DNA from: Pelosinus fermentans JBW45
GTDB taxonomy: Bacteria > Bacillota > Negativicutes > DSM-13327
Reading direction: 5' to 3'
Length of the DNA stretch: 64,000 bases
NCBI RefSeq assembly: GCF_000271665.2
Contig: NZ_CP010978.1
Span: 962,501-1,026,500 of the forward strand
Made by a program: the position numbers and the translations under genes. Within the stretch, counting starts at the first letter, position 1, and every line of letters begins with the position of its first letter. Below, one piece after another: positions 1-64,000 of the stretch. The notes below the pieces were generated by a model, which was given only the letters and a program-made list of their open reading frames with translations, did not search any database and was not told where the DNA came from.

Positions 1-562
1 CATCGATAGCATACTCTGTTCCTGGAATATACTGCTCAAGAATGAATTTGGAATCGCCAATTACTGAATTGGGAAAATTTGATTTCCAATTCATTTTGCT
101 TTCTTTTATATCTAAAATTGCGGCTTCTAGGTCTTGCCTATTATAGATTGTATATACCCCTAAACTTAGAAAACCAATTGAGGGCTTCAAAATAAAAGGG
201 GGATTAAATTTTTCGAAATTGATTTCATCCAATTCTTCCTCTGTAACTTCTTTATATAAGAAATCAGGATACATTGGACGTAGTAATTCTCTGAATTTAA
301 ACTTGTCTTTTAAAACACTTATCTTTTCAATAATTTCATGGTTAGACAAATTATTATATATCCAATCCAAAGCATTTTCCGATGTAGTATAGATCTTCCC
401 ATTCCGTTCATATTCTGCTTTCATCTGAGAATCGGTCAACAAATTCAACTGATATCGTTTCGCGGATTCTCTTGCAAAGTCATTGGCTAATACGGGTATG
501 TTATATTGGCTTAAATACTCTAACATCAAATCTGAAATATATGGTTTTTCTAATATAACCAT
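1..562 (-). CDS. ATP-grasp domain protein, 3' end outside window
   Basis: This leftward gene starts at the ATG ending at 562, behind a GGAG ribosome binding site, and stays open to the window edge (187 codons visible). The product begins MVILEKPYISDLMLEYLSQY and later reads PPFILKPSIGFLSLGVY and ILEQYIPGTEYAID. The 'K-P-x-x-G-x-x-S-x-G' stretch and the 'E-x-[YF]-I-x-G-x-E-[YF]' stretch are typical of the nucleotide-binding half of ATP-grasp ligases (carbamoyl-phosphate synthase / biotin carboxylase fold), which join a carboxylate to an amine through an acyl phosphate. The catalytic C-terminal part lies outside the window, so the substrate cannot be named. It is divergent from the MocR-type regulator at 682 and shares its short promoter region, which suggests that this regulator controls it. 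Confidence 0.75.
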   Translation of the reverse strand, partial: MVILEKPYISDLMLEYLSQYNIPVLANDFARESAKRYQLNLLTDSQMKAEYERNGKIYTTSENALDWIYNNLSNHEIIEKISVLKDKFKFRELLRPMYPDFLYKEVTEEELDEINFEKFNPPFILKPSIGFLSLGVYTIYNRQDLEAAILDIKESKMNWKSNFPNSVIGDSKFILEQYIPGTEYAID

Positions 563-626
563 TCTTTCAACTCCTAACAAATTTATAATATTGTTTGCTT
601 TTTTGAATTGTAACATTGCAATTGTC

Positions 627-652
627 TGCATGCAATATTATAATTGTATGCA
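627..652. promoter_or_regulatory. Near-palindrome, probable MocR operator
   Basis: A 26-bp imperfect inverted repeat (outer TGCAT/ATGCA, inner CAAT/ATTG; 20 of 26 positions symmetric) lies between the divergent ATP-grasp gene and the MocR-type regulator. Its location in the shared promoter region fits an autoregulatory site. No binding evidence exists beyond symmetry and position. Confidence 0.4.
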
Positions 653-681
653 AAACAATTTGGCTTAAAAGGAGAATTGAT

Positions 682-2085
682 ATGCCTGTCAATTCATTTG
701 ACAATTACCCTATGACTTGGAAACCAAACCTATCTGGTAAAAAAACACCATTATATAAAGCATTAGCAAAGCTACTAGAAGAAGATATTAAAAACGGAAC
801 TTTAAAACCAGGAGATATGTTACCACCGCAAAGAGAACTTGCTGATTATCTGGATATTAACGTAAGCACTATTTCTAGAGCTTTCAAGTTATGTGAACAA
901 AAAGGAATGATAAGTGCAACAATCGGTAAAGGAACTTATATCTCATCTGATGTGCATGTTAACAGCAGACTTCTAACTCCTGCCAAAACAAGTGGGTTTA
1001 TTGAAATGGGACCTACCTATCCAACCTATAGTCAAAATGATGTTGTAATTGAATTTATTAAAAATATGCTGGATCAGTCCAATGCCGCCGATTTTTTACA
1101 ATATGTTTCACCTTCTGGATCATTGCCGCAAAAATCATCTGGTGTAAAGTGGCTTAAAAAGGCGAATTTAAATACTACTGAAGAACATATCATCCTTGCT
1201 TATGGTGGTCAAAATGCTTTGTGTGCAGTTCTATCTTCTCTTTTTCAACCTGGTGATCGTATTGGTACGGATCCATTAATTTATTCAGGTATGAAAACGT
1301 TAGCCAAAATGATAGGAATCCAATTAGTTCCTATTCAACAAGAAGATTATGAGATATCTCCTGCATCGTTACGTAATTATTGTAAAAATCAAGGATTAAA
1401 AGGAATATATTTGATTCCTGATTATCAAAATCCAACTACACATTCAATGTCTTTTAATACTAGGAAAGAAATTGCAAGCATTGCAAAAGAATATAACTTA
1501 ATCGTTATTGAAGATGCAATAAATAGCATATTAAGTGAAAATAAAGGTGTCCCTGTTGCCATGCTAGCTCCAGGGCAAACCGTATATATTTCCAGCACAT
1601 CTAAGGCATTGTGTGCAGGACTGCGGATTGGATTTATCGTTACGCCTTCCATTTATAAAAGCAATTTAGAATTATCACTGTATAATATTAATCTGGTGAT
1701 ATCACCTTTTAATGCTGAAATCATTCGCCAGCTTATAGACTCTTCCCTTGCCGATAAAATCGTTGAGGAACGAAAAGAGATGATTGCTATACGAAACAGG
1801 TTAATAGATTCCATCCTTAATGACTTTCATCTTCTTGGTGATAAATATTGCTATTTTCGTTGGCTGCTGCTCCCCGAAGGTTGGACAGGTAAAACCTTTG
1901 AAGCATGTGCAAAAAATGCAGGTGTCCAAGTATATTGCGCCGAACGTTTTGCAGTTGGTAATTCCCCTGTACCTGCAGCTGTTCGTATCGCTATAACGGC
2001 TCCAAAAGATTTAGAGGAATTAGAAAATGGATTATATATACTCAAATCTATATTAAAACAAGCAGATGAGTTTACCATGCTATGA
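682..2085 (+). CDS. MocR/GntR-family transcriptional regulator with aminotransferase-like domain
   Basis: The product (467 aa) has an N-terminal GntR winged helix (about residues 15-90: 'LYKALAKLLEEDIKNGTLKPG', 'LPPQRELADYLDINVSTISRAFKLCEQKG') followed by a fold-type I aminotransferase-like domain. The expected PLP lysine is in 'YISSTSKALCAGLRIGF' and the preceding Asp/Tyr region in 'YLIPDYQNPTTHSM'. MocR proteins use bound PLP or an amino compound to control nearby genes. I chose the ATG at 682 because AAAAGGAG precedes it by a normal distance; an upstream in-frame ATG at 616 lacks a site and would overlap the operator. The divergent ATP-grasp gene is the likely target. Confidence 0.9.
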   Translation: MPVNSFDNYPMTWKPNLSGKKTPLYKALAKLLEEDIKNGTLKPGDMLPPQRELADYLDINVSTISRAFKLCEQKGMISATIGKGTYISSDVHVNSRLLTPAKTSGFIEMGPTYPTYSQNDVVIEFIKNMLDQSNAADFLQYVSPSGSLPQKSSGVKWLKKANLNTTEEHIILAYGGQNALCAVLSSLFQPGDRIGTDPLIYSGMKTLAKMIGIQLVPIQQEDYEISPASLRNYCKNQGLKGIYLIPDYQNPTTHSMSFNTRKEIASIAKEYNLIVIEDAINSILSENKGVPVAMLAPGQTVYISSTSKALCAGLRIGFIVTPSIYKSNLELSLYNINLVISPFNAEIIRQLIDSSLADKIVEERKEMIAIRNRLIDSILNDFHLLGDKYCYFRWLLLPEGWTGKTFEACAKNAGVQVYCAERFAVGNSPVPAAVRIAITAPKDLEELENGLYILKSILKQADEFTML

Positions 2086-2118
2086 AACTAATATAAAGAA
2101 AAAAGCGACTATCAAGTC

Positions 2119-2291
2119 TATGCATATTGTTTGATAGGAAATCGTACACCTGTTGATGAAGATAGGTATAGAGCCATTAGAACAAGTAATGCGGCGGCTA
2201 TGTGTACTGGTATAATAATAAACATCAGAGAGTAGGCAATCTGTTTCAAGACCGTTTTATAAGTGAACCAGTAGAAGACGATCAAGAATAA
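2119..2291 (+). pseudogene. Degraded REP-associated tyrosine transposase fragment
   Basis: Two short frames resemble pieces of the Y1-type (HUH) transposase found intact at 30782. One reads YAYCLIGNR, corresponding to YGYCLMDNH around the HUH motif. The other reads VYWYNNKHQRVGNLFQDRF, corresponding to VYWYNQKYERCGHLFQERF. They lie in different frames and the segment between them is deleted, so the gene is dead. The surrounding non-coding stretch (2086-2788) shows no other gene that I can support. Confidence 0.6.
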
Positions 2292-2641
2292 ATCAAGGGA
2301 ATAAATTCCTAGTTTAGAAGAAGGTAAACTGATTAAAAAAGTCGCGTAACGAAAATTTTACATAGGCGAACATTTTCAGTATTGCCTTTTTTAATATTCG
2401 GATGTTTGACTTTAGTTAGCTGGTCTCATGTCCCTCATTGGGATTAAAGAAACTGCCAAGTGTACAAGAAACCTGAGACAGAGCTTCACTTTGGTAAAAC
2501 AATGCTTATAATATAAAATCTACCGCTTTATTAATGACTTTGAGCATATGATTTCCCAGTATTTTATCATGTTTTCTAGGGGTTCGGGGTGACTCTGATT
2601 CACGTCTGGTATCTTAAATTGAAAATAAAGAAAGAAATAGG

Positions 2642-2666
2642 CTAACCTTTTGCTGACAAAGGTTAG
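2642..2666. other. Hairpin upstream of dapB
   Basis: A perfect 9-bp stem (CTAACCTTT / AAAGGTTAG) with a 7-nt loop lies about 120 bp before dapB. The following bases are not a clean T-run, so this is a weak terminator or a structured leader element. Its role is unknown. Confidence 0.35.
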
Positions 2667-2788
2667 TCTTAGAATATTTTACAAAGAGTGGTAAATAATG
2701 ATAATATTATATAGAGTTACGACATAGTCGTTAGATAAAACGAAATAAAGATTGCTTTTATCGTTAAATGAAAGTGGGGAACATTTGT

Positions 2789-3556
2789 ATGTTAAAGTTG
2801 GGATTGATAGGTTGCACTGGTAAATTTGGAAAAGACATCATAAAATATATTTTACAGTCTAAAACAATTATTCTTAATAAAGCTATAGCTAGGCAAGCTA
2901 ACCAATTTGTGGGACATGATATTTCATTATTAATCGGTAGTAATAATACTGGGATTATTATAACAGATAGTATCAAAGATGCTGCAAATTGCGATGTTTT
3001 AGTAGATTGCACAAACAAAGAAACATTTATTAATAATTTACCCAAATATGAAGAAATACTAAAACCAGTTGTTATAGCTACTACGGGTTTTAGTAAAGAT
3101 GATTTTATAAAAATAAATCAAGTTGCAAAAAAAATACCGATAGTATTTTCACCAAATTATAGTTTCGGATTCTATAATTTTCTTGAAACCGTAAAGTGCG
3201 CTGTTTCTAACCTAGATAGGGAAACAGATCTACAAATAATTGAGTACCATCATAATCAGAAAAAAGATTCTCCGAGTGGTACAGCTATTAGAATTTTAAA
3301 CGCAATATTGGAATCAAATCCTAAATTGATTGATAAAAATATTAATATAAACAGTATAAGGGCTGGTAGTATAGTTGGTGAACATAGAGTATTACTTGCA
3401 AACTGTAATAATGAAGAGATTGAACTTATTCATAAAATATCATCAAGAGAATCTTTATCAAAGGGTGTTGTTAAATCTGCTATATGGCTATGCTCAAAAC
3501 CAAATGGATATTATAGTATGGATGATGTGGCAAAGGATCTCATACAAATGGTATAA
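2789..3556 (+). CDS. dapB: 4-hydroxy-tetrahydrodipicolinate reductase
   Basis: DapB reduces hydroxy-tetrahydrodipicolinate with NAD(P)H in the lysine/diaminopimelate pathway, which also feeds dipicolinate synthesis for spores. The N-terminus carries the dinucleotide-binding loop 'GLIGCTGKFGK' and the middle carries the family signature 'EYHHNQKKDSPSGTA' (His-His, Lys and the SGTA substrate loop). The length of 255 aa fits the family. The ATG at 2789 is preferred over the in-frame ATG at 2768 because GTGGGGAA sits just upstream of it. The gene stands alone, with no other lysine gene adjacent, and a hairpin terminator follows. Base composition is markedly AT-rich. Confidence 0.9.
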   Translation: MLKLGLIGCTGKFGKDIIKYILQSKTIILNKAIARQANQFVGHDISLLIGSNNTGIIITDSIKDAANCDVLVDCTNKETFINNLPKYEEILKPVVIATTGFSKDDFIKINQVAKKIPIVFSPNYSFGFYNFLETVKCAVSNLDRETDLQIIEYHHNQKKDSPSGTAIRILNAILESNPKLIDKNININSIRAGSIVGEHRVLLANCNNEEIELIHKISSRESLSKGVVKSAIWLCSKPNGYYSMDDVAKDLIQMV

Positions 3557-3614
3557 CCAAGTCAGGGGATTTTAGCCACTAATACTTCGAAATATTCTTA
3601 AAAGCCGCACTAAC

Positions 3615-3634
3615 AAGGTGATACGCCTTTTTTG
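3615..3634 (+). terminator. Terminator after dapB
   Basis: A short stem AAGGTG/CGCCTT (one G-T pair) with a 3-nt loop is followed by a run of Ts. It lies about 60 bp after the dapB stop. Confidence 0.5.
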
Positions 3635-4020
3635 TTTTCCACCTATGATAAAGAATCTTGAGGAAAAGATGGATGGGGTTTGTATGGAGATTACCAATAT
3701 TTCAGCGACCATAGAGGGGTAACTGATAAGTGATGGGGTGATATAATGACCATGATAATTTGTGCCAAAAATGATTATGATGGGGTAACATAAAAATTTG
3801 AATAGAAAGAAGGAATTCCAATATTCCCAGAGTGGGATGAAAATGTGCTGGTAGCAGAAGCTTGGGATAATAAAGGGGATATAGTGATCGGAAACGGCGG
3901 TTGGCTTCTCTCTTGTTTTTACAGAGAAGAAAATAGAGACGGAAGTATTAAAAATATAATACAAAAAAGTTGACGGCTAAAGGTTTTTGTGTTAATATGC
4001 AAATAACCTAATAATGAATT
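3635..4020 (+). other. Gene-free stretch with eroded coding remnant
   Basis: No intact gene is seen. On the plus strand a short frame MTMIICAKNDYDGVT stops at once, and a second frame ends with WDNKGDIVIGNGGWLLS and a stop near 3974. These look like pieces of a decayed gene interrupted by stops and shifts; the family is not recognised. Confidence 0.3.
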
Positions 4021-4296
4021 ATAAAGCTAATAGTGGAGAGAAACATATATATTTTCTGTTCCAGAGAGCCGATGGTTGGTGGGAATTGGTAGCAGTAGTA
4101 TATAAAATAGTCACTTCTGAGTTGGCAGTTGAAATATGAAAGTAAACTGTGCCGGATTTTTCAAAGCATCCGTTATTGTGCTAGGGTTCAGTGATCTGAT
4201 GAGATATCATTATTCCCAGATATAACTGATAGTAATAAGGGTAGTACTGCGGATTTTACTTCTACCCCTTGCTTTGGCAAGGTGTAGAAGTTTTTT
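4021..4296 (+). promoter_or_regulatory. T-box leader RNA controlling brnQ
   Basis: The leader before brnQ shows hallmarks of a T-box: the Stem I region with AGAGAGC at 4063-4069, the GGTTGGTGGGAATTGGTAGC segment ending near 4093, and the T-box proper AAGGGTAGTACTGCGG at 4237-4252, whose complement can pair with the uncharged tRNA acceptor end. A strong terminator follows directly. The likely specifier is GTC (valine) at 4110-4112, immediately before ACTTCTGAG; this assignment is by eye. Uncharged tRNA would favour antitermination and brnQ expression, matching the transporter's substrate class. Confidence 0.85.
4259..4296 (+). terminator. Regulated terminator of the brnQ T-box
   Basis: CTTCTAC plus CCTTGC pair with GCAAGG plus GTAGAAG around a short loop, followed by six Ts. 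It begins just after the T-box sequence, as expected for the competing terminator of a transcriptional T-box. Confidence 0.85.
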
Positions 4297-4358
4297 ATTG
4301 CTCCAAAGTATATAAGTTGAGTTAAAGAATGATAAAGAATATGTAGGAGGCTATTTCT

Positions 4359-5714
4359 ATGTCAAATAAGATATCTTTAAAGGATATGACTGCTATTGGA
4401 TTGATGCTATTTGCTTTATTTTTTGGAGCAGGAAATTTGATTTTCCCCCCTAGTTTAGGACAAGGGGCAGGAGGTAATTTATGGCCTGCCATTATTGGTT
4501 TTTTAATTACGGGAGTTGGTCTTCCTTTGCTTGGGGTGTTGGCGATCGGTTTATCGGGAAGTGAGGATTCACAAGCTTTAGCTTCAAAAGTGCATCCGAT
4601 ATTTGCTACAGTATTAATGGTGAGTATTTATTTAACAATTGGACCTTTATTTGCGATTCCTCGTACGGCGGCTGTTTCTTATGAAATTGGCATACGTCCA
4701 TTTATGCCTAATGATAGTGGCGTGAATACGATAGGATTATCGCTATATACTTTATTATTTTTTTGTATTACGTATTGGCTATCTCTGAATCCTAATAAAT
4801 TGGTAGATCGAATCGGTAAGATTTTGACGCCCTTATTGCTGATAACCTTAGTAGTGATATTAGTACAACCGATTATAAATCCATTAGGAACCATTCAAAT
4901 GCCGTCTGTAGAGTATGCTAATTCCCCTCTATTTACAGGCTTTAAAGAGGGATATTTGACAATGGATACATTGGCATCTGTGGTATTTGGGATTGTGGTG
5001 ATTAATGCTATTAAGGCTAAAGGGGTTACAAAGTCCAAGGATATTACCAAGGTCTGTGCAAGAGTTGGTTTGATTTCCGCGGGATTTTTAGCAATTATTT
5101 ATGCAGCTTTAGCTTATGTTGGGGCGACTAGTGTGGAAACACTCGGGCAAGTTGCCAATGGAGGGATTATTTTGTCCAGTGTAGCAAATCATTTTTTTGG
5201 GCCACTAGGTAATGTAGTTCTTGGTTTGGCGATTATCTTTGCTTGTTTAACCACAAGTATCGGATTGATTTCTTCCTGTGCAACTTATTTTACAAAGATA
5301 TTTCCTCGTTTTTCATACAAACAACTTGTCGCAGGTTTTACGCTATTTAGTGCGGCTGTGGCCAATATGGGTTTAAATCAATTAATTGCCTTCTCGGTTC
5401 CTGTATTGGTAGCGTTGTATCCTATCGTTATTGTCCTAATTCTATTAGTATTTTTAGAACCCTTATTCAATGGTAAAAGGGAAGTTTATGTCTGTAGTAT
5501 CTTTTTGACAGCTCTTATTAGTCTGCTAGATGGTATGCAAGCAGCAGGCTTACAATTAATCCTAGTTCATCAGTGGTTAAACAGGGTTATGCCACTGTAT
5601 GCGGAGGGGTTTGGCTGGGTTGTGCCAGCAATTGTTGGGGTGGTTTTGGGATATTGTATAAATGTAGCTCGTAAGTCGAATTCGTTGTCAGCGGTAGGAA
5701 ATGAGCGTGGATAG
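4359..5714 (+). CDS. brnQ: Branched-chain amino acid transport system carrier (LIVCS family)
   Basis: The 451-aa polytopic inner-membrane protein imports leucine, isoleucine and valine by cation symport. The N-terminus 'MTAIGLMLFALFFGAGNLIFPP' and the following 'GQGAGGNLWPAIIGFLITGVGLPLLG' are the characteristic BrnQ signature, and about twelve hydrophobic segments follow. AGGAGG stands before the ATG. Expression is probably controlled by the T-box leader directly upstream. A large inverted-repeat terminator lies about 55 bp after the stop, so it is a single-gene unit. Confidence 0.95.
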   Translation: MSNKISLKDMTAIGLMLFALFFGAGNLIFPPSLGQGAGGNLWPAIIGFLITGVGLPLLGVLAIGLSGSEDSQALASKVHPIFATVLMVSIYLTIGPLFAIPRTAAVSYEIGIRPFMPNDSGVNTIGLSLYTLLFFCITYWLSLNPNKLVDRIGKILTPLLLITLVVILVQPIINPLGTIQMPSVEYANSPLFTGFKEGYLTMDTLASVVFGIVVINAIKAKGVTKSKDITKVCARVGLISAGFLAIIYAALAYVGATSVETLGQVANGGIILSSVANHFFGPLGNVVLGLAIIFACLTTSIGLISSCATYFTKIFPRFSYKQLVAGFTLFSAAVANMGLNQLIAFSVPVLVALYPIVIVLILLVFLEPLFNGKREVYVCSIFLTALISLLDGMQAAGLQLILVHQWLNRVMPLYAEGFGWVVPAIVGVVLGYCINVARKSNSLSAVGNERG

Positions 5715-5769
5715 CTGTGATAAAAAGAGGACTTGTTAAATAGTCTTTTTCAAAAGAGATGCATTAAAA

Positions 5770-5821
5770 TAAGAGTACCGTCTTGCCAAGGAGTATCTTG
5801 GCAGGACGGTACTCTTATTTT
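5770..5821. terminator. Strong bidirectional terminator after brnQ
   Basis: AAGAGTACCGTC and TTGCCAAG pair with CTTGGCA and GACGGTACTCTT to give a stem of roughly 20 bp, flanked by A-rich and T-rich runs on both sides. It separates brnQ from the convergent efflux operon. Confidence 0.85.
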
Positions 5822-5892
5822 CACCTAATGAAGGAAACTTTTTAAAAGGGAAAGATTGTTTATCCGTAATCCAAGAAATCCGTATTTTAGAC

Positions 5893-5930
5893 GATATAAT
5901 TAGAGCGTAAGATTCTATTTCTGTTTGTCA
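5893..5930 (+). repeat. Intergenic repeat, left copy
   Basis: GATATAATTAGAGCGTAAG followed by ATTCTATTTCTGTTTGTCA is matched at 11885-11930, where 8 bases are inserted in the middle. The two direct copies flank the whole efflux operon. The TATAAT inside may act as a -10 element, but no matching -35 is clear. Confidence 0.6.
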
Positions 5931-5961
5931 TGGTAAGTGACCAAAGGGAGCGTCCCTTCTG

Positions 5962-6225
5962 TCACTCATGCCGCTCCAGATCATCTTCATCACTAACCGA
6001 GGTGTGATAAAATTCAAAAAAAAGCCAAATTGTAGTTACTATGAATAGTGCACCTATGATAAATGCTATGCCTATTGCATACCAGAACAAGGATAGTACA
6101 TCAAACCATTCCAGATTATCGCCCTCCTTTGTTTTACCGAGTCCTCCGGCCGGTTTCGTCAGTGTAATGATGTAAAAAGCTATGGCTGGCGTTACTAGAT
6201 TACATATATAGACCGGTGAACACAA
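5962..6225 (-). CDS. Small membrane protein, start uncertain
   Basis: The frame encodes up to 87 aa with one clear membrane segment near the C-terminus (LFWYAIGIAFIIGALFIVTT) and an acidic tail ending DEDDLERHE. The first available start is TTG, without a convincing ribosome binding site. Inside, AAAGGAGGGCG precedes LEWFDVLSLFWYAIGIAF by a normal distance, which would need a CTG start and give a protein of about 50 aa. The DNA upstream (6226-6251) reads hydrophobically in another frame, so an older, longer gene may have been frameshifted. It is the last gene of the efflux operon by position. No family is recognised. Confidence 0.4.
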   Translation of the reverse strand: MCSPVYICNLVTPAIAFYIITLTKPAGGLGKTKEGDNLEWFDVLSLFWYAIGIAFIIGALFIVTTIWLFFEFYHTSVSDEDDLERHE

Positions 6226-6251
6226 TCAGCGTCAACAGAAGATGGATAAGA

Positions 6252-6467
6252 CTATTCCAGCGAACTGAGGCTGACTTTGGCCTGACCGGACGTTATCACG
6301 CGGCTGCCAACTTCAACACGGACATGTCCTTTTAACATGTAGAGGCCGGTATCGGTATCGTAATAGGTGGTATCGGCCGTGATGACAGGTTTGACAGCGG
6401 CTGGGGCTGCTGAGTAGGCTAAAAGATAGGAAAATAAAATAAAGAGTAACAACACGTTACGGTACAT
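6252..6467 (-). CDS. Short LptA/OstA-like periplasmic protein
   Basis: The 71-aa product has a signal peptide (hydrophobic core LLLFILFSYLLAYSA) and then one OstA/LptA-type beta segment: 'ADTTYYDTDTGLYMLKGHVRVE' with 'ITSGQAKVS'. Full LptA proteins, which bridge lipopolysaccharide across the periplasm, are at least twice this length, so this holds only about one repeat of the fold. GGAGG precedes the ATG, and the start lies immediately after the RND permease stop, indicating translational coupling. It may be a trimmed LptA paralogue serving the pump or the outer membrane. The family call is fair; the function is inferred. Confidence 0.6.
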   Translation of the reverse strand: MYRNVLLLFILFSYLLAYSAAPAAVKPVITADTTYYDTDTGLYMLKGHVRVEVGSRVITSGQAKVSLSSLE

Positions 6468-6469
6468 AT

Positions 6470-9400
6470 TTATGACCTCCAGGTTAATGGTGTAATATCA
6501 GGGCGGTTTTCATATGATGGTCTGGCCTTATACCAGGCCGCATACATGGTCGGTAAAATGATGAGTGTCAAAATGGTAGCGACAAAGAGCCCTCCGGCGA
6601 TAGCGACAGCCAGCGGTCCCCAGAAAACACTGGAAACCAAAGGCAGCATGCCCAGAATTGCCGCAGCTGCCGTAAGCATGATGGGGCGAAAACGGCTGAC
6701 GGTCGCATTGATGATCGCATCCCACAACGGTTCGCCGGAGTCGATATGCCGGTCAATCTGATCAATAAGTATAACTGAGTTTCTGATGATAATCCCGGCA
6801 AGTGCTAAAATGCCTAATTGTACGACAAATCCCATAGGGCGTCCGGTTATTAGCAGCACCGTGCTGACGCCGATCATACCCAGCGGTGCTGTTAACAGCG
6901 TCATGAGCATCTTGGGTATATTGTGCAGTTGAAACATGAGCAGGGTAATAATGATGATTACCATCACCGGTACGGGTTGGAGCAGCCAAAGCATGGATTT
7001 TTCACTTGACTCCGTGGAACCGTCGACTTTAATACTATAGCCTGGTGGCAGCGAGGCACGGAGTTCTTCTAAGTTTTCATAGGCGTCACTAGCAGCATCG
7101 TCCCCCAATACGCCTTCCGCGGTATTGGCCCGGACCGTAATCGTCGGTTTTAGATCACGCCGCCAGATCATACCTTCTTCAGCATCATAGCGGATTTTTG
7201 CGATTTGATCCAAAGGGACAAATCGGCCGCCGCCAAGGTGAATATTGAGATCTTTAAGGCGGGAAAGATCTTTGCGGCTGTCTGGATCAACGCGAAAAAC
7301 AATGCCGATCGTTTTATCCTTTTCGCGGAATTCCCCAACCTCCGTTCCAGATAACAAAGACTGCAGGTTGGTTGCCAATGTCTGACTGTCGATGCCTAGC
7401 ACACGGGCTTTAGCCTGATCAATGTCCAGATGCAGGACTTTGTTTTTTTCATTCCAGTCCAGACTGATATCGGTAAGGTGAGGATCGGCGGACATGATGC
7501 CCCGCACTTGTCCGGCGATGTCCCGGACTTTATCGTGATCAGCACCGCTGATTCTAAGCATAACCGGAGAAGGGTCCGACGTGCCGGTTTGGATGACTTT
7601 GGTGTTGCCACGCACATTGATAAATTCAGTGGCAAACAGCTTTTGGACTTTTTTCTGTAGTTCTACGCGAGATTGTAAATCTTTCGCTACAAAAATAAAC
7701 TGGGCAAAATTCGAATTCTCTATAGGTGGGTCGGCGGTCAGAACGAATCGCGGCGCTCCCCCTCCCAGATAATACGTATAGTTGATAATCTTATCATCCT
7801 GTGCAAAATGGCTTGCGAATTGCTCGGCTTCCCGCTCGGTTGCTTGCAGGGAGGCTCCTTCCGGCAGCTGCATTTCTACAATGAGTTCAGGACGGGTCGA
7901 GGCCGGGAAGAATTCCTGCTTGAGCAGTCCTAGTAGGAGAAGCGAGCCGGCGAAGCAGAGGAGGGTGCCAGCCAACACCTGACGGCGATGGATCATGCAC
8001 CAAGTCAGTAAGCGTTTAAACAGGCGATAAAATGGTTTATTGTAAGCAGCATGCTCTGCTATGTTGTCGGTGGGAGTGACCTTCAGTAAATGATACCCGA
8101 ACAGGGGGGCAGCCATAACGGAGATCAACCAGGAAATTAGGAGGGCGATGGTGATGACGGAGAAAATGCTGCCGACAAATTCGGAGGCGCTCCCCTTGGA
8201 GAACCCGACCGGAATGAACCCGGCGCAGGTGATGAGCGTGCCGGTTAGCATGGGAAAGGCGGTAGCAGTATAGGCATGGCAGGCGGCGTCAAAACGGCTC
8301 CAGCCCTCCTCCAGTTTCACGATCATCATTTCAATGGCAATAATGGCGTCGTCCACCAACAGACCCAAGGCGATGATAAGAGCCCCCAAGGAAACTTTGT
8401 GCAGGGCAATCCCCAGTATGTGCATGGTAATGAACACGCCGGCAATGACCAGCGGAATGCAGAGCGCCACAATGACTCCGGAACGAACGCCCAGACTGGC
8501 AAAACTGACTAAAAGGACAATGGCTACGGCCTCCGCCAGCGTTTTGACGAATTCGTTAATGGATTCTTTTACCACGGTGGGCTGATTGGTAACGGTATGG
8601 AGCTCCAGCCCCAGCGGCAGTTTCTGCTTGATCTGCGCCACCGCTTGTTCCAGGGATTTGCCTAAGGCAAGAATGTTGCCGCCTTTCTCCATGGAAAGCG
8701 CCAGCCCGATAGCCGACTGACCGTTGTAGACCATTTTCAGCTCCGGCGGATCGACGTAACTGCGTTCGATTTTGGCGATATCACCAAGGTGGAAGGTGTG
8801 GCCGCCGGAGCGCACCGGGAGATTTTTCAGGTCATTGATATTCTCAAACATGCCGGATACGCGCAAATAGATATTGTCCGAAGCGGTTTCGATCCTGCCG
8901 GACGCCGTCATGGCATTTTGCGCCTGTACGGCATCGGTAATGTCGGATGGGGCAAGACCCAGCTGCGCTAGTTTGGTGGATTCGATTTCAATATAAATTT
9001 TCTCTGCCTGTACGCCAACTAAATCAACTTTTTTAACACTGGGCACAGCCAGTAGCAGGCGGCGGATAGTTTCCGCTCGTTCCCGCATATCTTCGTAGCT
9101 GTAGCCATCACCGGTTAAGGCGTAGATGCAGCCGAATACATCGTCAAACCGATCATTGAAATAAGGACCGTCCACACCCTGCGGCAAAGTGGCTTTGATG
9201 TCATTGACCATATTGCGCACTTCCAGCCAGGTTGGATGCACCTTGTCTGCAACAACAACGTCCTCTTTCAATGATATGTAAATTACGGATTGTCCGGGAA
9301 CAGAATAGCTTTTCAGATAATCCAGTCCCGGTGTATCCTGTAATTTTTTTTCGATTTTATCGGTTACCTGTTCTTCCACCTGGCGGGCGGTAGCACCAGG

Positions 9401-9562
9401 CCAGCTTACCGATACGATCATCTGGCGGATCGTAAAGTCAGGATCCTCCATCCGGCCAAGATTCTGATAGGAAATAATTCCACCCAGGAAAATCACGGTA
9501 ATAAAATAGTAGATTAGCTGTTTGTGTTTAAGGCTCCATTCTGTTAAATTAAATGTTTTCAT
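6470..9562 (-). CDS. RND-family multidrug efflux permease
   Basis: This is a 1030-aa proton-driven inner-membrane pump of the AcrB/MexB superfamily, which exports drugs or other amphiphiles through a tripartite complex. Twelve membrane segments and two large periplasmic loops are recognisable. Transmembrane segment 4 contains the proton-relay pair in 'ALGLLVDDAIIAIEMM', the N-terminus reads 'WSLKHKQLIYYFITVIFLGG', and the C-terminal half has 'PLGMIGVSTVLLITG' and 'RFRPIMLTAAAAILGMLPL'. Its start overlaps the end of the adaptor gene by 4 bp (ATGA type), so the two are translated together. No TolC-type outer-membrane gene is in the window. Confidence 0.95.
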   Translation of the reverse strand: MKTFNLTEWSLKHKQLIYYFITVIFLGGIISYQNLGRMEDPDFTIRQMIVSVSWPGATARQVEEQVTDKIEKKLQDTPGLDYLKSYSVPGQSVIYISLKEDVVVADKVHPTWLEVRNMVNDIKATLPQGVDGPYFNDRFDDVFGCIYALTGDGYSYEDMRERAETIRRLLLAVPSVKKVDLVGVQAEKIYIEIESTKLAQLGLAPSDITDAVQAQNAMTASGRIETASDNIYLRVSGMFENINDLKNLPVRSGGHTFHLGDIAKIERSYVDPPELKMVYNGQSAIGLALSMEKGGNILALGKSLEQAVAQIKQKLPLGLELHTVTNQPTVVKESINEFVKTLAEAVAIVLLVSFASLGVRSGVIVALCIPLVIAGVFITMHILGIALHKVSLGALIIALGLLVDDAIIAIEMMIVKLEEGWSRFDAACHAYTATAFPMLTGTLITCAGFIPVGFSKGSASEFVGSIFSVITIALLISWLISVMAAPLFGYHLLKVTPTDNIAEHAAYNKPFYRLFKRLLTWCMIHRRQVLAGTLLCFAGSLLLLGLLKQEFFPASTRPELIVEMQLPEGASLQATEREAEQFASHFAQDDKIINYTYYLGGGAPRFVLTADPPIENSNFAQFIFVAKDLQSRVELQKKVQKLFATEFINVRGNTKVIQTGTSDPSPVMLRISGADHDKVRDIAGQVRGIMSADPHLTDISLDWNEKNKVLHLDIDQAKARVLGIDSQTLATNLQSLLSGTEVGEFREKDKTIGIVFRVDPDSRKDLSRLKDLNIHLGGGRFVPLDQIAKIRYDAEEGMIWRRDLKPTITVRANTAEGVLGDDAASDAYENLEELRASLPPGYSIKVDGSTESSEKSMLWLLQPVPVMVIIIITLLMFQLHNIPKMLMTLLTAPLGMIGVSTVLLITGRPMGFVVQLGILALAGIIIRNSVILIDQIDRHIDSGEPLWDAIINATVSRFRPIMLTAAAAILGMLPLVSSVFWGPLAVAIAGGLFVATILTLIILPTMYAAWYKARPSYENRPDITPLTWRS

Positions 9563-10692
9563 TGCCTGCCACCATCCGGTATCCCGACCTTCTGCCCTTC
9601 GTGGAGTTTGTGTACGCCAGATGTGACGATGATTTCACCCGGACGGAGGCCTGTCACCTGCACCTGGTCATTGCCGAGGCTGCCAACTTGGATAGGACGC
9701 AAATTGACGGTGTGATCGGTCACTACCCAAACGCCGGGAGTGTCACTGGTTTGATATATGGCCGATAAGGGGATGGAAATAAGGTTGGTGTTTTGATCGC
9801 TGGCACTGCTCAAGGTTACGGCAGCCGTCATGCCTAGCTTGATTTGTGGTGGTGGATTTAGTAAACTGATGCGCACCTGGTAAGTGCGGGTGGCCGGAGC
9901 GGCCGTAGGTGAGATTTCCCTCACTTTGCCGTTGACTTTTAGATCTGGGAGAGCCCAGAAGGATACAGTGAATTGTGCTGCTTTGTGTAATTCTTCGATG
10001 CGATTTTCCGGTACACTGATTTCCACTTCGCGTTCGCCGCTTTGGACGATGGTTAATACTGTTTGACCGGCGCTGACAACTTGCCCGACCTCTGCGCTGA
10101 TGCTGGAAATGACACCTGATTTATTTGCATAGAGCAGGCTGTAATCCAATTGGTTGGAACTTTGCCCATATTGGGCAGATGCTTCTTGAACGGCAGCTTG
10201 GGCCATTTCATAAGCATTTTCGTACTGATCCAGCTGGGCCCGGCTGATGGCGCTTTGAGCATATAATTGCCGGTAGCGCTGAAGGTTGCTTTCCGTCAGC
10301 TTTAGCTGTGATTCGGCGGAATGGACCTGAGCTGAACTGCTGTTAACCGCTTGCTGCAGATCTTTTGGATCAATTTCAAGCAATATATCGCCGGCATTGA
10401 CGACACTGCCGAGTTGCACATTACGTTTAATGATTTTACCGGTTACCTGAAAGGCAAGCTGGCTTTCATAGCGGCCGCGCACTTCCCCGGCATAGGTATA
10501 GCTCTTTAATCCCCCGGCAGCGTCTACTACGGCAGTGCGTACCATGGGGATAGTTTCAACTGCGGCGGCTGGCTGGCTATGAGCTTTCCAGAAAAGAATA
10601 CCGGCAAAGCATAAAGCGGCTGCTGCCAAAACGTAAAATAATTTCTTCTTGGAGATTGTTTTTATGTAATTGAATGGCTTAAATAATTGCAT
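9559..10692 (-). CDS. RND efflux membrane-fusion (periplasmic adaptor) protein
   Basis: This 377-aa HlyD/AcrA-type adaptor has an N-terminal membrane segment (LFYVLAAAALCFAGILFW). The lipoyl/beta-barrel halves are visible around 'QLAFQVTGKIIKRNVQLGS' and 'DYSLLYANKSGVISSISAEV', and a coiled-coil hairpin (SAESQLKLTESNLQRYRQL) lies between them. It links the permease at 6470 to an outer-membrane channel. An operator palindrome lies about 70 bp upstream and is shared with the TetR gene promoter. Confidence 0.92.
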   Translation of the reverse strand: MQLFKPFNYIKTISKKKLFYVLAAAALCFAGILFWKAHSQPAAAVETIPMVRTAVVDAAGGLKSYTYAGEVRGRYESQLAFQVTGKIIKRNVQLGSVVNAGDILLEIDPKDLQQAVNSSSAQVHSAESQLKLTESNLQRYRQLYAQSAISRAQLDQYENAYEMAQAAVQEASAQYGQSSNQLDYSLLYANKSGVISSISAEVGQVVSAGQTVLTIVQSGEREVEISVPENRIEELHKAAQFTVSFWALPDLKVNGKVREISPTAAPATRTYQVRISLLNPPPQIKLGMTAAVTLSSASDQNTNLISIPLSAIYQTSDTPGVWVVTDHTVNLRPIQVGSLGNDQVQVTGLRPGEIIVTSGVHKLHEGQKVGIPDGGRQ

Positions 10693-10761
10693 GATTGATA
10701 TTACTCCTTTACTAATTGATATGGTTCAAGCTGTGTGAAACGATAGAAGTTGAACAATTAA

Positions 10762-10776
10762 TTGAATTACGTTCAA
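10762..10776. promoter_or_regulatory. TetR operator before the efflux operon
   Basis: TTGAATTACGTTCAA is a palindrome with TTGAA/TTCAA arms; the same site with one base changed occurs at 11493 in front of the regulator gene. Its position upstream of the adaptor gene fits repression of the pump operon by the TetR protein. Confidence 0.65.
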
Positions 10777-10846
10777 TTAATTGCCCGGAAAAACCGCTCA
10801 TCCCAATAAGCTATTTGGATGGCGGAATTTTTCCCCGGATTATGTT

Positions 10847-11476
10847 TTAAATCTGCCCGGTTAGTATGATATGGATTGTTTTTTCCTGTGCGCCCAGCGC
10901 TTTTTCAATAAGAGCTTCTGCCATTCTCAAGCGATAAGACAAGATGTCAGCAGCTGTTTTTTCATAGAGTGCTTCGCTTAAAAAGTCCATGATCACCAAG
11001 ATGTAATCCACAGTGGTCGGAGCATGGGATACGCAAAAATCCCGATTCATAGTTCCTTCTTCAATGATATTCAATAGCCAAGGTGAGAGGGAGACGGCAA
11101 GTTGGCGAAACAATTTGTCTTTAATATGCAGGTTCTGGGTATCATATAGCATATTGAGCAGAAACCCGTCTTTATAACTGGTTTTACGTAACACGGCAGC
11201 TACCGTTAAGGCCATTTTTTCAGACGGGGAAGTGTTGTTTAAACAAGTTATCTCCTTGATTTCCGAAATAAGAGCAGAGGCATGGCGATCAAGTAAGGTT
11301 TCTAATACCTCTTCTTTTGACTTAAAGTAGTAATACAGCATTCCCTGGGCAACGCCCATTTTCTTAGCGATATCTTTGATGGTTGTTCCCTGGTAACTTT
11401 TAGTGAAAAATAGCTGATCGGCAGCATCTAAAATTTCGGTGATGCGAATTTGAGGATCTTGCGGAGTTCTGGCCAT
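10847..11476 (-). CDS. TetR-family transcriptional repressor of the efflux operon
   Basis: The 209-aa product has the TetR N-terminal DNA-binding domain ('RITEILDAADQLFFTKSYQGTT', 'IKDIAKKMGVAQGMLYYYFKSKEEV') and a variable ligand-binding C-terminal domain. I chose the ATG at 11476 because GAGGTG precedes it by five bases; an upstream TTG at 11488 would overlap that site. The gene reads in the same direction as the pump operon and ends about 155 bp before the adaptor start. Matching palindromes at 10762 and 11493 suggest that it represses both itself and the pump. Confidence 0.9.
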   Translation of the reverse strand: MARTPQDPQIRITEILDAADQLFFTKSYQGTTIKDIAKKMGVAQGMLYYYFKSKEEVLETLLDRHASALISEIKEITCLNNTSPSEKMALTVAAVLRKTSYKDGFLLNMLYDTQNLHIKDKLFRQLAVSLSPWLLNIIEEGTMNRDFCVSHAPTTVDYILVIMDFLSEALYEKTAADILSYRLRMAEALIEKALGAQEKTIHIILTGQI

Positions 11477-11492
11477 AATGCACCTCAATAAA

Positions 11493-11507
11493 TTGAATTA
11501 TGTTCAA
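11493..11507. promoter_or_regulatory. TetR operator before the regulator gene
   Basis: TTGAATTATGTTCAA differs at one base from the site at 10762 and overlaps the promoter region of the TetR gene, as expected for autorepression. Confidence 0.65.
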
Positions 11508-11770
11508 ATTATAAATGCTACTAAGAAATATTGTCAAGGATTAAATTTCCATTCTGATTACCAAGAAAAAATTTTCGGAATGGTATAGGATCAAAATCCA
11601 GTACAGGCAAAATAAAATCAAAAACGGGAGAAAAAGGAACGGGGCTAACGTGGGAACAGTTAGTAGAGAAGATTACTGTAGAGGAACAATTAAATCAAGA
11701 GATGTTGGTAGGGAAGTGTCGGATACGGCGGGTGTGTAAAATTTTAGCAGGATTTAGTATTTATCAAAGA

Positions 11771-11820
11771 GAAGATACCCATAATCTACCTTGTTAGTAG
11801 ATTTATGGGCATCTTTTCTT
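11771..11820. terminator. Hairpin between the TetR gene and the methyltransferase gene
   Basis: GAAGATACCCATAATCTAC pairs with GTAGATTTATGGGCATCTTTTC, leaving a short loop and a T-rich end. The stretch before it (11590-11800) is an open plus-strand frame containing GLTWEQLVEKITVEEQLNQE with no start or ribosome binding site, probably an eroded gene end. I see no complete gene between 11508 and 11980. Confidence 0.6.
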
Positions 11821-11884
11821 TAGATTTACATAATAGTGAAAGTTGTGGTTTATGGTTAAAACGATTATTAAAGTTCTTGAGCAA

Positions 11885-11930
11885 GATATAATTAGAGCGT
11901 AAGATTCTTTCGTTCTATTTCTGTTTGTCA
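11885..11930 (+). repeat. Intergenic repeat, right copy
   Basis: This is the direct copy of the 5893-5930 element, identical except for an 8-base insertion (TTCGTTCT region). With its partner it brackets about 6 kb containing the pump operon and its regulator. Confidence 0.6.
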
Positions 11931-11980
11931 CTCTTAATCATAGTAACGTAGAATTAGTTTGGAGGGGGAATCGTGCAACA

Positions 11981-12847
11981 ATGGCAATCATAGAGCAACA
12001 ATTACAAAAAGTATTTGAATGGATTGCTGATTCGGTTAAAAGACCTGCCTTATTTGAAACAGACGCGGTTTCATTTTGGGATGATCCTTATATTTCTGAG
12101 CATTTGCTTGCTGCTCATTTAAACCCTGAATCTGACGGTGCGAGCCGAACTCTGGCCACTATCGAAAAGACAGTTGCAAATCTTACAAAAAGTGCTCTGT
12201 TAAAACCCGGTGATAGGGTATTAGACCTGGGGTGTGGTCCGGGATTATATAGCAGCAGACTTAGTCAATTTGGTATACACATGACCGGCATTGATTTATC
12301 CAAGCGGTCAATTGAATACGCCCAGAGAAAAGCGCAAGAGCAGGAACTGCGTATTGAATATGTTCATGGGAATTTTTTTGACATGAACTATGATGGAATG
12401 TTTGACAGCGTTCTGCAGATATATGGAGAACTAAGTACTTTTCCTGATGAAGAGCGGGATCGGTTGCTTAGAATGGTTCATAAAGCGTTGAAAAGAGATG
12501 GCTTATTTATTTTTGATGTTTCTACCCGTGAACTAAGAAAGCGTGAAGGATTAAAAAATAGATGGCAGTTTTCTGATGGCGGTTTTTGGCATTCGGGAAA
12601 ACATGTCGTATTAGAACAGGGATTTGATTATCCGGAATATGACACCTGGGTGGATCAATACACGATCATTCAGGAAGATGGAGAATGCAGAAAATATCAT
12701 ATGTGGTTTCATGATTATTCGCTGCAAACAATATCAGAAGTACTGGCCCGGCATGGTTTCAAGATTGCGCATCGGTGGAATAGCCTAACGGGGGAAGAAT
12801 ATAAGAATGGCGGAGATTGGATTGCTTTAGCGGCTCAGAAAATATAG
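11981..12847 (+). CDS. Class I SAM-dependent methyltransferase
   Basis: This 288-aa soluble protein has a Rossmann-fold SAM-binding domain in its middle: motif I 'VLDLGCGPGLYSSRLSQFG', motif II 'MTGIDLSKRSIEYAQ', and 'YVHGNFFDMNYDGMFDSVLQ' for motifs III/IV. Roughly 60 residues precede the fold. The C-terminal part ('WVDQYTIIQEDGECRKYHMWF', 'HGFKIAHRW') resembles small-molecule or ubiquinone-type methyltransferases. GGAGGGGG lies upstream of the ATG. The substrate cannot be deduced and there is no informative operon partner. Confidence 0.85.
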   Translation: MAIIEQQLQKVFEWIADSVKRPALFETDAVSFWDDPYISEHLLAAHLNPESDGASRTLATIEKTVANLTKSALLKPGDRVLDLGCGPGLYSSRLSQFGIHMTGIDLSKRSIEYAQRKAQEQELRIEYVHGNFFDMNYDGMFDSVLQIYGELSTFPDEERDRLLRMVHKALKRDGLFIFDVSTRELRKREGLKNRWQFSDGGFWHSGKHVVLEQGFDYPEYDTWVDQYTIIQEDGECRKYHMWFHDYSLQTISEVLARHGFKIAHRWNSLTGEEYKNGGDWIALAAQKI

Positions 12848-13127
12848 CTGAACAAAAATCAGTTGAAGTACTGAGTTGTGTTAGGGAGCCATATTGGTTA
12901 CAGCAGCAAGGGAGCCTCAAACTGCCCGATGAAGAAAAAAAGATTATCATTATCATAAGGGTGATAGTAAGCCGTCGGAAGGGGATGGAGGTAGTGTTAC
13001 TAGAGCTTATTAACGTTCGACAAGGCACTCTGTCCCGCGTTTTGGAACGTCACCTGACTCATACGCGGTGTTTAGGCTATATTTTTCAAATAATACTAGA
13101 AACAAGTTACATAGGAGGAGAAGAAAA

Positions 13128-13673
13128 ATGGAATTGAGAATTTCACACGAACAAGATTTAGAACAAATTCTAGCTGTTCATGCCGCTGCTTTTAGTGGAA
13201 GAAAAGGAGAGGAAATTGCTCATCTCGTTAATGATCTATTAATAGATTCTACAGCCTTACCTCTGCTATCCATTGTTGCAACTGTAACTAATAGTATTGT
13301 TGGCCATGTTATTTTTTCTAAGGCAAAGCTTACTAATCCGGATCAGGCGGTTTCAACAGTTATACTGGCACCTCTTGCAATTCAGCCGGATTTTCAATGC
13401 AGAGGAATTGGTGGTAAATTAATAAAATACGGATTAACGAAATTGTTAACAGCAGGGGTAGAATTAGTTTTTGTTCTTGGTCATCCTACATATTATCCAA
13501 AACATGGCTTTTGTGTGGCGGGAAAACATGGATTTGATGCTCCTTATCCCATTCCAGATGAACATGCTGATGCATGGATGGTTCAAGAACTACGCTCTGG
13601 AGTAATAGGCAGTGTTAGAGGCAGGGTTCAGAGTTCTGATGTACTTAATCAGCCACAGCATTGGCGAGAATAA
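13128..13673 (+). CDS. GNAT-family N-acetyltransferase (YhbS-like)
   Basis: This 181-aa acyl-CoA-dependent acetyltransferase has its acetyl-CoA-binding signature in 'LAIQPDFQCRGIGGKLIKYG' (the Q/R-x-x-G-x-G/A loop). It is followed by 'VFVLGHPTYYPKHGF', typical of the YhbS/predicted N-acetyltransferase group. The ATG at 13128 follows ATAGGAGGAG at good spacing. The gap before it (12848-13127) has no supported gene. The substrate is unknown and the gene appears to be a single unit. Confidence 0.85.
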   Translation: MELRISHEQDLEQILAVHAAAFSGRKGEEIAHLVNDLLIDSTALPLLSIVATVTNSIVGHVIFSKAKLTNPDQAVSTVILAPLAIQPDFQCRGIGGKLIKYGLTKLLTAGVELVFVLGHPTYYPKHGFCVAGKHGFDAPYPIPDEHADAWMVQELRSGVIGSVRGRVQSSDVLNQPQHWRE

Positions 13674-13793
13674 GGGATAGGATAGATCTTGTAAAGATTT
13701 TAAAGAAGGCAGAGAGATAAGATAATGTGATAAAAAGATGAAAGATATAGTAAGAGTGTTTTAATAAGAAGTTAGCAAGGATAATAGGAATAT

Positions 13794-13961
13794 TTAGAAG
13801 TGTGGTTGATAGCAGTTAGTGGGACGAGGAACCTGTCCCCGTGTCCCATACCCGTGTCCCATAAAGGGCTTCAGGAATGGTGTGCCGCTGGGAGAGGCAG
13901 CAGCATAGAAACAAAAATCCTTGGCAACATCAATGCCGATAACTGGGCGATTTGAGATCAT
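13794..13961 (-). pseudogene. Truncated IS110-family transposase (N-terminus only)
   Basis: Starting at the ATG ending at 13961 behind GGAGG, the frame reads MISNRPVIGIDVAKDFCFYA, the N-terminal RuvC-like 'G-I-D-[VI]-[AS]-K' signature of IS110 (DEDD) transposases. After about 36 codons the homology stops abruptly at a GGGACA-type repeat, and the frame then runs through the repeat to a stop. The remaining 300 or so residues of a normal IS110 transposase are missing, so the gene is dead. Confidence 0.75.
13820..13849. repeat. REP-like palindromic element (GGGACA family)
   Basis: GGGACGAGGAACCTGTCCCC followed by GTGTCCCA matches, in reverse orientation, the two elements that flank the tyrosine transposase at 30716 and 31542. 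A further GTGTCCC copy lies just beyond it. It sits exactly where the IS110 reading frame loses homology. Confidence 0.7.
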
Positions 13962-14230
13962 AGGTTTTTCAACCTCCTTAAAGAATAAAGTTGAAGGATT
14001 ATCCATTTCAGTCTCTCAAAGATTACATCCTTGCACGTGAAGCGGGAATAGAAGATCCCAACCAGCTAAAACGTAAATGCTTTGGAAATGGATGAATTGT
14101 CTCACGTATGGGTATAGAAAAATCTTCCCTGGGACAGGTACATTCATATCCTTCCTTCCCATTATACATAAAAGCAATTGTTCGGGTTTTTCTAGCCCAT
14201 AATGGATAACCCTTCTGTAATATATCTTAC

Positions 14231-14274
14231 AGGGACAGGGATGTTGTTTTCAATAATGAAACATAGTCCCTGTG
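14231..14274. repeat. Palindromic repeat element, copy 1
   Basis: ACAGGGACAGGGATGTTG runs through a small inner hairpin (TTCA/TGAA) to ATAGTCCCTGT. The same roughly 43-base sequence occurs identically at 16058-16100. Its outer arms (ACAGGGAC/GTCCCTGT) and T-rich end would also allow it to act as a terminator. The surrounding interval 13962-14548 holds no intact gene. Confidence 0.7.
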
Positions 14275-14320
14275 TTTTTACTAAAACCTAAACCTGCCTG
14301 CCGCTTAGCAAGTATTCCTT

Positions 14321-14361
14321 AAAAGGCGTCTTACTCTTATTGAGTGAGGCGCCTTTGTTAT
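14321..14361 (+). terminator. Hairpin upstream of the collar-protein leader
   Basis: AAAGGCGTCTTACTC pairs with GAGTGAGGCGCCTTT around a TTAT loop, then T-rich DNA. A similar hairpin precedes the second leader at 15506, so the pair belongs to a duplicated unit. Confidence 0.65.
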
Positions 14362-14366
14362 TTTTA

Positions 14367-14523
14367 TACTATCCAGAATTCAGCTTATATGTACGGATAG
14401 AGAATGAGAAATAAATTTACATTTGGTAGTTTAATTTATAGTTGCTACGGAATGTGTATTAGTGAAAGCCGATATACAGGGTACACACGGTTAAAAGAAA
14501 AGTTCCTTGGCTATGTCAGTTTA
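14367..14523 (+). ncRNA. Duplicated structured leader, copy A
   Basis: About 155 bases upstream of the tail-collar gene closely match 15552-15706 upstream of the LamG gene, including GTACGGATA, the TACGGAATGTGTA segment, AGTGAAAGCCGAT and AGTTCCTTGG. A helix TGTAT...ATACA in this copy becomes TGTAC...GTACA in the other, a compensatory change that supports RNA pairing. I do not recognise a known riboswitch class. Confidence 0.5.
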
Positions 14524-14548
14524 CACAAATAAAAGGAGAGATTACATT

Positions 14549-15397
14549 ATGACAAAATTTGAAACTAATTTATCTGGAGTAATTGAGGAGTTGCAAAATA
14601 AGGAGGTAGCGCAAGATGCAAAAGACATTGATTTACAGAATCAGATTGACAGTGAAATTGCAAAGAGAACTAATGCTGATGATCAATTGCAGACTAATAT
14701 CAACGTTGAAGCTAATGCTAGAGCTGCTGCAGACAAAGATTTACAAGGTCAGATTGACAAAGAGGTTGCAGACAGGGGAGATGCTGATAAGGTACTGCAG
14801 GAAAATCTTGATGAGGAAATAGCAGTTCGTACTAATGCTGATGAAACTGAATCAAGTACACGGGCTAGTGCAGACCAAGATTTACAGAAACAGATTGATT
14901 TTGTAATGAAATATCTTGTTCCGGTTGGTGCTATTGATTATTTTGCTAGGACATCATCACCTGAAGGTTGGCTAAAAGCTGATGGTTCGGCAGTTTCAAG
15001 AAGTGAATATGCTAATCTGTTTGCAGCAGTAGGTACTATGTTTGGTGCTGGTGATGGTAGTACAACTTTTAATTTGCCTGATCTGCGTGGTGAATTTATA
15101 CGTGGGTTAGATGATGGGCGCGGGATTGATCTTAATCGGACATTAGGTAGTTGGCAGAAACCATCTCTTGTAAATGGCGATTATAACGAAAATAAAAGCG
15201 TAGTAACGTTAGGTGGTCTTCCTCAGAATCGGTCTGTATACGGGTGGGAAGATCCGTTATCAAGTGGACATGTATCATCTGAAGGGAGTTACTGGTGGGC
15301 GCCATCAACAATCCAGGTTATGAGAGAACTGGATATGAGACTATGTGGTGTAATACGTCCCCGCAACGTAGCATTATTAGCTTGTATTAAATATTAA
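14549..15397 (+). CDS. Coiled-coil protein with phage tail-collar domain
   Basis: The 282-aa product has an N-terminal repetitive coiled coil (about residues 5-125). Units near 'DLQNQIDSEIAKRTNADDQL', 'DLQGQIDKEVADRGDADKVL' and 'DLQKQIDF' recur with roughly 20-residue periodicity. A phage tail-collar domain follows ('VGAIDYFARTSSPEGWLKAD', 'FNLPDLRGEFIRGLDDGRGI', 'WQKPSLV'). Such proteins form trimeric fibres in phage tails and are also found as stand-alone surface or appendage proteins. The ATG at 14549 has AAAGGAGAG upstream. No other tail genes are nearby, so it may be a domesticated fibre or a remnant. The leader is shared with the next gene. Confidence 0.8.
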   Translation: MTKFETNLSGVIEELQNKEVAQDAKDIDLQNQIDSEIAKRTNADDQLQTNINVEANARAAADKDLQGQIDKEVADRGDADKVLQENLDEEIAVRTNADETESSTRASADQDLQKQIDFVMKYLVPVGAIDYFARTSSPEGWLKADGSAVSRSEYANLFAAVGTMFGAGDGSTTFNLPDLRGEFIRGLDDGRGIDLNRTLGSWQKPSLVNGDYNENKSVVTLGGLPQNRSVYGWEDPLSSGHVSSEGSYWWAPSTIQVMRELDMRLCGVIRPRNVALLACIKY

Positions 15398-15505
15398 TAG
15401 TAAGAATGTGAATAGCCGTTTTGCTTCCTAATAAACCGGCAAGCGTTTGCAATTTTGAAACGTCCCTGGGATGGCCGTAAAAAAGTAAATAGAGTTATCC
15501 ATATT

Positions 15506-15543
15506 AAAGTTGCCTTACTCTTAACCGAGTGGGGCAGCTTTAA
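15506..15543 (+). terminator. Terminator after the collar gene
   Basis: AAAGTTGCC...CTC pairs with GAG...GGGCAGCTTT to give a hairpin just after the gene, matching the hairpin before copy A of the leader. Confidence 0.6.
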
Positions 15544-15551
15544 TTGTTTCA

Positions 15552-15706
15552 TACCTATCCAAAATTCGATGTAGATGTACGGATAAAAAATGAAAAACAA
15601 ATTTGCATTCAGTAGTTTAATGTTTAATTGTTACGGAATGTGTACTAGTGAAAGCCGATGTACAGGAAACATACAGTTTAATAAAGTTCCTTGGTTATGT
15701 CGGCTT
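15552..15706 (+). ncRNA. Duplicated structured leader, copy B
   Basis: This is the second copy of the leader described at 14367. It lies directly before the truncated LamG gene. The small helix keeps pairing through a T-to-C / A-to-G double change relative to copy A. Confidence 0.5.
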
Positions 15707-15728
15707 AAAAAAAATGGAGGTAATAAAT

Positions 15729-16049
15729 ATGTATGAAGTTGATCAGTATACAGTGTCGTTATTACATTTTGATGGTGGCTTAACGGATGAAAGTGGTAAG
15801 GTGTGGGCAGCGCAGAATGGGGCAACTGTTAGTACTACTCAATCAAAATTTGGTGGATCATCACTCTATCTTAATGGAATAAATCAATGCTTAACTACAC
15901 CGAATAATACTGATTTTGATTTTGGATCTGGAGATTTTACGATTGAAGGTTGGGTATGTCCAGCTTCAACAGGTAAATGGGGAGGAGTGATAGTTAGTAA
16001 ATGGTATTCAGCTGGGGAAGGTTCAAATTCATGGAGTGTTTCTATATAA
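15729..16049 (+). pseudogene. LamG/concanavalin-like surface protein, truncated
   Basis: Starting at the ATG at 15729 behind ATGGAGG, 106 codons encode the first half of a LamG jelly-roll domain ('YTVSLLHFDGGLTDESGKVW', 'KFGGSSLYLNGINQCLTTP', 'DFDFGSGDFTIEGWV', 'GVIVSKWYSAG'). LamG domains are normally about 150-200 residues; here the frame stops within a few bases of the palindromic repeat at 16054. The second half is not found downstream. It is probably a disrupted paralogous surface-protein gene with the same leader as the collar gene. Confidence 0.75.
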
Positions 16050-16053
16050 CGAA

Positions 16054-16105
16054 ACAGGGACAGGGATGTTGTTTTCAATAATGAAACATAGTCCCTGTCC
16101 CTGTT
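16054..16105. repeat. Palindromic repeat element, copy 2
   Basis: The core (16058-16100) is identical to 14231-14273, here with longer outer arms (AACAGGGACAGGG / CCCTGTCCCTGTT). It abuts the premature stop of the LamG gene. The following 125 bases up to the IS element contain no gene. Confidence 0.75.
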
Positions 16106-16333
16106 TTCCCCCAGTAAGTTATGAGCGCCATTTTGGTGGGAATAGTTCAGGGTGGGAAGTAAAGTATACGCAGAAAAACAGATAAGTTATTTTTCATGTT
16201 TTAAGTAAATCGACAAGCGCTTGCCAATTTTAAAGGAGGCTGTCGCACTAAGCGTTGGTGTGCTACCCGTCAAGAGGACAATAAAAAATAATAAATTTTT
16301 CTATCGCCAGCCTGATAACGGTTGGCGATACTT

Positions 16334-17263
16334 TTATGCTGCCAATCTATAATGATTATGGTATGCCATTGGTGTCATTACATTTAACTTGCGTTGCAGA
16401 CGTCGATTATTGTAGTAATCTACGTAATCCGTTATAGCCTCCACTAGATTATCTCTATTAGTGAAACGATGACCATAATACATTTCTCGTTTCAAAATTC
16501 CCCAAAATCCTTCCATTGGTCCATTGTCAATGCAATGGGCTACTCTGGACATACTTTGCTTCATGTGATGATCTTTTAAACGCATATGGAATTGAGCACT
16601 TGTATATTGATAACCACGGTCGCTGTGGAACAGCGGATGAGCCTCCGGTTCCAAACGAACAGCTTCATCAAAAGTATCCATAACCAATGGATTATCGTTA
16701 TGATTACTAATTTTAAAGGCTACAATTCTGCGGTCGTATAAATCCAGGATGGCACTCAGATATATCTTGTGAACTTCAATACCGATATAATATTTGAATT
16801 CAGAAACATCCGTAAGCCATTTTTCATTAGGCATATCAGCGTGGAATTCACGGTGTAAATAGTTTTTTGCGATGTGGTCCGGATTTTGAGCAGATCTGGT
16901 ACAACTTTTTGGTCTCCATTTAATGGTGGATTGAATTCCTTTGTTTCTGCAAATACGAAGAACGCGTTTATCGTTCACAACAATTTTGTAATTTACATCC
17001 AGCTCATCACGAATACGGCGGTATCCCATATCTGGATGTTGTTTATGGATAGTATATATTTCTTCCGAAATACGTTCATTCTTAATTTCACTATCACTCT
17101 TTGGATGATTGAGCCAACGATAATAAGCAGAGCGCGTGATTTTAAGATATTTACATAATTTTTTTGTTGGATAGCCTTTGGTTGAAGATAATTCCTTGAT
17201 AGCTATATAGGCTGTAAGGTACTGTACTAAAGATAGTGATCCCTCCTCTCCAGTTCCCTGACT
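16334..17263 (-). CDS. IS3-family transposase OrfB (DDE integrase)
   Basis: The frame opens at the slippery site and runs 309 codons; an internal ATG at 17029 begins MGYRRIRDELDVNY. It contains the retroviral-integrase-type catalytic core: the first Asp in 'NEKWLTDVSEFKYY', the second in 'PLFHSDRGYQYTSAQF', and the Glu in 'GPMEGFWGILKREMYYG', which is the DD(35)E arrangement. The N-terminal part 'KKLCKYLKITRSAYYRWLNH' is the usual HTH_21-like region. It is probably made as an OrfAB fusion by -1 frameshifting. Confidence 0.9.
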   Translation of the reverse strand, partial: SQGTGEEGSLSLVQYLTAYIAIKELSSTKGYPTKKLCKYLKITRSAYYRWLNHPKSDSEIKNERISEEIYTIHKQHPDMGYRRIRDELDVNYKIVVNDKRVLRICRNKGIQSTIKWRPKSCTRSAQNPDHIAKNYLHREFHADMPNEKWLTDVSEFKYYIGIEVHKIYLSAILDLYDRRIVAFKISNHNDNPLVMDTFDEAVRLEPEAHPLFHSDRGYQYTSAQFHMRLKDHHMKQSMSRVAHCIDNGPMEGFWGILKREMYYGHRFTNRDNLVEAITDYVDYYNNRRLQRKLNVMTPMAYHNHYRLAA

Positions 17264-17913
17264 TTTTTTAACAGATCATTCTCCATTTGTAGATCGGTGT
17301 TCATTCGTTCCAACTCTGCAATCTTATCCCGTAGCTCTTCTTCTGGACTACGACTTGGCTGCGAACCAACACGGTGACCACGTCTGTCTTCAAGTCCAGC
17401 CCTTCCCATATCTTCATACTTTTTGACCCAGTTTCGAATCTGTTGATAAGAACAATTGTATTTGCTTGCCATTGCTCCATAGTTTTTATCATTCATTAAA
17501 CAATCCTTGACTACCTGTAATCGTTCTTCAGGAGTTGTTGTTCTTTCTTTTGTCATGTATGTACCTCCAGTGGATTCTTTAAGTATTCCACCAGAATTAT
17601 ACACCTTTATCCAATCACAAAGTTGCTTGTTAGAACGAATATCGTACTTTTGACAAATGTCACCAAGTGATCCTTTTCCACTCAGATAGTCATTAACCGC
17701 ATTCATCTTTAACGTTTTTGAATAACTTCGGTTCTTGGTTTGATTAAGCAATCCGATAGGACCTTCTGCTTTATATATTCGCACCCATCTCTGCACACTT
17801 TGGTAGGCTACGTTTGCAATTCTTCCCGCTTGTCTAATGCCAATTTTGCCATTCAGGTATCGTTCAACAATTTTTACTTTTTCTACTGGATCAATCTTAC
17901 TTTTTCTAGACAT
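17227..17913 (-). CDS. IS3-family transposase OrfA (DNA-binding)
   Basis: The 228-aa protein has two to three helix-turn-helix units ('GIRQAGRIANVAYQSVQRWV', 'SLGDICQKYDIRSNKQLCDW', 'NYGAMASKYNCSYQQIRNWV') and a C-terminal leucine-zipper-like helix ('ELRDKIAELERMNTDLQME'). This is the layout of IS150-group OrfA, which binds the element ends and multimerises. The end of the gene overlaps OrfB in the -1 frame. Confidence 0.9.
   Translation of the reverse strand: MSRKSKIDPVEKVKIVERYLNGKIGIRQAGRIANVAYQSVQRWVRIYKAEGPIGLLNQTKNRSYSKTLKMNAVNDYLSGKGSLGDICQKYDIRSNKQLCDWIKVYNSGGILKESTGGTYMTKERTTTPEERLQVVKDCLMNDKNYGAMASKYNCSYQQIRNWVKKYEDMGRAGLEDRRGHRVGSQPSRSPEEELRDKIAELERMNTDLQMENDLLKKVRELERRDHYL
17263..17269 (-). 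promoter_or_regulatory. Programmed -1 frameshift site of the IS3 element
   Basis: On the minus strand the codons CTG TTA AAA AAA GTC contain A AAA AAA, a canonical slippery heptamer. A one-base slip back joins OrfA to the OrfB frame, which is open from this point. GGAGAGGAGG lies about 10 bases downstream; it could not be an upstream stimulator, but might allow separate OrfB initiation. Confidence 0.7.
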
Positions 17914-18074
17914 AGAAATACCCCCATATAGGACTTTTATATTTCAGTGTCCTATATAGGGGTAGCATATCACGTTTTTTTAACGCTGGCGACAGCCTCT
18001 TTTTTTTGCCTGATTTTAACTGTATAATATTTTTATTGAAAAAGGGTACACAATTGCGATATTTTATCTTAATA

Positions 18075-18392
18075 TTAATTAATATTATTAGGGTCTAATG
18101 AAAAATGAACATAAACATCATCACAATCTTTTATAGGAAGCCAATATCTGATTTTTCCTTCTAAAGACTTTACAGCCTGTCCTGATTTAGTAGAAAGTGC
18201 AAGATTTGCCTTACAGCCCTTATGAGATTCAGGCGTTCCAACTTTAAAGCATATAGTTCCTATGTCAAATCCTACGTTACGAGCAATTTCATTAACAGCC
18301 AATACGGTATGATTTTTATGAATTAATCTAACCGAACCTGGAAAACTGTCCCACATCATATAAAAAGCCTCTATAATTTTTTCATCAACCAT
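18075..18392 (-). CDS. Small PAS-like protein, conserved cysteines
   Basis: The 105-aa protein starts behind AAGGAGGAAC. The pattern 'FPGSVRLIHKNHTVLAVNEIA' followed by 'GTICFKVGTPESHKGCKAN' and the final 'YWLPIKDCDDVYVHFSLD' resembles a single PAS-type sensory fold with two central cysteines and one late cysteine. There is no effector domain, so it would have to act through a partner. It lies 182 bp downstream of the radical-SAM gene on the same strand, possibly in the same transcript. Function is not known; cofactor binding is a guess. Confidence 0.55.
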   Translation of the reverse strand: MVDEKIIEAFYMMWDSFPGSVRLIHKNHTVLAVNEIARNVGFDIGTICFKVGTPESHKGCKANLALSTKSGQAVKSLEGKIRYWLPIKDCDDVYVHFSLDPNNIN

Positions 18393-18574
18393 ATAAGTTC
18401 CTCCTTATGAATAAATCATTATTACATACTTATTATAAAATATAACTTTGAATTAATAATCTAAATGTATTTTTACGATTGATAGTATATTTCAATTTCA
18501 TAATTAGTGAATCATAAATTACATATTGGAAACTTTTGTAATGTCGCAAAATAAGCATATTATGTATTACAATA

Positions 18575-19264
18575 CTAAATATTTAGTAATGTATTTGAAA
18601 TTTCCTCAAATCTTTCATCAGTTATACCAAGTTTTTTCTTAAATCTTTCATCTTCCATTCTTGCAATAATTATCTTGTTAGGAGATATTTCCTTAATAAT
18701 ATCTTTTATCTTCTGAAGTGATTCTTCATCATCGTTATAGCCCTTAATGATAGTAATTTCAAATATAAATTTCCCTTTATATTGCTTATTAAAGGAAACC
18801 ATGTTTGAAATATATTCTACTAACGTATACCCTTCAATCGGTCTTTGGATTTTTTGAAAATCTTCTTCTGTTATTACTTTTATCTCTCCAACAACCTCAT
18901 CACATTTATTAGCAATTTTTATATATTCATCTCTACCTAGTAAATATCCATTAGAAAGCAGTCTTACAGGTAAAACTTTACCTTTAATAAAGTCAACAAT
19001 ATCACCAATTTTATCATTTACTAAGGCTTCTCCTTTTGAGTTAATAAAGATTAATTCTGCTTTTGTATTTTCTATCATGCGTTCTAGTTCAATCAATGAA
19101 CTATCCATTTTATCAAATGACTTTTGGGTATCTACCTTATTTTGCGACCTTCCAATAGGACAAAATATACAGTCAAAGTTACAATACTTTTCTGGAAGTA
19201 TATTAACTTCCAGTACCCTTCTTCCATCTTCAATATAAATATCTTTATAACTGAAACCACCCAT
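18575..19264 (-). CDS. Radical SAM protein of unknown substrate
   Basis: The 229-aa enzyme carries the [4Fe-4S] binding motif near residue 28: 'EKYCNFDCIFCPIG' (C-x3-C-x2-C). The 'NSKGEALVNDKIGDIVDFIK' and 'VRLLSNGYLL' strands are typical of the partial TIM barrel. It is short, without a SPASM or other accessory cluster domain, and resembles the Fe-S oxidoreductase group related to COG0731. AGGAGG precedes the ATG. Most notably it lies directly behind a ykkC-class riboswitch with its own terminator, so expression is probably set by a small ligand. Confidence 0.85.
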   Translation of the reverse strand: MGGFSYKDIYIEDGRRVLEVNILPEKYCNFDCIFCPIGRSQNKVDTQKSFDKMDSSLIELERMIENTKAELIFINSKGEALVNDKIGDIVDFIKGKVLPVRLLSNGYLLGRDEYIKIANKCDEVVGEIKVITEEDFQKIQRPIEGYTLVEYISNMVSFNKQYKGKFIFEITIIKGYNDDEESLQKIKDIIKEISPNKIIIARMEDERFKKKLGITDERFEEISNTLLNI

Positions 19265-19289
19265 TGCCTTATCCTCCTAAAAATAAAAA

Positions 19290-19408
19290 ATAAAAAAAGC
19301 CTAAGAGATATTATTAAATATCTCCCAGGCTTTTATCCCTCCGTGTACACAGTCAACTGTGCGTTTTCTCTCGGACCTGCCAGTTACAAACTGCGGAACC
19401 CTAGAAAA
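19290..19408 (-). promoter_or_regulatory. ykkC-class riboswitch with terminator
   Basis: Read on the minus strand the leader has CTAGGGTTCCGCAG, GGTCCGAGAGAAAACGC, and ACACGGAGGGATAAAAGCC followed by TGGGAGA. These are the conserved blocks of the ykkC RNA superfamily (guanidine-I, and the variants sensing ppGpp, PRPP or nucleoside diphosphates). The last block also forms the 5' arm of a terminator (AAGCCTGGGAGATATT / AATATCTCTTAGGCTT, at 19298-19332) followed by Ts, giving ligand-controlled read-through into the radical-SAM gene. I cannot assign the ligand subtype by eye. Confidence 0.85.
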
Positions 19409-19523
19409 CTTAAATATACAATTAAATTATGATTTACAAATCTAAAATCGTAAATTAATTCTAGCATAACATTAAGATTAAATCAACCATATGCCTTCCT
19501 TCGCCAAATTTTGCATTCTGTAA

Positions 19524-19551
19524 TAAAAAAAGCCCAACACAATGGCTGGGC
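19524..19551 (-). terminator. Minus-strand terminator
   Basis: On the minus strand GCCCAGCCATTGTGTTGGGC is followed by seven Ts. The minus frame preceding it (19605-19922, one hydrophobic segment near its end) lacks a ribosome binding site and a recognisable family, so I do not call a gene there. Confidence 0.55.
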
Positions 19552-19849
19552 AAGTACTTATTAAAATGAAGGAAACTTTTATATTTATCTATTATTAGCA
19601 GGGATTAGCATTCAAAAAACTGTTCCTTATTTTGTACCTTACGGTGTGATTTAAGGAACAAAGACCAGCTTAAAACTGCGAAAGCAGCTATGAGGGGAAA
19701 TAATCCGATATCCTGATGAACCATTGATTTTATTGGGGTTGTACGATCTTGAATGGTCATAATTTTTTGTAAACTAGGTAGTCGGATGACGTTGATATCA
19801 AAGAAGTCCTTATTTTGAATATGTATAATAGTCTGAGGTCCTGTATAGA

Positions 19850-19890
19850 AAGAAGCAGAAAAAATCGGTTTACGATTTTTCCTGCTTCTT
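19850..19890 (-). terminator. Terminator overlapping the end of the XRE fragment
   Basis: On the minus strand AGAAGCAGGAAAAATCG pairs with CGATTTTTTCTGCTTCT around a short loop, followed by TTT. It overlaps the last codons of the truncated XRE gene. Confidence 0.6.
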
Positions 19891-20163
19891 TTTTTGTTTT
19901 GCATCCCAAAATATAATATCAAGTGACGCTTTAATTTTGGATTTATCTTCTTTAGTTAGTGGTATGCCATCAAAAAAAACTTCTGGTCGCTCTAGAAATT
20001 TAATGAGGTCATTGGAGTTTTCCCCTTCCGCAGTAGGGGAAAGAGATTCGATATTGTCACGACCCACTAAATAGTCTATGGTTACATTGAAGAAATCTGC
20101 AAGTTGCTTTGTTGTTGCCAGATCTGGTTCACGTTGATTTATTTCATATAAGGATATGAAGCA
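19870..20163 (-). pseudogene. Truncated XRE-family repressor
   Basis: The frame is open from just after a stop at 20164. It reads ISLYEINQREPDLATTKQLA then FFNVTIDYLVGRDN, which is the C-terminal half of an XRE helix-turn-helix, and then about 55 residues of an acidic, lysine-rich tail (FLERPEVFFDGIPLTKED). The first helices that contact DNA are missing, so the repressor is probably non-functional. It is probably the immunity-type repressor of a lost phage or element; two other XRE genes lie within 1 kb. Confidence 0.65.
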
Positions 20164-20213
20164 TTATAATAAGAAATATAAATGATTCATAATGAAGCGA
20201 AAGGGGTACTTAT

Positions 20214-20429
20214 ATGAGAAAAGAGTTAGCTATTGCGCGTGATAATATTGGACTGACACAAGCAAGAATGGCTGAATTGCTAGGAATATCTCGTAGCTAT
20301 TACAGCTTAATTGAAAATGGAATGAGGAATCCTGACTATGGATTAGCAAAGCGGATAGCTAAAATTTTTAAAGTATCGCCCAGTAATATTTTTTTTGACC
20401 TAGACGGCTTCAATATGAAGCAGAAATAA
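20214..20429 (+). CDS. Small XRE-family DNA-binding protein
   Basis: The 71-aa protein is one helix-turn-helix domain: 'LAIARDNIGLTQARMAELLG' and 'ISRSYYSLIENGMRNPDYGL', ending 'IAKIFKVSPSNIFFD'. AAAGGGG precedes the ATG. It is divergent from the truncated repressor, as in phage lysogeny switches, and may be a cro-like or stand-alone regulator left in the degraded region. Confidence 0.85.
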   Translation: MRKELAIARDNIGLTQARMAELLGISRSYYSLIENGMRNPDYGLAKRIAKIFKVSPSNIFFDLDGFNMKQK

Positions 20430-20477
20430 TGGAGTTACCTTCTGAAATCTACAGTTAGTTAAGGAGGTGATAAATAA

Positions 20478-20543
20478 TTGTTCTTAATGGTTAGGTTACT
20501 AAAAAGAAAAGTAGCAATTAGAAGCCCTTCTAGTTGCAAGTAA
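20478..20543 (+). CDS. Possible 21-aa peptide with perfect ribosome binding site
   Basis: AAGGAGGTGAT at 20461-20471 is a full-length match to the 16S tail. The first start at proper distance is TTG at 20478, giving MFLMVRLLKRKVAIRSPSSC followed by K, a short basic peptide. It has no homology that I can name. It may be a genuine micropeptide or the start of a gene whose body was lost; the following 20544-20873 holds only an eroded frame containing LKIGIENIPMAERRSDNEAL. Confidence 0.25.
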   Translation: MFLMVRLLKRKVAIRSPSSCK

Positions 20544-20873
20544 CAAAGAAAAGACTTCAAGAGAATCTCACTACCTAGATTATACCAGTAATAGTTGCAA
20601 AATTCTGCATTTATTCTTAGAAAGGAAACTCGCATTTTAGCCACGGTACATACCATCGAAATCTTACACCAAAAGGAGACAAAACACATGAAATAACCCT
20701 AGACTCAACCGCTCAAAATCGGCATCGAAAACATCCCCATGGCAGAGCGCAGAAGTGACAATGAAGCCCTCATCAAAGTTCATACCCTAGGAATCTGAAG
20801 AACAGATATTGGTGCCTAACGGAGCGTTAATGCCTTCTGTTGAATGGTAAGAGACTCAGTTATTTTTATATAC

Positions 20874-21101
20874 TTATCTTCTCTTTGGGTTATCGGATAA
20901 ACCAACTAAATAATCTAACGACACATTGAAATATTCAGCTAAAGTTGTAGCAACATCTAGGGAGGGTAGTCTATCACCTTTCTCCCAATGGCTTACGGTC
21001 TGCTTTGTAACATTAAATTCTGCGCCTAATTGTTCAAGTGTTAGTTTTTTTAATTGTCTTAAGTTCCTTAATCTTTGGCAAAAAATTTCTTGTAAAAACA
21101 T
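20874..21101 (-). CDS. XRE-family repressor
   Basis: The 75-aa protein has a helix-turn-helix 'LRQLKKLTLEQLGAEFNVTK' with 'QTVSHWEKGDRLPSLDVATT' and ends 'YFNVSLDYLVGLSDNPKRR', typical of phage/ICE immunity-type repressors. AAGGAG lies before the ATG. Two matching palindromes lie directly upstream (21118 and 21153), so autoregulation is likely. The genes that it once controlled on the plus strand appear to be gone. Confidence 0.85.
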   Translation of the reverse strand: MFLQEIFCQRLRNLRQLKKLTLEQLGAEFNVTKQTVSHWEKGDRLPSLDVATTLAEYFNVSLDYLVGLSDNPKRR

Positions 21102-21117
21102 AAAGATACTCCTTGAC

Positions 21118-21171
21118 AGTCAACAATAAGTTGACTAAAATAGATATAGTAAAGTCAACCAATAGTTGACC
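21118..21171. promoter_or_regulatory. Paired operators upstream of the XRE repressor
   Basis: Two copies of an inverted repeat occur with 5-base spacers: AGTCAACAATAAGTTGACT (21118-21136) and AGTCAACCAATAGTTGACC (21153-21171), centres 35 bp apart. Paired sites of this kind are typical of cooperative phage-type repressors. Confidence 0.75.
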
Positions 21172-21737
21172 AACGAAAAATGGTGAGATGAAACGGAGGT
21201 GGTTGTATTTAGAATGCACAAAATAAGGACTTACACAAAAGCAAGTCAATTGGAGAATAGCCAAGTAAAGTTACAACTATGTTAGCGTGATTGCCGCCAA
21301 GTCATCTTTTCTGATCTTTCCTATGCTAAGAAAATATGATCAGAACAATTACGAGAGGGCTAATTAGTAATGAGAAAAAACAGGAAAAGGAATAGGAAAA
21401 ACTTTTAAAACCTGACCGAAGAAAAGAATAATAAAAAATAAAGGTAAGGACAATTTGGGCTTATACAGAATAAGCTAGCACACAAGGGCAACGTCTGCCT
21501 AAAAATGTGTCTGAAAGACACTGACATGATCATCATTGCAAGACCGATGCTGCTGCCAGAGGAAAAAATCGAAGGGGAAACAAGAGCGTGTTCCGACTGC
21601 GATTTGTCTTCATTATAGCTCAGTTGGCGCGTGTCTTCAATGACATCTGAAAAAATCGCGAGGAGGTTGTTAACATCAAAAGGTTCAGCTTTGCATCTAC
21701 GAAAGATATGGACTACTTTAGTGGCAGGAGGATAAGG
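21172..21737 (+). other. Gene-poor interval with a possible short ORF
   Basis: The best frame is 21505-21618 on the plus strand, 37 codons starting MCLKDTDMIIIARPMLLPEE and ending with a CSDC motif. It lacks a ribosome binding site but stays open about 25 codons further upstream. It may be a phage-remnant reading frame. A stretch at 21614-21631 resembling a tRNA D-arm is not part of a foldable tRNA. Nothing else is supported. Confidence 0.3.
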
Positions 21738-22685
21738 ATGAAAGAAATCGTTAAAATTTTACCGTTTTATGAGGCAAGGATGTGGGGCGGCGGAAATCGT
21801 CTGATCAATGAGTTTAATTATCATACCGATATTGCACCTTTAGGAGAAGTATATAATGTCGTGGCTTTAAAAGATCAATGCGATTGTGAAGTACCGGAAA
21901 TGGGAATTACATTATCTACATTGTATAAAGTAAAACCAGAATGGTTTAACTGCGATACCGAAGAACTGCCTGTTCGGGTAAATATATTGGATCCTATGGC
22001 AGATTTATCTATACAGATTCATCCCGATGATCTATTTGCGAAAAAATATAATAAGGGAAGGGGAAAACCGGAGGCCTGGGTTATTTTAGATACACCGGAA
22101 GATGGTGAGATCCAGTTCGGGCACTATGCCAAAACCAGAGAAGAGTTTATTGAAAAAACCAGAAATAATGACTGGAAGGGATTATTGAAATATCTTACAG
22201 CTGTAAAAGATGGATTTATTGATATTCCCGCGGGAACCTTGCATGCAATCGGAAAAGGTGTATTGACGTATAATATTTCCCGAAATGCGGATTGTACCTT
22301 GCGGTTATATGATTATGATCGTATTGACCCAGCCACTGGTAAAAAACGTGACATTCAGCCAGAAGAAGTGTTTGGAAATGTCAATGTTCCAGATCGTTCT
22401 ACGGAGTTTGTTCTATATCCATCTGCTTTTGAACGCGGCATTCGTGTTACACGTTATTGGGATGAACCAGGTTTATACACGTTAATAAGGCTGCAAATTG
22501 ATGAAAAAGGAACGTTCTCTCATCCTAGATTTGCTTTCTATACTTGTGTAGAAGGCAGAGGCAGTATTCAAGGTGTTTCCATCCGTAAAGGGGAAACTAT
22601 TTTGGTTCCGGATGAGATGGGTATGTTAACGATGGAAGGAAAGATGGACCTGTTTTTAGCATCTTACAGAAATGAGGAATCATAA
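21738..22685 (+). CDS. manA: Class I mannose-6-phosphate isomerase
   Basis: This zinc enzyme interconverts mannose-6-P and fructose-6-P. The 315-aa protein is of the short Firmicute type: 'PFYEARMWGGGNRLINEF' at the N-terminus, the metal site 'LSIQIHPDDLFAKKYNKGRG' followed by 'KPEAWVIL', and 'FIDIPAGTLHAIGKGVLTYN' with the second metal His. The ATG at 21738 follows GGCAGGAGG; an in-frame ATG at 21708 has no site. It is the first gene of a tight operon with hxlA, hxlB and four PTS genes, and would process a mannose-type sugar phosphate delivered by the PTS. Confidence 0.93.
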   Translation: MKEIVKILPFYEARMWGGGNRLINEFNYHTDIAPLGEVYNVVALKDQCDCEVPEMGITLSTLYKVKPEWFNCDTEELPVRVNILDPMADLSIQIHPDDLFAKKYNKGRGKPEAWVILDTPEDGEIQFGHYAKTREEFIEKTRNNDWKGLLKYLTAVKDGFIDIPAGTLHAIGKGVLTYNISRNADCTLRLYDYDRIDPATGKKRDIQPEEVFGNVNVPDRSTEFVLYPSAFERGIRVTRYWDEPGLYTLIRLQIDEKGTFSHPRFAFYTCVEGRGSIQGVSIRKGETILVPDEMGMLTMEGKMDLFLASYRNEES

Positions 22686-23320
22686 TGAAATTACAATTAG
22701 CACTTGATGATATCAAATTAGATGACGCTTTAGAATTGGTAGAGAAAGTACGAAACTATATCGACATTATCGAAATTGGCACACCATTTGTTATTGCAGA
22801 AGGCATGCATGCCGTTCGTGTAATGAAGGAACGGTTTCCGGAAAAAGAAATTTTGGCAGATTTGAAAATTATGGATGCTGGTTATTATGAAGCAGAAGAG
22901 GCTTTGCAAGATGGTGCGCACTATGTGACTGTCTTGGGGGTTACGGATATTTTAACAGTCAAAGGCTGCGTAGATGCTGCGGAAAAATACCAGGGAAAAA
23001 TCGTTGTTGATATGATTTGTATAACCGACTTGCCGAAGCGTATTCAAGAAATGGAAGAAATCGGTGTGCATTATGTCTCTGTGCATGTGGGTGCAGATCA
23101 ACAAGCGGCTGGATACAATCCATTGGAAGATTTGAAAGTCATGAAACAGCATGCTAAAAAAGCAAAAGTTTCTGTGGCAGGAGGCATCAACAGCAAAACA
23201 ATTAATGATTATGTAGCATTGCAGCCAGATATTGTGATCGTAGGATCAGGAATCACGCATGCATTGGATCCTGTGAAAGAAGCAAAATTTATCTATGGAA
23301 AGGTCCAAAGGATGATATGA
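22685..23320 (+). CDS. hxlA: 3-hexulose-6-phosphate synthase
   Basis: The 211-aa enzyme belongs to the orotidine-5'-phosphate decarboxylase fold. 'ILADLKIMDAGYYEAEEALQ' carries the D-x-K-x-x-D catalytic motif with the MDAG form typical of HPS rather than the ADAG form of ketogulonate-6-P decarboxylase. It ends with the phosphate-binding 'VAGGINSKTI' and 'DIVIVGSGITHA'. HPS condenses formaldehyde with ribulose-5-P to give hexulose-6-P, or runs in reverse. The start overlaps the manA stop (TAATG), implying coupling. Close relatives act on other sugar acids, so substrate identity is likely but not proven. Confidence 0.8.
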   Translation: MKLQLALDDIKLDDALELVEKVRNYIDIIEIGTPFVIAEGMHAVRVMKERFPEKEILADLKIMDAGYYEAEEALQDGAHYVTVLGVTDILTVKGCVDAAEKYQGKIVVDMICITDLPKRIQEMEEIGVHYVSVHVGADQQAAGYNPLEDLKVMKQHAKKAKVSVAGGINSKTINDYVALQPDIVIVGSGITHALDPVKEAKFIYGKVQRMI

Positions 23321-23874
23321 AGAGCATCTATTTGTCAGAAATTATTCATGAATTAGCCGCTTATTCAGAAAAAGTAAAGGAAGCTGATTTACAAGAGATG
23401 CTGGCAGCCATTCATAAAGCAGATATTATTTTTGTAGCAGGAGCTGGACGTTCGGGTTTTGTGGCAAGAGCATTTGCAAATCGGTTAATGCATTTGGGGT
23501 TTCATGTATATTTTGTTGGTGAACCAACAACTACGTGTATAGAGGAAAATGACCTATTGATTCTTTTGTCTGGTTCTGGTAATACTGCAAGCTTAGTGAG
23601 TATGGCTGAAAAAGCCAAATCACTGAAAGCTCATTTGGCGACCATTACTATTTTTCCGGAAAATAAAATTGGCGCACTGGCAGATACGATTATTGCCTTG
23701 CCCGGTACATCGATGAAGAGTCAAGACGGGTCTCAATTGACTTCTATACAAATGTCAGGTTCCTTATTTGAGCAATTAGCATGGCTGGTTTGTGATACGT
23801 TAGTCTTAATGTTAATGAATGATACTAAGCAGACGAGTGAAGATTTATTTAAAAGACATGCAAATTTAGAATAA
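23317..23874 (+). CDS. hxlB: 6-phospho-3-hexuloisomerase (SIS domain)
   Basis: The 185-aa sugar isomerase domain protein has 'IIFVAGAGRSGFVARAFANR', 'LGFHVYFVGEPTTTCIEEND' and 'LLILLSGSGNTASLVSMAEK', matching the HxlB/PHI family, and an N-terminal helix. PHI interconverts hexulose-6-P and fructose-6-P. The start overlaps the hxlA stop by 4 bp. Together with hxlA it gives a two-step link between fructose-6-P and ribulose-5-P plus formaldehyde. Confidence 0.88.
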   Translation: MKSIYLSEIIHELAAYSEKVKEADLQEMLAAIHKADIIFVAGAGRSGFVARAFANRLMHLGFHVYFVGEPTTTCIEENDLLILLSGSGNTASLVSMAEKAKSLKAHLATITIFPENKIGALADTIIALPGTSMKSQDGSQLTSIQMSGSLFEQLAWLVCDTLVLMLMNDTKQTSEDLFKRHANLE

Positions 23875-23925
23875 AAACTCGATGGGAGATTACTTTATTT
23901 ATCTAGGAAGGAGGCCATTTTTATA

Positions 23926-24357
23926 TTGTTGGCAATTATTGTGGGAACACATGGCAACTTTTCTGAAGAATTGATCAAGACTTGTGAAATGATTTGTGGA
24001 GAAACAACCAATGTTAGAGCCGTAACGCTGGCCCCAGGAGAAGGCCAGGAAGATATTCTGAAAAAATATGAAGCTGCCATCCAAAAAATGGATACGGATG
24101 ATGGAGTTATTTTCCTCAATGATCTTTTTGGAGGTAGTCCATATAATGTGGCTTGTCGTTTGGCTATTCATCATGCGACATATGGTGTTGTAGCAGGAGT
24201 TAATCTGCCCATGCTTATTGAAATGACAGGAGCACAAGTGGTCAATGAAGGAGCTGGTATCAAAGAAATGATGAGTAAAGCAGTAGAAGCTGGTAAGGCA
24301 GGTACGCAGATGTTTCATGCTAGCACTGTGGAGAAGGATGAGGTGGAAGATTTATAA
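23926..24357 (+). CDS. PTS EIIA component, mannose family
   Basis: The 143-aa cytoplasmic phosphocarrier has its phosphorylated His in 'LAIIVGTHGNFSEELIKTC' near residue 9. It also has 'VIFLNDLFGGSPYNVACRLA', a signature of the EIIA-Man fold. The start is a TTG behind AGGAAGGAGG; no ATG is available at suitable spacing. It passes phosphate from HPr to the EIIB encoded next, whose start overlaps its stop. Confidence 0.9.
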   Translation: MLAIIVGTHGNFSEELIKTCEMICGETTNVRAVTLAPGEGQEDILKKYEAAIQKMDTDDGVIFLNDLFGGSPYNVACRLAIHHATYGVVAGVNLPMLIEMTGAQVVNEGAGIKEMMSKAVEAGKAGTQMFHASTVEKDEVEDL

Positions 24358-24857
24358 TGCAAATTGTATTGGCAAGAATTGATGATCGCTTAATTCACGG
24401 TCAGGTAGCAACCGGGTGGGCCAAAGTAACAGGGTGTGAACGTATTATTATTTGTGATGATGAGATTGCGGCAGATTCGGTTCGTTCTACATTAATCAAG
24501 CAGGCTGCACCGCCAGGTATTAGGGGCAGCGTAGTAGATATTGATAAAGCAATTCGCGCTTACAATAATCCTATATATGAAAATACAAAATGCTTATTGC
24601 TTTTCTCAAATCCTCTAAATGTACTTCGTCTCGTGGAGGGAGGAGTAGATATCAAAACGGTTAACATTGGTGGAATGAGTTTTAAAGAAGGAAAGAAACA
24701 AATTACCAGTGCCGTTTCTGTCAATGAGCAGGATATTGCTTCTTTTCAATCACTTCATCAGAAAGGCGTTGAGCTTGAAATTCGCAAAATCTCCTCAGAT
24801 AAAAAAGTGCTGTTAATGGATATTTTAAAATATCCATTAACAGCTAATATCAAATAG
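24357..24857 (+). CDS. PTS EIIB component, mannose/sorbose family
   Basis: The 166-aa protein begins 'MQIVLARIDDRLIHGQVATG', with the active-site His in RLIHGQV, followed by 'IIICDDEIAADSVRSTLIKQ' and 'VDIKTVNIGGMSFKEG'. All are standard for EIIB of the mannose class. It receives phosphate from EIIA and transfers it to the incoming sugar. The start overlaps the EIIA stop (TAATG). Confidence 0.93.
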   Translation: MQIVLARIDDRLIHGQVATGWAKVTGCERIIICDDEIAADSVRSTLIKQAAPPGIRGSVVDIDKAIRAYNNPIYENTKCLLLFSNPLNVLRLVEGGVDIKTVNIGGMSFKEGKKQITSAVSVNEQDIASFQSLHQKGVELEIRKISSDKKVLLMDILKYPLTANIK

Positions 24858-24901
24858 TTGAGAACGATTGTAACAATATATGTTATATGGAGGGAAATAT
24901 A

Positions 24902-25696
24902 ATGGAACTTAGTGTTTTACAGCTTATTGCCATTTTTATTGTATCGTGTATAGCAGGTATGGAAGGTATGGCAGAAGAGTTTCAGATGCATAGACCACTT
25001 CTTGCCTGTACGTTGATCGGTTTTATCTTAGGAGACTTAACAACAGGTATTATTATTGGTGGAACATTAGAGATGATTGCATTGGGATGGATGAACATTG
25101 GGGCCGCAGTAGCACCTGATTCGGCTTTGGCTGCGGTGATTTCGACTATTTTGGTTATAGCTGGACATCAAAGTATTGGAGCAGGCATTGCGATTGCAAT
25201 ACCCCTTGCTGCAGCCGGCCAAGTTTTGGGTATTTTATGTAGAACCCTGACTGTATTTTTCCAGCATAAAGCGGATGACTATGCAGAAGAAGGCAATCTT
25301 AGAGGAATCGATCTTTGTCATTTTGGGGCTATGGGAATACAAGCGCTCCGCGTAGCCATTCCGTCTATTCTTGTTGCTATGTATGTAGGAACTGGCGCTA
25401 TGCAGGCCATGCTTAATGCAATTCCTCCTGTTATTACAGGGGGATTACAGGTAGCTGGTGGATTTATCGTAGTTGTTGGGTATGCCATGGTTATTAACAT
25501 GATGAAAGCCCCTTATCTCATGCCTATTTTCTTTTTAGGTTTCGTATTTGCAGCATTTACAAACTTTAATCTGGTTGCTTTCGGCGTGATTGGTCTGGTA
25601 ATCGCTGCCGTTTATATCCAATTGAATCCCAAATATAACCAGAATCAAGCCTTTGCAGCGGTTGCTGGCACAGTAAGTGATGATGAACTTGACTAG
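24902..25696 (+). CDS. PTS EIIC component, mannose/sorbose family
   Basis: The 264-aa integral membrane protein forms part of the sugar channel. 'LLACTLIGFILGDLTTGIII' and 'GGTLEMIALGWMNIGAAVAP' are the classical EIIC-Man signature, and several long hydrophobic stretches follow. The ATG at 24902 lies behind TGGAGGG. It pairs with the EIID encoded 15 bp downstream. Confidence 0.93.
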   Translation: MELSVLQLIAIFIVSCIAGMEGMAEEFQMHRPLLACTLIGFILGDLTTGIIIGGTLEMIALGWMNIGAAVAPDSALAAVISTILVIAGHQSIGAGIAIAIPLAAAGQVLGILCRTLTVFFQHKADDYAEEGNLRGIDLCHFGAMGIQALRVAIPSILVAMYVGTGAMQAMLNAIPPVITGGLQVAGGFIVVVGYAMVINMMKAPYLMPIFFLGFVFAAFTNFNLVAFGVIGLVIAAVYIQLNPKYNQNQAFAAVAGTVSDDELD

Positions 25697-25711
25697 AGGG
25701 GGAATTTTATA

Positions 25712-26527
25712 ATGCAAAAGATTACATCAAAAGATTTTTTCTGGGTATTTCTACGGTCTAATTTTCATGCAGGTTCCTTTAATTTTGAAAGAATGCACGC
25801 TCTTGGTTTCTGTTTTCAAATGGTGCCGATTATTAAGCGGCTTTATGAAGGAGAAGAACGAAAAAAGGCTATGAAACGCCATCTTGAATTTTTTAATACA
25901 CATCCATACGCAGGTGCTCCCATTGTTGGAATTACAGCTTCTATGGAAGAGCAACGCGCGAATGGCCAGGATATTTCTGACAGCGTTATCAACGGTATCA
26001 AAGTTGGCATGATGGGACCGCTTGCCGGTGTTGGTGATCCAATCTTCTGGGGGACGCTTAGACCTCTCACAGCTGCTTTAGGTGCATCATTGGCGCTTAG
26101 CGGCAGTATCGGTGGACCACTTTTGTTTTTCCTTTTTTATAATGTAGTTCGGATAGTTGTTAGATGGTATGGTCTTAAATATGGTTATGCTAAAGGTACG
26201 GATATTGTAAAAGATCTAGCGGGTAATAAACTGCAAAAACTTACAGAAGGTGCTGCCATATTAGGATTATTTGTTATGGGCGCGCTCGTAAATAAATGGA
26301 CATCAGTGAATATACCGGTTGTTGTATCTCAGGTTACCATGCAGAATGGAAAAATAGCAACAACGACCATTCAAACTATCCTGGATCAGTTAATGCCAGG
26401 TCTTATTCCGCTTTTATTAACGTTTGTTTGCATGCATCTTTTAAAGAAGAACGTGAATGCAATTTGGATTATTTTTGGTCTCTTTGCAATAGGTATAGTT
26501 GGATTTTGGTTGGGGATTTTAAAGTAA
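25712..26527 (+). CDS. PTS EIID component, mannose family
   Basis: The 271-aa membrane protein has the EIID signature 'NFHAGSFNFERMHALGFCFQ', then 'HPYAGAPIVGITASMEEQRA' and 'VGMMGPLAGVGDPIFWGTLR'. A hydrophobic C-terminus follows. It completes the IIA-IIB-IIC-IID set; a bidirectional terminator follows the stop, ending the operon that began with manA. The sugar cannot be read from sequence; mannose-type hexoses are favoured by the linked manA. Confidence 0.93.
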   Translation: MQKITSKDFFWVFLRSNFHAGSFNFERMHALGFCFQMVPIIKRLYEGEERKKAMKRHLEFFNTHPYAGAPIVGITASMEEQRANGQDISDSVINGIKVGMMGPLAGVGDPIFWGTLRPLTAALGASLALSGSIGGPLLFFLFYNVVRIVVRWYGLKYGYAKGTDIVKDLAGNKLQKLTEGAAILGLFVMGALVNKWTSVNIPVVVSQVTMQNGKIATTTIQTILDQLMPGLIPLLLTFVCMHLLKKNVNAIWIIFGLFAIGIVGFWLGILK

Positions 26528-26559
26528 TATAGAGATAGTAAATCTAATTATGAAAAAAG

Positions 26560-26585
26560 CCATCCAGCTTGGATGGTCTTTTTTG
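26560..26585. terminator. Bidirectional terminator between PTS operon and spore-protein gene
   Basis: GCCATCCA and TGGATGGT form a hairpin with A-run on one side and T-run on the other, serving the two convergent genes. Confidence 0.85.
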
Positions 26586-26591
26586 ATTGAC

Positions 26592-26840
26592 TTATTGTTT
26601 ATGGTTGGTTGCTTCGGCAGCTTCTGCAGCTGCGTTTTCTGCCATTTGTTCTTCAGCCATTTCAATCATCATTTTAACTTTTTGACCACCGATTCGACCA
26701 CCAATTTTACCAACTTGACTAGTTGTTAATTCTCTATTGTGACCTTGATCTAGTGGTATGCCCAATTCCTCTGCTACTTCATGTTTATTAGGAAGTGTTG
26801 CATTCAGTTCCTGCATCGTATCAATTTTACCTTTGACCAT
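26592..26840 (-). CDS. Small acid-soluble spore protein, alpha/beta type
   Basis: The 82-aa protein contains 'HEVAEELGIPLDQGHNRELT' and 'TSQVGKIGGRIGGQKVKMMI', the two conserved blocks of alpha/beta SASPs, which coat and protect spore DNA. The C-terminal tail is unusually acidic and alanine-rich (EEQMAENAAAEAAEA). I chose the ATG at 26840, ten bases from GGGAG, over the GTG at 26849, which is too close. It should be expressed late in the forespore; this gene is one of the main reasons for calling the organism an endospore former. Confidence 0.9.
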   Translation of the reverse strand: MVKGKIDTMQELNATLPNKHEVAEELGIPLDQGHNRELTTSQVGKIGGRIGGQKVKMMIEMAEEQMAENAAAEAAEATNHKQ

Positions 26841-26985
26841 AGTAATCACGCTCCCGTTTTATAGATAGTTAATCTGATTAAAGTCTATTTAGTTCTGGAT
26901 GGTCTATCAATGATAGTATATCTATTCATTGCCTTAGTAATACGTTAGTTTGATTCAACGGTCGTTATTTCTCATTGTGATGCTG

Positions 26986-27663
26986 CTAATAATAGTTATA
27001 AATACCTTTTGCAATTGCTTCTGCTAATTTTCGTTGATATTCCGGTGATTGTAAGAGGGAGCGTTCTTCTAGATTCGTAATATAGCCAACTTCAATCAGC
27101 GCGGCAGGAATTTTGTTGCGGCGCAGCACAAAGTAATTGCCAGGATTGGCGGTTGGAGCGGATTTTATGACTTTACTGAGCTCATTTTGTATAGCATTTG
27201 CTAATGACTTACTGGGTTCTGATTTAGCATAATAAAAAACCTCTGGGCCTTGCCTTTTGGTATTAGAAGCAGCATTCGCGTGAAGACTAATAAATAAATC
27301 GGCATCCGATTCTTCGACCATTTCTACACGAGCAGCCAAGTCGCGATGGTAGCGTCCTTTGACTTTTTCGTTGTCGCATTCAGGACTAAGCTCAATATCC
27401 GCTTGACGGGAGAGTACTACTTTTGCGCCATACTGATGAAGAACATTTTTTAGCTCTAACGCTATGGGGAGGTTAATGTCTTTTTCAAGAACACCTGAAC
27501 GATTTGCACCAGTGTCAATGCCACCGTGGCCTGCATCCACGACAATGACTTTGCCCGATAGTTTATGAGCCCTATCATCGTGTGCATACAGTGTGCCGAT
27601 TACCAGTAGCGTAAATAACAAACATAAGATAATTTGTCTTTTGGCAATATAGAGAGTTCTCAC
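26986..27663 (-). CDS. cwlD: N-acetylmuramoyl-L-alanine amidase, CwlD-like
   Basis: The 225-aa Amidase_3 enzyme has an N-terminal signal/anchor (IILCLLFTLLVIGTLYA) and a single zinc amidase domain: 'KVIVVDAGHGGIDTGANRSG' (metal His), the catalytic Glu and second His around 'LEKDINLPIALELKNVL' and 'DADLFISLHANAASN', and 'IPAALIEVGYITNLEE'. Length and one-domain form match CwlD, which starts muramic-lactam formation in the spore cortex. Its neighbour is the spore protein gene. The GTG start follows AGAGGTGG. Other cell-wall amidases of this size cannot be excluded. Confidence 0.8.
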   Translation of the reverse strand: MRTLYIAKRQIILCLLFTLLVIGTLYAHDDRAHKLSGKVIVVDAGHGGIDTGANRSGVLEKDINLPIALELKNVLHQYGAKVVLSRQADIELSPECDNEKVKGRYHRDLAARVEMVEESDADLFISLHANAASNTKRQGPEVFYYAKSEPSKSLANAIQNELSKVIKSAPTANPGNYFVLRRNKIPAALIEVGYITNLEERSLLQSPEYQRKLAEAIAKGIYNYY

Positions 27664-27780
27664 ATCGCAACCACCTCTTACAGCTACATATATGCAAAAA
27701 AAGGTTTTATCAGTAGATTTATTAGCCTGGATGATTTTGGAACTTTATTCTTTTTAAATAAAATGTTGGAAAGGATCATT

Positions 27781-29214
27781 ATGCGCTCACGGATTATTTT
27801 CAAGATATTATTTGTCACAGCAGGGGTGGCTCTAGCTCTGTATTGCCTTAGTTCTATTTATTTCTATTATCAAGAAAAGCCTGAAGCAGATATGCAGCTT
27901 CCATCCCTGCCTATTGTACAAAAAGAGACTCGCTTATTAGTGATTGCTCCCCATTGTGATGATGAAGCACTTGGCTGCGGGGGGATGATTCATGATGTGA
28001 TACAAGCAGGCGGACAAGTCTTAGTCGTTGTTATGACTAATGGTGATGGGTTTACGATTGCTACAGAAGAAGAATTTCATCGCTTGTTTCTCACGCGTGC
28101 AGACTATGTGAATTCAGGATATACGCGTCAAAAAGAAACAATACAAGCCCTACAGCTGTTAGGTTTACCAGAAAAACAGATCCTTTTTCTCGGCTATCCC
28201 GATCGAGGTCTTGACCACCTATGGAAGGATAATTGGAATAAGGATCAACCATATCAATCCCGCTATACTGGCAGTGATCATTCACCTTACAACAATAGCT
28301 ATCAGAAAAATGCTCCTTATGCTGGGCAAGCCGTACTGGACAATTTGGAACAAATCATGCTTACGTTTAAGCCCAATGTTATAGCAGCACCACATCCTGC
28401 AGATGAGCACCCTGATCATGCTGCTGGGTGGGCTTTTGCTGCTGCGTCCATTGCAAAACTTAGCAGCAGTGGGAGGATATCAGGGGTACATTTGTACACC
28501 TATTTAGTCCATCGCCGCGATTTTCCTATACCACATGGGTATAAGACGGATGCGCTGCTATTACCGCCCAGACCTCTGTATCAGGCTCAGCATAGTAAAT
28601 GGCTAACCTATCCAATTGATTCTGACACTGAAGTTATAAAAGAGCAATCGATTAAAAAATATGTAAGCCAGACGAAAGTTCCCATTATGTCAAGTTTGCT
28701 GCACAGTTTCATACGCAAGAATGAATTGTTTGCAGATCCCAATATTCCTTATGTTGCACAAAAACCATCTAAGTCAGATCTAGCAAGTCTTAACGCTTGG
28801 TCAAATCAAGACCCCATTTTAGTGAATACGCGGGGGACAAGCATAATTGGTGCCTTAGAGTATAAAGGCAAGATATCCATCATTGACAGTTATGTACAAG
28901 GTAAGACAATTTGGCTGCATTTTCATATTCCCGGGTTTATAGGCAGGCAAAATCAATATAAGGTGTCTATTGTGGCCTTTGGTCTACAGAATAATAAAAC
29001 AATTCGGGAGAAGGATACAGTCTATTTTAGCGAGAGTGATACCAATTTATATACTGATGCGGTCATTCGATATCAAGACGATGTGATTATTAAGATCCCT
29101 TTAACCCAGATTCAGGTACCCAAGTTTTTCTTCATTCAGGTTGTGACAAAAAACAAGCATAGAGTTATGATTGACCAAACTGTTTGGCAGCCCGTCTTTC
29201 TTAGTAAATTTTAA
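27781..29214 (+). CDS. Membrane-anchored PIG-L family deacetylase
   Basis: The 477-aa protein has a signal anchor (ILFVTAGVALALYCLSSIYF) and then a LmbE/PIG-L N-acetylglucosaminyl deacetylase domain. The zinc site is 'LLVIAPHCDDEALGCGGMIH' and 'AAPHPADEHPDHAAGWAFAA'. A further roughly 200 residues with beta-rich character follow to the C-terminus. Such enzymes remove N-acetyl groups from sugars in glycans or small molecules, here probably outside the inner membrane. GGAAAGGAT precedes the ATG at 27781. It is divergent from cwlD. Confidence 0.85.
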   Translation: MRSRIIFKILFVTAGVALALYCLSSIYFYYQEKPEADMQLPSLPIVQKETRLLVIAPHCDDEALGCGGMIHDVIQAGGQVLVVVMTNGDGFTIATEEEFHRLFLTRADYVNSGYTRQKETIQALQLLGLPEKQILFLGYPDRGLDHLWKDNWNKDQPYQSRYTGSDHSPYNNSYQKNAPYAGQAVLDNLEQIMLTFKPNVIAAPHPADEHPDHAAGWAFAAASIAKLSSSGRISGVHLYTYLVHRRDFPIPHGYKTDALLLPPRPLYQAQHSKWLTYPIDSDTEVIKEQSIKKYVSQTKVPIMSSLLHSFIRKNELFADPNIPYVAQKPSKSDLASLNAWSNQDPILVNTRGTSIIGALEYKGKISIIDSYVQGKTIWLHFHIPGFIGRQNQYKVSIVAFGLQNNKTIREKDTVYFSESDTNLYTDAVIRYQDDVIIKIPLTQIQVPKFFFIQVVTKNKHRVMIDQTVWQPVFLSKF

Positions 29215-29224
29215 TCTTCTCTTT

Positions 29225-29249
29225 GGGATAGGCACAGGTGCATTGTCCC
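29225..29249. repeat. Degenerate REP-like element
   Basis: GGGATAGGCACAGGTGCATT followed by GTCCC is a diverged copy of the GGGACA family. The bases that follow (AAATTTAAAGGTGATATACT) resemble those after the element at 30716 (AATAAAGGTGCTATACT), so flanking DNA was duplicated as well. Confidence 0.5.
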
Positions 29250-29351
29250 CCAAATTTAAAGGTGATATACTATAATTATGGTAAAAAATAGAAAGAAATG
29301 AACAGTCATTTTTCAAAGTGAGATAAAGGATATGTTTTGGGGGGATGTAGA

Positions 29352-30707
29352 GTGAAAAATAGTATCCAAGGAAAAAGCATTGATGAATGGAAGTGCGAAC
29401 ATCCACTGTTGGAGCAGATTATCAGGACTCGTGAAGTGTTTTGGACAAACCCTCAGTATGTAAGTTGTAGTGACAGAATCATAACCCCAATTTTAGGCGA
29501 AGTTGATATCCAAGATGCAGAAAAAAGACTTCTTAGATTTGCTCCATATATTGCAAAGATATTCCCAAAAACTCGCGAAACAAAGGGGATCATTGAATCG
29601 CCTCTTGTGAATATTGATAAAATGAAAAAAGAGCTTATGGCGTTATATAATCAAGAGATTAGTGGCTCCTTATATCTTAAGTGCGATAGTCATCTGCCCA
29701 TTTCAGGGTCGGTTAAAGCACGAGGCGGTATTTATGAAGTATTGAAAATTGCTGAGGATATAGCAATTGAAAAAAAGATAGTAGTTGAAACAGATGACTA
29801 TACGATTCTTGCTAGTGAAAAATGTAGAGAGCTATTTTCCAGATATTCAATTGTTGTAGGATCGACAGGAAATTTAGGTCTTAGTATTGGTATTATGGGT
29901 GCTGTATTAGGGTTTAAAGTAGTTGTTCACATGTCATCAGATGCCAAACAGTGGAAGAAGGATTTGCTCAGAGAAAAAGGTGTTACTGTGGTGGAATATG
30001 ATTCAGATTATGGTCAAGCCGTTGAGGCAGGTAGAATCCAAGCACAACAGGAAGAAAATAGTTACTTTATTGATGATGAAAACTCTCAGAATCTATTTTT
30101 AGGTTATGCGGTTGCAGGCAAAAGGCTTAAACAACAGCTGGAGCACTTGCAGATTCTTGTTGACCAAGACCATCCATTGTTCGTCTATCTTCCTTGCGGC
30201 GTTGGGGGTGCACCTGGCGGTATTACTTTTGGCTTAAAGACCGTATTTCATGATCATGTTCATTGCTTTTTTGCAGAACCAACTCACTCTCCTGCCATGC
30301 TGCTGGGGCTTATGACGGGGTTGCATGACAAAGTATCGGCTCAAGAATTTGGAATTGACAATGTGACTGATGCAGATGGTCTTGCTGTTGGCAGACCGTC
30401 GGGATTTGTGGGGAAGACTCTTGAAAAGGATATTAGCGGTGTCTTTACCATACAAGATCAAGAATTGTATCGACTGCTCAAAAGACTGGCGGATTCCGAA
30501 GGAATCTATCTTGAGCCATCTGCATTAGCTGGTTTTGTTGGCCCCGTTAAATTATTTGCAGAATCTAAAGGCAAGCAATATTTAGAACAAAGCAATCTTA
30601 TATCTAAAATGAAAAATGCCACCCATATTGTCTGGGCCACTGGGGGGAGTATGGTTCCTAAAGAAATGATGAGTCATTTTTATAATAAAGATAAAACTGG
30701 GGAATAA
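29352..30707 (+). CDS. dsdA: D-serine ammonia-lyase
   Basis: The 451-aa PLP enzyme deaminates D-serine to pyruvate. The PLP lysine is in '[18 protein letters not shown]', the phosphate-binding glycine loop is near '[18 protein letters not shown]', and '[20 protein letters not shown]' is typical of the family. Length matches bacterial DsdA (about 440). The start is a GTG preceded by TTTGGGGGG; no closer ATG fits. It stands between REP-like elements with no DsdC or DsdX gene visible. Confidence 0.92.
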
Positions 30708-30715
30708 CCTTGCTT

Positions 30716-30742
30716 GGGACGAGGGGACAGGTTCGTTGTCCC
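30716..30742. repeat. REP-like element left of the tyrosine transposase
   Basis: GGGACGAGGGGACAG followed by GTTCGTTGTCCC. Its inverted complement matches the element at 31542 at 24 of 27 positions, so the two copies face each other across the transposase gene. Confidence 0.8.
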
Positions 30743-30781
30743 AGAAAAATAAAGGTGCTATACTGTAGTTGAGGTGATATC

Positions 30782-31540
30782 ATGCCAAGGCAGGCTCGTG
30801 AGAGAAGCAGAAGTGGAATCTATCATTTAATATTAAGAGGAATTAACAAACAAACTATATTTGAAAATGATGAAGATCGACAGAAGTTTATTGAAACGTT
30901 GGGGTATTACAAAATGGTTAGTAACTATATGTTGTATGGTTATTGCCTGATGGACAACCACATTCATTTATTGATACGAGAAAATGAAGAATCCATATCT
31001 CAAGTAATAAAACGAATCAGCAGCAGCTATGTATATTGGTATAATCAAAAATATGAAAGATGTGGACATTTGTTTCAGGAGCGTTTTAAAAGTGAAGTAA
31101 TAGAAACGGATGCATATTTTCTTATGGCATTGAGATATATTCATCAAAATCCGATAAAAGCAGGAATTGTTAAAGACATAAGAAAATACTTGTGGAGCAG
31201 CTATCATGAATATACTGGTACTCCTAGTATCATCAATATTGATTTTGCATTAGATATGTTTTCAGAGGATCGAAAAAAAGCGGCAGCATTATTTAAAGAC
31301 CACACTAAGGAGAAGAATTCGGATGCATGCTTAGACTATGAGGAACGGCTGTGTGTATCGGATAAAGAGGTCGTAGAGTATATGAAAGAATTAGGCATTG
31401 TTACAATTAGTGAATTGCAAAGACTGAAAAGAGAACAGCGAGATGATGTGATAAGAAAGATGAAAGAGCGCAAAGGTGTCACGATAAGGCAACTGGCAAG
31501 GGTAACTGGGATCTCAAAGAGTGTGATTGATAGGACGTAG
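30782..31540 (+). CDS. REP-associated tyrosine transposase (RAYT, Y1 family)
   Basis: The 252-aa HUH-type single-strand transposase has an N-terminal Y1_Tnp domain: 'RERSRSGIYHLILRGINKQT', the metal-binding HUH motif in 'YGYCLMDNHIHLLIRE', 'YVYWYNQKYERCGHLFQERF', and the catalytic Tyr in 'YFLMALRYIHQNPIKAG'. A C-terminal helix-turn-helix follows ('GVTIRQLARVTGISKSVIDR'), which RAYTs use to recognise REP hairpins. GAGGTGAT stands before the ATG. Inverted GGGACA palindromes lie on both sides, forming a REPtron-like unit. RAYTs are generally single-copy and domesticated; a dead relative is at 2119. Confidence 0.92.
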   Translation: MPRQARERSRSGIYHLILRGINKQTIFENDEDRQKFIETLGYYKMVSNYMLYGYCLMDNHIHLLIRENEESISQVIKRISSSYVYWYNQKYERCGHLFQERFKSEVIETDAYFLMALRYIHQNPIKAGIVKDIRKYLWSSYHEYTGTPSIINIDFALDMFSEDRKKAAALFKDHTKEKNSDACLDYEERLCVSDKEVVEYMKELGIVTISELQRLKREQRDDVIRKMKERKGVTIRQLARVTGISKSVIDRT

Positions 31541-31541
31541 T

Positions 31542-31568
31542 GGGACAGGGAACCTGTCCCCTTGTCCC
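31542..31568. repeat. REP-like element right of the tyrosine transposase
   Basis: GGGACAGGGAACCTG followed by TCCCCTTGTCCC lies directly after the transposase stop and just before the PucR gene start. It is the inverted partner of 30716-30742. Confidence 0.8.
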
Positions 31569-31600
31569 GGGACAATATGGAATTGACGGAGATGATGTGT

Positions 31601-33292
31601 GTGGCTGTCCAGGTAGCTGATTTGTTAAAATTGCCAACCTTCAGGCTATCCCATACCTTAGCGGGTGTGCGGGGACTTATCCGGGAAGTGGAATATATTG
31701 ATGTACTGGAACATCCTGATATTGATGTGCTTATCAAACCACGAGTCTTATATCTTACCAGTGGGTTTGCATTTCATGAAAATGAGCAGCTGCAGGAAAC
31801 CTTGATTGCTCATATGGAAGATATCGGAGCGGCCGGACTTGTTGTTGAGCCTGGCCGCTATCTGACCCTATTATCTTCTCAAATGATTGAAGAGGCTAAT
31901 CGCCTGCAATTTCCTATTGTAGAATTGCCTCAGGGGGCTGTGTTTGCCAATATTATTAGAGAAGGCCTGGAACAGATTTTCTTGCAGCAGAGCGCGATCT
32001 TAAGACGTTCTCAAGAAATCCAAAGGCAGCTTACTCAAGTAGCATTTTCCGGTGCTAATTTGCAGAAAATTTCACAAACCATTGCAAATTTGATGGGCAA
32101 TACCATCATTGTAGCGGATCAAAATTTTTCATTGCTTTCTTTTGCTTTTTGGGAAAAGGAGCATAAGAATCACAAACGAAAGGCGTATGTGGGAAGAACG
32201 TTGGATCAATATTTGTATAATCTGGAACGAACAGGCTTTATTGATAAAATACGTAAGACTAAGAAAGCGGACCGTGTGGAAGTCTTATTCAGTAAACAAG
32301 GCGAGCAGGCTTGGGTGGTGGTACCAGTTTTAGTCAACGATGAAATCCTTGGATACATCGCCGTATTGGAGGATTACCATCGAATGCGAGAAGAAGACTG
32401 GGGGGCATTGGTACAGGCTGCTACTGTAACCGGAATGGCCATTTATAAACAGGTAGTGGAGGAAGAGGTTGCCCGCCGTCAGCGCAATGATTTTTTATTT
32501 CATGTACTGGAAGGGCAGCTGCCCCTAGGTCAGGAAGTAGTAGAACAGGCGAAATCGTTACAGATCTCTTTACATACGACGTGGAGCATAATCCAGATTG
32601 AATTGGTTAATTTAGAGGAATATCGTCGGAGGCATTTTGCCGACAGTGTTCAAGAAGAGGCAGCTAGCAGACAGCGGGATCTGGCGATACTAATCGATCA
32701 ATTAACAGCGAAACAAAAGGATTTAATAGTAGCTTGCAAGCAGGAGTGGATCACGGTTCTTTGCCCAATGACGGTCAATAGCCACGCTCGGGAGCAGGCT
32801 ATGCAGCGGGTAGAGGTAATCAAGCAGGAATTACAGCGATTTGCTCCGGAGCTTGAAATTGCGGTAGGAGTGAGCCGGGTTTGCGAAGACTACAGGCAGC
32901 TGCCTTTGGCTTATCGTGAGGCCAAGGAGACTCTGGAGATCGGACGAAATTTAGATCCACTGGCAAGGGTATATTGCTTTTGGGATTTAGGGGTGTATCA
33001 AATTCTTACAAAGCTAAAGGATATGCCAGAGTTGAAGGAATACTATGAGGCGATTTTAGGCAGGTTTGATCAATTGGATACCTTGACACGGAGTGAATTT
33101 GTAAAAACGTTGGAGGCATATTTCATTGCCAATGGAAACATTTTCAAAGCCGCTCAACTCTTATATCTTCATCGCAACAGTATGACGTATCGATTGAAGA
33201 GGATTCAGGATTTATTGGGAGTGGATTTGGACGATTCGGAAGTTCGCTTTAATTTGCAATTGGCACTCAAGATACGGAAGGTTTTTCCTTAA
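31601..33292 (+). CDS. PucR-family transcriptional regulator
   Basis: The 563-aa regulator has the three PucR parts: an N-terminal ligand-sensing PucR domain ('VADLLKLPTFRLSHTLAGVR'), a central GAF-like/GGDEF-like region, and a C-terminal HTH_30 ('ANGNIFKAAQLLYLHRNSMT', 'YRLKRIQDLLGVDLDD'). PucR proteins control purine, amino-acid or peptide catabolism. I chose the GTG at 31601, which follows CGGAGATGATGT; earlier in-frame starts lie inside the REP element. It precedes the OPT/aminopeptidase genes on the same strand and is the natural candidate for their regulator. Confidence 0.88.
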   Translation: MAVQVADLLKLPTFRLSHTLAGVRGLIREVEYIDVLEHPDIDVLIKPRVLYLTSGFAFHENEQLQETLIAHMEDIGAAGLVVEPGRYLTLLSSQMIEEANRLQFPIVELPQGAVFANIIREGLEQIFLQQSAILRRSQEIQRQLTQVAFSGANLQKISQTIANLMGNTIIVADQNFSLLSFAFWEKEHKNHKRKAYVGRTLDQYLYNLERTGFIDKIRKTKKADRVEVLFSKQGEQAWVVVPVLVNDEILGYIAVLEDYHRMREEDWGALVQAATVTGMAIYKQVVEEEVARRQRNDFLFHVLEGQLPLGQEVVEQAKSLQISLHTTWSIIQIELVNLEEYRRRHFADSVQEEAASRQRDLAILIDQLTAKQKDLIVACKQEWITVLCPMTVNSHAREQAMQRVEVIKQELQRFAPELEIAVGVSRVCEDYRQLPLAYREAKETLEIGRNLDPLARVYCFWDLGVYQILTKLKDMPELKEYYEAILGRFDQLDTLTRSEFVKTLEAYFIANGNIFKAAQLLYLHRNSMTYRLKRIQDLLGVDLDDSEVRFNLQLALKIRKVFP

Positions 33293-33495
33293 AAATAAAA
33301 TACTGATTCATTTTAATTAGAATTAGTATAAAACCAAAGTATGTATAATGAGCACGCTAAAGATATAGTACGTTGTAACTTTGTAACAAGTGTACTATGT
33401 TTTTCTTTGTGCCATAGTGACAATGACATATATTCCCTCTAAGAAGTATGATTATTCTGCCAGTATTGTAATACTAATTTAAGGGGGGATAGTCG

Positions 33496-35415
33496 ATGAG
33501 TAGTGAAGAACGAAGGTTAGATTATCTGAATGTGTCAGGGAAGGAGTATGTTCCTTACGTACCAGCAGACAAAGTCATTCCGGAGTTTACAGCAACAGCA
33601 ATCATTATCGGTTTTATTTTAGCAATTGTGTTCGGTATGGCGAATGCGTATTTAGGTTTAAAGGCTGGGATGACCGTAAGCGCTACCATTCCGGCAGCAG
33701 TTATTTCTATGGGGATCTTGAAAGGAATATTAAAAAGAGGAACGATTTTGGAGAACACGGTAGCCCAGTCTATTGCTTCCTCGGGTGAAGCTGTGGCTGC
33801 AGGTATGATCTTTACAGTGCCGGCCCTGTTCCTATGGGGATACGCACCTGATATGATGACAATGACATTGATGGCATTACTTGGTGGTTCTCTTGGCGTG
33901 TTACTCATGATTCCGTTACGTCGTTATTTGATTGTGGATGAACATCATAATCTTCCATATCCAGAAGGTACGGCCTGTGCAGAAGTGCTGGTTGTAGGTG
34001 ACCAAGGAGGTACTGGTGCGAAAACAGTATTTGCTGGAATTGGTATAGGTGCAGGGTATAAATTTCTAATGGGGGCCATGGGTATTTGGAATGAAAACCC
34101 TGAGTGGCCGATTCCGGGTCTCAAAGGCGCGGCTATCGGATTTGATGTTCTGCCAGCTTTGCTGGGCGTAGGCTTTATTATCGGACCCCGGGCGGCTTTT
34201 ACTATGTTTGCTGGCAGCTTTCTTAGCTGGATGGTCCTTATGCCGCTGATTGCTTATTTCGGCGGCGGCTTAACAGCACCGGTATTTCCAGCAACTACAC
34301 CCATTTCCCAAATGGATCATTGGGATCTATGGAGTAAGTACATTCGCTATATTGGTGCAGGCGGCGTAGCTGTAGGCGGTCTGTTTAGCCTGATTAAGTC
34401 TTTACCTACCATTTTTAGTTCTTTTAAGGCTTCTCTTGGGGGGCTGACAAAAGGCGGCGGTTCTGCTGACGAAAATCTTAGAACGCAAAAAGATATGCCG
34501 ATGTCCATTATTCTAATTGGTGCAGTCGTTATCTTTCTTGCATGTGCCTTCCTGCCTCAGCTTCATATGGGCGTGATCGGAGGGATTATGGTGGTATTGT
34601 TTGGTTTTTTCTTCACCACTGTGTCTTCCCGTATCGTAGGTCTAATCGGTTCTTCCAGTAATCCGGTTTCTGGAATGACTATTGGTACTTTGATAATAGT
34701 AAGTGTTTTGCTAAAAGCAATGGGTTTCACTGGTATTGAAGGTATGCTGGCAGCTCTTAGCATTGGCGCTCTAGTTTGTATCTCCATTGCAATGGCGGGA
34801 GATACTTCTCAGGATTTAAAAACAGCCTTTTTAGTTGGTGCCACTCCTTATCGCCAGCAATATGCTCTCTTAATTGGTGTTGTTGCATCAGCTGCTGTTA
34901 TTGGTTGGACGCTGACAATGTTAAATAGTGCTTATGGTTTTGGCACGAAAGAATTGGCCGCACCACAGGCTACATTGATGTCACTGGTTGTTAAGGGTGT
35001 TATTGATGGTTCTTTGCCTTGGGCGTTAGTTGGTATCGGTGCTTCTGTGGCAGTTGTTGCTGAATTGTTGGGAATTTCTGTGTTGGCTTTTGCAGTAGGT
35101 ATGTATCTGCCAATCCACCTAAATGCAGCGATTGCTACTGGTGGTCTGCTTAGCTTAATTATGACGAAGGTAATAAAAAATGCAGATCAATTAAAAAGAC
35201 GTACAGAAGAAGGTATATTACTCGCTTCTGGTTTAATCGCAGGTGACTCATTAATGGGCGTTGTTCTGGCACTTTTGGTTTACCAAGGGGTTGATCTTTC
35301 TATGGATATGAAGTGGGGCGGTATGCTTAATGAAGTATCTATGGGGATTTTTGTAATATTGGCAATTGCCTTCCTGCGGCATTGTCTGACTTATAAGTTG
35401 GATAAAGAAAATTAG
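33496..35415 (+). CDS. OPT-family oligopeptide transporter
   Basis: The 639-aa polytopic membrane protein belongs to the bacterial oligopeptide transporter family. Signatures include 'GMANAYLGLKAGMTVSATIP', 'NTVAQSIASSGEAVAAGMIF' and 'YPEGTACAEVLVVGDQGG', and about fifteen membrane segments follow. It probably imports peptides by proton coupling. AAGGGGGG precedes the ATG. It heads a run of four closely spaced genes ending with an aminopeptidase. Confidence 0.92.
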   Translation: MSSEERRLDYLNVSGKEYVPYVPADKVIPEFTATAIIIGFILAIVFGMANAYLGLKAGMTVSATIPAAVISMGILKGILKRGTILENTVAQSIASSGEAVAAGMIFTVPALFLWGYAPDMMTMTLMALLGGSLGVLLMIPLRRYLIVDEHHNLPYPEGTACAEVLVVGDQGGTGAKTVFAGIGIGAGYKFLMGAMGIWNENPEWPIPGLKGAAIGFDVLPALLGVGFIIGPRAAFTMFAGSFLSWMVLMPLIAYFGGGLTAPVFPATTPISQMDHWDLWSKYIRYIGAGGVAVGGLFSLIKSLPTIFSSFKASLGGLTKGGGSADENLRTQKDMPMSIILIGAVVIFLACAFLPQLHMGVIGGIMVVLFGFFFTTVSSRIVGLIGSSSNPVSGMTIGTLIIVSVLLKAMGFTGIEGMLAALSIGALVCISIAMAGDTSQDLKTAFLVGATPYRQQYALLIGVVASAAVIGWTLTMLNSAYGFGTKELAAPQATLMSLVVKGVIDGSLPWALVGIGASVAVVAELLGISVLAFAVGMYLPIHLNAAIATGGLLSLIMTKVIKNADQLKRRTEEGILLASGLIAGDSLMGVVLALLVYQGVDLSMDMKWGGMLNEVSMGIFVILAIAFLRHCLTYKLDKEN

Positions 35416-35463
35416 AAAAATTGTATTTCTGGGAAACGAAAAAAATCTTGAAGGAAATTGTTT

Positions 35464-35796
35464 ATGAAACAGCGAAATAATTTATTGTTGAAACGCCCCA
35501 TCGGTCGCCCCCATGTGGCGGCTGAAATGGGTAATGAATCACGTTTGGTTGTTCACCATAATCATTGGATTAGTAAACTTTGCACCCGCTTTTTTCGGAC
35601 ACCGGCACAAACCTATTTTAATCTTGATTCCTATGGCTCCTTTGTCTGGTTTCACTGTAATGGTGAGTACACCGTGGGTGATATTGCCAGATTAATGAGT
35701 GAAGAGTTTGGTACGGAAGCAGAACCTGTCATGGAGCGGCTGATTGTTTTTTTAAGAATTCTAATTGGCAGAAAACTAATTAGCCTGCAGGATTAG
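35464..35796 (+). CDS. PqqD-like protein
   Basis: The 110-aa protein matches the PqqD/RiPP-recognition-element type: 'KLCTRFFRTPAQTYFNLDSY', 'GSFVWFHCNGEYTVGDIARL', 'FGTEAEPVMERLIVFLRILI'. PqqD proteins usually bind leader peptides for radical-SAM maturases, but none is adjacent here; the same small family also occurs next to transporters with unknown roles. The ATG at 35464 is preceded by AAGGAAA. It is placed 48 bp after the OPT gene and 18 bp before the next gene, so it is probably co-transcribed. Confidence 0.75.
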   Translation: MKQRNNLLLKRPIGRPHVAAEMGNESRLVVHHNHWISKLCTRFFRTPAQTYFNLDSYGSFVWFHCNGEYTVGDIARLMSEEFGTEAEPVMERLIVFLRILIGRKLISLQD

Positions 35797-35814
35797 CAAA
35801 GGAGGGGGATTGTT

Positions 35815-36180
35815 TTGCCTATCGAAGGTTTTATAATGGGAACGTTAGGGTTTGCTGCAATGGGAGCTATTTTGTATGTCTGGGGGTATCGAAAGTCCCG
35901 CAGCACTCCCCGCCGTTTACATGCTCAGATGGGGCAGGCAATTGAAGCTAGAATTCAGGCCCTCCTTGCCAGCCAGATTCATGGTGCGACGTTGAAAGAA
36001 ATTGCTAAATCGATTGGTGATCTTAGTGTGGGGGGACAATTGCAAGGCTACAAGCTGCAAGTGGAAGATGCCCGGGCCGCTACTGATGCGGTGCTGCGCC
36101 AGATGATTAGCCGTGGGCTGGTTGTTAAACACGACCAGGGAAAAACGCCCAAGTATCTTTTGACAACAATAGAACGATAA
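35815..36180 (+). CDS. Small membrane-anchored protein with winged-helix-like tail
   Basis: The 121-aa product has a single N-terminal membrane segment (GFIMGTLGFAAMGAILYVW) followed by a basic soluble region. 'ATLKEIAKSIGDLSVGG' and 'AVLRQMISRGLVVKHDQGKT' resemble the recognition half of a winged helix. It begins with TTG behind GGAGGGGG. It lies inside the OPT-aminopeptidase operon; the role is unknown. No family name can be given. Confidence 0.7.
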   Translation: MPIEGFIMGTLGFAAMGAILYVWGYRKSRSTPRRLHAQMGQAIEARIQALLASQIHGATLKEIAKSIGDLSVGGQLQGYKLQVEDARAATDAVLRQMISRGLVVKHDQGKTPKYLLTTIER

Positions 36181-36203
36181 CTTGACATGAGGATGATGAG
36201 ATT

Positions 36204-37166
36204 ATGACAAAGCATTTGGAAAAAAGTGCAGAAATTGCAATCCGCCAATGTATGGCGGTTAAAAAGGGAGAAACCGTTCTTGTGGTTACTGACGAGCCAA
36301 CCCGCAATGTTGGGAGAGCATTATGGGAAAAGGCTGTGGAAGCTGGAGCGGAGGCTCTATATGTTGAAATGCTGCCACGTAAAAATGACGGTGTAGAGCC
36401 ACCACCCGCTATTGCTGTGGCAATGTTACATGCTGATGTCATTTTAGGTGCCACCTCTTGCTCTTTCTCCCATACTAAAGCTCGGAAAGATGCTAGTCAA
36501 AAGGGGGCGCGGATTGCTACTCTGCCTGGCATTACAGAAGATATCATGCAGCGTACGTTAAGTGCTGATTATCAGCATATTGCAGAGCTAAGCCAACAGT
36601 TTGCCAAGCTGCTTAGCGATGGCAAAGCAGTACATATTTCTACATTGGCTGGTACTGACTTGACTTTATCCATCGCAGGCAGACAAGGCCATGCAGATAC
36701 AGGCATCAATCATGCAGCAGGTGATTTTAGCAATCTGCCAGCAGGTGAAGCCTATGTCGCGCCTGTTGAGGAAACGGCAGAAGGCATCATCATTATTGAT
36801 GGCGCCATGGCAGGTATTGGTGTCCTGGAATCACCCATTAAACTTACTGTAGAAAAAGGCTATGTAACTAAAGTAGAAGGCGGCAGAGAGACTGAAAAGC
36901 TGGAAGCTATGTTGAACGAGTATGGTAAATTGGCTTGTAATATTGCGGAATTGGGCATTGGTACCAATGATCAGGCGATCCTGTCTGGGCGAGTTCTTGA
37001 AGATGAAAAGGTTATGGGAACTGTTCATATTGCTTTGGGCAATAATTTCGGATTTGGCGGTACATGTCAGGTGCCGATGCATTTGGATGGCATCCTGCTG
37101 AGTCCTACCCTGACGATTGATGGCCAGCTAGTCATTAAGGATGGCAAGCATTTGATTACGGCATAA
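36204..37166 (+). CDS. Aminopeptidase (leucyl aminopeptidase, M29-like)
   Basis: The 320-aa enzyme resembles the short bacterial relatives of the thermophilic (M29) aminopeptidases: 'GETVLVVTDEPTRNVGRALW', 'ADVILGATSCSFSHTKARKD', 'NLPAGEAYVAPVEETAEGII', and the metal-ligand C-terminal part 'IAELGIGTNDQAILSGRVLE' with 'VHIALGNNFGFGG'. It probably removes N-terminal residues from peptides brought in by the OPT transporter. It follows the small membrane gene by 23 bp and ends at a strong terminator, closing the operon. Confidence 0.85.
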   Translation: MTKHLEKSAEIAIRQCMAVKKGETVLVVTDEPTRNVGRALWEKAVEAGAEALYVEMLPRKNDGVEPPPAIAVAMLHADVILGATSCSFSHTKARKDASQKGARIATLPGITEDIMQRTLSADYQHIAELSQQFAKLLSDGKAVHISTLAGTDLTLSIAGRQGHADTGINHAAGDFSNLPAGEAYVAPVEETAEGIIIIDGAMAGIGVLESPIKLTVEKGYVTKVEGGRETEKLEAMLNEYGKLACNIAELGIGTNDQAILSGRVLEDEKVMGTVHIALGNNFGFGGTCQVPMHLDGILLSPTLTIDGQLVIKDGKHLITA

Positions 37167-37228
37167 TTGCTGTTAGTTATGTAGTATTTGGAAAGAAAAT
37201 TGAAAAAGAGTCATCTGTGATCGAACAG

Positions 37229-37279
37229 AACCCCTTGTATGATACATTTTAGAAAAATGTATCATACAAGGGGTATTTT
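37229..37279 (+). terminator. Terminator after the peptide-utilisation operon
   Basis: AACCCCTTGTATGATACATT pairs almost perfectly with AATGTATCATACAAGGGGT across a 4-6-nt loop, followed by ATTTTTAT. It is among the longest stems in the window. Confidence 0.9.
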
Positions 37280-37292
37280 TATAAGACTTTTG

Positions 37293-37601
37293 ATGAAAGG
37301 GTTTGTGTTTTTTGTAGATGTTATAAAGAATAAAAACGGAAAATTAGCAGGTGAGAGCAAAACGTCAACAGAAAAAATCCATTTTTCAATTCAGGAAATC
37401 ATAGGCTTTGTAAATAAAATTGCACCAACTTTAGAAGAATTAGCAAGAGTCATTGATTATAATCAAAATGTATTTATGCAGGCGTCGAATAAATCAAAAG
37501 AAGAAGAAATGTCGATTGGAAAAATTCATTCCGCACTAGAAGCAATTAAAGACATGGGTGGTGAGCTCAATAAAGACATGAAGGCAATGGCGTATAAATA
37601 A
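37293..37601 (+). pseudogene. C-terminal remnant of a methyl-accepting chemotaxis protein
   Basis: The frame reads GKLAGESKTSTEKIHFSIQE and then helical sequence ending IKDMGGELNKDMKAMAYK. 'K-L-A-x-x-S-x-x-[ST]-x-E-I' is the distal part of the MCP signalling hairpin, where adaptor contacts end and methylation helix 2 begins. The sensor, HAMP and hairpin tip are missing, and no ribosome binding site precedes the first ATG, so this is most likely a dead fragment directly after the operon terminator. Confidence 0.5.
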
Positions 37602-37784
37602 AGCCTAATTTGTAGCAAAATTAGTAGATCCCTAAGAAATAATGATTGAAAATAAAGCTACAGGCATAAAGCGCTTGATCACCCTATTGTGACCGCTTGG
37701 AAGTGTTTTATTTTATTAGGATGATGGCAAACGGATCATTTGAAGATATAATAAAACTACTATTAGAATACGAAGGTGATTTTT

Positions 37785-38126
37785 ATGGGATTTAACAGTA
37801 AAGTTTATGAAATCGTCAGTCATATCCCGGAAGGAAAAGTAGTTTCTTATGGTCAAGTTGCCTCTATGGCGGGAAATTGCCGGGCATCTCGCGCGGTGGG
37901 CTATGCAATGCACCGCAATCCTTATCATGGGGCATTACCTTGCCATAGAGTCGTTTTTCAAAATGGCAGTCTTACGGATGGTTTTGCCTTTGGCGGCAAA
38001 GATGTGCAGCGTCAGTTGCTTGAAGCAGAGGGAATTACATTTACCAAAGAGGGATGCGTGGATATGGAAAAATACCGATGGGACGGAAAATGTAGTATAA
38101 AGCATTCTAGTGTCGAAAAAGTATGA
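37785..38126 (+). CDS. Methylated-DNA--protein-cysteine methyltransferase-like protein
   Basis: The 113-aa product consists only of the DNA-binding methyltransferase domain: 'YEIVSHIPEGKVVSYGQVAS', 'ASRAVGYAMHRNPYHGALPC' and the active-site PCHRVV. The acceptor Cys is kept, so this is not an alkyltransferase-like (ATL) protein, which carries Trp there. The N-terminal domain of Ogt/Ada is absent. GAAGGTG precedes the ATG at 37785. It would repair O6-alkylguanine or flip alkylated bases for other repair systems. Confidence 0.85.
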   Translation: MGFNSKVYEIVSHIPEGKVVSYGQVASMAGNCRASRAVGYAMHRNPYHGALPCHRVVFQNGSLTDGFAFGGKDVQRQLLEAEGITFTKEGCVDMEKYRWDGKCSIKHSSVEKV

Positions 38127-38221
38127 TATAATAAAATTAGGTTGTAACTCCATTTGCGTCAAGTAGTTTTTTTATGCTTTCGAATCAAAGTGATAATTGA
38201 GAAACGAGGAGAGGGTTAGTG

Positions 38222-39211
38222 ATGAGTTTTATTGATGAGATGAAGCAAAAAGCAAAACTCAGTAAAAAGAAAATCGTTTTACCGGAAGGGACTGACCTAC
38301 GAGTTTTGACCGCCGCCAGCGTTGCAGCGGCAGAGGGACTTGCTGAAATTATTTTGCTAGGAAGTAAAGAAGAGATCTTGAAAGCCGCTGGGAATATTGA
38401 TTTATCTCAGGTTACCATTATTGATGTGGAAGCGGCAGAAAAACGCGAAGAATATGCCCAAGGTTTTTATGAATTAAGAAAGTCCAAAGGACTTACAATA
38501 GAAGAGGCAAGGGAGACGCTGAAAGACCCCGTTTATTTTGGCAACATGATGATTAAACATAATGATGCAGACGGATTGGTTTCGGGAGCCATTCATTCTA
38601 CGGCAGACACATTAAGACCTGCCCTGCAAATTATTAAGACCGCACCGGGTACCAGCTTAGTTTCATCTTTTTTTATTATGGTAATACCTGATTGTGAATA
38701 TGGAGAGGATGGAGTATTCTTATTCTCGGATTGTGGTTTAAATGAAAACCCGAATGCAGAACAGCTTTCTGAAATTGCAATTTCATCGGCTCACACCATG
38801 CAGAACCTGCTTGGCGTTACCCCTATTGTCGCCATGCTTTCCTATTCAACCTATGGCAGTGCCAATAGTGTCCTCACCCAAAAGGTGGTACAAGCAACTG
38901 CCTTAGCAAAACAAAAGGCACCTACTTTGCTTATTGATGGGGAAATGCAGGTAGATGCAGCATTGGTTGCCAGTACGGCTAAGTTAAAAGCGCCAAATAG
39001 TACTGTAGCAGGCAAGGCCAATGTGCTGATATTCCCGGATCTCAATGCAGGAAATATTGGCTATAAACTTGTGGAGCGGCTTGCAAAAGCCCAAGCTTAT
39101 GGACCTGTTACCCAGGGACTTGCCAAACCGATTAATGACTTATCAAGAGGCTGCAAGGCAGAAGACATTATTGGAGTCATTGCCATGACAGCCGTCCAAG
39201 CACAGGCATAG
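38222..39211 (+). CDS. pta: Phosphate acetyltransferase
   Basis: The 330-aa enzyme (from the ATG at 38222) interconverts acetyl-CoA and acetyl phosphate, the energy-yielding step of acetate formation. 'KKIVLPEGTDLRVLTAASVA', 'DGLVSGAIHSTADTLRPALQ', 'FLFSDCGLNENPNAEQLSEI' and 'NVLIFPDLNAGNIGYKLVER' are family landmarks. The single-domain length matches Firmicute Pta. GAGGAGAGGG lies before the GTG/ATG pair at 38219/38222. No ackA is adjacent. Confidence 0.95.
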   Translation: MSFIDEMKQKAKLSKKKIVLPEGTDLRVLTAASVAAAEGLAEIILLGSKEEILKAAGNIDLSQVTIIDVEAAEKREEYAQGFYELRKSKGLTIEEARETLKDPVYFGNMMIKHNDADGLVSGAIHSTADTLRPALQIIKTAPGTSLVSSFFIMVIPDCEYGEDGVFLFSDCGLNENPNAEQLSEIAISSAHTMQNLLGVTPIVAMLSYSTYGSANSVLTQKVVQATALAKQKAPTLLIDGEMQVDAALVASTAKLKAPNSTVAGKANVLIFPDLNAGNIGYKLVERLAKAQAYGPVTQGLAKPINDLSRGCKAEDIIGVIAMTAVQAQA

Positions 39212-39285
39212 TAGTAAGTAGAGATTGCTTCGTGCCTCGTAATGACAAGAGGACCCCAAGCGTGCTAGAAAATAAGGAAGAATGA

Positions 39286-39370
39286 TTAACCGCAGAGGCG
39301 CAGAGTACGCTGAGGGGGAGGTTTAACCTTATTTATATTTTCTCTGTGTTCTCTGCGCCTCTGCGGTTAA
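39286..39370. repeat. Long inverted-repeat element, 85 bp
   Basis: TTAACCGCAGAGGCGCAGAG (39286-39305) has a perfect 20-base inverted copy at 39351-39370. It lies between pta and the SCIFF gene. One arm recurs alone at 47258-47283. Confidence 0.8.
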
Positions 39371-39504
39371 AAATGGGTGTATTAGCGTTTTTTTAGGAAT
39401 TCTGATATCGATAAGGCAATTTTTAATAGCTATTGCTTAGTGTTGCAAAAACGTATAAAATAGGTAAAGCAAGAAATAAAAATATGGGCAAGGAGGGATT
39501 TATC

Positions 39505-39645
39505 ATGGCAAAGCATATTATTACTGTTAATAAAGCTTCTTTACAGGAAACTGTACATACTGGTGGCTGTGGAGAGTGCCAGACTTCCTGCCAATCGGCC
39601 TGCAAGACATCATGCACCGTTGGCAATCAGGTCTGCCAAAAGTAG
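39505..39645 (+). CDS. scfA: SCIFF peptide (six-cysteine ranthipeptide precursor)
   Basis: The 46-aa peptide starts MAKHIITVNKASLQETVHTG and ends with six cysteines in a G-C-G-x-C-x3-C-x3-C-x3-C-x6-C arrangement. This is the SCIFF family ('six cysteines in forty-five residues'), whose cysteines are joined by thioether cross-links. AAGGAGG lies before the ATG at 39505; the in-frame upstream ATG at 39433 is not needed. The maturase gene follows 200 bp downstream, after a terminator and a repeat element. Confidence 0.95.
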   Translation: MAKHIITVNKASLQETVHTGGCGECQTSCQSACKTSCTVGNQVCQK

Positions 39646-39656
39646 ACCGTCAAGAC

Positions 39657-39690
39657 AGCCCTCTGTCCCAATGGGCAGAGGGCTTGATTT
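39657..39690 (+). terminator. Terminator between SCIFF peptide and maturase genes
   Basis: AGCCCTCTG pairs with CAGAGGGCT around a short loop, followed by TGATTTT. Partial termination here would make the precursor message more abundant than the maturase message. Confidence 0.7.
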
Positions 39691-39695
39691 TAAAA

Positions 39696-39795
39696 TTGAA
39701 TGAACCACAAAGGCGCAATGCCGCTAGCGCGGCACACAAAGGAAAGACGACAGAATGGTATTTCTTTGTGTCCTTTGTGCCTTTGTGGTTCAACT
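39696..39795. repeat. Imperfect inverted-repeat element inside the SCIFF locus
   Basis: GAACCACAAAGGCGCA near the left end and TGCCTTTGTGGTTC near the right are complementary, with inner segments CACAAAGGAAAGA and TTTCTTTGTGTCC also complementary. It is similar in style to, but distinct from, the element at 39286. It separates the SCIFF terminator from the maturase gene. Confidence 0.7.
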
Positions 39796-39847
39796 TTTTT
39801 CCTGACTTAACAAATAAAATAATTTGGCTTAAAGGTGAATAACAAAA

Positions 39848-41203
39848 ATGAGTATACATAAGTTTTATTTAAATGGTCTATATATTATATTAGATATTAA
39901 CAGTGGAGCTGTCCACGTTGTAGATAAAATGGTTTATGACATGATGGATGTTTTTGATGGCAGTAATGATGAAGCGGTATTGGCAGAATTCTCTACTCAT
40001 TACGCGGTTGAAGAAATAAGGGAAGTTTTATCAGAACTGCATCAATTAATGGATGAGAATAAATTATTTTCCAAGATGGTAGATGTACCGCTGCATTTTA
40101 GTCAGAAGGCCTTAGTGAAGTCGGTGTGTTTACATGTAGCTCATGACTGTAATTTACGCTGTAACTATTGTTTTGCTGGGACAGGAGATTTTGGACATAC
40201 CCGTGGTTTGATGAGTAAGGAAGTAGCTGAAAGAGCGGTAGAGTTCATTATTGAAAACAGTGGACCGCGCATTAATAGCGAGATTGACTTTTTTGGCGGT
40301 GAACCTCTTATGAATATGAGTACAGTGCGTCATGCAGTATCTTATATTCGTCGTCGTGAAAAAGAGACTGGTAAGAAGTTTAAACTGACGTTGACGACCA
40401 ATGGCGTGCTTTTAAATGAAGAGATCAACCAGTATCTGAATGATAATAATATTAGCCTGGTACTTAGCTTAGATGGACGGCGCGAAGTGCACGACAATAT
40501 GCGTCCCTTTGTAAATGGTGCCGGCAGTTATGATATGATTTTGAAAAATGTAACTAAAACCATTGAGTCTCGCAACGGTCAGAATTATTATCTGAGAGGC
40601 ACTTTTACTGCTCATAATTTAGATTTTGCTGCGGATGTATTAGATATCGCTGATAAAGGATTCACCCAATTATCCGTGGAGCCTGTTGTAGCCCAGGACT
40701 GTGATTATGCTCTTACGAAAGAGCATCTTCCTCAATTGTTCGCTCAATATGATCTATTGGCACGAGCATATCTAGAGCGTAAACGTAAGGGGCAGGGTTT
40801 TGAGTTTTTTCATTTTAATTTAGACCTTGATAATGGTCCTTGCGTCGCAAAGCGTTTAAGTGGCTGTGGCGCTGGGCATGAGTATTTTGCTGTAACGCCT
40901 GAAGGTGATTTATACCCTTGTCATCAGTTTGTCGGACGGGAAGAATTTCTACTGGGTAATGTGTTTGAGGGTGTAAAAAACACTACCTTACCAGACCAGT
41001 TTCGTCAGAGCCATGTTTTAAATAAAAGCGAATGTCGTGACTGTTGGGCACGGTTTTATTGCAGCGGCGGCTGTCATGCAAATGCAGACTTATTTAACAA
41101 GGATATTAATATTCCCTATAAAATTGGCTGTGAATTGCAAAAGAAACGACTGGAATGTGCCTTAATGATTCAGGCAATATTAAGATTGGAAAGCGGAAAA
41201 TAG
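39848..41203 (+). CDS. scfB: SCIFF peptide maturase, radical SAM/SPASM
   Basis: The 451-aa enzyme forms Cys-to-alpha-carbon (or similar) thioether links in the SCIFF peptide. The N-terminal ~90 residues form the peptide-binding (RRE-like) part. The radical-SAM cluster is in 'HVAHDCNLRCNYCFAGTGDF', then 'INSEIDFFGGEPLMN'. The SPASM region binds auxiliary clusters: 'LSGCGAGHEYFAVTPEGDLY', 'PCHQFVGREEFLLGNV' and 'CRDCWARFYCSGGCHANA'. It ends only 16 bp before hypF, so the maturase and hydrogenase-maturation genes are probably co-transcribed. Confidence 0.95.
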   Translation: MSIHKFYLNGLYIILDINSGAVHVVDKMVYDMMDVFDGSNDEAVLAEFSTHYAVEEIREVLSELHQLMDENKLFSKMVDVPLHFSQKALVKSVCLHVAHDCNLRCNYCFAGTGDFGHTRGLMSKEVAERAVEFIIENSGPRINSEIDFFGGEPLMNMSTVRHAVSYIRRREKETGKKFKLTLTTNGVLLNEEINQYLNDNNISLVLSLDGRREVHDNMRPFVNGAGSYDMILKNVTKTIESRNGQNYYLRGTFTAHNLDFAADVLDIADKGFTQLSVEPVVAQDCDYALTKEHLPQLFAQYDLLARAYLERKRKGQGFEFFHFNLDLDNGPCVAKRLSGCGAGHEYFAVTPEGDLYPCHQFVGREEFLLGNVFEGVKNTTLPDQFRQSHVLNKSECRDCWARFYCSGGCHANADLFNKDINIPYKIGCELQKKRLECALMIQAILRLESGK

Positions 41204-41219
41204 TAGAGGGGACAATACT

Positions 41220-43478
41220 ATGCAGCGTCTTGCCATACACATAAGAGGTATTGTACAAGGGGTGGGATTCCGCCCCTTTGTTTATAATCTAGCACATCGT
41301 TATCACGTAACGGGTTGGGTGCTGAATAACTCCCAGGGGGTCGAAATTGAGGCAGAAGGGGATTCTCCAGCAGTTTTGCGCTTTCTTGAGGAACTAAGCA
41401 TTTCTGCGCCTCCTCTTGCAGTAGTGGAGGAAGTGATTGTCAATCCAGTCAGTCTGCTTGGAGATACGGAATTTATAATCAGGTACAGTAGGGAAGAGAC
41501 GCAAAAGAAAGCATGGGTTTCTCCCGATGTCGCTACTTGTTCTGATTGCTTAAGGGAAATGACAGACCCTGAGAACAGGCGGTATCGTTATGGGTTTATC
41601 AATTGTACAAACTGTGGTCCACGTTATAGCATTATTAAAGATGTTCCTTATGATCGCGCTGCTACCACGATGAATACGTTTCCTATGTGCCCTAGCTGCC
41701 AAGCTGAATATGATAACCCCGGTGACAGGCGGTTTCATGCCCAGCCTAATGCTTGTCCGGAATGTGGCCCTGCCTTTCGCCTTCTTACGAGGGAGGGAAC
41801 ACCGATTGCTTGTGATGTCTTCAGGGAAACCAGACAGCTGATTGCAGCAGGAAATATTGTGGCAATAAAAGGTATTGGCGGCTATCACTTAGCTTGTGAT
41901 GCTCGCCAGGAACAAGCCGTCAGTCAATTGCGAACTCGTAAAATCAGAGAAGATAAGCCCTTTGCCCTTATGTGTGGTAGTATAGAGAGAATCAGACAAT
42001 TATGTGACGTGTCAAAGGAAGAAGAAATTCTGCTTACCAGTGCCTCGCGCCCCATTGTGTTATTAGCGAAAAAGACTGGTTCTGATTTAGCACAGAGTGT
42101 TGCGCCAGACACAGATTTTCTGGGCGTGATGCTGCCTTATGCTCCGGTCCATTGGCTGCTGCTGGCAGACCAGGATGTATGGGTAATGACCAGCGGTAAT
42201 ATAAGTGACGAGCCAATTGTATATAAAGATCAAGAAGCCCTCCAATTATTAGGACGGATTGCAGATTATTTTCTGGTGCATAATCGGGAAATTTTTCAGC
42301 AAAGTGATGATTCTGTGGTACGAATAGTGGGGAGCAGGCGACAAATACTGCGGCGTAGTCGAGGATTTGCTCCTAAACCAATAAAAATTTCCCAGGAAAT
42401 ACCGTCTATTTTGGCGGTTGGTGGCGAAGCTAAAAATACCTTTTGCCTAGTGCGCGGGTCTTTTGCCTTTATGAGTAGTCACATGGGAGATTTAGAGAAT
42501 ATGGCAACCTATGAGGCATATCTTGCTGCTATTGAACATTATAAACAACTATTTTCCATTGAACCTGCTCTAGTCGCTTATGATTGGCATCCTGAATATT
42601 TAGCCTCAAAATATGCCTTATCTTTGCCTATTTCCCATCTAGGGGTGCAGCATCATCATGCCCATATTGCGTCTGTACTAGCAGAGCATGATATTTGCGA
42701 AAAGGTGATTGGTGTGGCTTTTGACGGTACTGGCTATGGATGCGATGGAACTTTGTGGGGGGGAGAATTCTTAGTAGCTGATAGCACAGATTTTGTTCGT
42801 CTTGGTCATTGCAAATATTTACCTTTGCCTGGTGGTGCAAAAGCCATTAAAGAACCATGGCGCATAGCGGCCTGGGTGTTATATAATCTATATGGAAAAG
42901 AGTTTGCTGCTTTTGATATCAAACTGTGTCATAATTTGTCTCCAGGCTGGGAGTTGATGGTACAGGCCGCTGCAAAGGGAATTAATGCTCCGCTGACTTC
43001 GAGTGCAGGCCGCTTATTTGATATTGCTGCAGGAATATTAGGCATTTGTCATACCATCCACTATGAAGGGCAAGGAGCCATTGCGTTAGAAAGAGCTGGG
43101 CACAAGCAATATGGAGATGTATTGCCCTATGAAATTTCTCAGACAAGTCCCTATATTTTAGATTTTATGCTTACCTTTGCTGCCCTGACAGAAGCGCTTC
43201 GTAAAGGAAGTTCAGTTGATTTTTTAGCAGCTTGTTTTCATGCAACCATAGCAGATGCGGTTGTCACTATGGTTAAGAAAATACAAGAAGATACAGGTAT
43301 ACGAAAGGTCGCACTCAGTGGCGGCGTGTGGCAAAATACGACTATTTTAAAAAAAGTATTCGGAATCTTGCAACAAGAGGGTATGAGTGTGTATACGAAT
43401 GAGCTTGTTCCGCCTAATGATGGGGGTCTTGCTTTCGGGCAGGCAGCTGTGGCTGGAGCATGTATGAGAAAGAGGTGA
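41220..43478 (+). CDS. hypF: Carbamoyltransferase HypF (NiFe hydrogenase maturation)
   Basis: The 752-aa enzyme makes the cyanide precursor for the NiFe active site from carbamoyl phosphate. The domain order is standard: acylphosphatase ('HIRGIVQGVGFRPFVYNLAH'), two zinc fingers ('CSDCLREMTDPENRRYRYGF', 'NCTNCGPRYSI', 'CPSCQAEYDNPGDRRFHAQP'), the YrdC-like domain ('VAIKGIGGYHLACDARQ'), and the Kae1-like C-terminal domain with metal site 'GVQHHHAHIASVLAEHD'. GAGGGGAC precedes the ATG. It is first of hypFCDE, with hypC four bases after its stop. Confidence 0.96.
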   Translation: MQRLAIHIRGIVQGVGFRPFVYNLAHRYHVTGWVLNNSQGVEIEAEGDSPAVLRFLEELSISAPPLAVVEEVIVNPVSLLGDTEFIIRYSREETQKKAWVSPDVATCSDCLREMTDPENRRYRYGFINCTNCGPRYSIIKDVPYDRAATTMNTFPMCPSCQAEYDNPGDRRFHAQPNACPECGPAFRLLTREGTPIACDVFRETRQLIAAGNIVAIKGIGGYHLACDARQEQAVSQLRTRKIREDKPFALMCGSIERIRQLCDVSKEEEILLTSASRPIVLLAKKTGSDLAQSVAPDTDFLGVMLPYAPVHWLLLADQDVWVMTSGNISDEPIVYKDQEALQLLGRIADYFLVHNREIFQQSDDSVVRIVGSRRQILRRSRGFAPKPIKISQEIPSILAVGGEAKNTFCLVRGSFAFMSSHMGDLENMATYEAYLAAIEHYKQLFSIEPALVAYDWHPEYLASKYALSLPISHLGVQHHHAHIASVLAEHDICEKVIGVAFDGTGYGCDGTLWGGEFLVADSTDFVRLGHCKYLPLPGGAKAIKEPWRIAAWVLYNLYGKEFAAFDIKLCHNLSPGWELMVQAAAKGINAPLTSSAGRLFDIAAGILGICHTIHYEGQGAIALERAGHKQYGDVLPYEISQTSPYILDFMLTFAALTEALRKGSSVDFLAACFHATIADAVVTMVKKIQEDTGIRKVALSGGVWQNTTILKKVFGILQQEGMSVYTNELVPPNDGGLAFGQAAVAGACMRKR

Positions 43479-43482
43479 TCCT

Positions 43483-43713
43483 ATGTGTTTAGCTGTACCA
43501 GGAAAAATTCTAGCGAGGCAGGATATGTTGGCTACGATTGAAGTAGGGGGTGTGACGCGAAATGTGAGTGTTATGCTTTTGCCCGAGGCTCAGGTAGGAG
43601 ATTTTGTATTAATGCATGCAGGATTTGCGGTTCAGGTTATTGATGAGGAAGAAGCAAAAAAAACCTTGGCCCTATTCAAGGAGTTGGAACAATATGCTGA
43701 GCATGACAAATGA
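43483..43713 (+). CDS. hypC: Hydrogenase maturation chaperone HypC
   Basis: The 76-aa protein begins MCLAVPGKILARQ; the N-terminal Cys2 is the residue that binds the Fe(CN)2CO unit with HypD. The rest forms a small beta barrel ('GVTRNVSVMLLPEAQVGDFV', 'LMHAGFAVQVIDEEEA'). GAGGTGAT precedes the start. The last 20 bases overlap the hypD start. Confidence 0.95.
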   Translation: MCLAVPGKILARQDMLATIEVGGVTRNVSVMLLPEAQVGDFVLMHAGFAVQVIDEEEAKKTLALFKELEQYAEHDK

Positions 43714-44794
43714 AGAAGTAAAAAAAGCTGCTGCTTTTTTTACTAGGGAAATTGAAAAATTAGCCAGTGGGAGATCTCTTCGTTTAATGGAAGTATGCGG
43801 TACTCATACCGTGTCGATTTTTAAGTCTGGTATTCGTCAGCTGCTGCCGGAAAATGTAGAACTGGTTAGCGGTCCAGGATGCCCTGTGTGTGTGACTCCA
43901 AATGAATATTTAGACACTGCGATTGCTTATAGCAGAAAATCTGATGTTATGATTACGACATTTGGGGATATGCTAAAAGTACCTGGTTCTTCTTCTACAT
44001 TAGCTAAAGAAAAAGCGCAAGGATCTGATATCCGTATTGTGTATTCCTCTTTGGAGGCGTTGGAAATTGCTGCAAAGAATCCAGGTAAAAAGGTGATTTT
44101 CTTGGCAGTTGGCTTTGAAACAACGGCTCCCACTGCAGCTGCAGCAATTTTAATGGCGGATGAGGCACATCTAACTAATTTTTATGTTTTGTCAGCTCAT
44201 AAATTAGTGCCGCCTGCTCTTAGGGCTCTGCTGGCATCAGGTAAAAGTCATGTCGATGGTTTCTTACTGCCTGGTCATGTCAGTGCTATCATTGGGCTGC
44301 AGCCATATGATTTTTTAAGCAAGGAATATCATATTCCAGGGGTTGTAGCGGGTTTTGAACCATTAGATATTTTGCAAGCGGTGTACATGCTCATGCTGCA
44401 AATTCACGATCAGACAGCAAGGCTGGAGAATCAGTACAGTCGCATTGTACCCAAAGAAGGCAATCCTTCTGCCTGTACTATTTTGTCGCAGGTATATCAG
44501 CAAACGGATGCTGTGTGGCGGGGACTTGGCAAAATTCCTAATTCAGGGATGTCCATTCGAGAAAAATACCAGGCATTTGATGCTCTTTTGAACATACCTA
44601 TAATAGTAGAGGAGACAAAAGAAGCCAGCCAGTGTCAGTGCGGAAAAGTACTGCGCGGACTACTCCAGCCTTCGGCCTGTCTTTTGTTTGGAAAAGCTTG
44701 TAGACCTGAACATCCCATTGGATCATGTATGGTGTCTGTAGAAGGTACTTGTGCAGCATGGTATAAGTACGGAGCAGGGAGGTGGCAGGTGTGA
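43694..44794 (+). CDS. hypD: Hydrogenase formation protein HypD
   Basis: The 366-aa iron-sulfur protein assembles the Fe(CN)2CO group with HypC. 'LRLMEVCGTHTVSIFKSGIR' (CGTH motif), 'LVSGPGCPVCVTPNEYLD' (GPGCPVC) and the C-terminal cysteines in 'LLFGKACRPEHPIGSCMVS' are diagnostic. I chose the ATG at 43694, ten bases after AAGGAG inside hypC, giving a 20-base overlap and translational coupling; a second ATG at 43703 is also possible. Confidence 0.94.
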   Translation: MLSMTNEEVKKAAAFFTREIEKLASGRSLRLMEVCGTHTVSIFKSGIRQLLPENVELVSGPGCPVCVTPNEYLDTAIAYSRKSDVMITTFGDMLKVPGSSSTLAKEKAQGSDIRIVYSSLEALEIAAKNPGKKVIFLAVGFETTAPTAAAAILMADEAHLTNFYVLSAHKLVPPALRALLASGKSHVDGFLLPGHVSAIIGLQPYDFLSKEYHIPGVVAGFEPLDILQAVYMLMLQIHDQTARLENQYSRIVPKEGNPSACTILSQVYQQTDAVWRGLGKIPNSGMSIREKYQAFDALLNIPIIVEETKEASQCQCGKVLRGLLQPSACLLFGKACRPEHPIGSCMVSVEGTCAAWYKYGAGRWQV

Positions 44795-45801
44795 GTAATG
44801 AACGTGTTCAGCTAGCCCATGGCAGCGGCGGGAAGTTAAGTCATGATTTAATAAAAGATGTAATGTGGCCTGCTTTTGCCAATGAGATCTTAGGAGAAAT
44901 GAATGATGGGGCTCAGCTTCATATCAGCGGATGCCGATTGGCTTTTTCTACGGACTCTTATGTAGTAAAACCTTTGTTTTTTCCTGGTGGAGATATTGGC
45001 AAGCTGGCAGTATGCGGCACAGTAAATGACGTAGCGATGAATGGTGCTCTTCCCTTGTATTTAAGCGCTGGTTTTGTACTGGAAGAAGGTTTTCCTATCG
45101 CTGATCTACAGCGTATTGTTGCCTCCATGCAGCAAGCTGCCAAGGAAGCTGGCGTGTATATTGTAACCGGAGATACGAAGGTCGTGGAAAAAGGAGCGGT
45201 GGATGGTATTTATATCAATACTGCTGGTATTGGCAAGATCATGGATGGTATTCACATCTCAGGTAAAAACGCTTTGCCTGGACAGAATATTATTTTAAGC
45301 GGCTATCTAGGTGAGCATTCCTTAGCGGTAATGGGAGAACGACATGGATTGCAGTTTCCGCAAAGTGTACGCAGTGACTGTGCGCCACTCAATGGCTTAG
45401 TAGAGAAGATGCTGACGGCAGTACCTAAGGTAGCTGTGTTGCGAGATCCAACCCGAGGCGGTCTTGCAACAACTCTAAATGAGATTGCTTTGCAATCGGG
45501 GGTCGGTATTATGCTGGAGGAAACTCATATTCCTATATCATCAGCTGTTCAGGCTGCATGCGATATTTTAGGCTTTGATCCGCTGTATTTGGCGAATGAA
45601 GGAAAAATGATTGTTTTTGTGGAACCCGAGTCGACAAATCAAGTATTGGATATTATGCAGCAGCATGTTTACGGGAGTGAGGCGCGAGTGATTGGCACCG
45701 TTGTGAAGGAACCGCGTGGACAGGTTGGCTTACGTACCAGGATTGGCGGTGTTCGATTACTGGATATGCTGGTAGGTGATCAATTGCCGCGCATATGTTG
45801 A
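44791..45801 (+). CDS. hypE: Carbamoyl dehydratase HypE
   Basis: The 336-aa AIRS-family enzyme dehydrates the carbamoyl group on its own C-terminal cysteine to thiocyanate and donates cyanide to HypCD. It starts 'VQLAHGSGGKLSHDLIKDVM', has 'LAFSTDSYVVKPLFFPGGDI' and 'VAVLRDPTRGGLATTLNEIA', and ends with the required PRIC-COOH. The GTG at 44791 is nine bases after GGGAGG and overlaps the hypD end; the GTG at 44782 is too close to that site. hypA and hypB are not in the window. Confidence 0.94.
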   Translation: MSNERVQLAHGSGGKLSHDLIKDVMWPAFANEILGEMNDGAQLHISGCRLAFSTDSYVVKPLFFPGGDIGKLAVCGTVNDVAMNGALPLYLSAGFVLEEGFPIADLQRIVASMQQAAKEAGVYIVTGDTKVVEKGAVDGIYINTAGIGKIMDGIHISGKNALPGQNIILSGYLGEHSLAVMGERHGLQFPQSVRSDCAPLNGLVEKMLTAVPKVAVLRDPTRGGLATTLNEIALQSGVGIMLEETHIPISSAVQAACDILGFDPLYLANEGKMIVFVEPESTNQVLDIMQQHVYGSEARVIGTVVKEPRGQVGLRTRIGGVRLLDMLVGDQLPRIC

Positions 45802-45815
45802 ATAAGCTATAGGAG

Positions 45816-47213
45816 GTGATTCCTATCAACCTAGGTTATGGTCTTAAATTAGAATTGAACCAAAAGTTAATGATGACACCTGAACTACGGCAGGCAATCG
45901 CCATTTTGCAGCTTTCTGCTTTGGAATTGTCAGATATGATCGAACAAGAAATTATGGAGAATCCTGTATTAGAGATAGCGGAAAAAGAGGTTGATGATCC
46001 TGAAGCAGATCCTGTAAATGAAAATCCAAAAGAACAACTGGATGATTACTTGAACTGGGATGATTACTTTAATCAAGGAATTGATAAGAAGTCCGAGTAT
46101 ATGGTAGTTGATGATGAAAAAACTACTGTAGAAAAGTTCGTCAAGAACAATGTTTCTTTGCATGAACATTTGGAATTCCAATTGCATTTGGCGGTACGAG
46201 ATGAGGCTGCCAAACGAATAGGGCATTATCTGATTGGCTGCATTGATGAAAATGGTTATTTATGCGGTACGTTGTCAGAAGCTGCGGATACCTTAGGCAC
46301 AAGCGAAGATCGGGTTTTAGAAGTTCTTAACCTGATCCAGACATTTGATCCTATGGGTGTAGGAGCACGGGACTTAAAAGAATGTTTATTGCTGCAGTGT
46401 CAGCAAAAAGGCACTTATACTACACTGGTGGAAGATATTATTTGTCATTATTTGCCCGAGGTGGCAGCGGGTAAGTATAAAGCAATTGCAGAAAAACTAA
46501 ACTGTAGCCCTCAGGAAATACAACAAGCGGTAGATGTGATTCGTACTTTTGATCCCAAACCAGGCCGCGCATTTGGTAATGACCAGTGCAGTTATATCGT
46601 GGCGGATATGACTGTGGAAAGAGTAAATGGCAAGTATGTGATTACTGTAAATGACACGAGTGTTCCTAAATTGACTATTAATCCTTATTATCGCCGTGTG
46701 GCGGTTGATGCTGATAGTGAGTCCAAGAAGTTTATTGAAGGCCGTTTAAACTCTGCCGTTTGGCTGATTAAGAGTATTGAACAGCGCCGTCGCACTTTAT
46801 ATAATGTGATGGAAGCAATTATTGAGCTGCAGCAGGACTTTTTTGATAAAGGAGCAAAATTCTTACGCCCTTTGGTCATGAAAAAAGTAGCTGAAAAGAT
46901 AGAAGTTCATGAATCTACCGTAAGTCGTGCAATTGCTAATAAATATGTTGATACGCCTCATGGGCTCGTCAGCTTGCGTAGCTTTTTTTCGACAGCTGTA
47001 CAAAGCAGTGATGGTGGTCAGGATGTATCGGCAACAAAAGTGAAGCAAAAGATTAAAGAATTAATTAATACAGAAGATTCTTCTGATCCTTTTAGTGATC
47101 AAGCATTATCAGAGATTCTCTGTCAACATGGAATGAAAATTTCTAGGCGGACTGTAGCTAAATATCGGGAGGAACAGAATATCCCCTCATCAGCAAAACG
47201 TAAGCGGTATTGA
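45816..47213 (+). CDS. rpoN: RNA polymerase sigma-54 factor
   Basis: The 465-aa sigma factor has all three regions: the glutamine/leucine-rich activator region ('YGLKLELNQKLMMTPELRQA', 'IAILQLSALELSDMIEQEIM'), the core-binding region, and the C-terminal DNA-binding part with HTH 'VMKKVAEKIEVHESTVSRAI' and the RpoN box 'ISRRTVAKYREEQNIPSS'. It directs activator-dependent promoters. The start is unclear: GTG at 45816 lies inside the perfect AGGAGGTGAT site, while the best-spaced triplets are ATT or ATC at 45819/45825; no ATG is available without losing region I. It follows hypE by 14 bp and may share its transcript. Confidence 0.93.
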   Translation: MIPINLGYGLKLELNQKLMMTPELRQAIAILQLSALELSDMIEQEIMENPVLEIAEKEVDDPEADPVNENPKEQLDDYLNWDDYFNQGIDKKSEYMVVDDEKTTVEKFVKNNVSLHEHLEFQLHLAVRDEAAKRIGHYLIGCIDENGYLCGTLSEAADTLGTSEDRVLEVLNLIQTFDPMGVGARDLKECLLLQCQQKGTYTTLVEDIICHYLPEVAAGKYKAIAEKLNCSPQEIQQAVDVIRTFDPKPGRAFGNDQCSYIVADMTVERVNGKYVITVNDTSVPKLTINPYYRRVAVDADSESKKFIEGRLNSAVWLIKSIEQRRRTLYNVMEAIIELQQDFFDKGAKFLRPLVMKKVAEKIEVHESTVSRAIANKYVDTPHGLVSLRSFFSTAVQSSDGGQDVSATKVKQKIKELINTEDSSDPFSDQALSEILCQHGMKISRRTVAKYREEQNIPSSAKRKRY

Positions 47214-47216
47214 AAA

Positions 47217-47250
47217 ATAAGAGGCGTAACTTGTAGTTACGTCTCTTATT
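47217..47250 (+). terminator. Terminator after rpoN
   Basis: AATAAGAGGCGTAAC pairs with GTTACGTCTCTTATT around a five-base loop, followed by ATTTC. It ends the run from scfB or hypF through rpoN. Confidence 0.8.
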
Positions 47251-47285
47251 ATTTCTCTGTGCTCTTTGCGCCTCTGCGGTTCATT
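47251..47285. repeat. Single arm of the 39286-type repeat
   Basis: CTCTTTGCGCCTCTGCGGTT matches one arm of the 39286 element (CTCTGCGCCTCTGCGGTT) apart from one inserted segment. The partner arm is absent. Confidence 0.6.
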
Positions 47286-47415
47286 TATTTTCTTGCCTGA
47301 TTATTAAATAGGCAATGATTGTGTGTAGTGAGAAAAGAATGTATACTATACGTTAGATATTGTGATTTATATGAGGCTATTTTGCACCTTTGATGCACAC
47401 AAGGGGGGTTAGGAT

Positions 47416-48072
47416 ATGTTAATCGAGTGGGAGATGGCGATTCGACTATTACTGGCCAGTTTTTTGGGCGGTTTTATTGGCTATGAACGGGAATCACATC
47501 ATAAAGCGGCAGGGCTCAGGACGCATATTTTGGTGTCCATTGGTTCTTGTTTAATCATGATCTTGTCAATTAAAATCTATGCATCGGTACAGGGCTATAC
47601 AAATGCCGATCCTACCCGGCTGGCAGCCCAGGTAGTCAGTGGTATTGGTTTTCTAGGTGCAGGCAGTATTATGAAAGAAGGCTCTACAGTTAGAGGATTG
47701 ACAACGGCAGCCAGCTTATGGGTGGTATCCGGTGTGGGCTTGGCTGTAGGCAGCGGATATTACATGGGGGCTTTCATGACGACGGGCTTTGTGTTTCTGA
47801 CATTAAGCATTTTATCTCGCATTGAAAAAAAAGATCATCATTCCCTTGTGGAGTTAGCGATTACAACCATTGACACACCTGGGCAAATCGGAAAAATTGC
47901 TTCCATACTGGGTGTATATGGCATCCAAATTCGAAATGTAGAAGTTCGGGAGCAAAAAGAATTGCTTAAAATAGTCTTTACGGTATATATTCCTAAGCAA
48001 GTAGAAACGAATCAATTGACAGTTGGTCTTTTAAATATTTCTGGGATTACCAATGTAGCATTTGATGCATAA
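47416..48072 (+). CDS. MgtC/SapB-family membrane protein
   Basis: The 218-aa protein has four to five N-terminal membrane segments with the family signature 'LLASFLGGFIGYERESHHKA', 'AAGLRTHILVSIGSCLIMIL' and 'GIGFLGAGSIMKEGSTVRGL', then a cytosolic ACT-like tail (residues ~140-218). MgtC proteins help growth at low magnesium or in hosts, in part by modulating ATP synthase; the tail may bind a regulator. AAGGGGGG precedes the ATG. The next gene follows in 30 bp. Confidence 0.9.
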   Translation: MLIEWEMAIRLLLASFLGGFIGYERESHHKAAGLRTHILVSIGSCLIMILSIKIYASVQGYTNADPTRLAAQVVSGIGFLGAGSIMKEGSTVRGLTTAASLWVVSGVGLAVGSGYYMGAFMTTGFVFLTLSILSRIEKKDHHSLVELAITTIDTPGQIGKIASILGVYGIQIRNVEVREQKELLKIVFTVYIPKQVETNQLTVGLLNISGITNVAFDA

Positions 48073-48102
48073 TGATACGGTCGTGAATGGGGGTAATGGG
48101 TT

Positions 48103-49323
48103 GTGAATTACAATTTGTTGCTGAATATACTAAAAGCTGAGGTATTGCCAACGGTGGGGAGTCTGGAGGCTGGGGCAATTGCTTTGGCTGCTGCTTATGC
48201 CAGTGAGACATTAGGCGGAAGATTCGACAGCATTTCCATCATTGTGAATGCAAAGGTGAATACAGATGGTGCTGCTGCAGTCATTCCCGGTACAAAGGAA
48301 ACAAGTTTGGAGATTGCAGCAGTACTAGGAGCCATAAAAAGACAACCTGAAAAGCAACTATCTATATTAGCGAGTATAACGACTGAAGAGCTGGATCAAG
48401 GAAAAGAATTTTTAAAACAAAAAGACGTTACCATCTCCATTGATGATAGCAAAAAGGGTTTATGGATTGAAGCATATCTAAGATTCGGTCAGGAAGAGTG
48501 TCATGTTATTATCAAAGATACACATGCTAATGTAGTCAGTATTACAAAAAATGGACAATTTGTTTTTAAACAAGATGCGAGTGGAGATACTGAGAAGGAT
48601 CGTACTGTTTTTCAAGGGGATGAAATACGCATTGCAGAGATGATTTCCATCGTTGAGAAGATGCCTTGGTATGAGATGGAGTTTCTGCTGGATGGTGTAG
48701 AAATGAATTGTTTTGCCGCAGAAATTGGTATTGCCCAAAAAATGGGCCTGGGTATTGGAGCATTCTTTCACTCCTTAATAGCAGAGGGTGTGTTATCGGA
48801 TGATATTGTCAATTATGCAAAGATGTTGACGGCCGCGGCTGCTGATGCCCGTATGTCTGGTGAAAACATTAAGATTATGAGCTGCGCAGGCAGTGGAAAT
48901 CATGGAATAACAGCGATTCTTCCCGTGTATGCCATAGGTAAAAAAATGGGCGTTTCCAAAGAACGGTTAGCCAGGGCTATTGCCATTAGCCTTGGGATTA
49001 CTATTTATATAAAAGTTCGTATCGAGCATTTACCAGCTTTATGTGGCTGTGCCATGGCAGCCGCGGCAGGTGCCAGTGCTGCCATTACTTGGTTGATGAA
49101 TGGTGATAGCACAATGATTGCAAAGTCCATGAAAAATGTGATTGGCAATTTGGCAGGGATGCTTGGTGATGATGGAAAAGCAGAATGGGGAATAAATTTG
49201 TCTATAGCAGCAGCGGTTGCCGTAGAGAGCTCTTTAATGGCTCAGCATCATATTGTTGTTCCAATTCACGGCGGAATAGCTGATGATACCATTGAACAGA
49301 CGATCAAGAATTTTGGGAAGTAG
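48103..49323 (+). CDS. cyuA: L-cysteine desulfidase-like protein (CyuA / UPF0597)
   Basis: The 406-aa protein matches the CyuA/UPF0597 family, oxygen-sensitive [4Fe-4S] enzymes that break cysteine to pyruvate, sulfide and ammonia. It contains 'EVLPTVGSLEAGAIALAAAY' (usually 'P-x-G-C-T-E-P' with a cluster Cys), 'IKIMSCAGSGNHGITAILPV' and 'IEHLPALCGCAMAAAAGASA', with three candidate cluster cysteines. The usual N-terminal Cys-Thr-Glu is replaced by GSLEAG here, so the enzyme may have altered chemistry. GTG start behind GGGGGT. Probably co-transcribed with the MgtC-type gene. Confidence 0.8.
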   Translation: MNYNLLLNILKAEVLPTVGSLEAGAIALAAAYASETLGGRFDSISIIVNAKVNTDGAAAVIPGTKETSLEIAAVLGAIKRQPEKQLSILASITTEELDQGKEFLKQKDVTISIDDSKKGLWIEAYLRFGQEECHVIIKDTHANVVSITKNGQFVFKQDASGDTEKDRTVFQGDEIRIAEMISIVEKMPWYEMEFLLDGVEMNCFAAEIGIAQKMGLGIGAFFHSLIAEGVLSDDIVNYAKMLTAAAADARMSGENIKIMSCAGSGNHGITAILPVYAIGKKMGVSKERLARAIAISLGITIYIKVRIEHLPALCGCAMAAAAGASAAITWLMNGDSTMIAKSMKNVIGNLAGMLGDDGKAEWGINLSIAAAVAVESSLMAQHHIVVPIHGGIADDTIEQTIKNFGK

Positions 49324-49344
49324 TCATAGGGTTGTAGTAAGCAT

Positions 49345-49408
49345 AAATGCCTCTTCTATACAAAATGTATGAATGAACATACAACTTGGCATAGTAAGAG
49401 GCATTTTT
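49345..49408 (+). terminator. Terminator after the cysteine desulfidase-like gene
   Basis: AAATGCCTCTT pairs with AAGAGGCATTT across a 40-base loop that can itself fold (ACAAAATGTATG region), followed by TTTTATAT. It separates this gene from the polyketide cluster. Confidence 0.75.
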
Positions 49409-49410
49409 AT

Positions 49411-50051
49411 ATATAAATTGAGTAATATGTAGAAATAGATAAAAATGAACCATTACAAAGTAAAATAAATCCGGCTAGAGATAGATAATTTTTATAAATA
49501 GATGAAACTTAACAAAAAATGACAAAAAAACCCATGGTAAAATATTCAATAAATGATATAATTAGAATATAACGACAATTTTCCGAAATTTTCGATTGCG
49601 GAGGCGCTAGTCGAGAAAAAGGGAAAAAATTATATTCTTAGTATTATAAAGGGCGATTTTATGCTCGTGGAATGTCTATGTCTATTTGGAAGCAGTGACC
49701 TGCTTATGCCTGTAGTAGAGAGGTAAGACTTATGTGCAGGAATTTCATCTATAATATAGCAATAAATAGAAAGTAAGGAGTTAAGAAAAAATATATAACC
49801 TTGGACTAGAGATAAAGAGAAGTCCATTTATTCCTTGATATAAATCATATATTGAGGTATGAATGGATATCTTTTTTGTCTCAAAGTGTTTTTAGGTGTC
49901 AGATTGGTAATAGAGAATAAAAAAGCTGATTCATCTTTTTTATTTCCTTCATAGGATGCTTCTATCTGTATGATTTTAAGCTAAGCACAATATTCAAATA
50001 ATGTGTATTGTATAAAACGTTTCAAGAAGAAGAAGCTTTAGGAGGGGAACT
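49411..50051 (+). promoter_or_regulatory. Long leader/promoter region of the polyketide cluster
   Basis: About 640 bases without a gene precede loaP. A TATAAT-containing stretch (GATATAATTAGAATATAAC, 49552-49570) may hold the promoter. Just after it, TTTTCGATTGCGGAGGCGCT followed by AGTCGAGAAAA (49589-49619) can fold into a hairpin with a GAGG loop. A further CCTGC...GCAGG pairing spans about 49698-49741. No known riboswitch was recognised. Length and position suit an antitermination leader. Confidence 0.4.
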
Positions 50052-50579
50052 ATGGACTGGTACGTGCTGCGCACTTTATGTGGAAAAGAAGAAGTAGTTT
50101 TATCAATCTTAAAAAAAATGGAAGTATTTTCAGATTTTGAAGTTTTTTGCCCTAAAAGGAGAATCGGATGGCGAAAAAGTGGACAGGTCGTCAGTATCAT
50201 CAGACCTTTATTTGAGGGTTACCTATTCGTATCGGTAAATAAAAAAGATATTAGTAAATTTGATCGCTTGTTGCGTGCCTACAAAATTAATGTAGTCAGA
50301 CTTGTGAGAAGTGCAGGATCTTTAGTCCCCATATCCTATCAAGAACGAACACTGCTTCAGGGGCTGATGGATTATGGAAGAATCGTTGAAGTAAGCAAAA
50401 TAGAACGAACAGAAGAAAAAATAAAGGTGATCGATGGGCCATTACTGGGATTTGAGCATATGATTAAAAAATTCTCCAGCAGAAATCGGCGTATTACTGT
50501 AGAAGTACCAATATTAGAGGAAAAAAAGATCATAGAGTTGGAAGGTATTTTGATAAATGCTAAAAAAGAAAATACATAA
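50052..50579 (+). CDS. loaP: LoaP/NusG-family transcription antiterminator
   Basis: The 175-aa NusG paralogue has an N-terminal NGN domain ('DWYVLRTLCGKEEVVLSILK', 'KSGQVVSIIRPLFEGYLFVS') and a C-terminal KOW domain ('EKIKVIDGPLLGFEHMIKKF', 'RRITVEVPILEEKKIIELEG'). Specialised NusG proteins of the LoaP group keep RNA polymerase elongating through long biosynthetic operons in Firmicutes, acting with an RNA hairpin in the leader. AGGAGGGG precedes the ATG. Its place as first gene of the polyketide cluster strongly supports this role; UpxY-type capsule antiterminators are the alternative. Confidence 0.88.
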   Translation: MDWYVLRTLCGKEEVVLSILKKMEVFSDFEVFCPKRRIGWRKSGQVVSIIRPLFEGYLFVSVNKKDISKFDRLLRAYKINVVRLVRSAGSLVPISYQERTLLQGLMDYGRIVEVSKIERTEEKIKVIDGPLLGFEHMIKKFSSRNRRITVEVPILEEKKIIELEGILINAKKENT

Positions 50580-50676
50580 GACCGTTAGCGATTCAGAAGA
50601 TCATATCCATTATTTACGGAATATTTTTTACATTGCGATAATTTGTTTGCTCATCCTAGTTAATTTTAACTTTTAA
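50557..50676 (+). CDS. Small membrane protein overlapping loaP
   Basis: A 39-codon frame starts inside the end of loaP (ATG at 50557, GGAAGG about 11 bases upstream) and encodes MLKKKIHKTVSDSEDHIHYL followed by a hydrophobic segment FYIAIICLLILVNF near the C-terminus. The layout (basic N-terminus, one membrane segment) and the overlap suggest a translationally coupled small membrane protein. No homologue is known to me, and expression is not shown. Confidence 0.4.
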   Translation: MLKKKIHKTVSDSEDHIHYLRNIFYIAIICLLILVNFNF

Positions 50677-50703
50677 CGACTCGTATCAGAAAGGAAGGGC
50701 TTT

Positions 50704-50742
50704 ATGTTAAGCATATGCGATTCTAATTGTAGAATTTGTTAA
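50704..50742 (+). CDS. Possible 12-aa leader peptide, cysteine-rich
   Basis: An ATG preceded by AAAGGAAGGG opens a 12-codon frame, MLSICDSNCRIC, with three cysteines. It overlaps a small hairpin (ATTCTA/TAGAAT at 50720-50735). It could be an attenuator-like leader peptide or chance. The rest of 50677-50934 shows no gene. Confidence 0.2.
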   Translation: MLSICDSNCRIC

Positions 50743-50934
50743 AGTTAGATATTATTCCAGTGTTATATGTGGCTGTTGAACGGATTGCCAAGAGATTGAC
50801 AGGCAAAAAGCAAAAAAACAAGACATGTCTATTCCTATGAGCTAATGCAATGGTAGAAATAGGACCTGAATTTTGCTGCAGAGGTTGAAAGAAAGAGATA
50901 AGAAAGAACATATCGTTGGAAAGGAGAAAAATGC

Positions 50935-51891
50935 TTGGGAAAATCCAAAGTATTTATGTTTTCAGGCCAAGGATCGCAATATTATCATATGGGCAGGGAG
51001 CTGTATGAAACGAATTTAACTTTTCAGCATTGGATGTCTAAAATGAATCAGATAATACAGCAAAATGCTGGAATTAACATTCTAGAAGAAATATACAACC
51101 CAGCAATACATAGATCTACAGTATTTGATAAGCTGTCCTACACGCATCCTGCTATTTTTATGGTGGAATATTCCTTAGCGCGAGTATGCATAGAAAATGG
51201 GATAGAACCGGATTATGTGTTAGGAGCAAGCTTAGGAGAATTTGTTTCAGCAGCGATTACTGGTATATTATCATTGGAAAAAGCATTAGAATGTCTCCTG
51301 ATTCAGTCTGCGTTAATCCAGAGTGATTGTCAGCCAGGAAGTATGACAGCGATTGTTCATAATCCTGAATTATATAAGCAAACTTCTATTATCCATGACC
51401 ATTTTGAGCTTGCTGCGATCAATTATTCTTCCCATTTTATTATATCCGGCAATTATCGTGATGAATTGATAACTGTAGAAGCATATTTAAAGAGGGAGGG
51501 AATTGTTTTTCAGACACTTCCTGTAAGGTATGGCTTTCATTCTGCCAATATTGAACCGATAGCAAGGGAATATAAGAAAAAATTAAGTAATTTAACATTC
51601 AATCATCCTCAGATACCTTTCATATCATGTGTATCAGCTGGCAGCATTGACGACATTGATTCAGAGCATTTTTGGAATGTACTTCGGCAGCCGATTGATT
51701 TTCAAAAAACGATACAAAGGCTTGAAGCAGGTAATCAGTTTGTGTATATTGATTTAGGTCCATCTGGAACATTGGCTAATTTTGTGAAAAGAAACCTAAC
51801 TTCTGACTCGGAGTCAAAAGTGTATACTATTTTAACTCCTTTTGGACAGGATGTCAGGACACTACAAAAAGTAATGGAATCATTAAATTAA
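50935..51891 (+). CDS. Trans-acting acyltransferase-fold protein, probable acyl hydrolase
   Basis: The 318-aa stand-alone AT-fold enzyme has '[20 protein letters not shown]' at the start, the nucleophile Ser99 in '[20 protein letters not shown]', and the catalytic His in '[16 protein letters not shown]'. The malonyl-binding Arg normally found about 25 residues after the Ser is absent ([10 protein letters not shown] in that place), as in PksD/PedC-type acyl hydrolases that clear stalled chains from trans-AT lines. TTG start behind AAGGAG; an ATG four bases earlier is out of frame. The hydrolase call is inference from that residue and the AT/AT-ER gene order. Confidence 0.8.
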
Positions 51892-51914
51892 ATTATGAAA
51901 GGGGTTTATTGTGC

Positions 51915-54281
51915 ATGATTACATATGTTTTTCCCGGTCAGGGTTCCCAGAGTAAAGGGATGGGGGGATCACTTTTTGATGAATTTAAGGAATTGACGGC
52001 AAAAGCAGATGAGATTTTGGGTTATTCAATTAAGCAGCTTTGTCTGGAAGATGCAGATTCAAATTTAGGTGAAACACAATATACTCAGCCTGCTTTGTAT
52101 GTAGTGAATGCATTAGGTTATCTTAAAAAAGTTAAAGATACAGGAAAAGAACCCGATTATGTTGCTGGCCATAGCTTGGGGGAATATAATGCCTTATTTG
52201 CTGCAGAAGCATTTGATTTTACGACGGGATTAAAACTTGTACAAAAGAGGGGACAACTTATGAGCCGCGCTGTTGGAGGCGGCATGGGAGCAGTGATTGG
52301 TCTAAATGAAGAACAAATATCCGATGCTTTAAAGAAAAATAATATGCTGACGATTGATATTGCAAATTATAATTCACCTACGCAGATTGTAATTTCTGGA
52401 TTAAGAAAAGATATTGAAGATGCACAGCCTATTTTTGAAGGAATGAAGGAGGTGCAAATGTTTCTTTTACTGAAAACAAGCGGCGCATTTCATTCTCGCT
52501 ATATGCAGGAAGCCAGAAAGGAATTTGAAATATTCTTGCAGGACTTTACATTCTCTGATCTGCATATCCCTGTAATTTCAAATGTTTATGCCAGACCCTA
52601 CAAACAATTCGCTGTGAAGCAGAACCTAATTGAACAGATCACTCAACCAGTTAAATGGACTGAAAGTATTCGATACCTGATGGGACTTGGAGAAATGGAA
52701 TTTGTAGAAATTGGATCTGGTAATGTCTTAACAGGATTGATTAGACGAATTAAAAGAGAAGCGCAGCCGTTAATTCTTACAGATATTGAAAGCAAGAATG
52801 ATTTGCAAAAAGATGATCTTTCTATACCGCCAGAGAGAGCATCTTTTTTAATTGAGGCAGAAACAGCCGAGGTACATAATCAGAAAAGTAATAATGAAAA
52901 AGCAAAAGAAAATAATAGAAAATTCGAGGGAATATCCCCATCATCTTTGGGAAGTGCTGCGTTTAAGAAAGACTATAATATTCAATATGCCTATATGACT
53001 GGTGCAATGTATCGGGGAATTGCTTCAAAAGAAATGGTAGTAAAAATGGGTAAGGCAAAAATGATGGGGTTTCTTGGAACTGGTGGTCTAAACGTCCCAC
53101 AAATTGAAGCGGCTATTCAATATATTCAAAAGGAGCTTTCCGAAGGACAGGCCTATGGGATGAATTTGCTTCATAATCCACTTGATCCTAAAAAAGAAGA
53201 AGAAATAGTAGATCTTTATTTATTACATGGTGTGAAAACTCTGGAAGCAGCGGCTTTTATCAGTATTACTCCAGCCTTGGTTAAATATCGGGCCAAAGGA
53301 ATGACGCGAAATCTCCAAGGCGAAGTTATTGCATTCAACAGGATCATTGCTAAAGTATCACGGCCGGAAGTGGCAGAAGCATTCTTTAGCCCTGCTCCGG
53401 AGCGGATTGTTGCGAAGCTGCTGGCAGAAAAGAAAATTACAGAGGAAGAAGCGGATCTGTTAAAGGCGGTTCCTATGGCTGATGATATTTGTGCAGAAGC
53501 GGATTCGGCAGGGCATACAGATGGAGGAGTAGCTTCTGCGTTAATACCGGCAATGATTACGCTGCGAGATCAGATGATGAAAAAATATCAATACCAGAAA
53601 AAAGTGCGAGTTGGCGCAGCCGGAGGCATTGGGACTCCCGAGGCTGCAGCTGCAGCCTTTATTATGGGGGCAGATTTTATTGTGACGGGTTCCATTAATC
53701 AGTGCACAGTGGAGGCATCTACAAGCAGCAACGTAAAAGATCTGCTGCAGCAGATGAATGTTCAGGATACGGATTATGCGCCTGCAGGCGATATGTTTGA
53801 AATGGGTGCCAAAATTCAGGTATTAAAAAAGGGACTATTCTTTCCCATACGGGCGAATAAATTGTATGAATTGTACCGGAGGTATAATTCATTGGACGAA
53901 ATTGATGAAAAAACTAAGGTACAGATACAGGAAAAATATTTTAAAAAAAGCTTTAGTGATGTATATCAAGATATTAAATCCTTTTATCCTGCTGAAGAAA
54001 TCGAAAAAGCAGAACGAAATCCTAAGCACAAAATGGCCCTCATTTTTCGGTGGTATTTTGGTTATAGTACTCGATTGGCTTTAGGAGGAAGTGAGGAAAA
54101 TAAAGTTGACTATCAAATACATTGCGGACCTGCTCTCGGGGCATTCAATCAATGGGTTAAAGGAACCAATTTAGAAGATTGGAAGCAGAGGAATGTAGAT
54201 GTGATTGCAGTAAAATTAATGAATGATACTGTAGAATTATTAAATCAGCGGTATAAAAACTTCTTGGAGAATTGCAATTAA
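51915..54281 (+). CDS. Trans-acting malonyl acyltransferase-enoylreductase fusion (AT-ER)
   Basis: The 788-aa protein has two domains. Residues ~1-285 are an AT: '[20 protein letters not shown]', the nucleophile in '[20 protein letters not shown]', the malonyl-selecting Arg in '[13 protein letters not shown]', and His in 'SGAFHSRYM'. Residues ~340-788 are an FMN-dependent PfaD/PksE-type enoylreductase ('[20 protein letters not shown]', '[20 protein letters not shown]', '[20 protein letters not shown]'). The AT would charge all carrier proteins of the AT-less synthase and the ER would saturate double bonds in trans. I took the ATG at 51915, 10 bases after AAAGGGG. Confidence 0.93.
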
Positions 54282-54348
54282 TAGATAGAATCCTAATGCC
54301 ATATTAACGAAGGAAGAATGAGCATAAGAATAAGAGGAGGTTCTTTTT

Positions 54349-55341
54349 ATGATACGCTGTGACAAATGTATAATGCCGGAAACATATCCTCATGTTGTCT
54401 TAGATGAAAAAGGGGTATGCAATATCTGCAATCACCAGAAAGACAGGAAGGAAGAAGACATCAGCAGCCAAGACAAAAATTTTGAGGTGTTAAAAGCTAA
54501 AATCGAAAAATCCAAATCCAAAAATACTGGGAAATATGATTGTGCAGTGGGGCTTTCCGGCGGTAAGGATAGTACGATGACCTTATATCTGGCTAAAAAA
54601 GAATTAGGATTGAATCCATTGGCAATTTTCATTGATAACGGGTTTGCTCTTGAAGAAATGTATTATAATATACAGACTGTTACCAGTAAATTAGGAGTAG
54701 ATCTCATTGTTTATAAGCCAAATGAAATCAAAGATTTCTTAATCTACCTCTTGAAATCGAAGAAGCCCATATATTATTGCAGGCCCTGTCATGAATTGCT
54801 TGATGTGTATGTCAGGGATATAGCATCGAAACACGGGATAAACTTAATCCTGGGGGGATACACCAAAGGACAGGAGTATGTTAAGAATACGGAGTTATAC
54901 TGGTTATTTGATATATCCGATAAAAGTATTCATGATGAACTTAGCAAAGAACCTGATTTTAAAGACATTTTATCTATTTTAGATGACCATGCGCTATATT
55001 TATATGAGACTTTTGAATCTATGGTTCAAATAAACCCTTTTCAATATATGAAATATGATGATGAAAGCATAATTAAATTTCTTACCCGGGAATTTAATGT
55101 CAGATTTCCTGAAAAGAGTTGGCCTGCAGATTCAACAAATTGCTTTTTTAACTACGTATCTCAGCATTTAGCAGTAAAAAACTTTGGCTATTCACAGCAT
55201 GAGACCGAATTAAGTACTCTCATCCGCAAAGGTGAATTGAGCAGAGAGAGGGCACTTCATATGATTAATGCACCAATTCCCATGGAATATATTGAGGATG
55301 CCCTTAGCAGACTTGGCTTAAAATATGAGGACGTAATATAA
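54349..55341 (+). CDS. PP-loop ATPase, N-acetyl sugar amidotransferase-like
   Basis: The 330-aa enzyme starts with a zinc knuckle (MIRCDKCIMPETYPHVVLDE, then GVCNICNHQ) followed by the PP-loop 'KYDCAVGLSGGKDSTMTLYL', then a second C-x2-C in 'PIYYCRPCHELLD'. This arrangement is that of the WbpG/WbuX amidotransferases, which adenylate a carbonyl and replace its oxygen with ammonia; relatives use sulfur. Within this cluster it may place an amine, amidine or thio group on the product or a precursor. AGAGGAGG precedes the ATG. No glutaminase (HisH-like) partner is adjacent. Confidence 0.75.
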   Translation: MIRCDKCIMPETYPHVVLDEKGVCNICNHQKDRKEEDISSQDKNFEVLKAKIEKSKSKNTGKYDCAVGLSGGKDSTMTLYLAKKELGLNPLAIFIDNGFALEEMYYNIQTVTSKLGVDLIVYKPNEIKDFLIYLLKSKKPIYYCRPCHELLDVYVRDIASKHGINLILGGYTKGQEYVKNTELYWLFDISDKSIHDELSKEPDFKDILSILDDHALYLYETFESMVQINPFQYMKYDDESIIKFLTREFNVRFPEKSWPADSTNCFFNYVSQHLAVKNFGYSQHETELSTLIRKGELSRERALHMINAPIPMEYIEDALSRLGLKYEDVI

Positions 55342-55357
55342 GGAATTCTTTGCAGTC

Positions 55358-55391
55358 TATAACCTGCCTAGCTGAAAGCTGGCAGGTTATA
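55358..55391 (+). terminator. Strong intercistronic hairpin inside the polyketide operon
   Basis: TATAACCTGCC and AGCT pair with AGCT and GGCAGGTTATA around a three-base loop, only 17 bases after the PP-loop gene stop. The tail (ACTGTTTTCT) is T-rich but broken, so termination may be partial. It would be a natural read-through target for LoaP. Confidence 0.6.
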
Positions 55392-55463
55392 ACTGTTTTC
55401 TAAACACGTAGATAGTAAGAAATGGCGATTAGTCAAAGAAAATCGATTGAGGAGAGGGATCAT

Positions 55464-58400
55464 ATGGGTAATGACGGTAAATTCAGCTGCTATATTATTG
55501 GTGACGGGGCATTACTTACTGCTTGCGGGGAACTCATAATTGATTCCGGTCATGATATTTACGGAGTTATTTCTTCCAATCCTTCCATTCGGGAATGGGC
55601 TGAAGACAAAGGACTAACATGTACAGATCATGACAGTGATTATGTGGACTTCTTAAAACAAAATCCTTTTGACTATCTATTTAGCATCGTTTATCTTAGC
55701 CTAATACCCAGAAAGGTACTTGCATTGCCGCAAAGAATGGCGATAAATTTTCATGATGCACTATTGCCGGAATATGCGGGGATACACGCGACTTCTTGGG
55801 CTATAATGAATCAGGAGAAACAGCATGGAATCACCTGGCACGAAATGGTCTCTGCGGTTGATAAAGGAAATATTCTAAAACAAATGATTATACCAGTCGA
55901 AGAGGGGGAGACAGCACATTCTTTAAATGTGAAATGTTATAAGGCGGGATTAGAATCTTTTAGGGATCTGGTAGAGGAACTGGCTGGAGACAGCTACTCA
56001 CTAACCTTTCAAGATTTAAGTCGTCGAACGTATTATGGAAAATATCAGCATCCTCCTGCTGGAGGTGTTATATCATGGGATTCTTCTGCTGAGGAAATGG
56101 ATGCAGCCGTAAGAGCACTGCAATTTGGAAAATATCAGAATCAACTTGGAATTGCCAAGTTGGCAGTGAATAATGAGTATATTATTGTTGACCAGATTTT
56201 TGTTACCAAAAATAAATCAGATGCAAAGCCTGGAACGATTGTTGCTATTGCAGATTTGAACTTTACTGTGGCTACGGTAAACAATGATATTGAGATACGT
56301 TCAATCAGATCGATTCATGGAGTCCAATTGCCAATTTCTGATTGCATAGAGAAATATCATTTAAAGGCAGGAGGCTTATTGCCTGGATTTGCTAGGAAAA
56401 CAAGTACGAGGATTACAGCACTGCATAAGCAAATAAGCCGATTTGAAGACTATTGGATTAAAAAAATGTCGAAAATGGATGCTGCTATTTGGCCAGGTGC
56501 TATTCAAAGTGTAGAGGGCATAGATAGCATTCATAATTCCTTCGTAGATTTTACAATAGCAGAAGAGTTTATCACTTATGCAGAGCAGGATTACGGCAAT
56601 CGATTGGCAAGTTGTTTAGCTGCCATTAGTACGTTTTTATCCAAAGAATGCAAGACAAACAATGTTCAATTTTTTCTTGGATACCAGGAATTAAGAGAGG
56701 ATTTTCAAGGAGTGGATACGCTGTTTGCTGTCCATGTGCCCGTAGAGTTGGAATTGAATGATACTCTTACTTTTAGGGATACTTGTGATATTGCAAGGGC
56801 AGAAATACAATCTGTAAAGGAGCATAAGACTTTTCTTCATGATCTTATTGCTCGAACTCCTCAACTGAAGTCGAATTCTCCTGTACATGAAAAAAAATTG
56901 CTGTCATTCACAGTGGAATATGTAAAAGATCTTACGGATTATTCTCAGCTGGCCTGCAATAGGTACGGCATCTCATTGATTGTGCCAGAAATGGGCAATA
57001 CTTGGCGGATTGCTTTCGATGAGGCACTATTAGCAACGGCAAAAGCTGTTAACGGTACGAATCGGCTTGCAGCATGTATGGCGCGGGCTGCTGCCACGCC
57101 AGATGCTCCCATAAGTAAATTGACTACCTTGACAGATGCTGAATTTCACAAAGCAATATATGAGAGAAATCATACAGTTGCTGAATATCCAAGAGACAAG
57201 TGTATGCATGAATTATTTAAAGAGAGAGTTAAGCAATCACCGGAAAAAATTGCCGTACTGTGCAGGGATGAAAGTTTAACGTATATGGAATTAGAAGAAA
57301 AGGCATCACGTCTTGCATCCTTTTTAAATCGAGCAGGGGTAGGCAGAGGGGATTTGGTAGGGATTTTTATCGAACGATCACTGGATATGCTGGTGGGATT
57401 ACTGGGCGTATTGAAAGCAGGAGGAACCTATGTGCCGATTGACCCCCTTTATCCTGGAGAAAGAATTTTGCACATGATTGAAGATGCAGATATTAAAATG
57501 GTTCTAACACAGAATGAGTTCAAGCATAAATTGCCTGGCAGCAATGCCAGGATCATTTGTCTGGATACAGACTGGGAGGACATATGTATAAATAGCGGCA
57601 AAAGCTCGTCTCGGAAATATTATTCTTATTCCAGCAAGACTGTCAGGCCTGAGGATTCGGCATATGTTATTTTCACATCAGGTTCAACAGGAAAGCCAAA
57701 AGGTGTGGAAGTAACCCAGAGGGGATTGACAAATTTTCTTTGTGCGATGGCGAAGTGTCCAGGTTTTACAAAAGAAGACCGAGTTCTGGCGTTAACGACA
57801 ATTTGCTTTGATATTGCAGGTCTTGAGTTATATTTGCCTCTTATTACTGGAGGGCAGGTTGAAATATTGCCTACAGAAACCGCACGAGATGGATTTGCAC
57901 TAAAAGAACGGATTGAGAAGGAATGGGCTACTGTTGTTCAGGCTACGCCTGCAACATGGGAGATGCTTTTAGAGGCTGGCTGGGATAAAAGAACATCGAT
58001 TAAGATATTATGCGGTGGAGAAGCCTTAAGCAGACAATTGGCACAAAAGCTCTTAGACAGAAGTAAAGAAGTTTGGAATATGTATGGACCGACAGAAACG
58101 ACAATTTGGTCTTCTGTTTCCAAAATCAATTTGGGGGAAGAAATAACGATCGGATATCCTATTGGAAATACTCAATTTTATATAGTGGATGAGCATCTAA
58201 ATCCTGTACCTGATGGAGTGGAAGGGGAACTGTGTATTGGCGGTGACGGGTTAGCAAAAGGCTATTTGAATCGTCCGGAATTGACCAGCGAGAAATTTAT
58301 TTTGAATCCCTTTGCTGCGGATTTACAATTGAAAATGTATCGAACTGGAGATTGTGCTAAGTATTTACCGGATGGCAGAGTAGTTTGTTTAGGAAGAATG

Positions 58401-61400
58401 GACAATCAAGTGAAGTTGAGAGGATTCAGGATTGAGCTTGGTGAGATCGAGACAGTCTTACAAAAACAACTTCATGTTAAGCACGCAGTAGTCGTAATGA
58501 AAGCAGACAGCACAGGATATAAAAGCTTAACTGCATTTATGGTGCCAGATAAATTCCAAGATCTTATAGCAGGGAGCAAACTTAGGGAAGCAATGAGAGA
58601 ATTCCTTCCCGATTATATGATTCCTGCTTCCTATGTGTATCTGGAGATGTTACCCTTGACGCTTAATTTGAAAGTGGATAGAAAAGTGCTATCAGCTGCC
58701 CCTGATTTTCAGCTGATAGAGAAGTATGGCTATAAAGAAATGAATCATCATATACACATTCCTGCTAATGACAGCATAAAGACTCTCGAATGGAAAGAAG
58801 AGGAGTCGAAGGCTGCAGGTCATTTTGCAGAGGACCTGACTAAGATTATTGCAGGCGTAGTCAAAATTTCTGCTGAGGAGATTCATGCTGAGATTCCTAT
58901 GGGTGAGTATGGTTTTGACTCCATCCGCTTTACCGTGCTAAGCAAAAGAATTAAGGATGCATATAACATATCGGTTACTCCTGCCCAGTTTTATACTTAT
59001 GAAACCGTTAATAAGCTAATTGACTACATGTCAAAGACTTATCAGGAGGAACTTGACAAGCATTATGGCAAAGAGACGAAAGGGATACAGGATTCACTTT
59101 CTAAAAGTAAAGTTGAAGCAGCCGATTCAGCGCATGAAGCAGCTTTCGATCTTTTTTCACGGGATCTCACCCAGCTTGTAGCAGGCGTAGTCAAAATTTC
59201 TGCTGAGGAGATTCATGCTGAGATTCCTATGGGTGAGTATGGTTTTGACTCCATCCGCTTTACCGTGCTAAGCAAAAGAATTAAGGATGCATATCATATC
59301 TCCGTCACTCCTGCACAATTTTATACCTATACGACCGTAAAGAAAGTAATTGAATTTCTTTGGCATGCCTATAGAGATGAACTTCAAAAGTCGTATGGTG
59401 ACGTGTCTGTTGAAGTAAAAACAATTTCAGGGAGGAGTGAGCTTAAAAACAAGGAAATGAATTCTGTGGTTAATTTCAACAAAACAAATATGGAATTCGA
59501 TTCAGATCAGAGGAAATGGAAAAAAGAACCTGTAGCAATTATTGGTATAGGAGGTATATTTCCTCAGGCACCTGATCTGGATACTTTTTGGGATCATATT
59601 GTAAATAAGAGAGACTTGATTACACCAATACCTTGGGAGCGTTGGGATTCCAATCATTATTATGCTAAAATCGCAGAGGAAAAGAAGATTCCTTTTGCAA
59701 AGTGGGGAGGTTTTTTAGAGGATGTTGATAAATTTGATGCGGCATTCTTTAATATTTCGCCCCGTGAGGCTGAACAAATGGACCCTCAGCAGCGCATATT
59801 TCTTGAAACGGTATGGAAAGCGATTGAGAACGCAGGCTATAAGGCATCAGAATTCTCTGGTACTAAGACAGGCGTATATGTTGGAGCAGTAAGCTCAGAT
59901 TATTGGGATATGATGCTATGTTCCGGACTTGAGGCTGATTCGTATACCATTTCAGGGAATATCAACTGTGTGATTGCAAACAGGGTTTCTTATTTATTGA
60001 ATCTCCAAGGAGCCAGTGCAACCATTGATACCGCATGCTCAAGTTCTTTAGTAGCAATCCATAGAGCTGTAACCGCGATACAACATGGTGATTGCGACAT
60101 GGCAATTGCTGGCGGCGTAAATGTTATATTGAATCCTTTCATGCATACTGCTCTGGGGATCAATGGAATGCTTAGTGCGGATGGGCGGTGCAAAACCTTT
60201 GACAGCCAGGCAAATGGATATGTAAGAGGGGAAGGGGCAGGAGTACTCATTTTAAAGCCTCTCAGCAAAGCCATTGAGGATGGTGACAATATTCATGCAG
60301 TCATTAAAGGTTCTTCTGAGAACCATGGAGGGCGCACAAATTCACTAACGGCACCGAATCCCAATGCACAAGCCGGTTTGCTTATCAGTGCTTATAGTGA
60401 GGCGGAAATCGATCCATCGACAGTAACCTATATTGAAGCCCATGGGACAGGGACTAGCTTGGGAGATCCAATTGAAATTAACGGCATAAAGATGGCCTTC
60501 GAAGAATTGGGTAAAAAGTGGGGAAGGATAGGACCTGAAAAGTACTGTGGTATTGGATCCGTAAAGAGCAATATAGGACATTTGGAGGCTGGTGCCGGTG
60601 TTGCGGGACTGCTAAAAATAGTACTGGCAATGCAAAAAGGCGCCTTGCCTGGAATGATTCATTTTAAAGAACAGAATCCGTACATCAACTTAGAAGGAAC
60701 GCAGTTTTATATTGCAGCTGAAACACAGAAATGGCAACGGATAAGGGATAGTGCAGGGCAAACCGTACCAAGGAGAGCCGGTGTGAGTTCTTTTGGTTTT
60801 GGCGGCTCAAATGCACATGTTGTTCTAGAGGAATATTGCGGTACGAAAACAAATGCTGAAATAAACAATAACATTTCTAATGTTTTTCTGCTTTCTGCCA
60901 AGAGTGAGGACAGGCTTAGAGCATATGCTATAGATATGCTTGCATTTTTAGAAGAAGTTGCAGCACGTGAAGAAAAAGGAGAATGGATAGGGACTCTTTT
61001 TACTGATATAATGTATACCTTGCAGATGGGGCGCGAGGCTATGAATAAACGACTTGCCATCGTCGCTTCTAATATAAAAGAGCTGACTGAGAAGCTAAGA
61101 CAGTACTGTGCCGATGAAAAAGAAATAACACAAGTCTATACAGGAGCCGGCGGACTGGAAACAAAGAACATTTCAGCCCTGCTTGAAGGAAGCAACGGCA
61201 AAGAATTTCTTGCAGCGATCATAAGACAAAAGGAATATAAGAAATTGGCTCATCTTTGGGTTGGGGGAGCAGCGGTAGATTGGAGTTTGCTATACAGCCA
61301 TTCGAAGCCCGTACGAATCAGCTTGCCAACATATCCTTTTGCCAAGGAGCGCCATTGGCTGCCTATCAATAAAAATGTACTGGTAAGTAAATATGAAGTA

Positions 61401-64000
61401 CAGCCAGTCCGGCTTCATCCTTTGCTGCACCAAAATACCTCTGACTTTTTTGAACAGCGTTTTAGTTCAGTCTTTTCAGGGAATGAATTTTTTCTTAAGG
61501 ATCATGTTGTTAAGGGGCAGCGGGTGCTGCCAGGAGTTGCTTACCTTGAAATTGCCCATGCGGCAGTCATATTGGCTTCAGGCATTAACGAGAAACAGAA
61601 TAGTATTAAGATCAAGAATGTGACTTGGATTCGTCCGATGATTATGGGAGATAAAGAATTGCAGGCACAAATCAGGCTCTTGCCGGAAGAAAATGGAGAT
61701 ATTAATTATGAAATATATAGTCAGTCAGCGTTAGACGGCACTGCAGCAACCGTACATAGTCAAGGGCGTGCTGTACTGAGCCCGATTACCGAACCTCCCC
61801 CATTAGATCTGCAAGCCTTACAAAGACAATGCAGTCATGGCACTATTTCATTTGGTCAGTGCTATGAAGCTTACAGGACTATGGGAATTGATTATGGACC
61901 AGGACATCAGGGCATCAGGGAAATCTATGTGGGAGAATATCAGGTTCTGGCAAAGATCTCTATGCCATCGTGTGTTCGTGATATGCAGGAAGAGTTTATT
62001 ATGCATCCCAGCATAATGGATTCAGCCTTACAAGCATCAATCGGCTTAATCATGAGCTATAGCGAAATAGAGCCTTCAAAACCAATTGTACCATTTGCCT
62101 TACAAGAGATTGAGGTTTTTCAGAAATGCACTTCAGCTATGTGGGCTCATGTCTGTTATAGTAACGGCAGTAAACCAGGCGATAAAATACAAAAATTAGA
62201 TATTGATATATGCGATGAGCTGGGAGGAATTTATGTACGATTAAAAGGCTTCTCAGCTAGAGTAATGGAGAAAGATAATATTCAGAAGGAATCAGCAGCG
62301 GTTCTGGAAACGCTGATGTTCCATTCCAGCTGGATAGTAAAAGATGCCAATGCAGAAGCTGCTTTCCCGGATGATACGCAGCAGATAGTAATCTTTTGTG
62401 AACCAGATGAAATGGTTAAGGAAAAAATCAAGGAAAAGATGAACAGCAATCGTTACCTTATTTTACAGTCGAATCAGGAGCAGTTAGAGGAGCGGTTCCA
62501 ATCCTATGTATTTCAAGTATTTGATGAAATTCAAAATGTACTTAGAAGCAAACCTAGACACAATGTTTTAATCCAAATTGTCGTCTCAATACAAGAAGAG
62601 CAGCAGCTCTTTTCTGCACTTTTTGCCTTGATAAAAACAGCTGAGCTTGAAAATCCCAAGGTATGGGGACAACTGATTGAAGTGGAATTAGGGGAGTCTT
62701 GGGAAAGATTTTCGGAAAAGCTGGCAGAGAATAGTCGTTGTCCGATGGATAGGAGAATTCAATATCTGAATGGCAAACGCCGTGTTGCTGTTTGGAGGGA
62801 AATAGAAAGATCCCATGAGGTTTTAACAACTCCATGGAAAGAGCAGGGAATCTATTTGATCACAGGAGGTGCAGGAGGTCTAGGGTTAATATTCGCTCAA
62901 GAGATTGCACAGCAAGTTAAGAATCCGGTCATTATTTTAACTGGCCGATCTGCCCTTAATGAAGAAAAGCGTAAGAAACTGAAGAGATTGGTGGAATTGG
63001 GGGCTAAGATCGAATATAGGCAGGCCGACATAACTGATAAGAAAGCGGTTATCAGATTGATCCAAACGATTCAGGAACAATTTGGTGATCTTCATGGCAT
63101 TATTCATGCTGCTGGAGTAATCCGGGATAATTTTATTATTAAAAAGACGAAAGAAGAAATGCAGGAAGTTTTGGCTCCGAAGGTTTCAGGACTAGTGTAT
63201 TTGGATCACGCCACTAGAAATATGAAGCTGGATTTTTTCATTCTGTTTTCCTCTATATCAGGAAGTCTGGGCAATGTGGGACAGGCTGATTATGCTGTGG
63301 CCAATGACTTTATGAATGCATATGCAAGATATCGTAATGCTCTGGCAGCAGCAAAACAGCGGCAGGGTCAGACGCTTGCCATAAATTGGCCTTTATGGCA
63401 AGCGGGCGGGATGAATGTTAACGAAGCAATCGAAAAAATGATGCGAAATATGGGTATGGGAGCCATGCCTACTGCCAGCGGTCTAAGATTATTTTATTTA
63501 GGGATGAATACAGATAAGGACCAAGTGCTGGTAATGACAGGCGAGCCAGAGCGAATACAAGAAAAACTGCTTTTAACAGCATATTTCTCCCAGCCTGATA
63601 AAATCACTGCAGCATCAACTTTTACGGAAGCGGCTTATGCCAGTAATCTGCTGGACAGAATCCAATCACTTTTAATACAAATGACATCCAAGCTGCTTAA
63701 GGTCAGGATGGAAGAAATAGATAGTAACACTGAATTGAATGAATATGGTTTTGATTCTATTACATTCACCGAATTTGCAAATCAGCTCAACCAAGAGTAT
63801 AAACTTGAATTAACACCTGTTATATTTTTTGAATATCCAACTCTCAATCGTTTTGCTGAGTACTTGCTCGAAAGTTACCTAGCTGAATTTTCATCACAAT
63901 TAGCAGTGCAAAAGGATACAGATCTCAACGGATTTAAGGAACCTGAGTTTATGGCCAGTTCACCTAAAGTCATTGATAATGGCAGTCTGCTAGAGAACAT
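55464..64000 (+). CDS. Hybrid NRPS / trans-AT polyketide synthase, 3' end outside window
   Basis: The frame is open for 2845 codons to the window end, starting at an ATG behind GAGGAGAGGG. Domains by residue: formyltransferase ~5-215 (N95/H97 in 'INFHDALLPEYAG', D133); a C-terminal half of a condensation-type fold ~320-560 without HHxxxD; adenylation ~580-1080 ('YVIFTSGSTGKPKGVEVTQR', 'FDIAGLELYLPLITGG', 'NMYGPTETTIWS'; pocket read as D-I-L-Q-L-G-M-I-W, a glycine code); two carrier domains (Ser1153, Ser1263); ketosynthase ~1355-1790 (C1525, H1660, H1706); dehydratase (H2014, D2186); ketoreductase (GGAGGLG, Y2610); carrier (Ser2765). No acyltransferase lies in the line, so malonyl units must come from the AT-ER protein. 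The order suggests an N-formylglycine-type starter. Confidence 0.93.
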   Translation, partial: MGNDGKFSCYIIGDGALLTACGELIIDSGHDIYGVISSNPSIREWAEDKGLTCTDHDSDYVDFLKQNPFDYLFSIVYLSLIPRKVLALPQRMAINFHDALLPEYAGIHATSWAIMNQEKQHGITWHEMVSAVDKGNILKQMIIPVEEGETAHSLNVKCYKAGLESFRDLVEELAGDSYSLTFQDLSRRTYYGKYQHPPAGGVISWDSSAEEMDAAVRALQFGKYQNQLGIAKLAVNNEYIIVDQIFVTKNKSDAKPGTIVAIADLNFTVATVNNDIEIRSIRSIHGVQLPISDCIEKYHLKAGGLLPGFARKTSTRITALHKQISRFEDYWIKKMSKMDAAIWPGAIQSVEGIDSIHNSFVDFTIAEEFITYAEQDYGNRLASCLAAISTFLSKECKTNNVQFFLGYQELREDFQGVDTLFAVHVPVELELNDTLTFRDTCDIARAEIQSVKEHKTFLHDLIARTPQLKSNSPVHEKKLLSFTVEYVKDLTDYSQLACNRYGISLIVPEMGNTWRIAFDEALLATAKAVNGTNRLAACMARAAATPDAPISKLTTLTDAEFHKAIYERNHTVAEYPRDKCMHELFKERVKQSPEKIAVLCRDESLTYMELEEKASRLASFLNRAGVGRGDLVGIFIERSLDMLVGLLGVLKAGGTYVPIDPLYPGERILHMIEDADIKMVLTQNEFKHKLPGSNARIICLDTDWEDICINSGKSSSRKYYSYSSKTVRPEDSAYVIFTSGSTGKPKGVEVTQRGLTNFLCAMAKCPGFTKEDRVLALTTICFDIAGLELYLPLITGGQVEILPTETARDGFALKERIEKEWATVVQATPATWEMLLEAGWDKRTSIKILCGGEALSRQLAQKLLDRSKEVWNMYGPTETTIWSSVSKINLGEEITIGYPIGNTQFYIVDEHLNPVPDGVEGELCIGGDGLAKGYLNRPELTSEKFILNPFAADLQLKMYRTGDCAKYLPDGRVVCLGRMDNQVKLRGFRIELGEIETVLQKQLHVKHAVVVMKADSTGYKSLTAFMVPDKFQDLIAGSKLREAMREFLPDYMIPASYVYLEMLPLTLNLKVDRKVLSAAPDFQLIEKYGYKEMNHHIHIPANDSIKTLEWKEEESKAAGHFAEDLTKIIAGVVKISAEEIHAEIPMGEYGFDSIRFTVLSKRIKDAYNISVTPAQFYTYETVNKLIDYMSKTYQEELDKHYGKETKGIQDSLSKSKVEAADSAHEAAFDLFSRDLTQLVAGVVKISAEEIHAEIPMGEYGFDSIRFTVLSKRIKDAYHISVTPAQFYTYTTVKKVIEFLWHAYRDELQKSYGDVSVEVKTISGRSELKNKEMNSVVNFNKTNMEFDSDQRKWKKEPVAIIGIGGIFPQAPDLDTFWDHIVNKRDLITPIPWERWDSNHYYAKIAEEKKIPFAKWGGFLEDVDKFDAAFFNISPREAEQMDPQQRIFLETVWKAIENAGYKASEFSGTKTGVYVGAVSSDYWDMMLCSGLEADSYTISGNINCVIANRVSYLLNLQGASATIDTACSSSLVAIHRAVTAIQHGDCDMAIAGGVNVILNPFMHTALGINGMLSADGRCKTFDSQANGYVRGEGAGVLILKPLSKAIEDGDNIHAVIKGSSENHGGRTNSLTAPNPNAQAGLLISAYSEAEIDPSTVTYIEAHGTGTSLGDPIEINGIKMAFEELGKKWGRIGPEKYCGIGSVKSNIGHLEAGAGVAGLLKIVLAMQKGALPGMIHFKEQNPYINLEGTQFYIAAETQKWQRIRDSAGQTVPRRAGVSSFGFGGSNAHVVLEEYCGTKTNAEINNNISNVFLLSAKSEDRLRAYAIDMLAFLEEVAAREEKGEWIGTLFTDIMYTLQMGREAMNKRLAIVASNIKELTEKLRQYCADEKEITQVYTGAGGLETKNISALLEGSNGKEFLAAIIRQKEYKKLAHLWVGGAAVDWSLLYSHSKPVRISLPTYPFAKERHWLPINKNVLVSKYEVQPVRLHPLLHQNTSDFFEQRFSSVFSGNEFFLKDHVVKGQRVLPGVAYLEIAHAAVILASGINEKQNSIKIKNVTWIRPMIMGDKELQAQIRLLPEENGDINYEIYSQSALDGTAATVHSQGRAVLSPITEPPPLDLQALQRQCSHGTISFGQCYEAYRTMGIDYGPGHQGIREIYVGEYQVLAKISMPSCVRDMQEEFIMHPSIMDSALQASIGLIMSYSEIEPSKPIVPFALQEIEVFQKCTSAMWAHVCYSNGSKPGDKIQKLDIDICDELGGIYVRLKGFSARVMEKDNIQKESAAVLETLMFHSSWIVKDANAEAAFPDDTQQIVIFCEPDEMVKEKIKEKMNSNRYLILQSNQEQLEERFQSYVFQVFDEIQNVLRSKPRHNVLIQIVVSIQEEQQLFSALFALIKTAELENPKVWGQLIEVELGESWERFSEKLAENSRCPMDRRIQYLNGKRRVAVWREIERSHEVLTTPWKEQGIYLITGGAGGLGLIFAQEIAQQVKNPVIILTGRSALNEEKRKKLKRLVELGAKIEYRQADITDKKAVIRLIQTIQEQFGDLHGIIHAAGVIRDNFIIKKTKEEMQEVLAPKVSGLVYLDHATRNMKLDFFILFSSISGSLGNVGQADYAVANDFMNAYARYRNALAAAKQRQGQTLAINWPLWQAGGMNVNEAIEKMMRNMGMGAMPTASGLRLFYLGMNTDKDQVLVMTGEPERIQEKLLLTAYFSQPDKITAASTFTEAAYASNLLDRIQSLLIQMTSKLLKVRMEEIDSNTELNEYGFDSITFTEFANQLNQEYKLELTPVIFFEYPTLNRFAEYLLESYLAEFSSQLAVQKDTDLNGFKEPEFMASSPKVIDNGSLLEN
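58851..58964 (+). repeat. Exact 114-bp repeat, first carrier domain
   Basis: This segment, covering the phosphopantetheine site GFDSIRFTVLSKRI of the first tandem carrier, is identical base for base to 59181-59294. Flanking parts of the two carriers differ. Confidence 0.9.
59181..59294 (+). repeat. Exact 114-bp repeat, second carrier domain
   Basis: This is the second copy, 330 bp downstream and in the same frame, within the second tandem carrier of the NRPS-PKS gene. Confidence 0.9.

Follow-up and report, generated by a model that had tools for sequence, protein, structure and literature searches.

The window, a 64,000-nucleotide stretch of the Pelosinus fermentans JBW45 chromosome, contains two copies of a leader sequence lying directly upstream of two genes, all on the forward strand. 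By BLAST, the first copy (window 14330-14538) aligned with the second (15514-15719) at 79% identity over 214 columns (E 2e-34), and a repeat comparison of the two yielded 127 nt at 81% identity besides further blocks. This bears out the original prediction of a repeat of some 155 bases, together with a hairpin preceding both copies. In copy 1, a terminator-like hairpin with a T-rich tail (14318-14361; fold -25.1 kcal/mol) is followed by a TACGGATA motif (14392-14399), a putative -35 box GTTTAA (14429-14434), a putative -10 box GAATGTGT (14450-14457), the 5' and 3' arms of a long hairpin, P2 (14466-14481 and 14504-14522), and a Shine-Dalgarno AGGAG identified from sequence (14534-14538). The gene that follows (14549-15397; 282 aa) is of the phage tail collar or tail fibre type (PF07484, E 1e-22; PHROG tail collar fibre, E 2e-40). 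Copy 2 is organized in the same order, with a terminator-like hairpin at 15502-15550 (fold -25.4 kcal/mol), TACGGATA at 15578-15585, an exact match to the putative -35 box GTTTAA at 15615-15620, a putative -10 box GAATGTGT at 15636-15643 (assigned by motif match and between-family identity), P2 arms at 15652-15667 and 15688-15706, and a Shine-Dalgarno GGAGG, again from sequence, at 15716-15720. It precedes a truncated LamG-type gene (15729-16049), which encodes 106 aa as compared with approximately 270-480 aa in its relatives and matches the LamG-like family PF13385 below that family's cut-off; this gene may be dead. The presence of a phage tail collar domain in one product and a LamG-like domain in the other confirmed that the genes behind the leaders are unrelated. 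Neither lysis genes near the two window copies nor phage structural genes beside them were seen.

Several other features were noted around these genes. A perfect 45-nt direct repeat occurs at window 14229-14273 and 16054-16098, the second copy lying within a palindrome and adjoining the truncated end of the LamG gene; with both window copies counted, this repeat is found at eight places in the genome. A transposase pair, comprising an rve integrase core and an HTH ORF, is located near the truncated gene (16334-17913, reverse strand), and a Guanidine-I riboswitch lies further along (19320-19415, reverse strand; 86 bits).

Further copies of the leader were recovered from the same genome by DNA search. 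Using a covariance model (R1) built from nine leader copies, we detected eight copies in this genome and found the leader in seven of 10 genomes of the family, that of P. fermentans included. At E 0.01, 23 of 300 genomes of the class gave matches, a count that includes the organism's own genome and one hit (L152) which was treated as false, being an ordinary terminator hairpin. A sample of 298 other genomes of the phylum gave no match at E 0.001, in a search whose filters were stricter and which weak copies may escape. Among named genomes, the exact core was matched by a single stretch in Sporomusa malonica and by two in Lucifera butyrica. The copy-1 leader had no match among the phages and plasmids of INPHARED and PLSDB, and an exact 20-nt core was found on two IMG/VR contigs only; a phage or plasmid origin of the leader was rejected on this basis. 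In what follows, counts over 78 copies leave out L152 together with eight hits that were weak or partial (ids 79-86), all of which are included in the 87-row helix counts, and the tree-based test was performed on 77 rows, one further row having been dropped as redundant. A plain segment duplication, with no further copies and no covariation, is not what was found, given the copies in relatives and the double changes in P2 described below. The duplicated leader is a real element and consists of two parts, a promoter-like motif and the long hairpin P2. What stands of the original prediction is a selected cis-element recurring before surface- or tail-type genes; the particular helix that it named and the suggested switch do not.

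The promoter-like motif, GTTTAA-N15-GAATGTAT, has a fixed spacing and a randomized spacer sequence. Measured from the model start, 65 of the 78 copies have GTTTAA, with no more than one mismatch, at position -20 exactly, while no other offset accounts for more than five. In 21 genomes from nine families, between-family identity was 0.78 and 0.86 in the two boxes, as compared with 0.32 in the 14 nt between them, 0.31 in the upstream flank and 0.38 over the opening 60 nt of the genes. Two boxes held at a set distance around a free spacer are the arrangement required of an alternative-sigma promoter, and roughly half of the conserved leader sequence would be better explained as promoter. The exact motif was found at 95 sites in 45 of the 300 class genomes, where the reversed pattern gave 19 sites; in the P. 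fermentans genome, allowing one mismatch gave 57 sites against 47 for the control, which is near the control level. Promoters of the sigma-28 type have the pattern GCCGATAT, and a promoter of this type was considered and dropped by eye, the TAAA partner at 15 nt not being fixed.

A terminator-like hairpin was detected within 170 nt upstream of 43 of the 78 copies, as opposed to 10 of 78 random stretches, and many of these modules would therefore open a new transcript. The remaining 35 copies had none according to the scanner, which passed over the window's own two upstream hairpins because their T-tails are broken. The TACGGATA motif, seen in 18 of the 78 copies, forms part of a more extended conserved region, in most cases 50-58 nt ahead of the model start, and also occurs close to some other motif sites; it may be an activator site.

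The same motif accompanies a sigma-70-family factor gene that is conserved in the class and, in the P. fermentans genome, stands upstream of DUF1659, DUF2922 and YvrJ (PF12841) genes. At 24 of 27 loci of sigma orthologues, the motif was found at the gene's 3' end or immediately past it, with a spacer of 15 nt in all 24, and at 23 of these a DUF1659-like start was located by eye 22-32 nt past the motif. The motif lies inside the sigma gene at 17 of the 24 loci, outside it at three and over the last codons and stop only at four; coding is therefore no explanation at these last seven. Among genomes with a sigma match at E<1e-20, a cut chosen after the lists were known, 34 of 38 carried the motif; of the other 262 genomes, 11 did so (Fisher 8e-31). 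With the threshold used in the search, 1e-12, the corresponding figures were 35 of 97 and 10 of 203. Hence the motif is shared with the sigma-linked operon and co-occurs with the sigma gene, the exceptions being 11 genomes with the motif and no strong sigma match, and four sigma-bearing genomes without the motif. There is also a leader-type sigma paralogue, which has regions 2 and 4 on one polypeptide. At one locus of genome G000 (L014, C1:231,535-235,200), three consecutive leaders occur with two beta-helix genes and one 66-aa ORF; the locus also carries a leader-type sigma paralogue, the only full-length copy found in that genome.

The second part of the leader, P2, was assessed for pairing and covariation. 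In the 87-row alignment, which was fitted to P2 and favours it, 91.1% of 1355 cells were paired, 15 of 16 pairs exhibited double changes, and none of 500 shuffles reached any of five measures. When the partner strand was slid, pairing fell to 31-47%. In the 78-row count (total 1237 cells), 969 cells were Watson-Crick, 168 G-U and 100 other, and A-C cells numbered 32; such a preponderance of G-U over A-C cells is what an RNA, rather than a DNA dyad, would show. Covariation thus supported P2, although single pairs failed the tree-based null: on 77 rows no pair was found at E<1, and the best result overall was an apical stem extension of P2 at E of about 3. A helix kept through changes on both sides, as in a conserved structured 5' UTR element, was accordingly observed, with the tree null unbeaten.

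Cargo genes, defined as ORFs of at least 100 aa starting no more than 60 nt from the leader, were present behind 63 of the 78 leaders; the other 15 include some with shorter or later ORFs and some in which the gene has apparently been lost. Pfam searches at E 0.001 identified LamG in 21 of the 63 genes, fn3 in 16, phage collar in nine, CE2_N in seven and gp53-like in five, the rest being SPRY (three), arabinofuranosidase (two), beta-helix (two), and GH53, RCC1 and lipase (one each). With LamG, fn3 and Collar as the leading families, the expectation that the downstream genes would be surface- or tail-like was upheld. On a simple hydropathy scale, a hydrophobic N-terminus was found in one of 62 cargo proteins, and by this test the cargo is without signal peptide. 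A C-terminal domain of approximately 72 aa (DSSEREY...KEYLxFEKIISFKV) is common to 33 of the 63 proteins, as judged with a model seeded from 12 members of the same cargo set, and has no name in the cargo Pfam table. This domain was seen on unlike N-terminal modules (L117, L118, L119, L140, L146, L149, L160 and others) and could be an anchoring or export tag. Two N-terminal modules, MSYNSNLPxDNTxxIRENFRALKEDKIVAA and MSRTVxxxEEIIVVSEGKxDIGKLA, were also recurrent, with varied C-termini (L110-L113, L157, L158, L146 and others).

In several genomes, the genes following a motif site encode a holin (PF05105), an amidase or a GH25 protein, and Pfam searches on the lysis genes tested returned Phage_holin_4_1, Amidase_3, GH25 and Amidase_2. 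When 20 further motif sites were inspected by eye, lysis genes (holin, amidase, lysozyme) were found at five (L230, L231, L232, L244, L246), the DUF1659 operon at three (L242, L243, L247) and a membrane-anchored protein at three (L228, L234, L245), with no fitting downstream gene at nine. The protein at L228 belongs to PHROG 37316, and those at L234 and L245 were likened to it by eye; these conserved membrane-anchored proteins are perhaps spanin-like. At 48 loci comprising lysis, sigma-operon and other motif sites, the P2 model found no match in 47. The exception, L232, resembled P2 weakly (27.9 bits, E 0.004) before a 431-aa ORF followed by holin and amidase genes, and the split between hairpin and lysis genes is therefore not absolute. 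In the P. fermentans genome, the motif precedes an amidase cassette (C1:5,297,170) located 5 kb from an RCC1 cargo leader; its holin was weakly recognized using PHROG, and no phage tail or structural genes were seen beside it. The PF05105 holin was present in 16 of 26 genomes searched, the single one of P. fermentans (C1:1,859,972) lying away from known leaders. In the relative G006, the module ends a complete prophage with portal, capsid, head decoration, baseplate and GH25 genes, in which a one-base variant of the motif lies before the lysis genes.

We consider it probable that the leader is the promoter-leader of a regulon under an alternative sigma factor, one that would link lysis genes of the phage type with cargo that can be swapped. 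From the leader copies, their fixed spacing, the conserved helix, the shared motif and the gene content, we infer the following course of events. The terminator-like hairpin would close the upstream unit, making each copy a transcription start module. The promoter, with -35 GTTTAA and -10 GAATGTAT 15 nt apart, would be read by an alternative sigma-70-family factor, either the conserved chromosomal one before DUF1659-DUF2922-YvrJ, or the paralogue whose 3' end overlaps the module, or both. Transcription is predicted to start near AGTGAAAGCC, a few nt before P2, and the mRNA would therefore open almost directly with P2 (AAGCCGAUAUACAGGA / UCCUUGGCUAUGUCGGUU), after which would come a short linker rich in A, the Shine-Dalgarno sequence and the gene. 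The regulon would comprise the sigma-linked operon, lysis cassettes that are usually without the hairpin, and hairpin-led, signal-less cargo, i.e., tail-fibre, lectin-like and glycan-active proteins. With lysis units and cargo in one regulon, the cargo and the means of its release, presumably by lysis, would be made together. P2 itself most likely protects or tunes the cargo mRNAs as a 5' hairpin and, as a by-product, the conserved leader may serve as a homology handle for duplicating or swapping cargo genes.

A bolder version of this reading can be put forward only tentatively, and we regard it as rather doubtful. According to this version, a chromosomal sigma factor in outer-membraned spore-formers would run a domesticated phage export programme, made up of lysis genes and scattered, swappable tail-fibre, lectin and glycan-active cargo; a single trans-acting factor would recognize all cargo mRNAs by P2, serving as an RNA tag, and this tag would have had its mobile seed in the sigma gene's own 3' end.

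We also weighed whether the leader might be a cis-acting regulatory RNA proper, i.e., a riboswitch or a protein- or sRNA-binding leader, in which P2 and its conserved loop (ACACACA, AUAAGAG) would sense or bind some partner and control translation of the cargo. Such a reading is consistent with the conservation of P2 and its loop edges between families (identity 0.82 and 0.73 in the arms and 0.57 in the loop), and with the association of P2 with cargo leaders, given the single weak match among the 48 other loci. P2 is, however, a single simple helix. At the gathering score nothing in Rfam matched the leader; at E 10, the leader region gave six weak matches of eukaryote-type snoRNA, miRNA and lncRNA, none of them a riboswitch. 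With no known aptamer family matched, a riboswitch by homology was rejected. By eye, there was no U-tract after P2 to suggest an expression platform but an open A-rich linker leading to the Shine-Dalgarno sequence, and neither a conserved alternative pairing with the Shine-Dalgarno sequence nor a terminator past P2 was seen. The distance from the model end to the start codon, measured for 64 of the 78 copies, is 18-37 nt. No switch is indicated for the leader, contrary to the original suggestion of a possible undescribed riboswitch, and we judge a regulatory RNA of this kind to be unlikely.

The leader could alternatively be a functionless plain duplication, or what erosion has left of a sigma gene's 3' end, transported passively as genes were shuffled. 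Some leaders do coincide with the 3' ends of sigma genes, whether live or eroded: homology to the sigma gene was found upstream of 38 of the 78 leaders, extending over at least 60 aa in 11 and barely exceeding the element in many others, and in G020 sigma genes with near-full reading frames end in the element. Moreover, over 244 nt copy 1 is 92% identical to a leader located 300 kb from it; the likeness stops where P2 ends, and the genes that follow are unlike. Against an absence of function, conservation between families is confined to the boxes, the stretch behind them and P2, with the spacer and flanks at the random level, and the spacing is kept in 55 of 67 copies without long sigma homology. 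Nor is the mini-ORF MYISESRYTG kept. This candidate leader peptide drew attention as the ending of a live sigma gene; it was rejected, as an ATG is present in 67 of the 78 copies with widely varying lengths, six of which stop after codon 6. We therefore hold a functionless origin to be very improbable. Under the preferred reading of a promoter-leader, the promoter and P2 would have arisen in the 3'-terminal part of a sigma gene that preceded a cargo gene, and would then have been copied with and without the sigma gene, selection keeping the leader while the sigma parts decayed.

Equally improbable, in our estimation, is a DNA element, either an operator with the dyad TGTATAT-N12-ATATACA or a recombination site for gene cassettes: the dyad is paired in 90% of cells, tandem element-plus-gene arrays occur in several genomes and near-identical leaders precede unlike genes, yet the covariation of the dyad is no better than that of shuffles, P2 accepts G-U pairs and loop lengths of 10-25, and a second half-site was found within 60 nt at none of the 24 sigma-locus motifs, so that the dyad halves look separately conserved, as -10 box and P2 5' arm. 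The same bases form the helix first described for this locus (P1). The change from TGTAT/ATACA to TGTAC/GTACA around AGTGAAAGCCGA is literally present in the two window copies, but the helix in which it lies is not the conserved one. Both registers of P1 were counted on 87 rows and were unsupported: in one, 90% of cells were paired with covariation equal to that of shuffles (110 of 500), and in the register as drawn, the score was reached by only three of 500 shuffles, but one of the five pairs fails in 68 of the 87 rows. P2 is longer and draws on the same bases, and the two helices compete; the P1 halves look like the -10 box and the P2 5' arm.

The promoter-leader regulon has partial parallels in known systems. 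Clostridial loci are described that combine a sigma factor, a holin, an endolysin and signal-less cargo, namely TcdR/TcdE with large toxins and UviA/UviB with the bacteriocin Bcn5 (PMC9527704). The likeness lies in a small sigma-70-family factor, holin and endolysin genes and signal-less cargo. The differences are that the cargo consists of many unlike tail-fibre, lectin-like and glycan-active proteins distributed round the chromosome, that the motif is GTTTAA-N15-GAATGTAT and that the cargo leaders have a common hairpin. A further difference from the clostridial loci is that the host class, the Negativicutes, has an outer membrane. Promoters of TcdR have been studied by reporter assay (PMC10223161). 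SigO-RsoA of Bacillus subtilis includes a yvrJ operon (PMC8103513); linkage of the sigma factor to a YvrJ-family gene is shared with that system, but SigO-RsoA has two subunits, whereas regions 2 and 4 are here on one polypeptide. The layout resembles the clostridial sigma-holin-endolysin loci, and the YvrJ link recalls SigO-RsoA. Among the papers listed for these gene families, sigma-holin-endolysin loci and Negativicutes riboswitches, no title or opening of an abstract described such a system.

Stabilizing hairpins at the 5' end are known in bacterial mRNAs. Like these, P2 is expected a few nt from the start site and upstream of the Shine-Dalgarno sequence; unlike them, its sequence is conserved across nine families and is associated with a single promoter-like motif. 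The gene types are also those of phage late lysis and tail-fibre modules, and one copy lies behind prophage tail and lysis genes, whereas the window copies and the amidase cassette of P. fermentans have no visible phage structural genes beside them.

If the promoter-leader reading is true, dozens of orphan tail-fibre, LamG and fn3 genes, together with the little-studied DUF1659/DUF2922/YvrJ operon, would form one regulon with a readable promoter. The clostridial sigma-holin-cargo layouts would gain a candidate counterpart in a class with an outer membrane, and a hairpin leader would become available whose function is directly testable. The leader would also offer an example of a promoter that, having lain within the 3' end of a sigma gene, outlives that gene.
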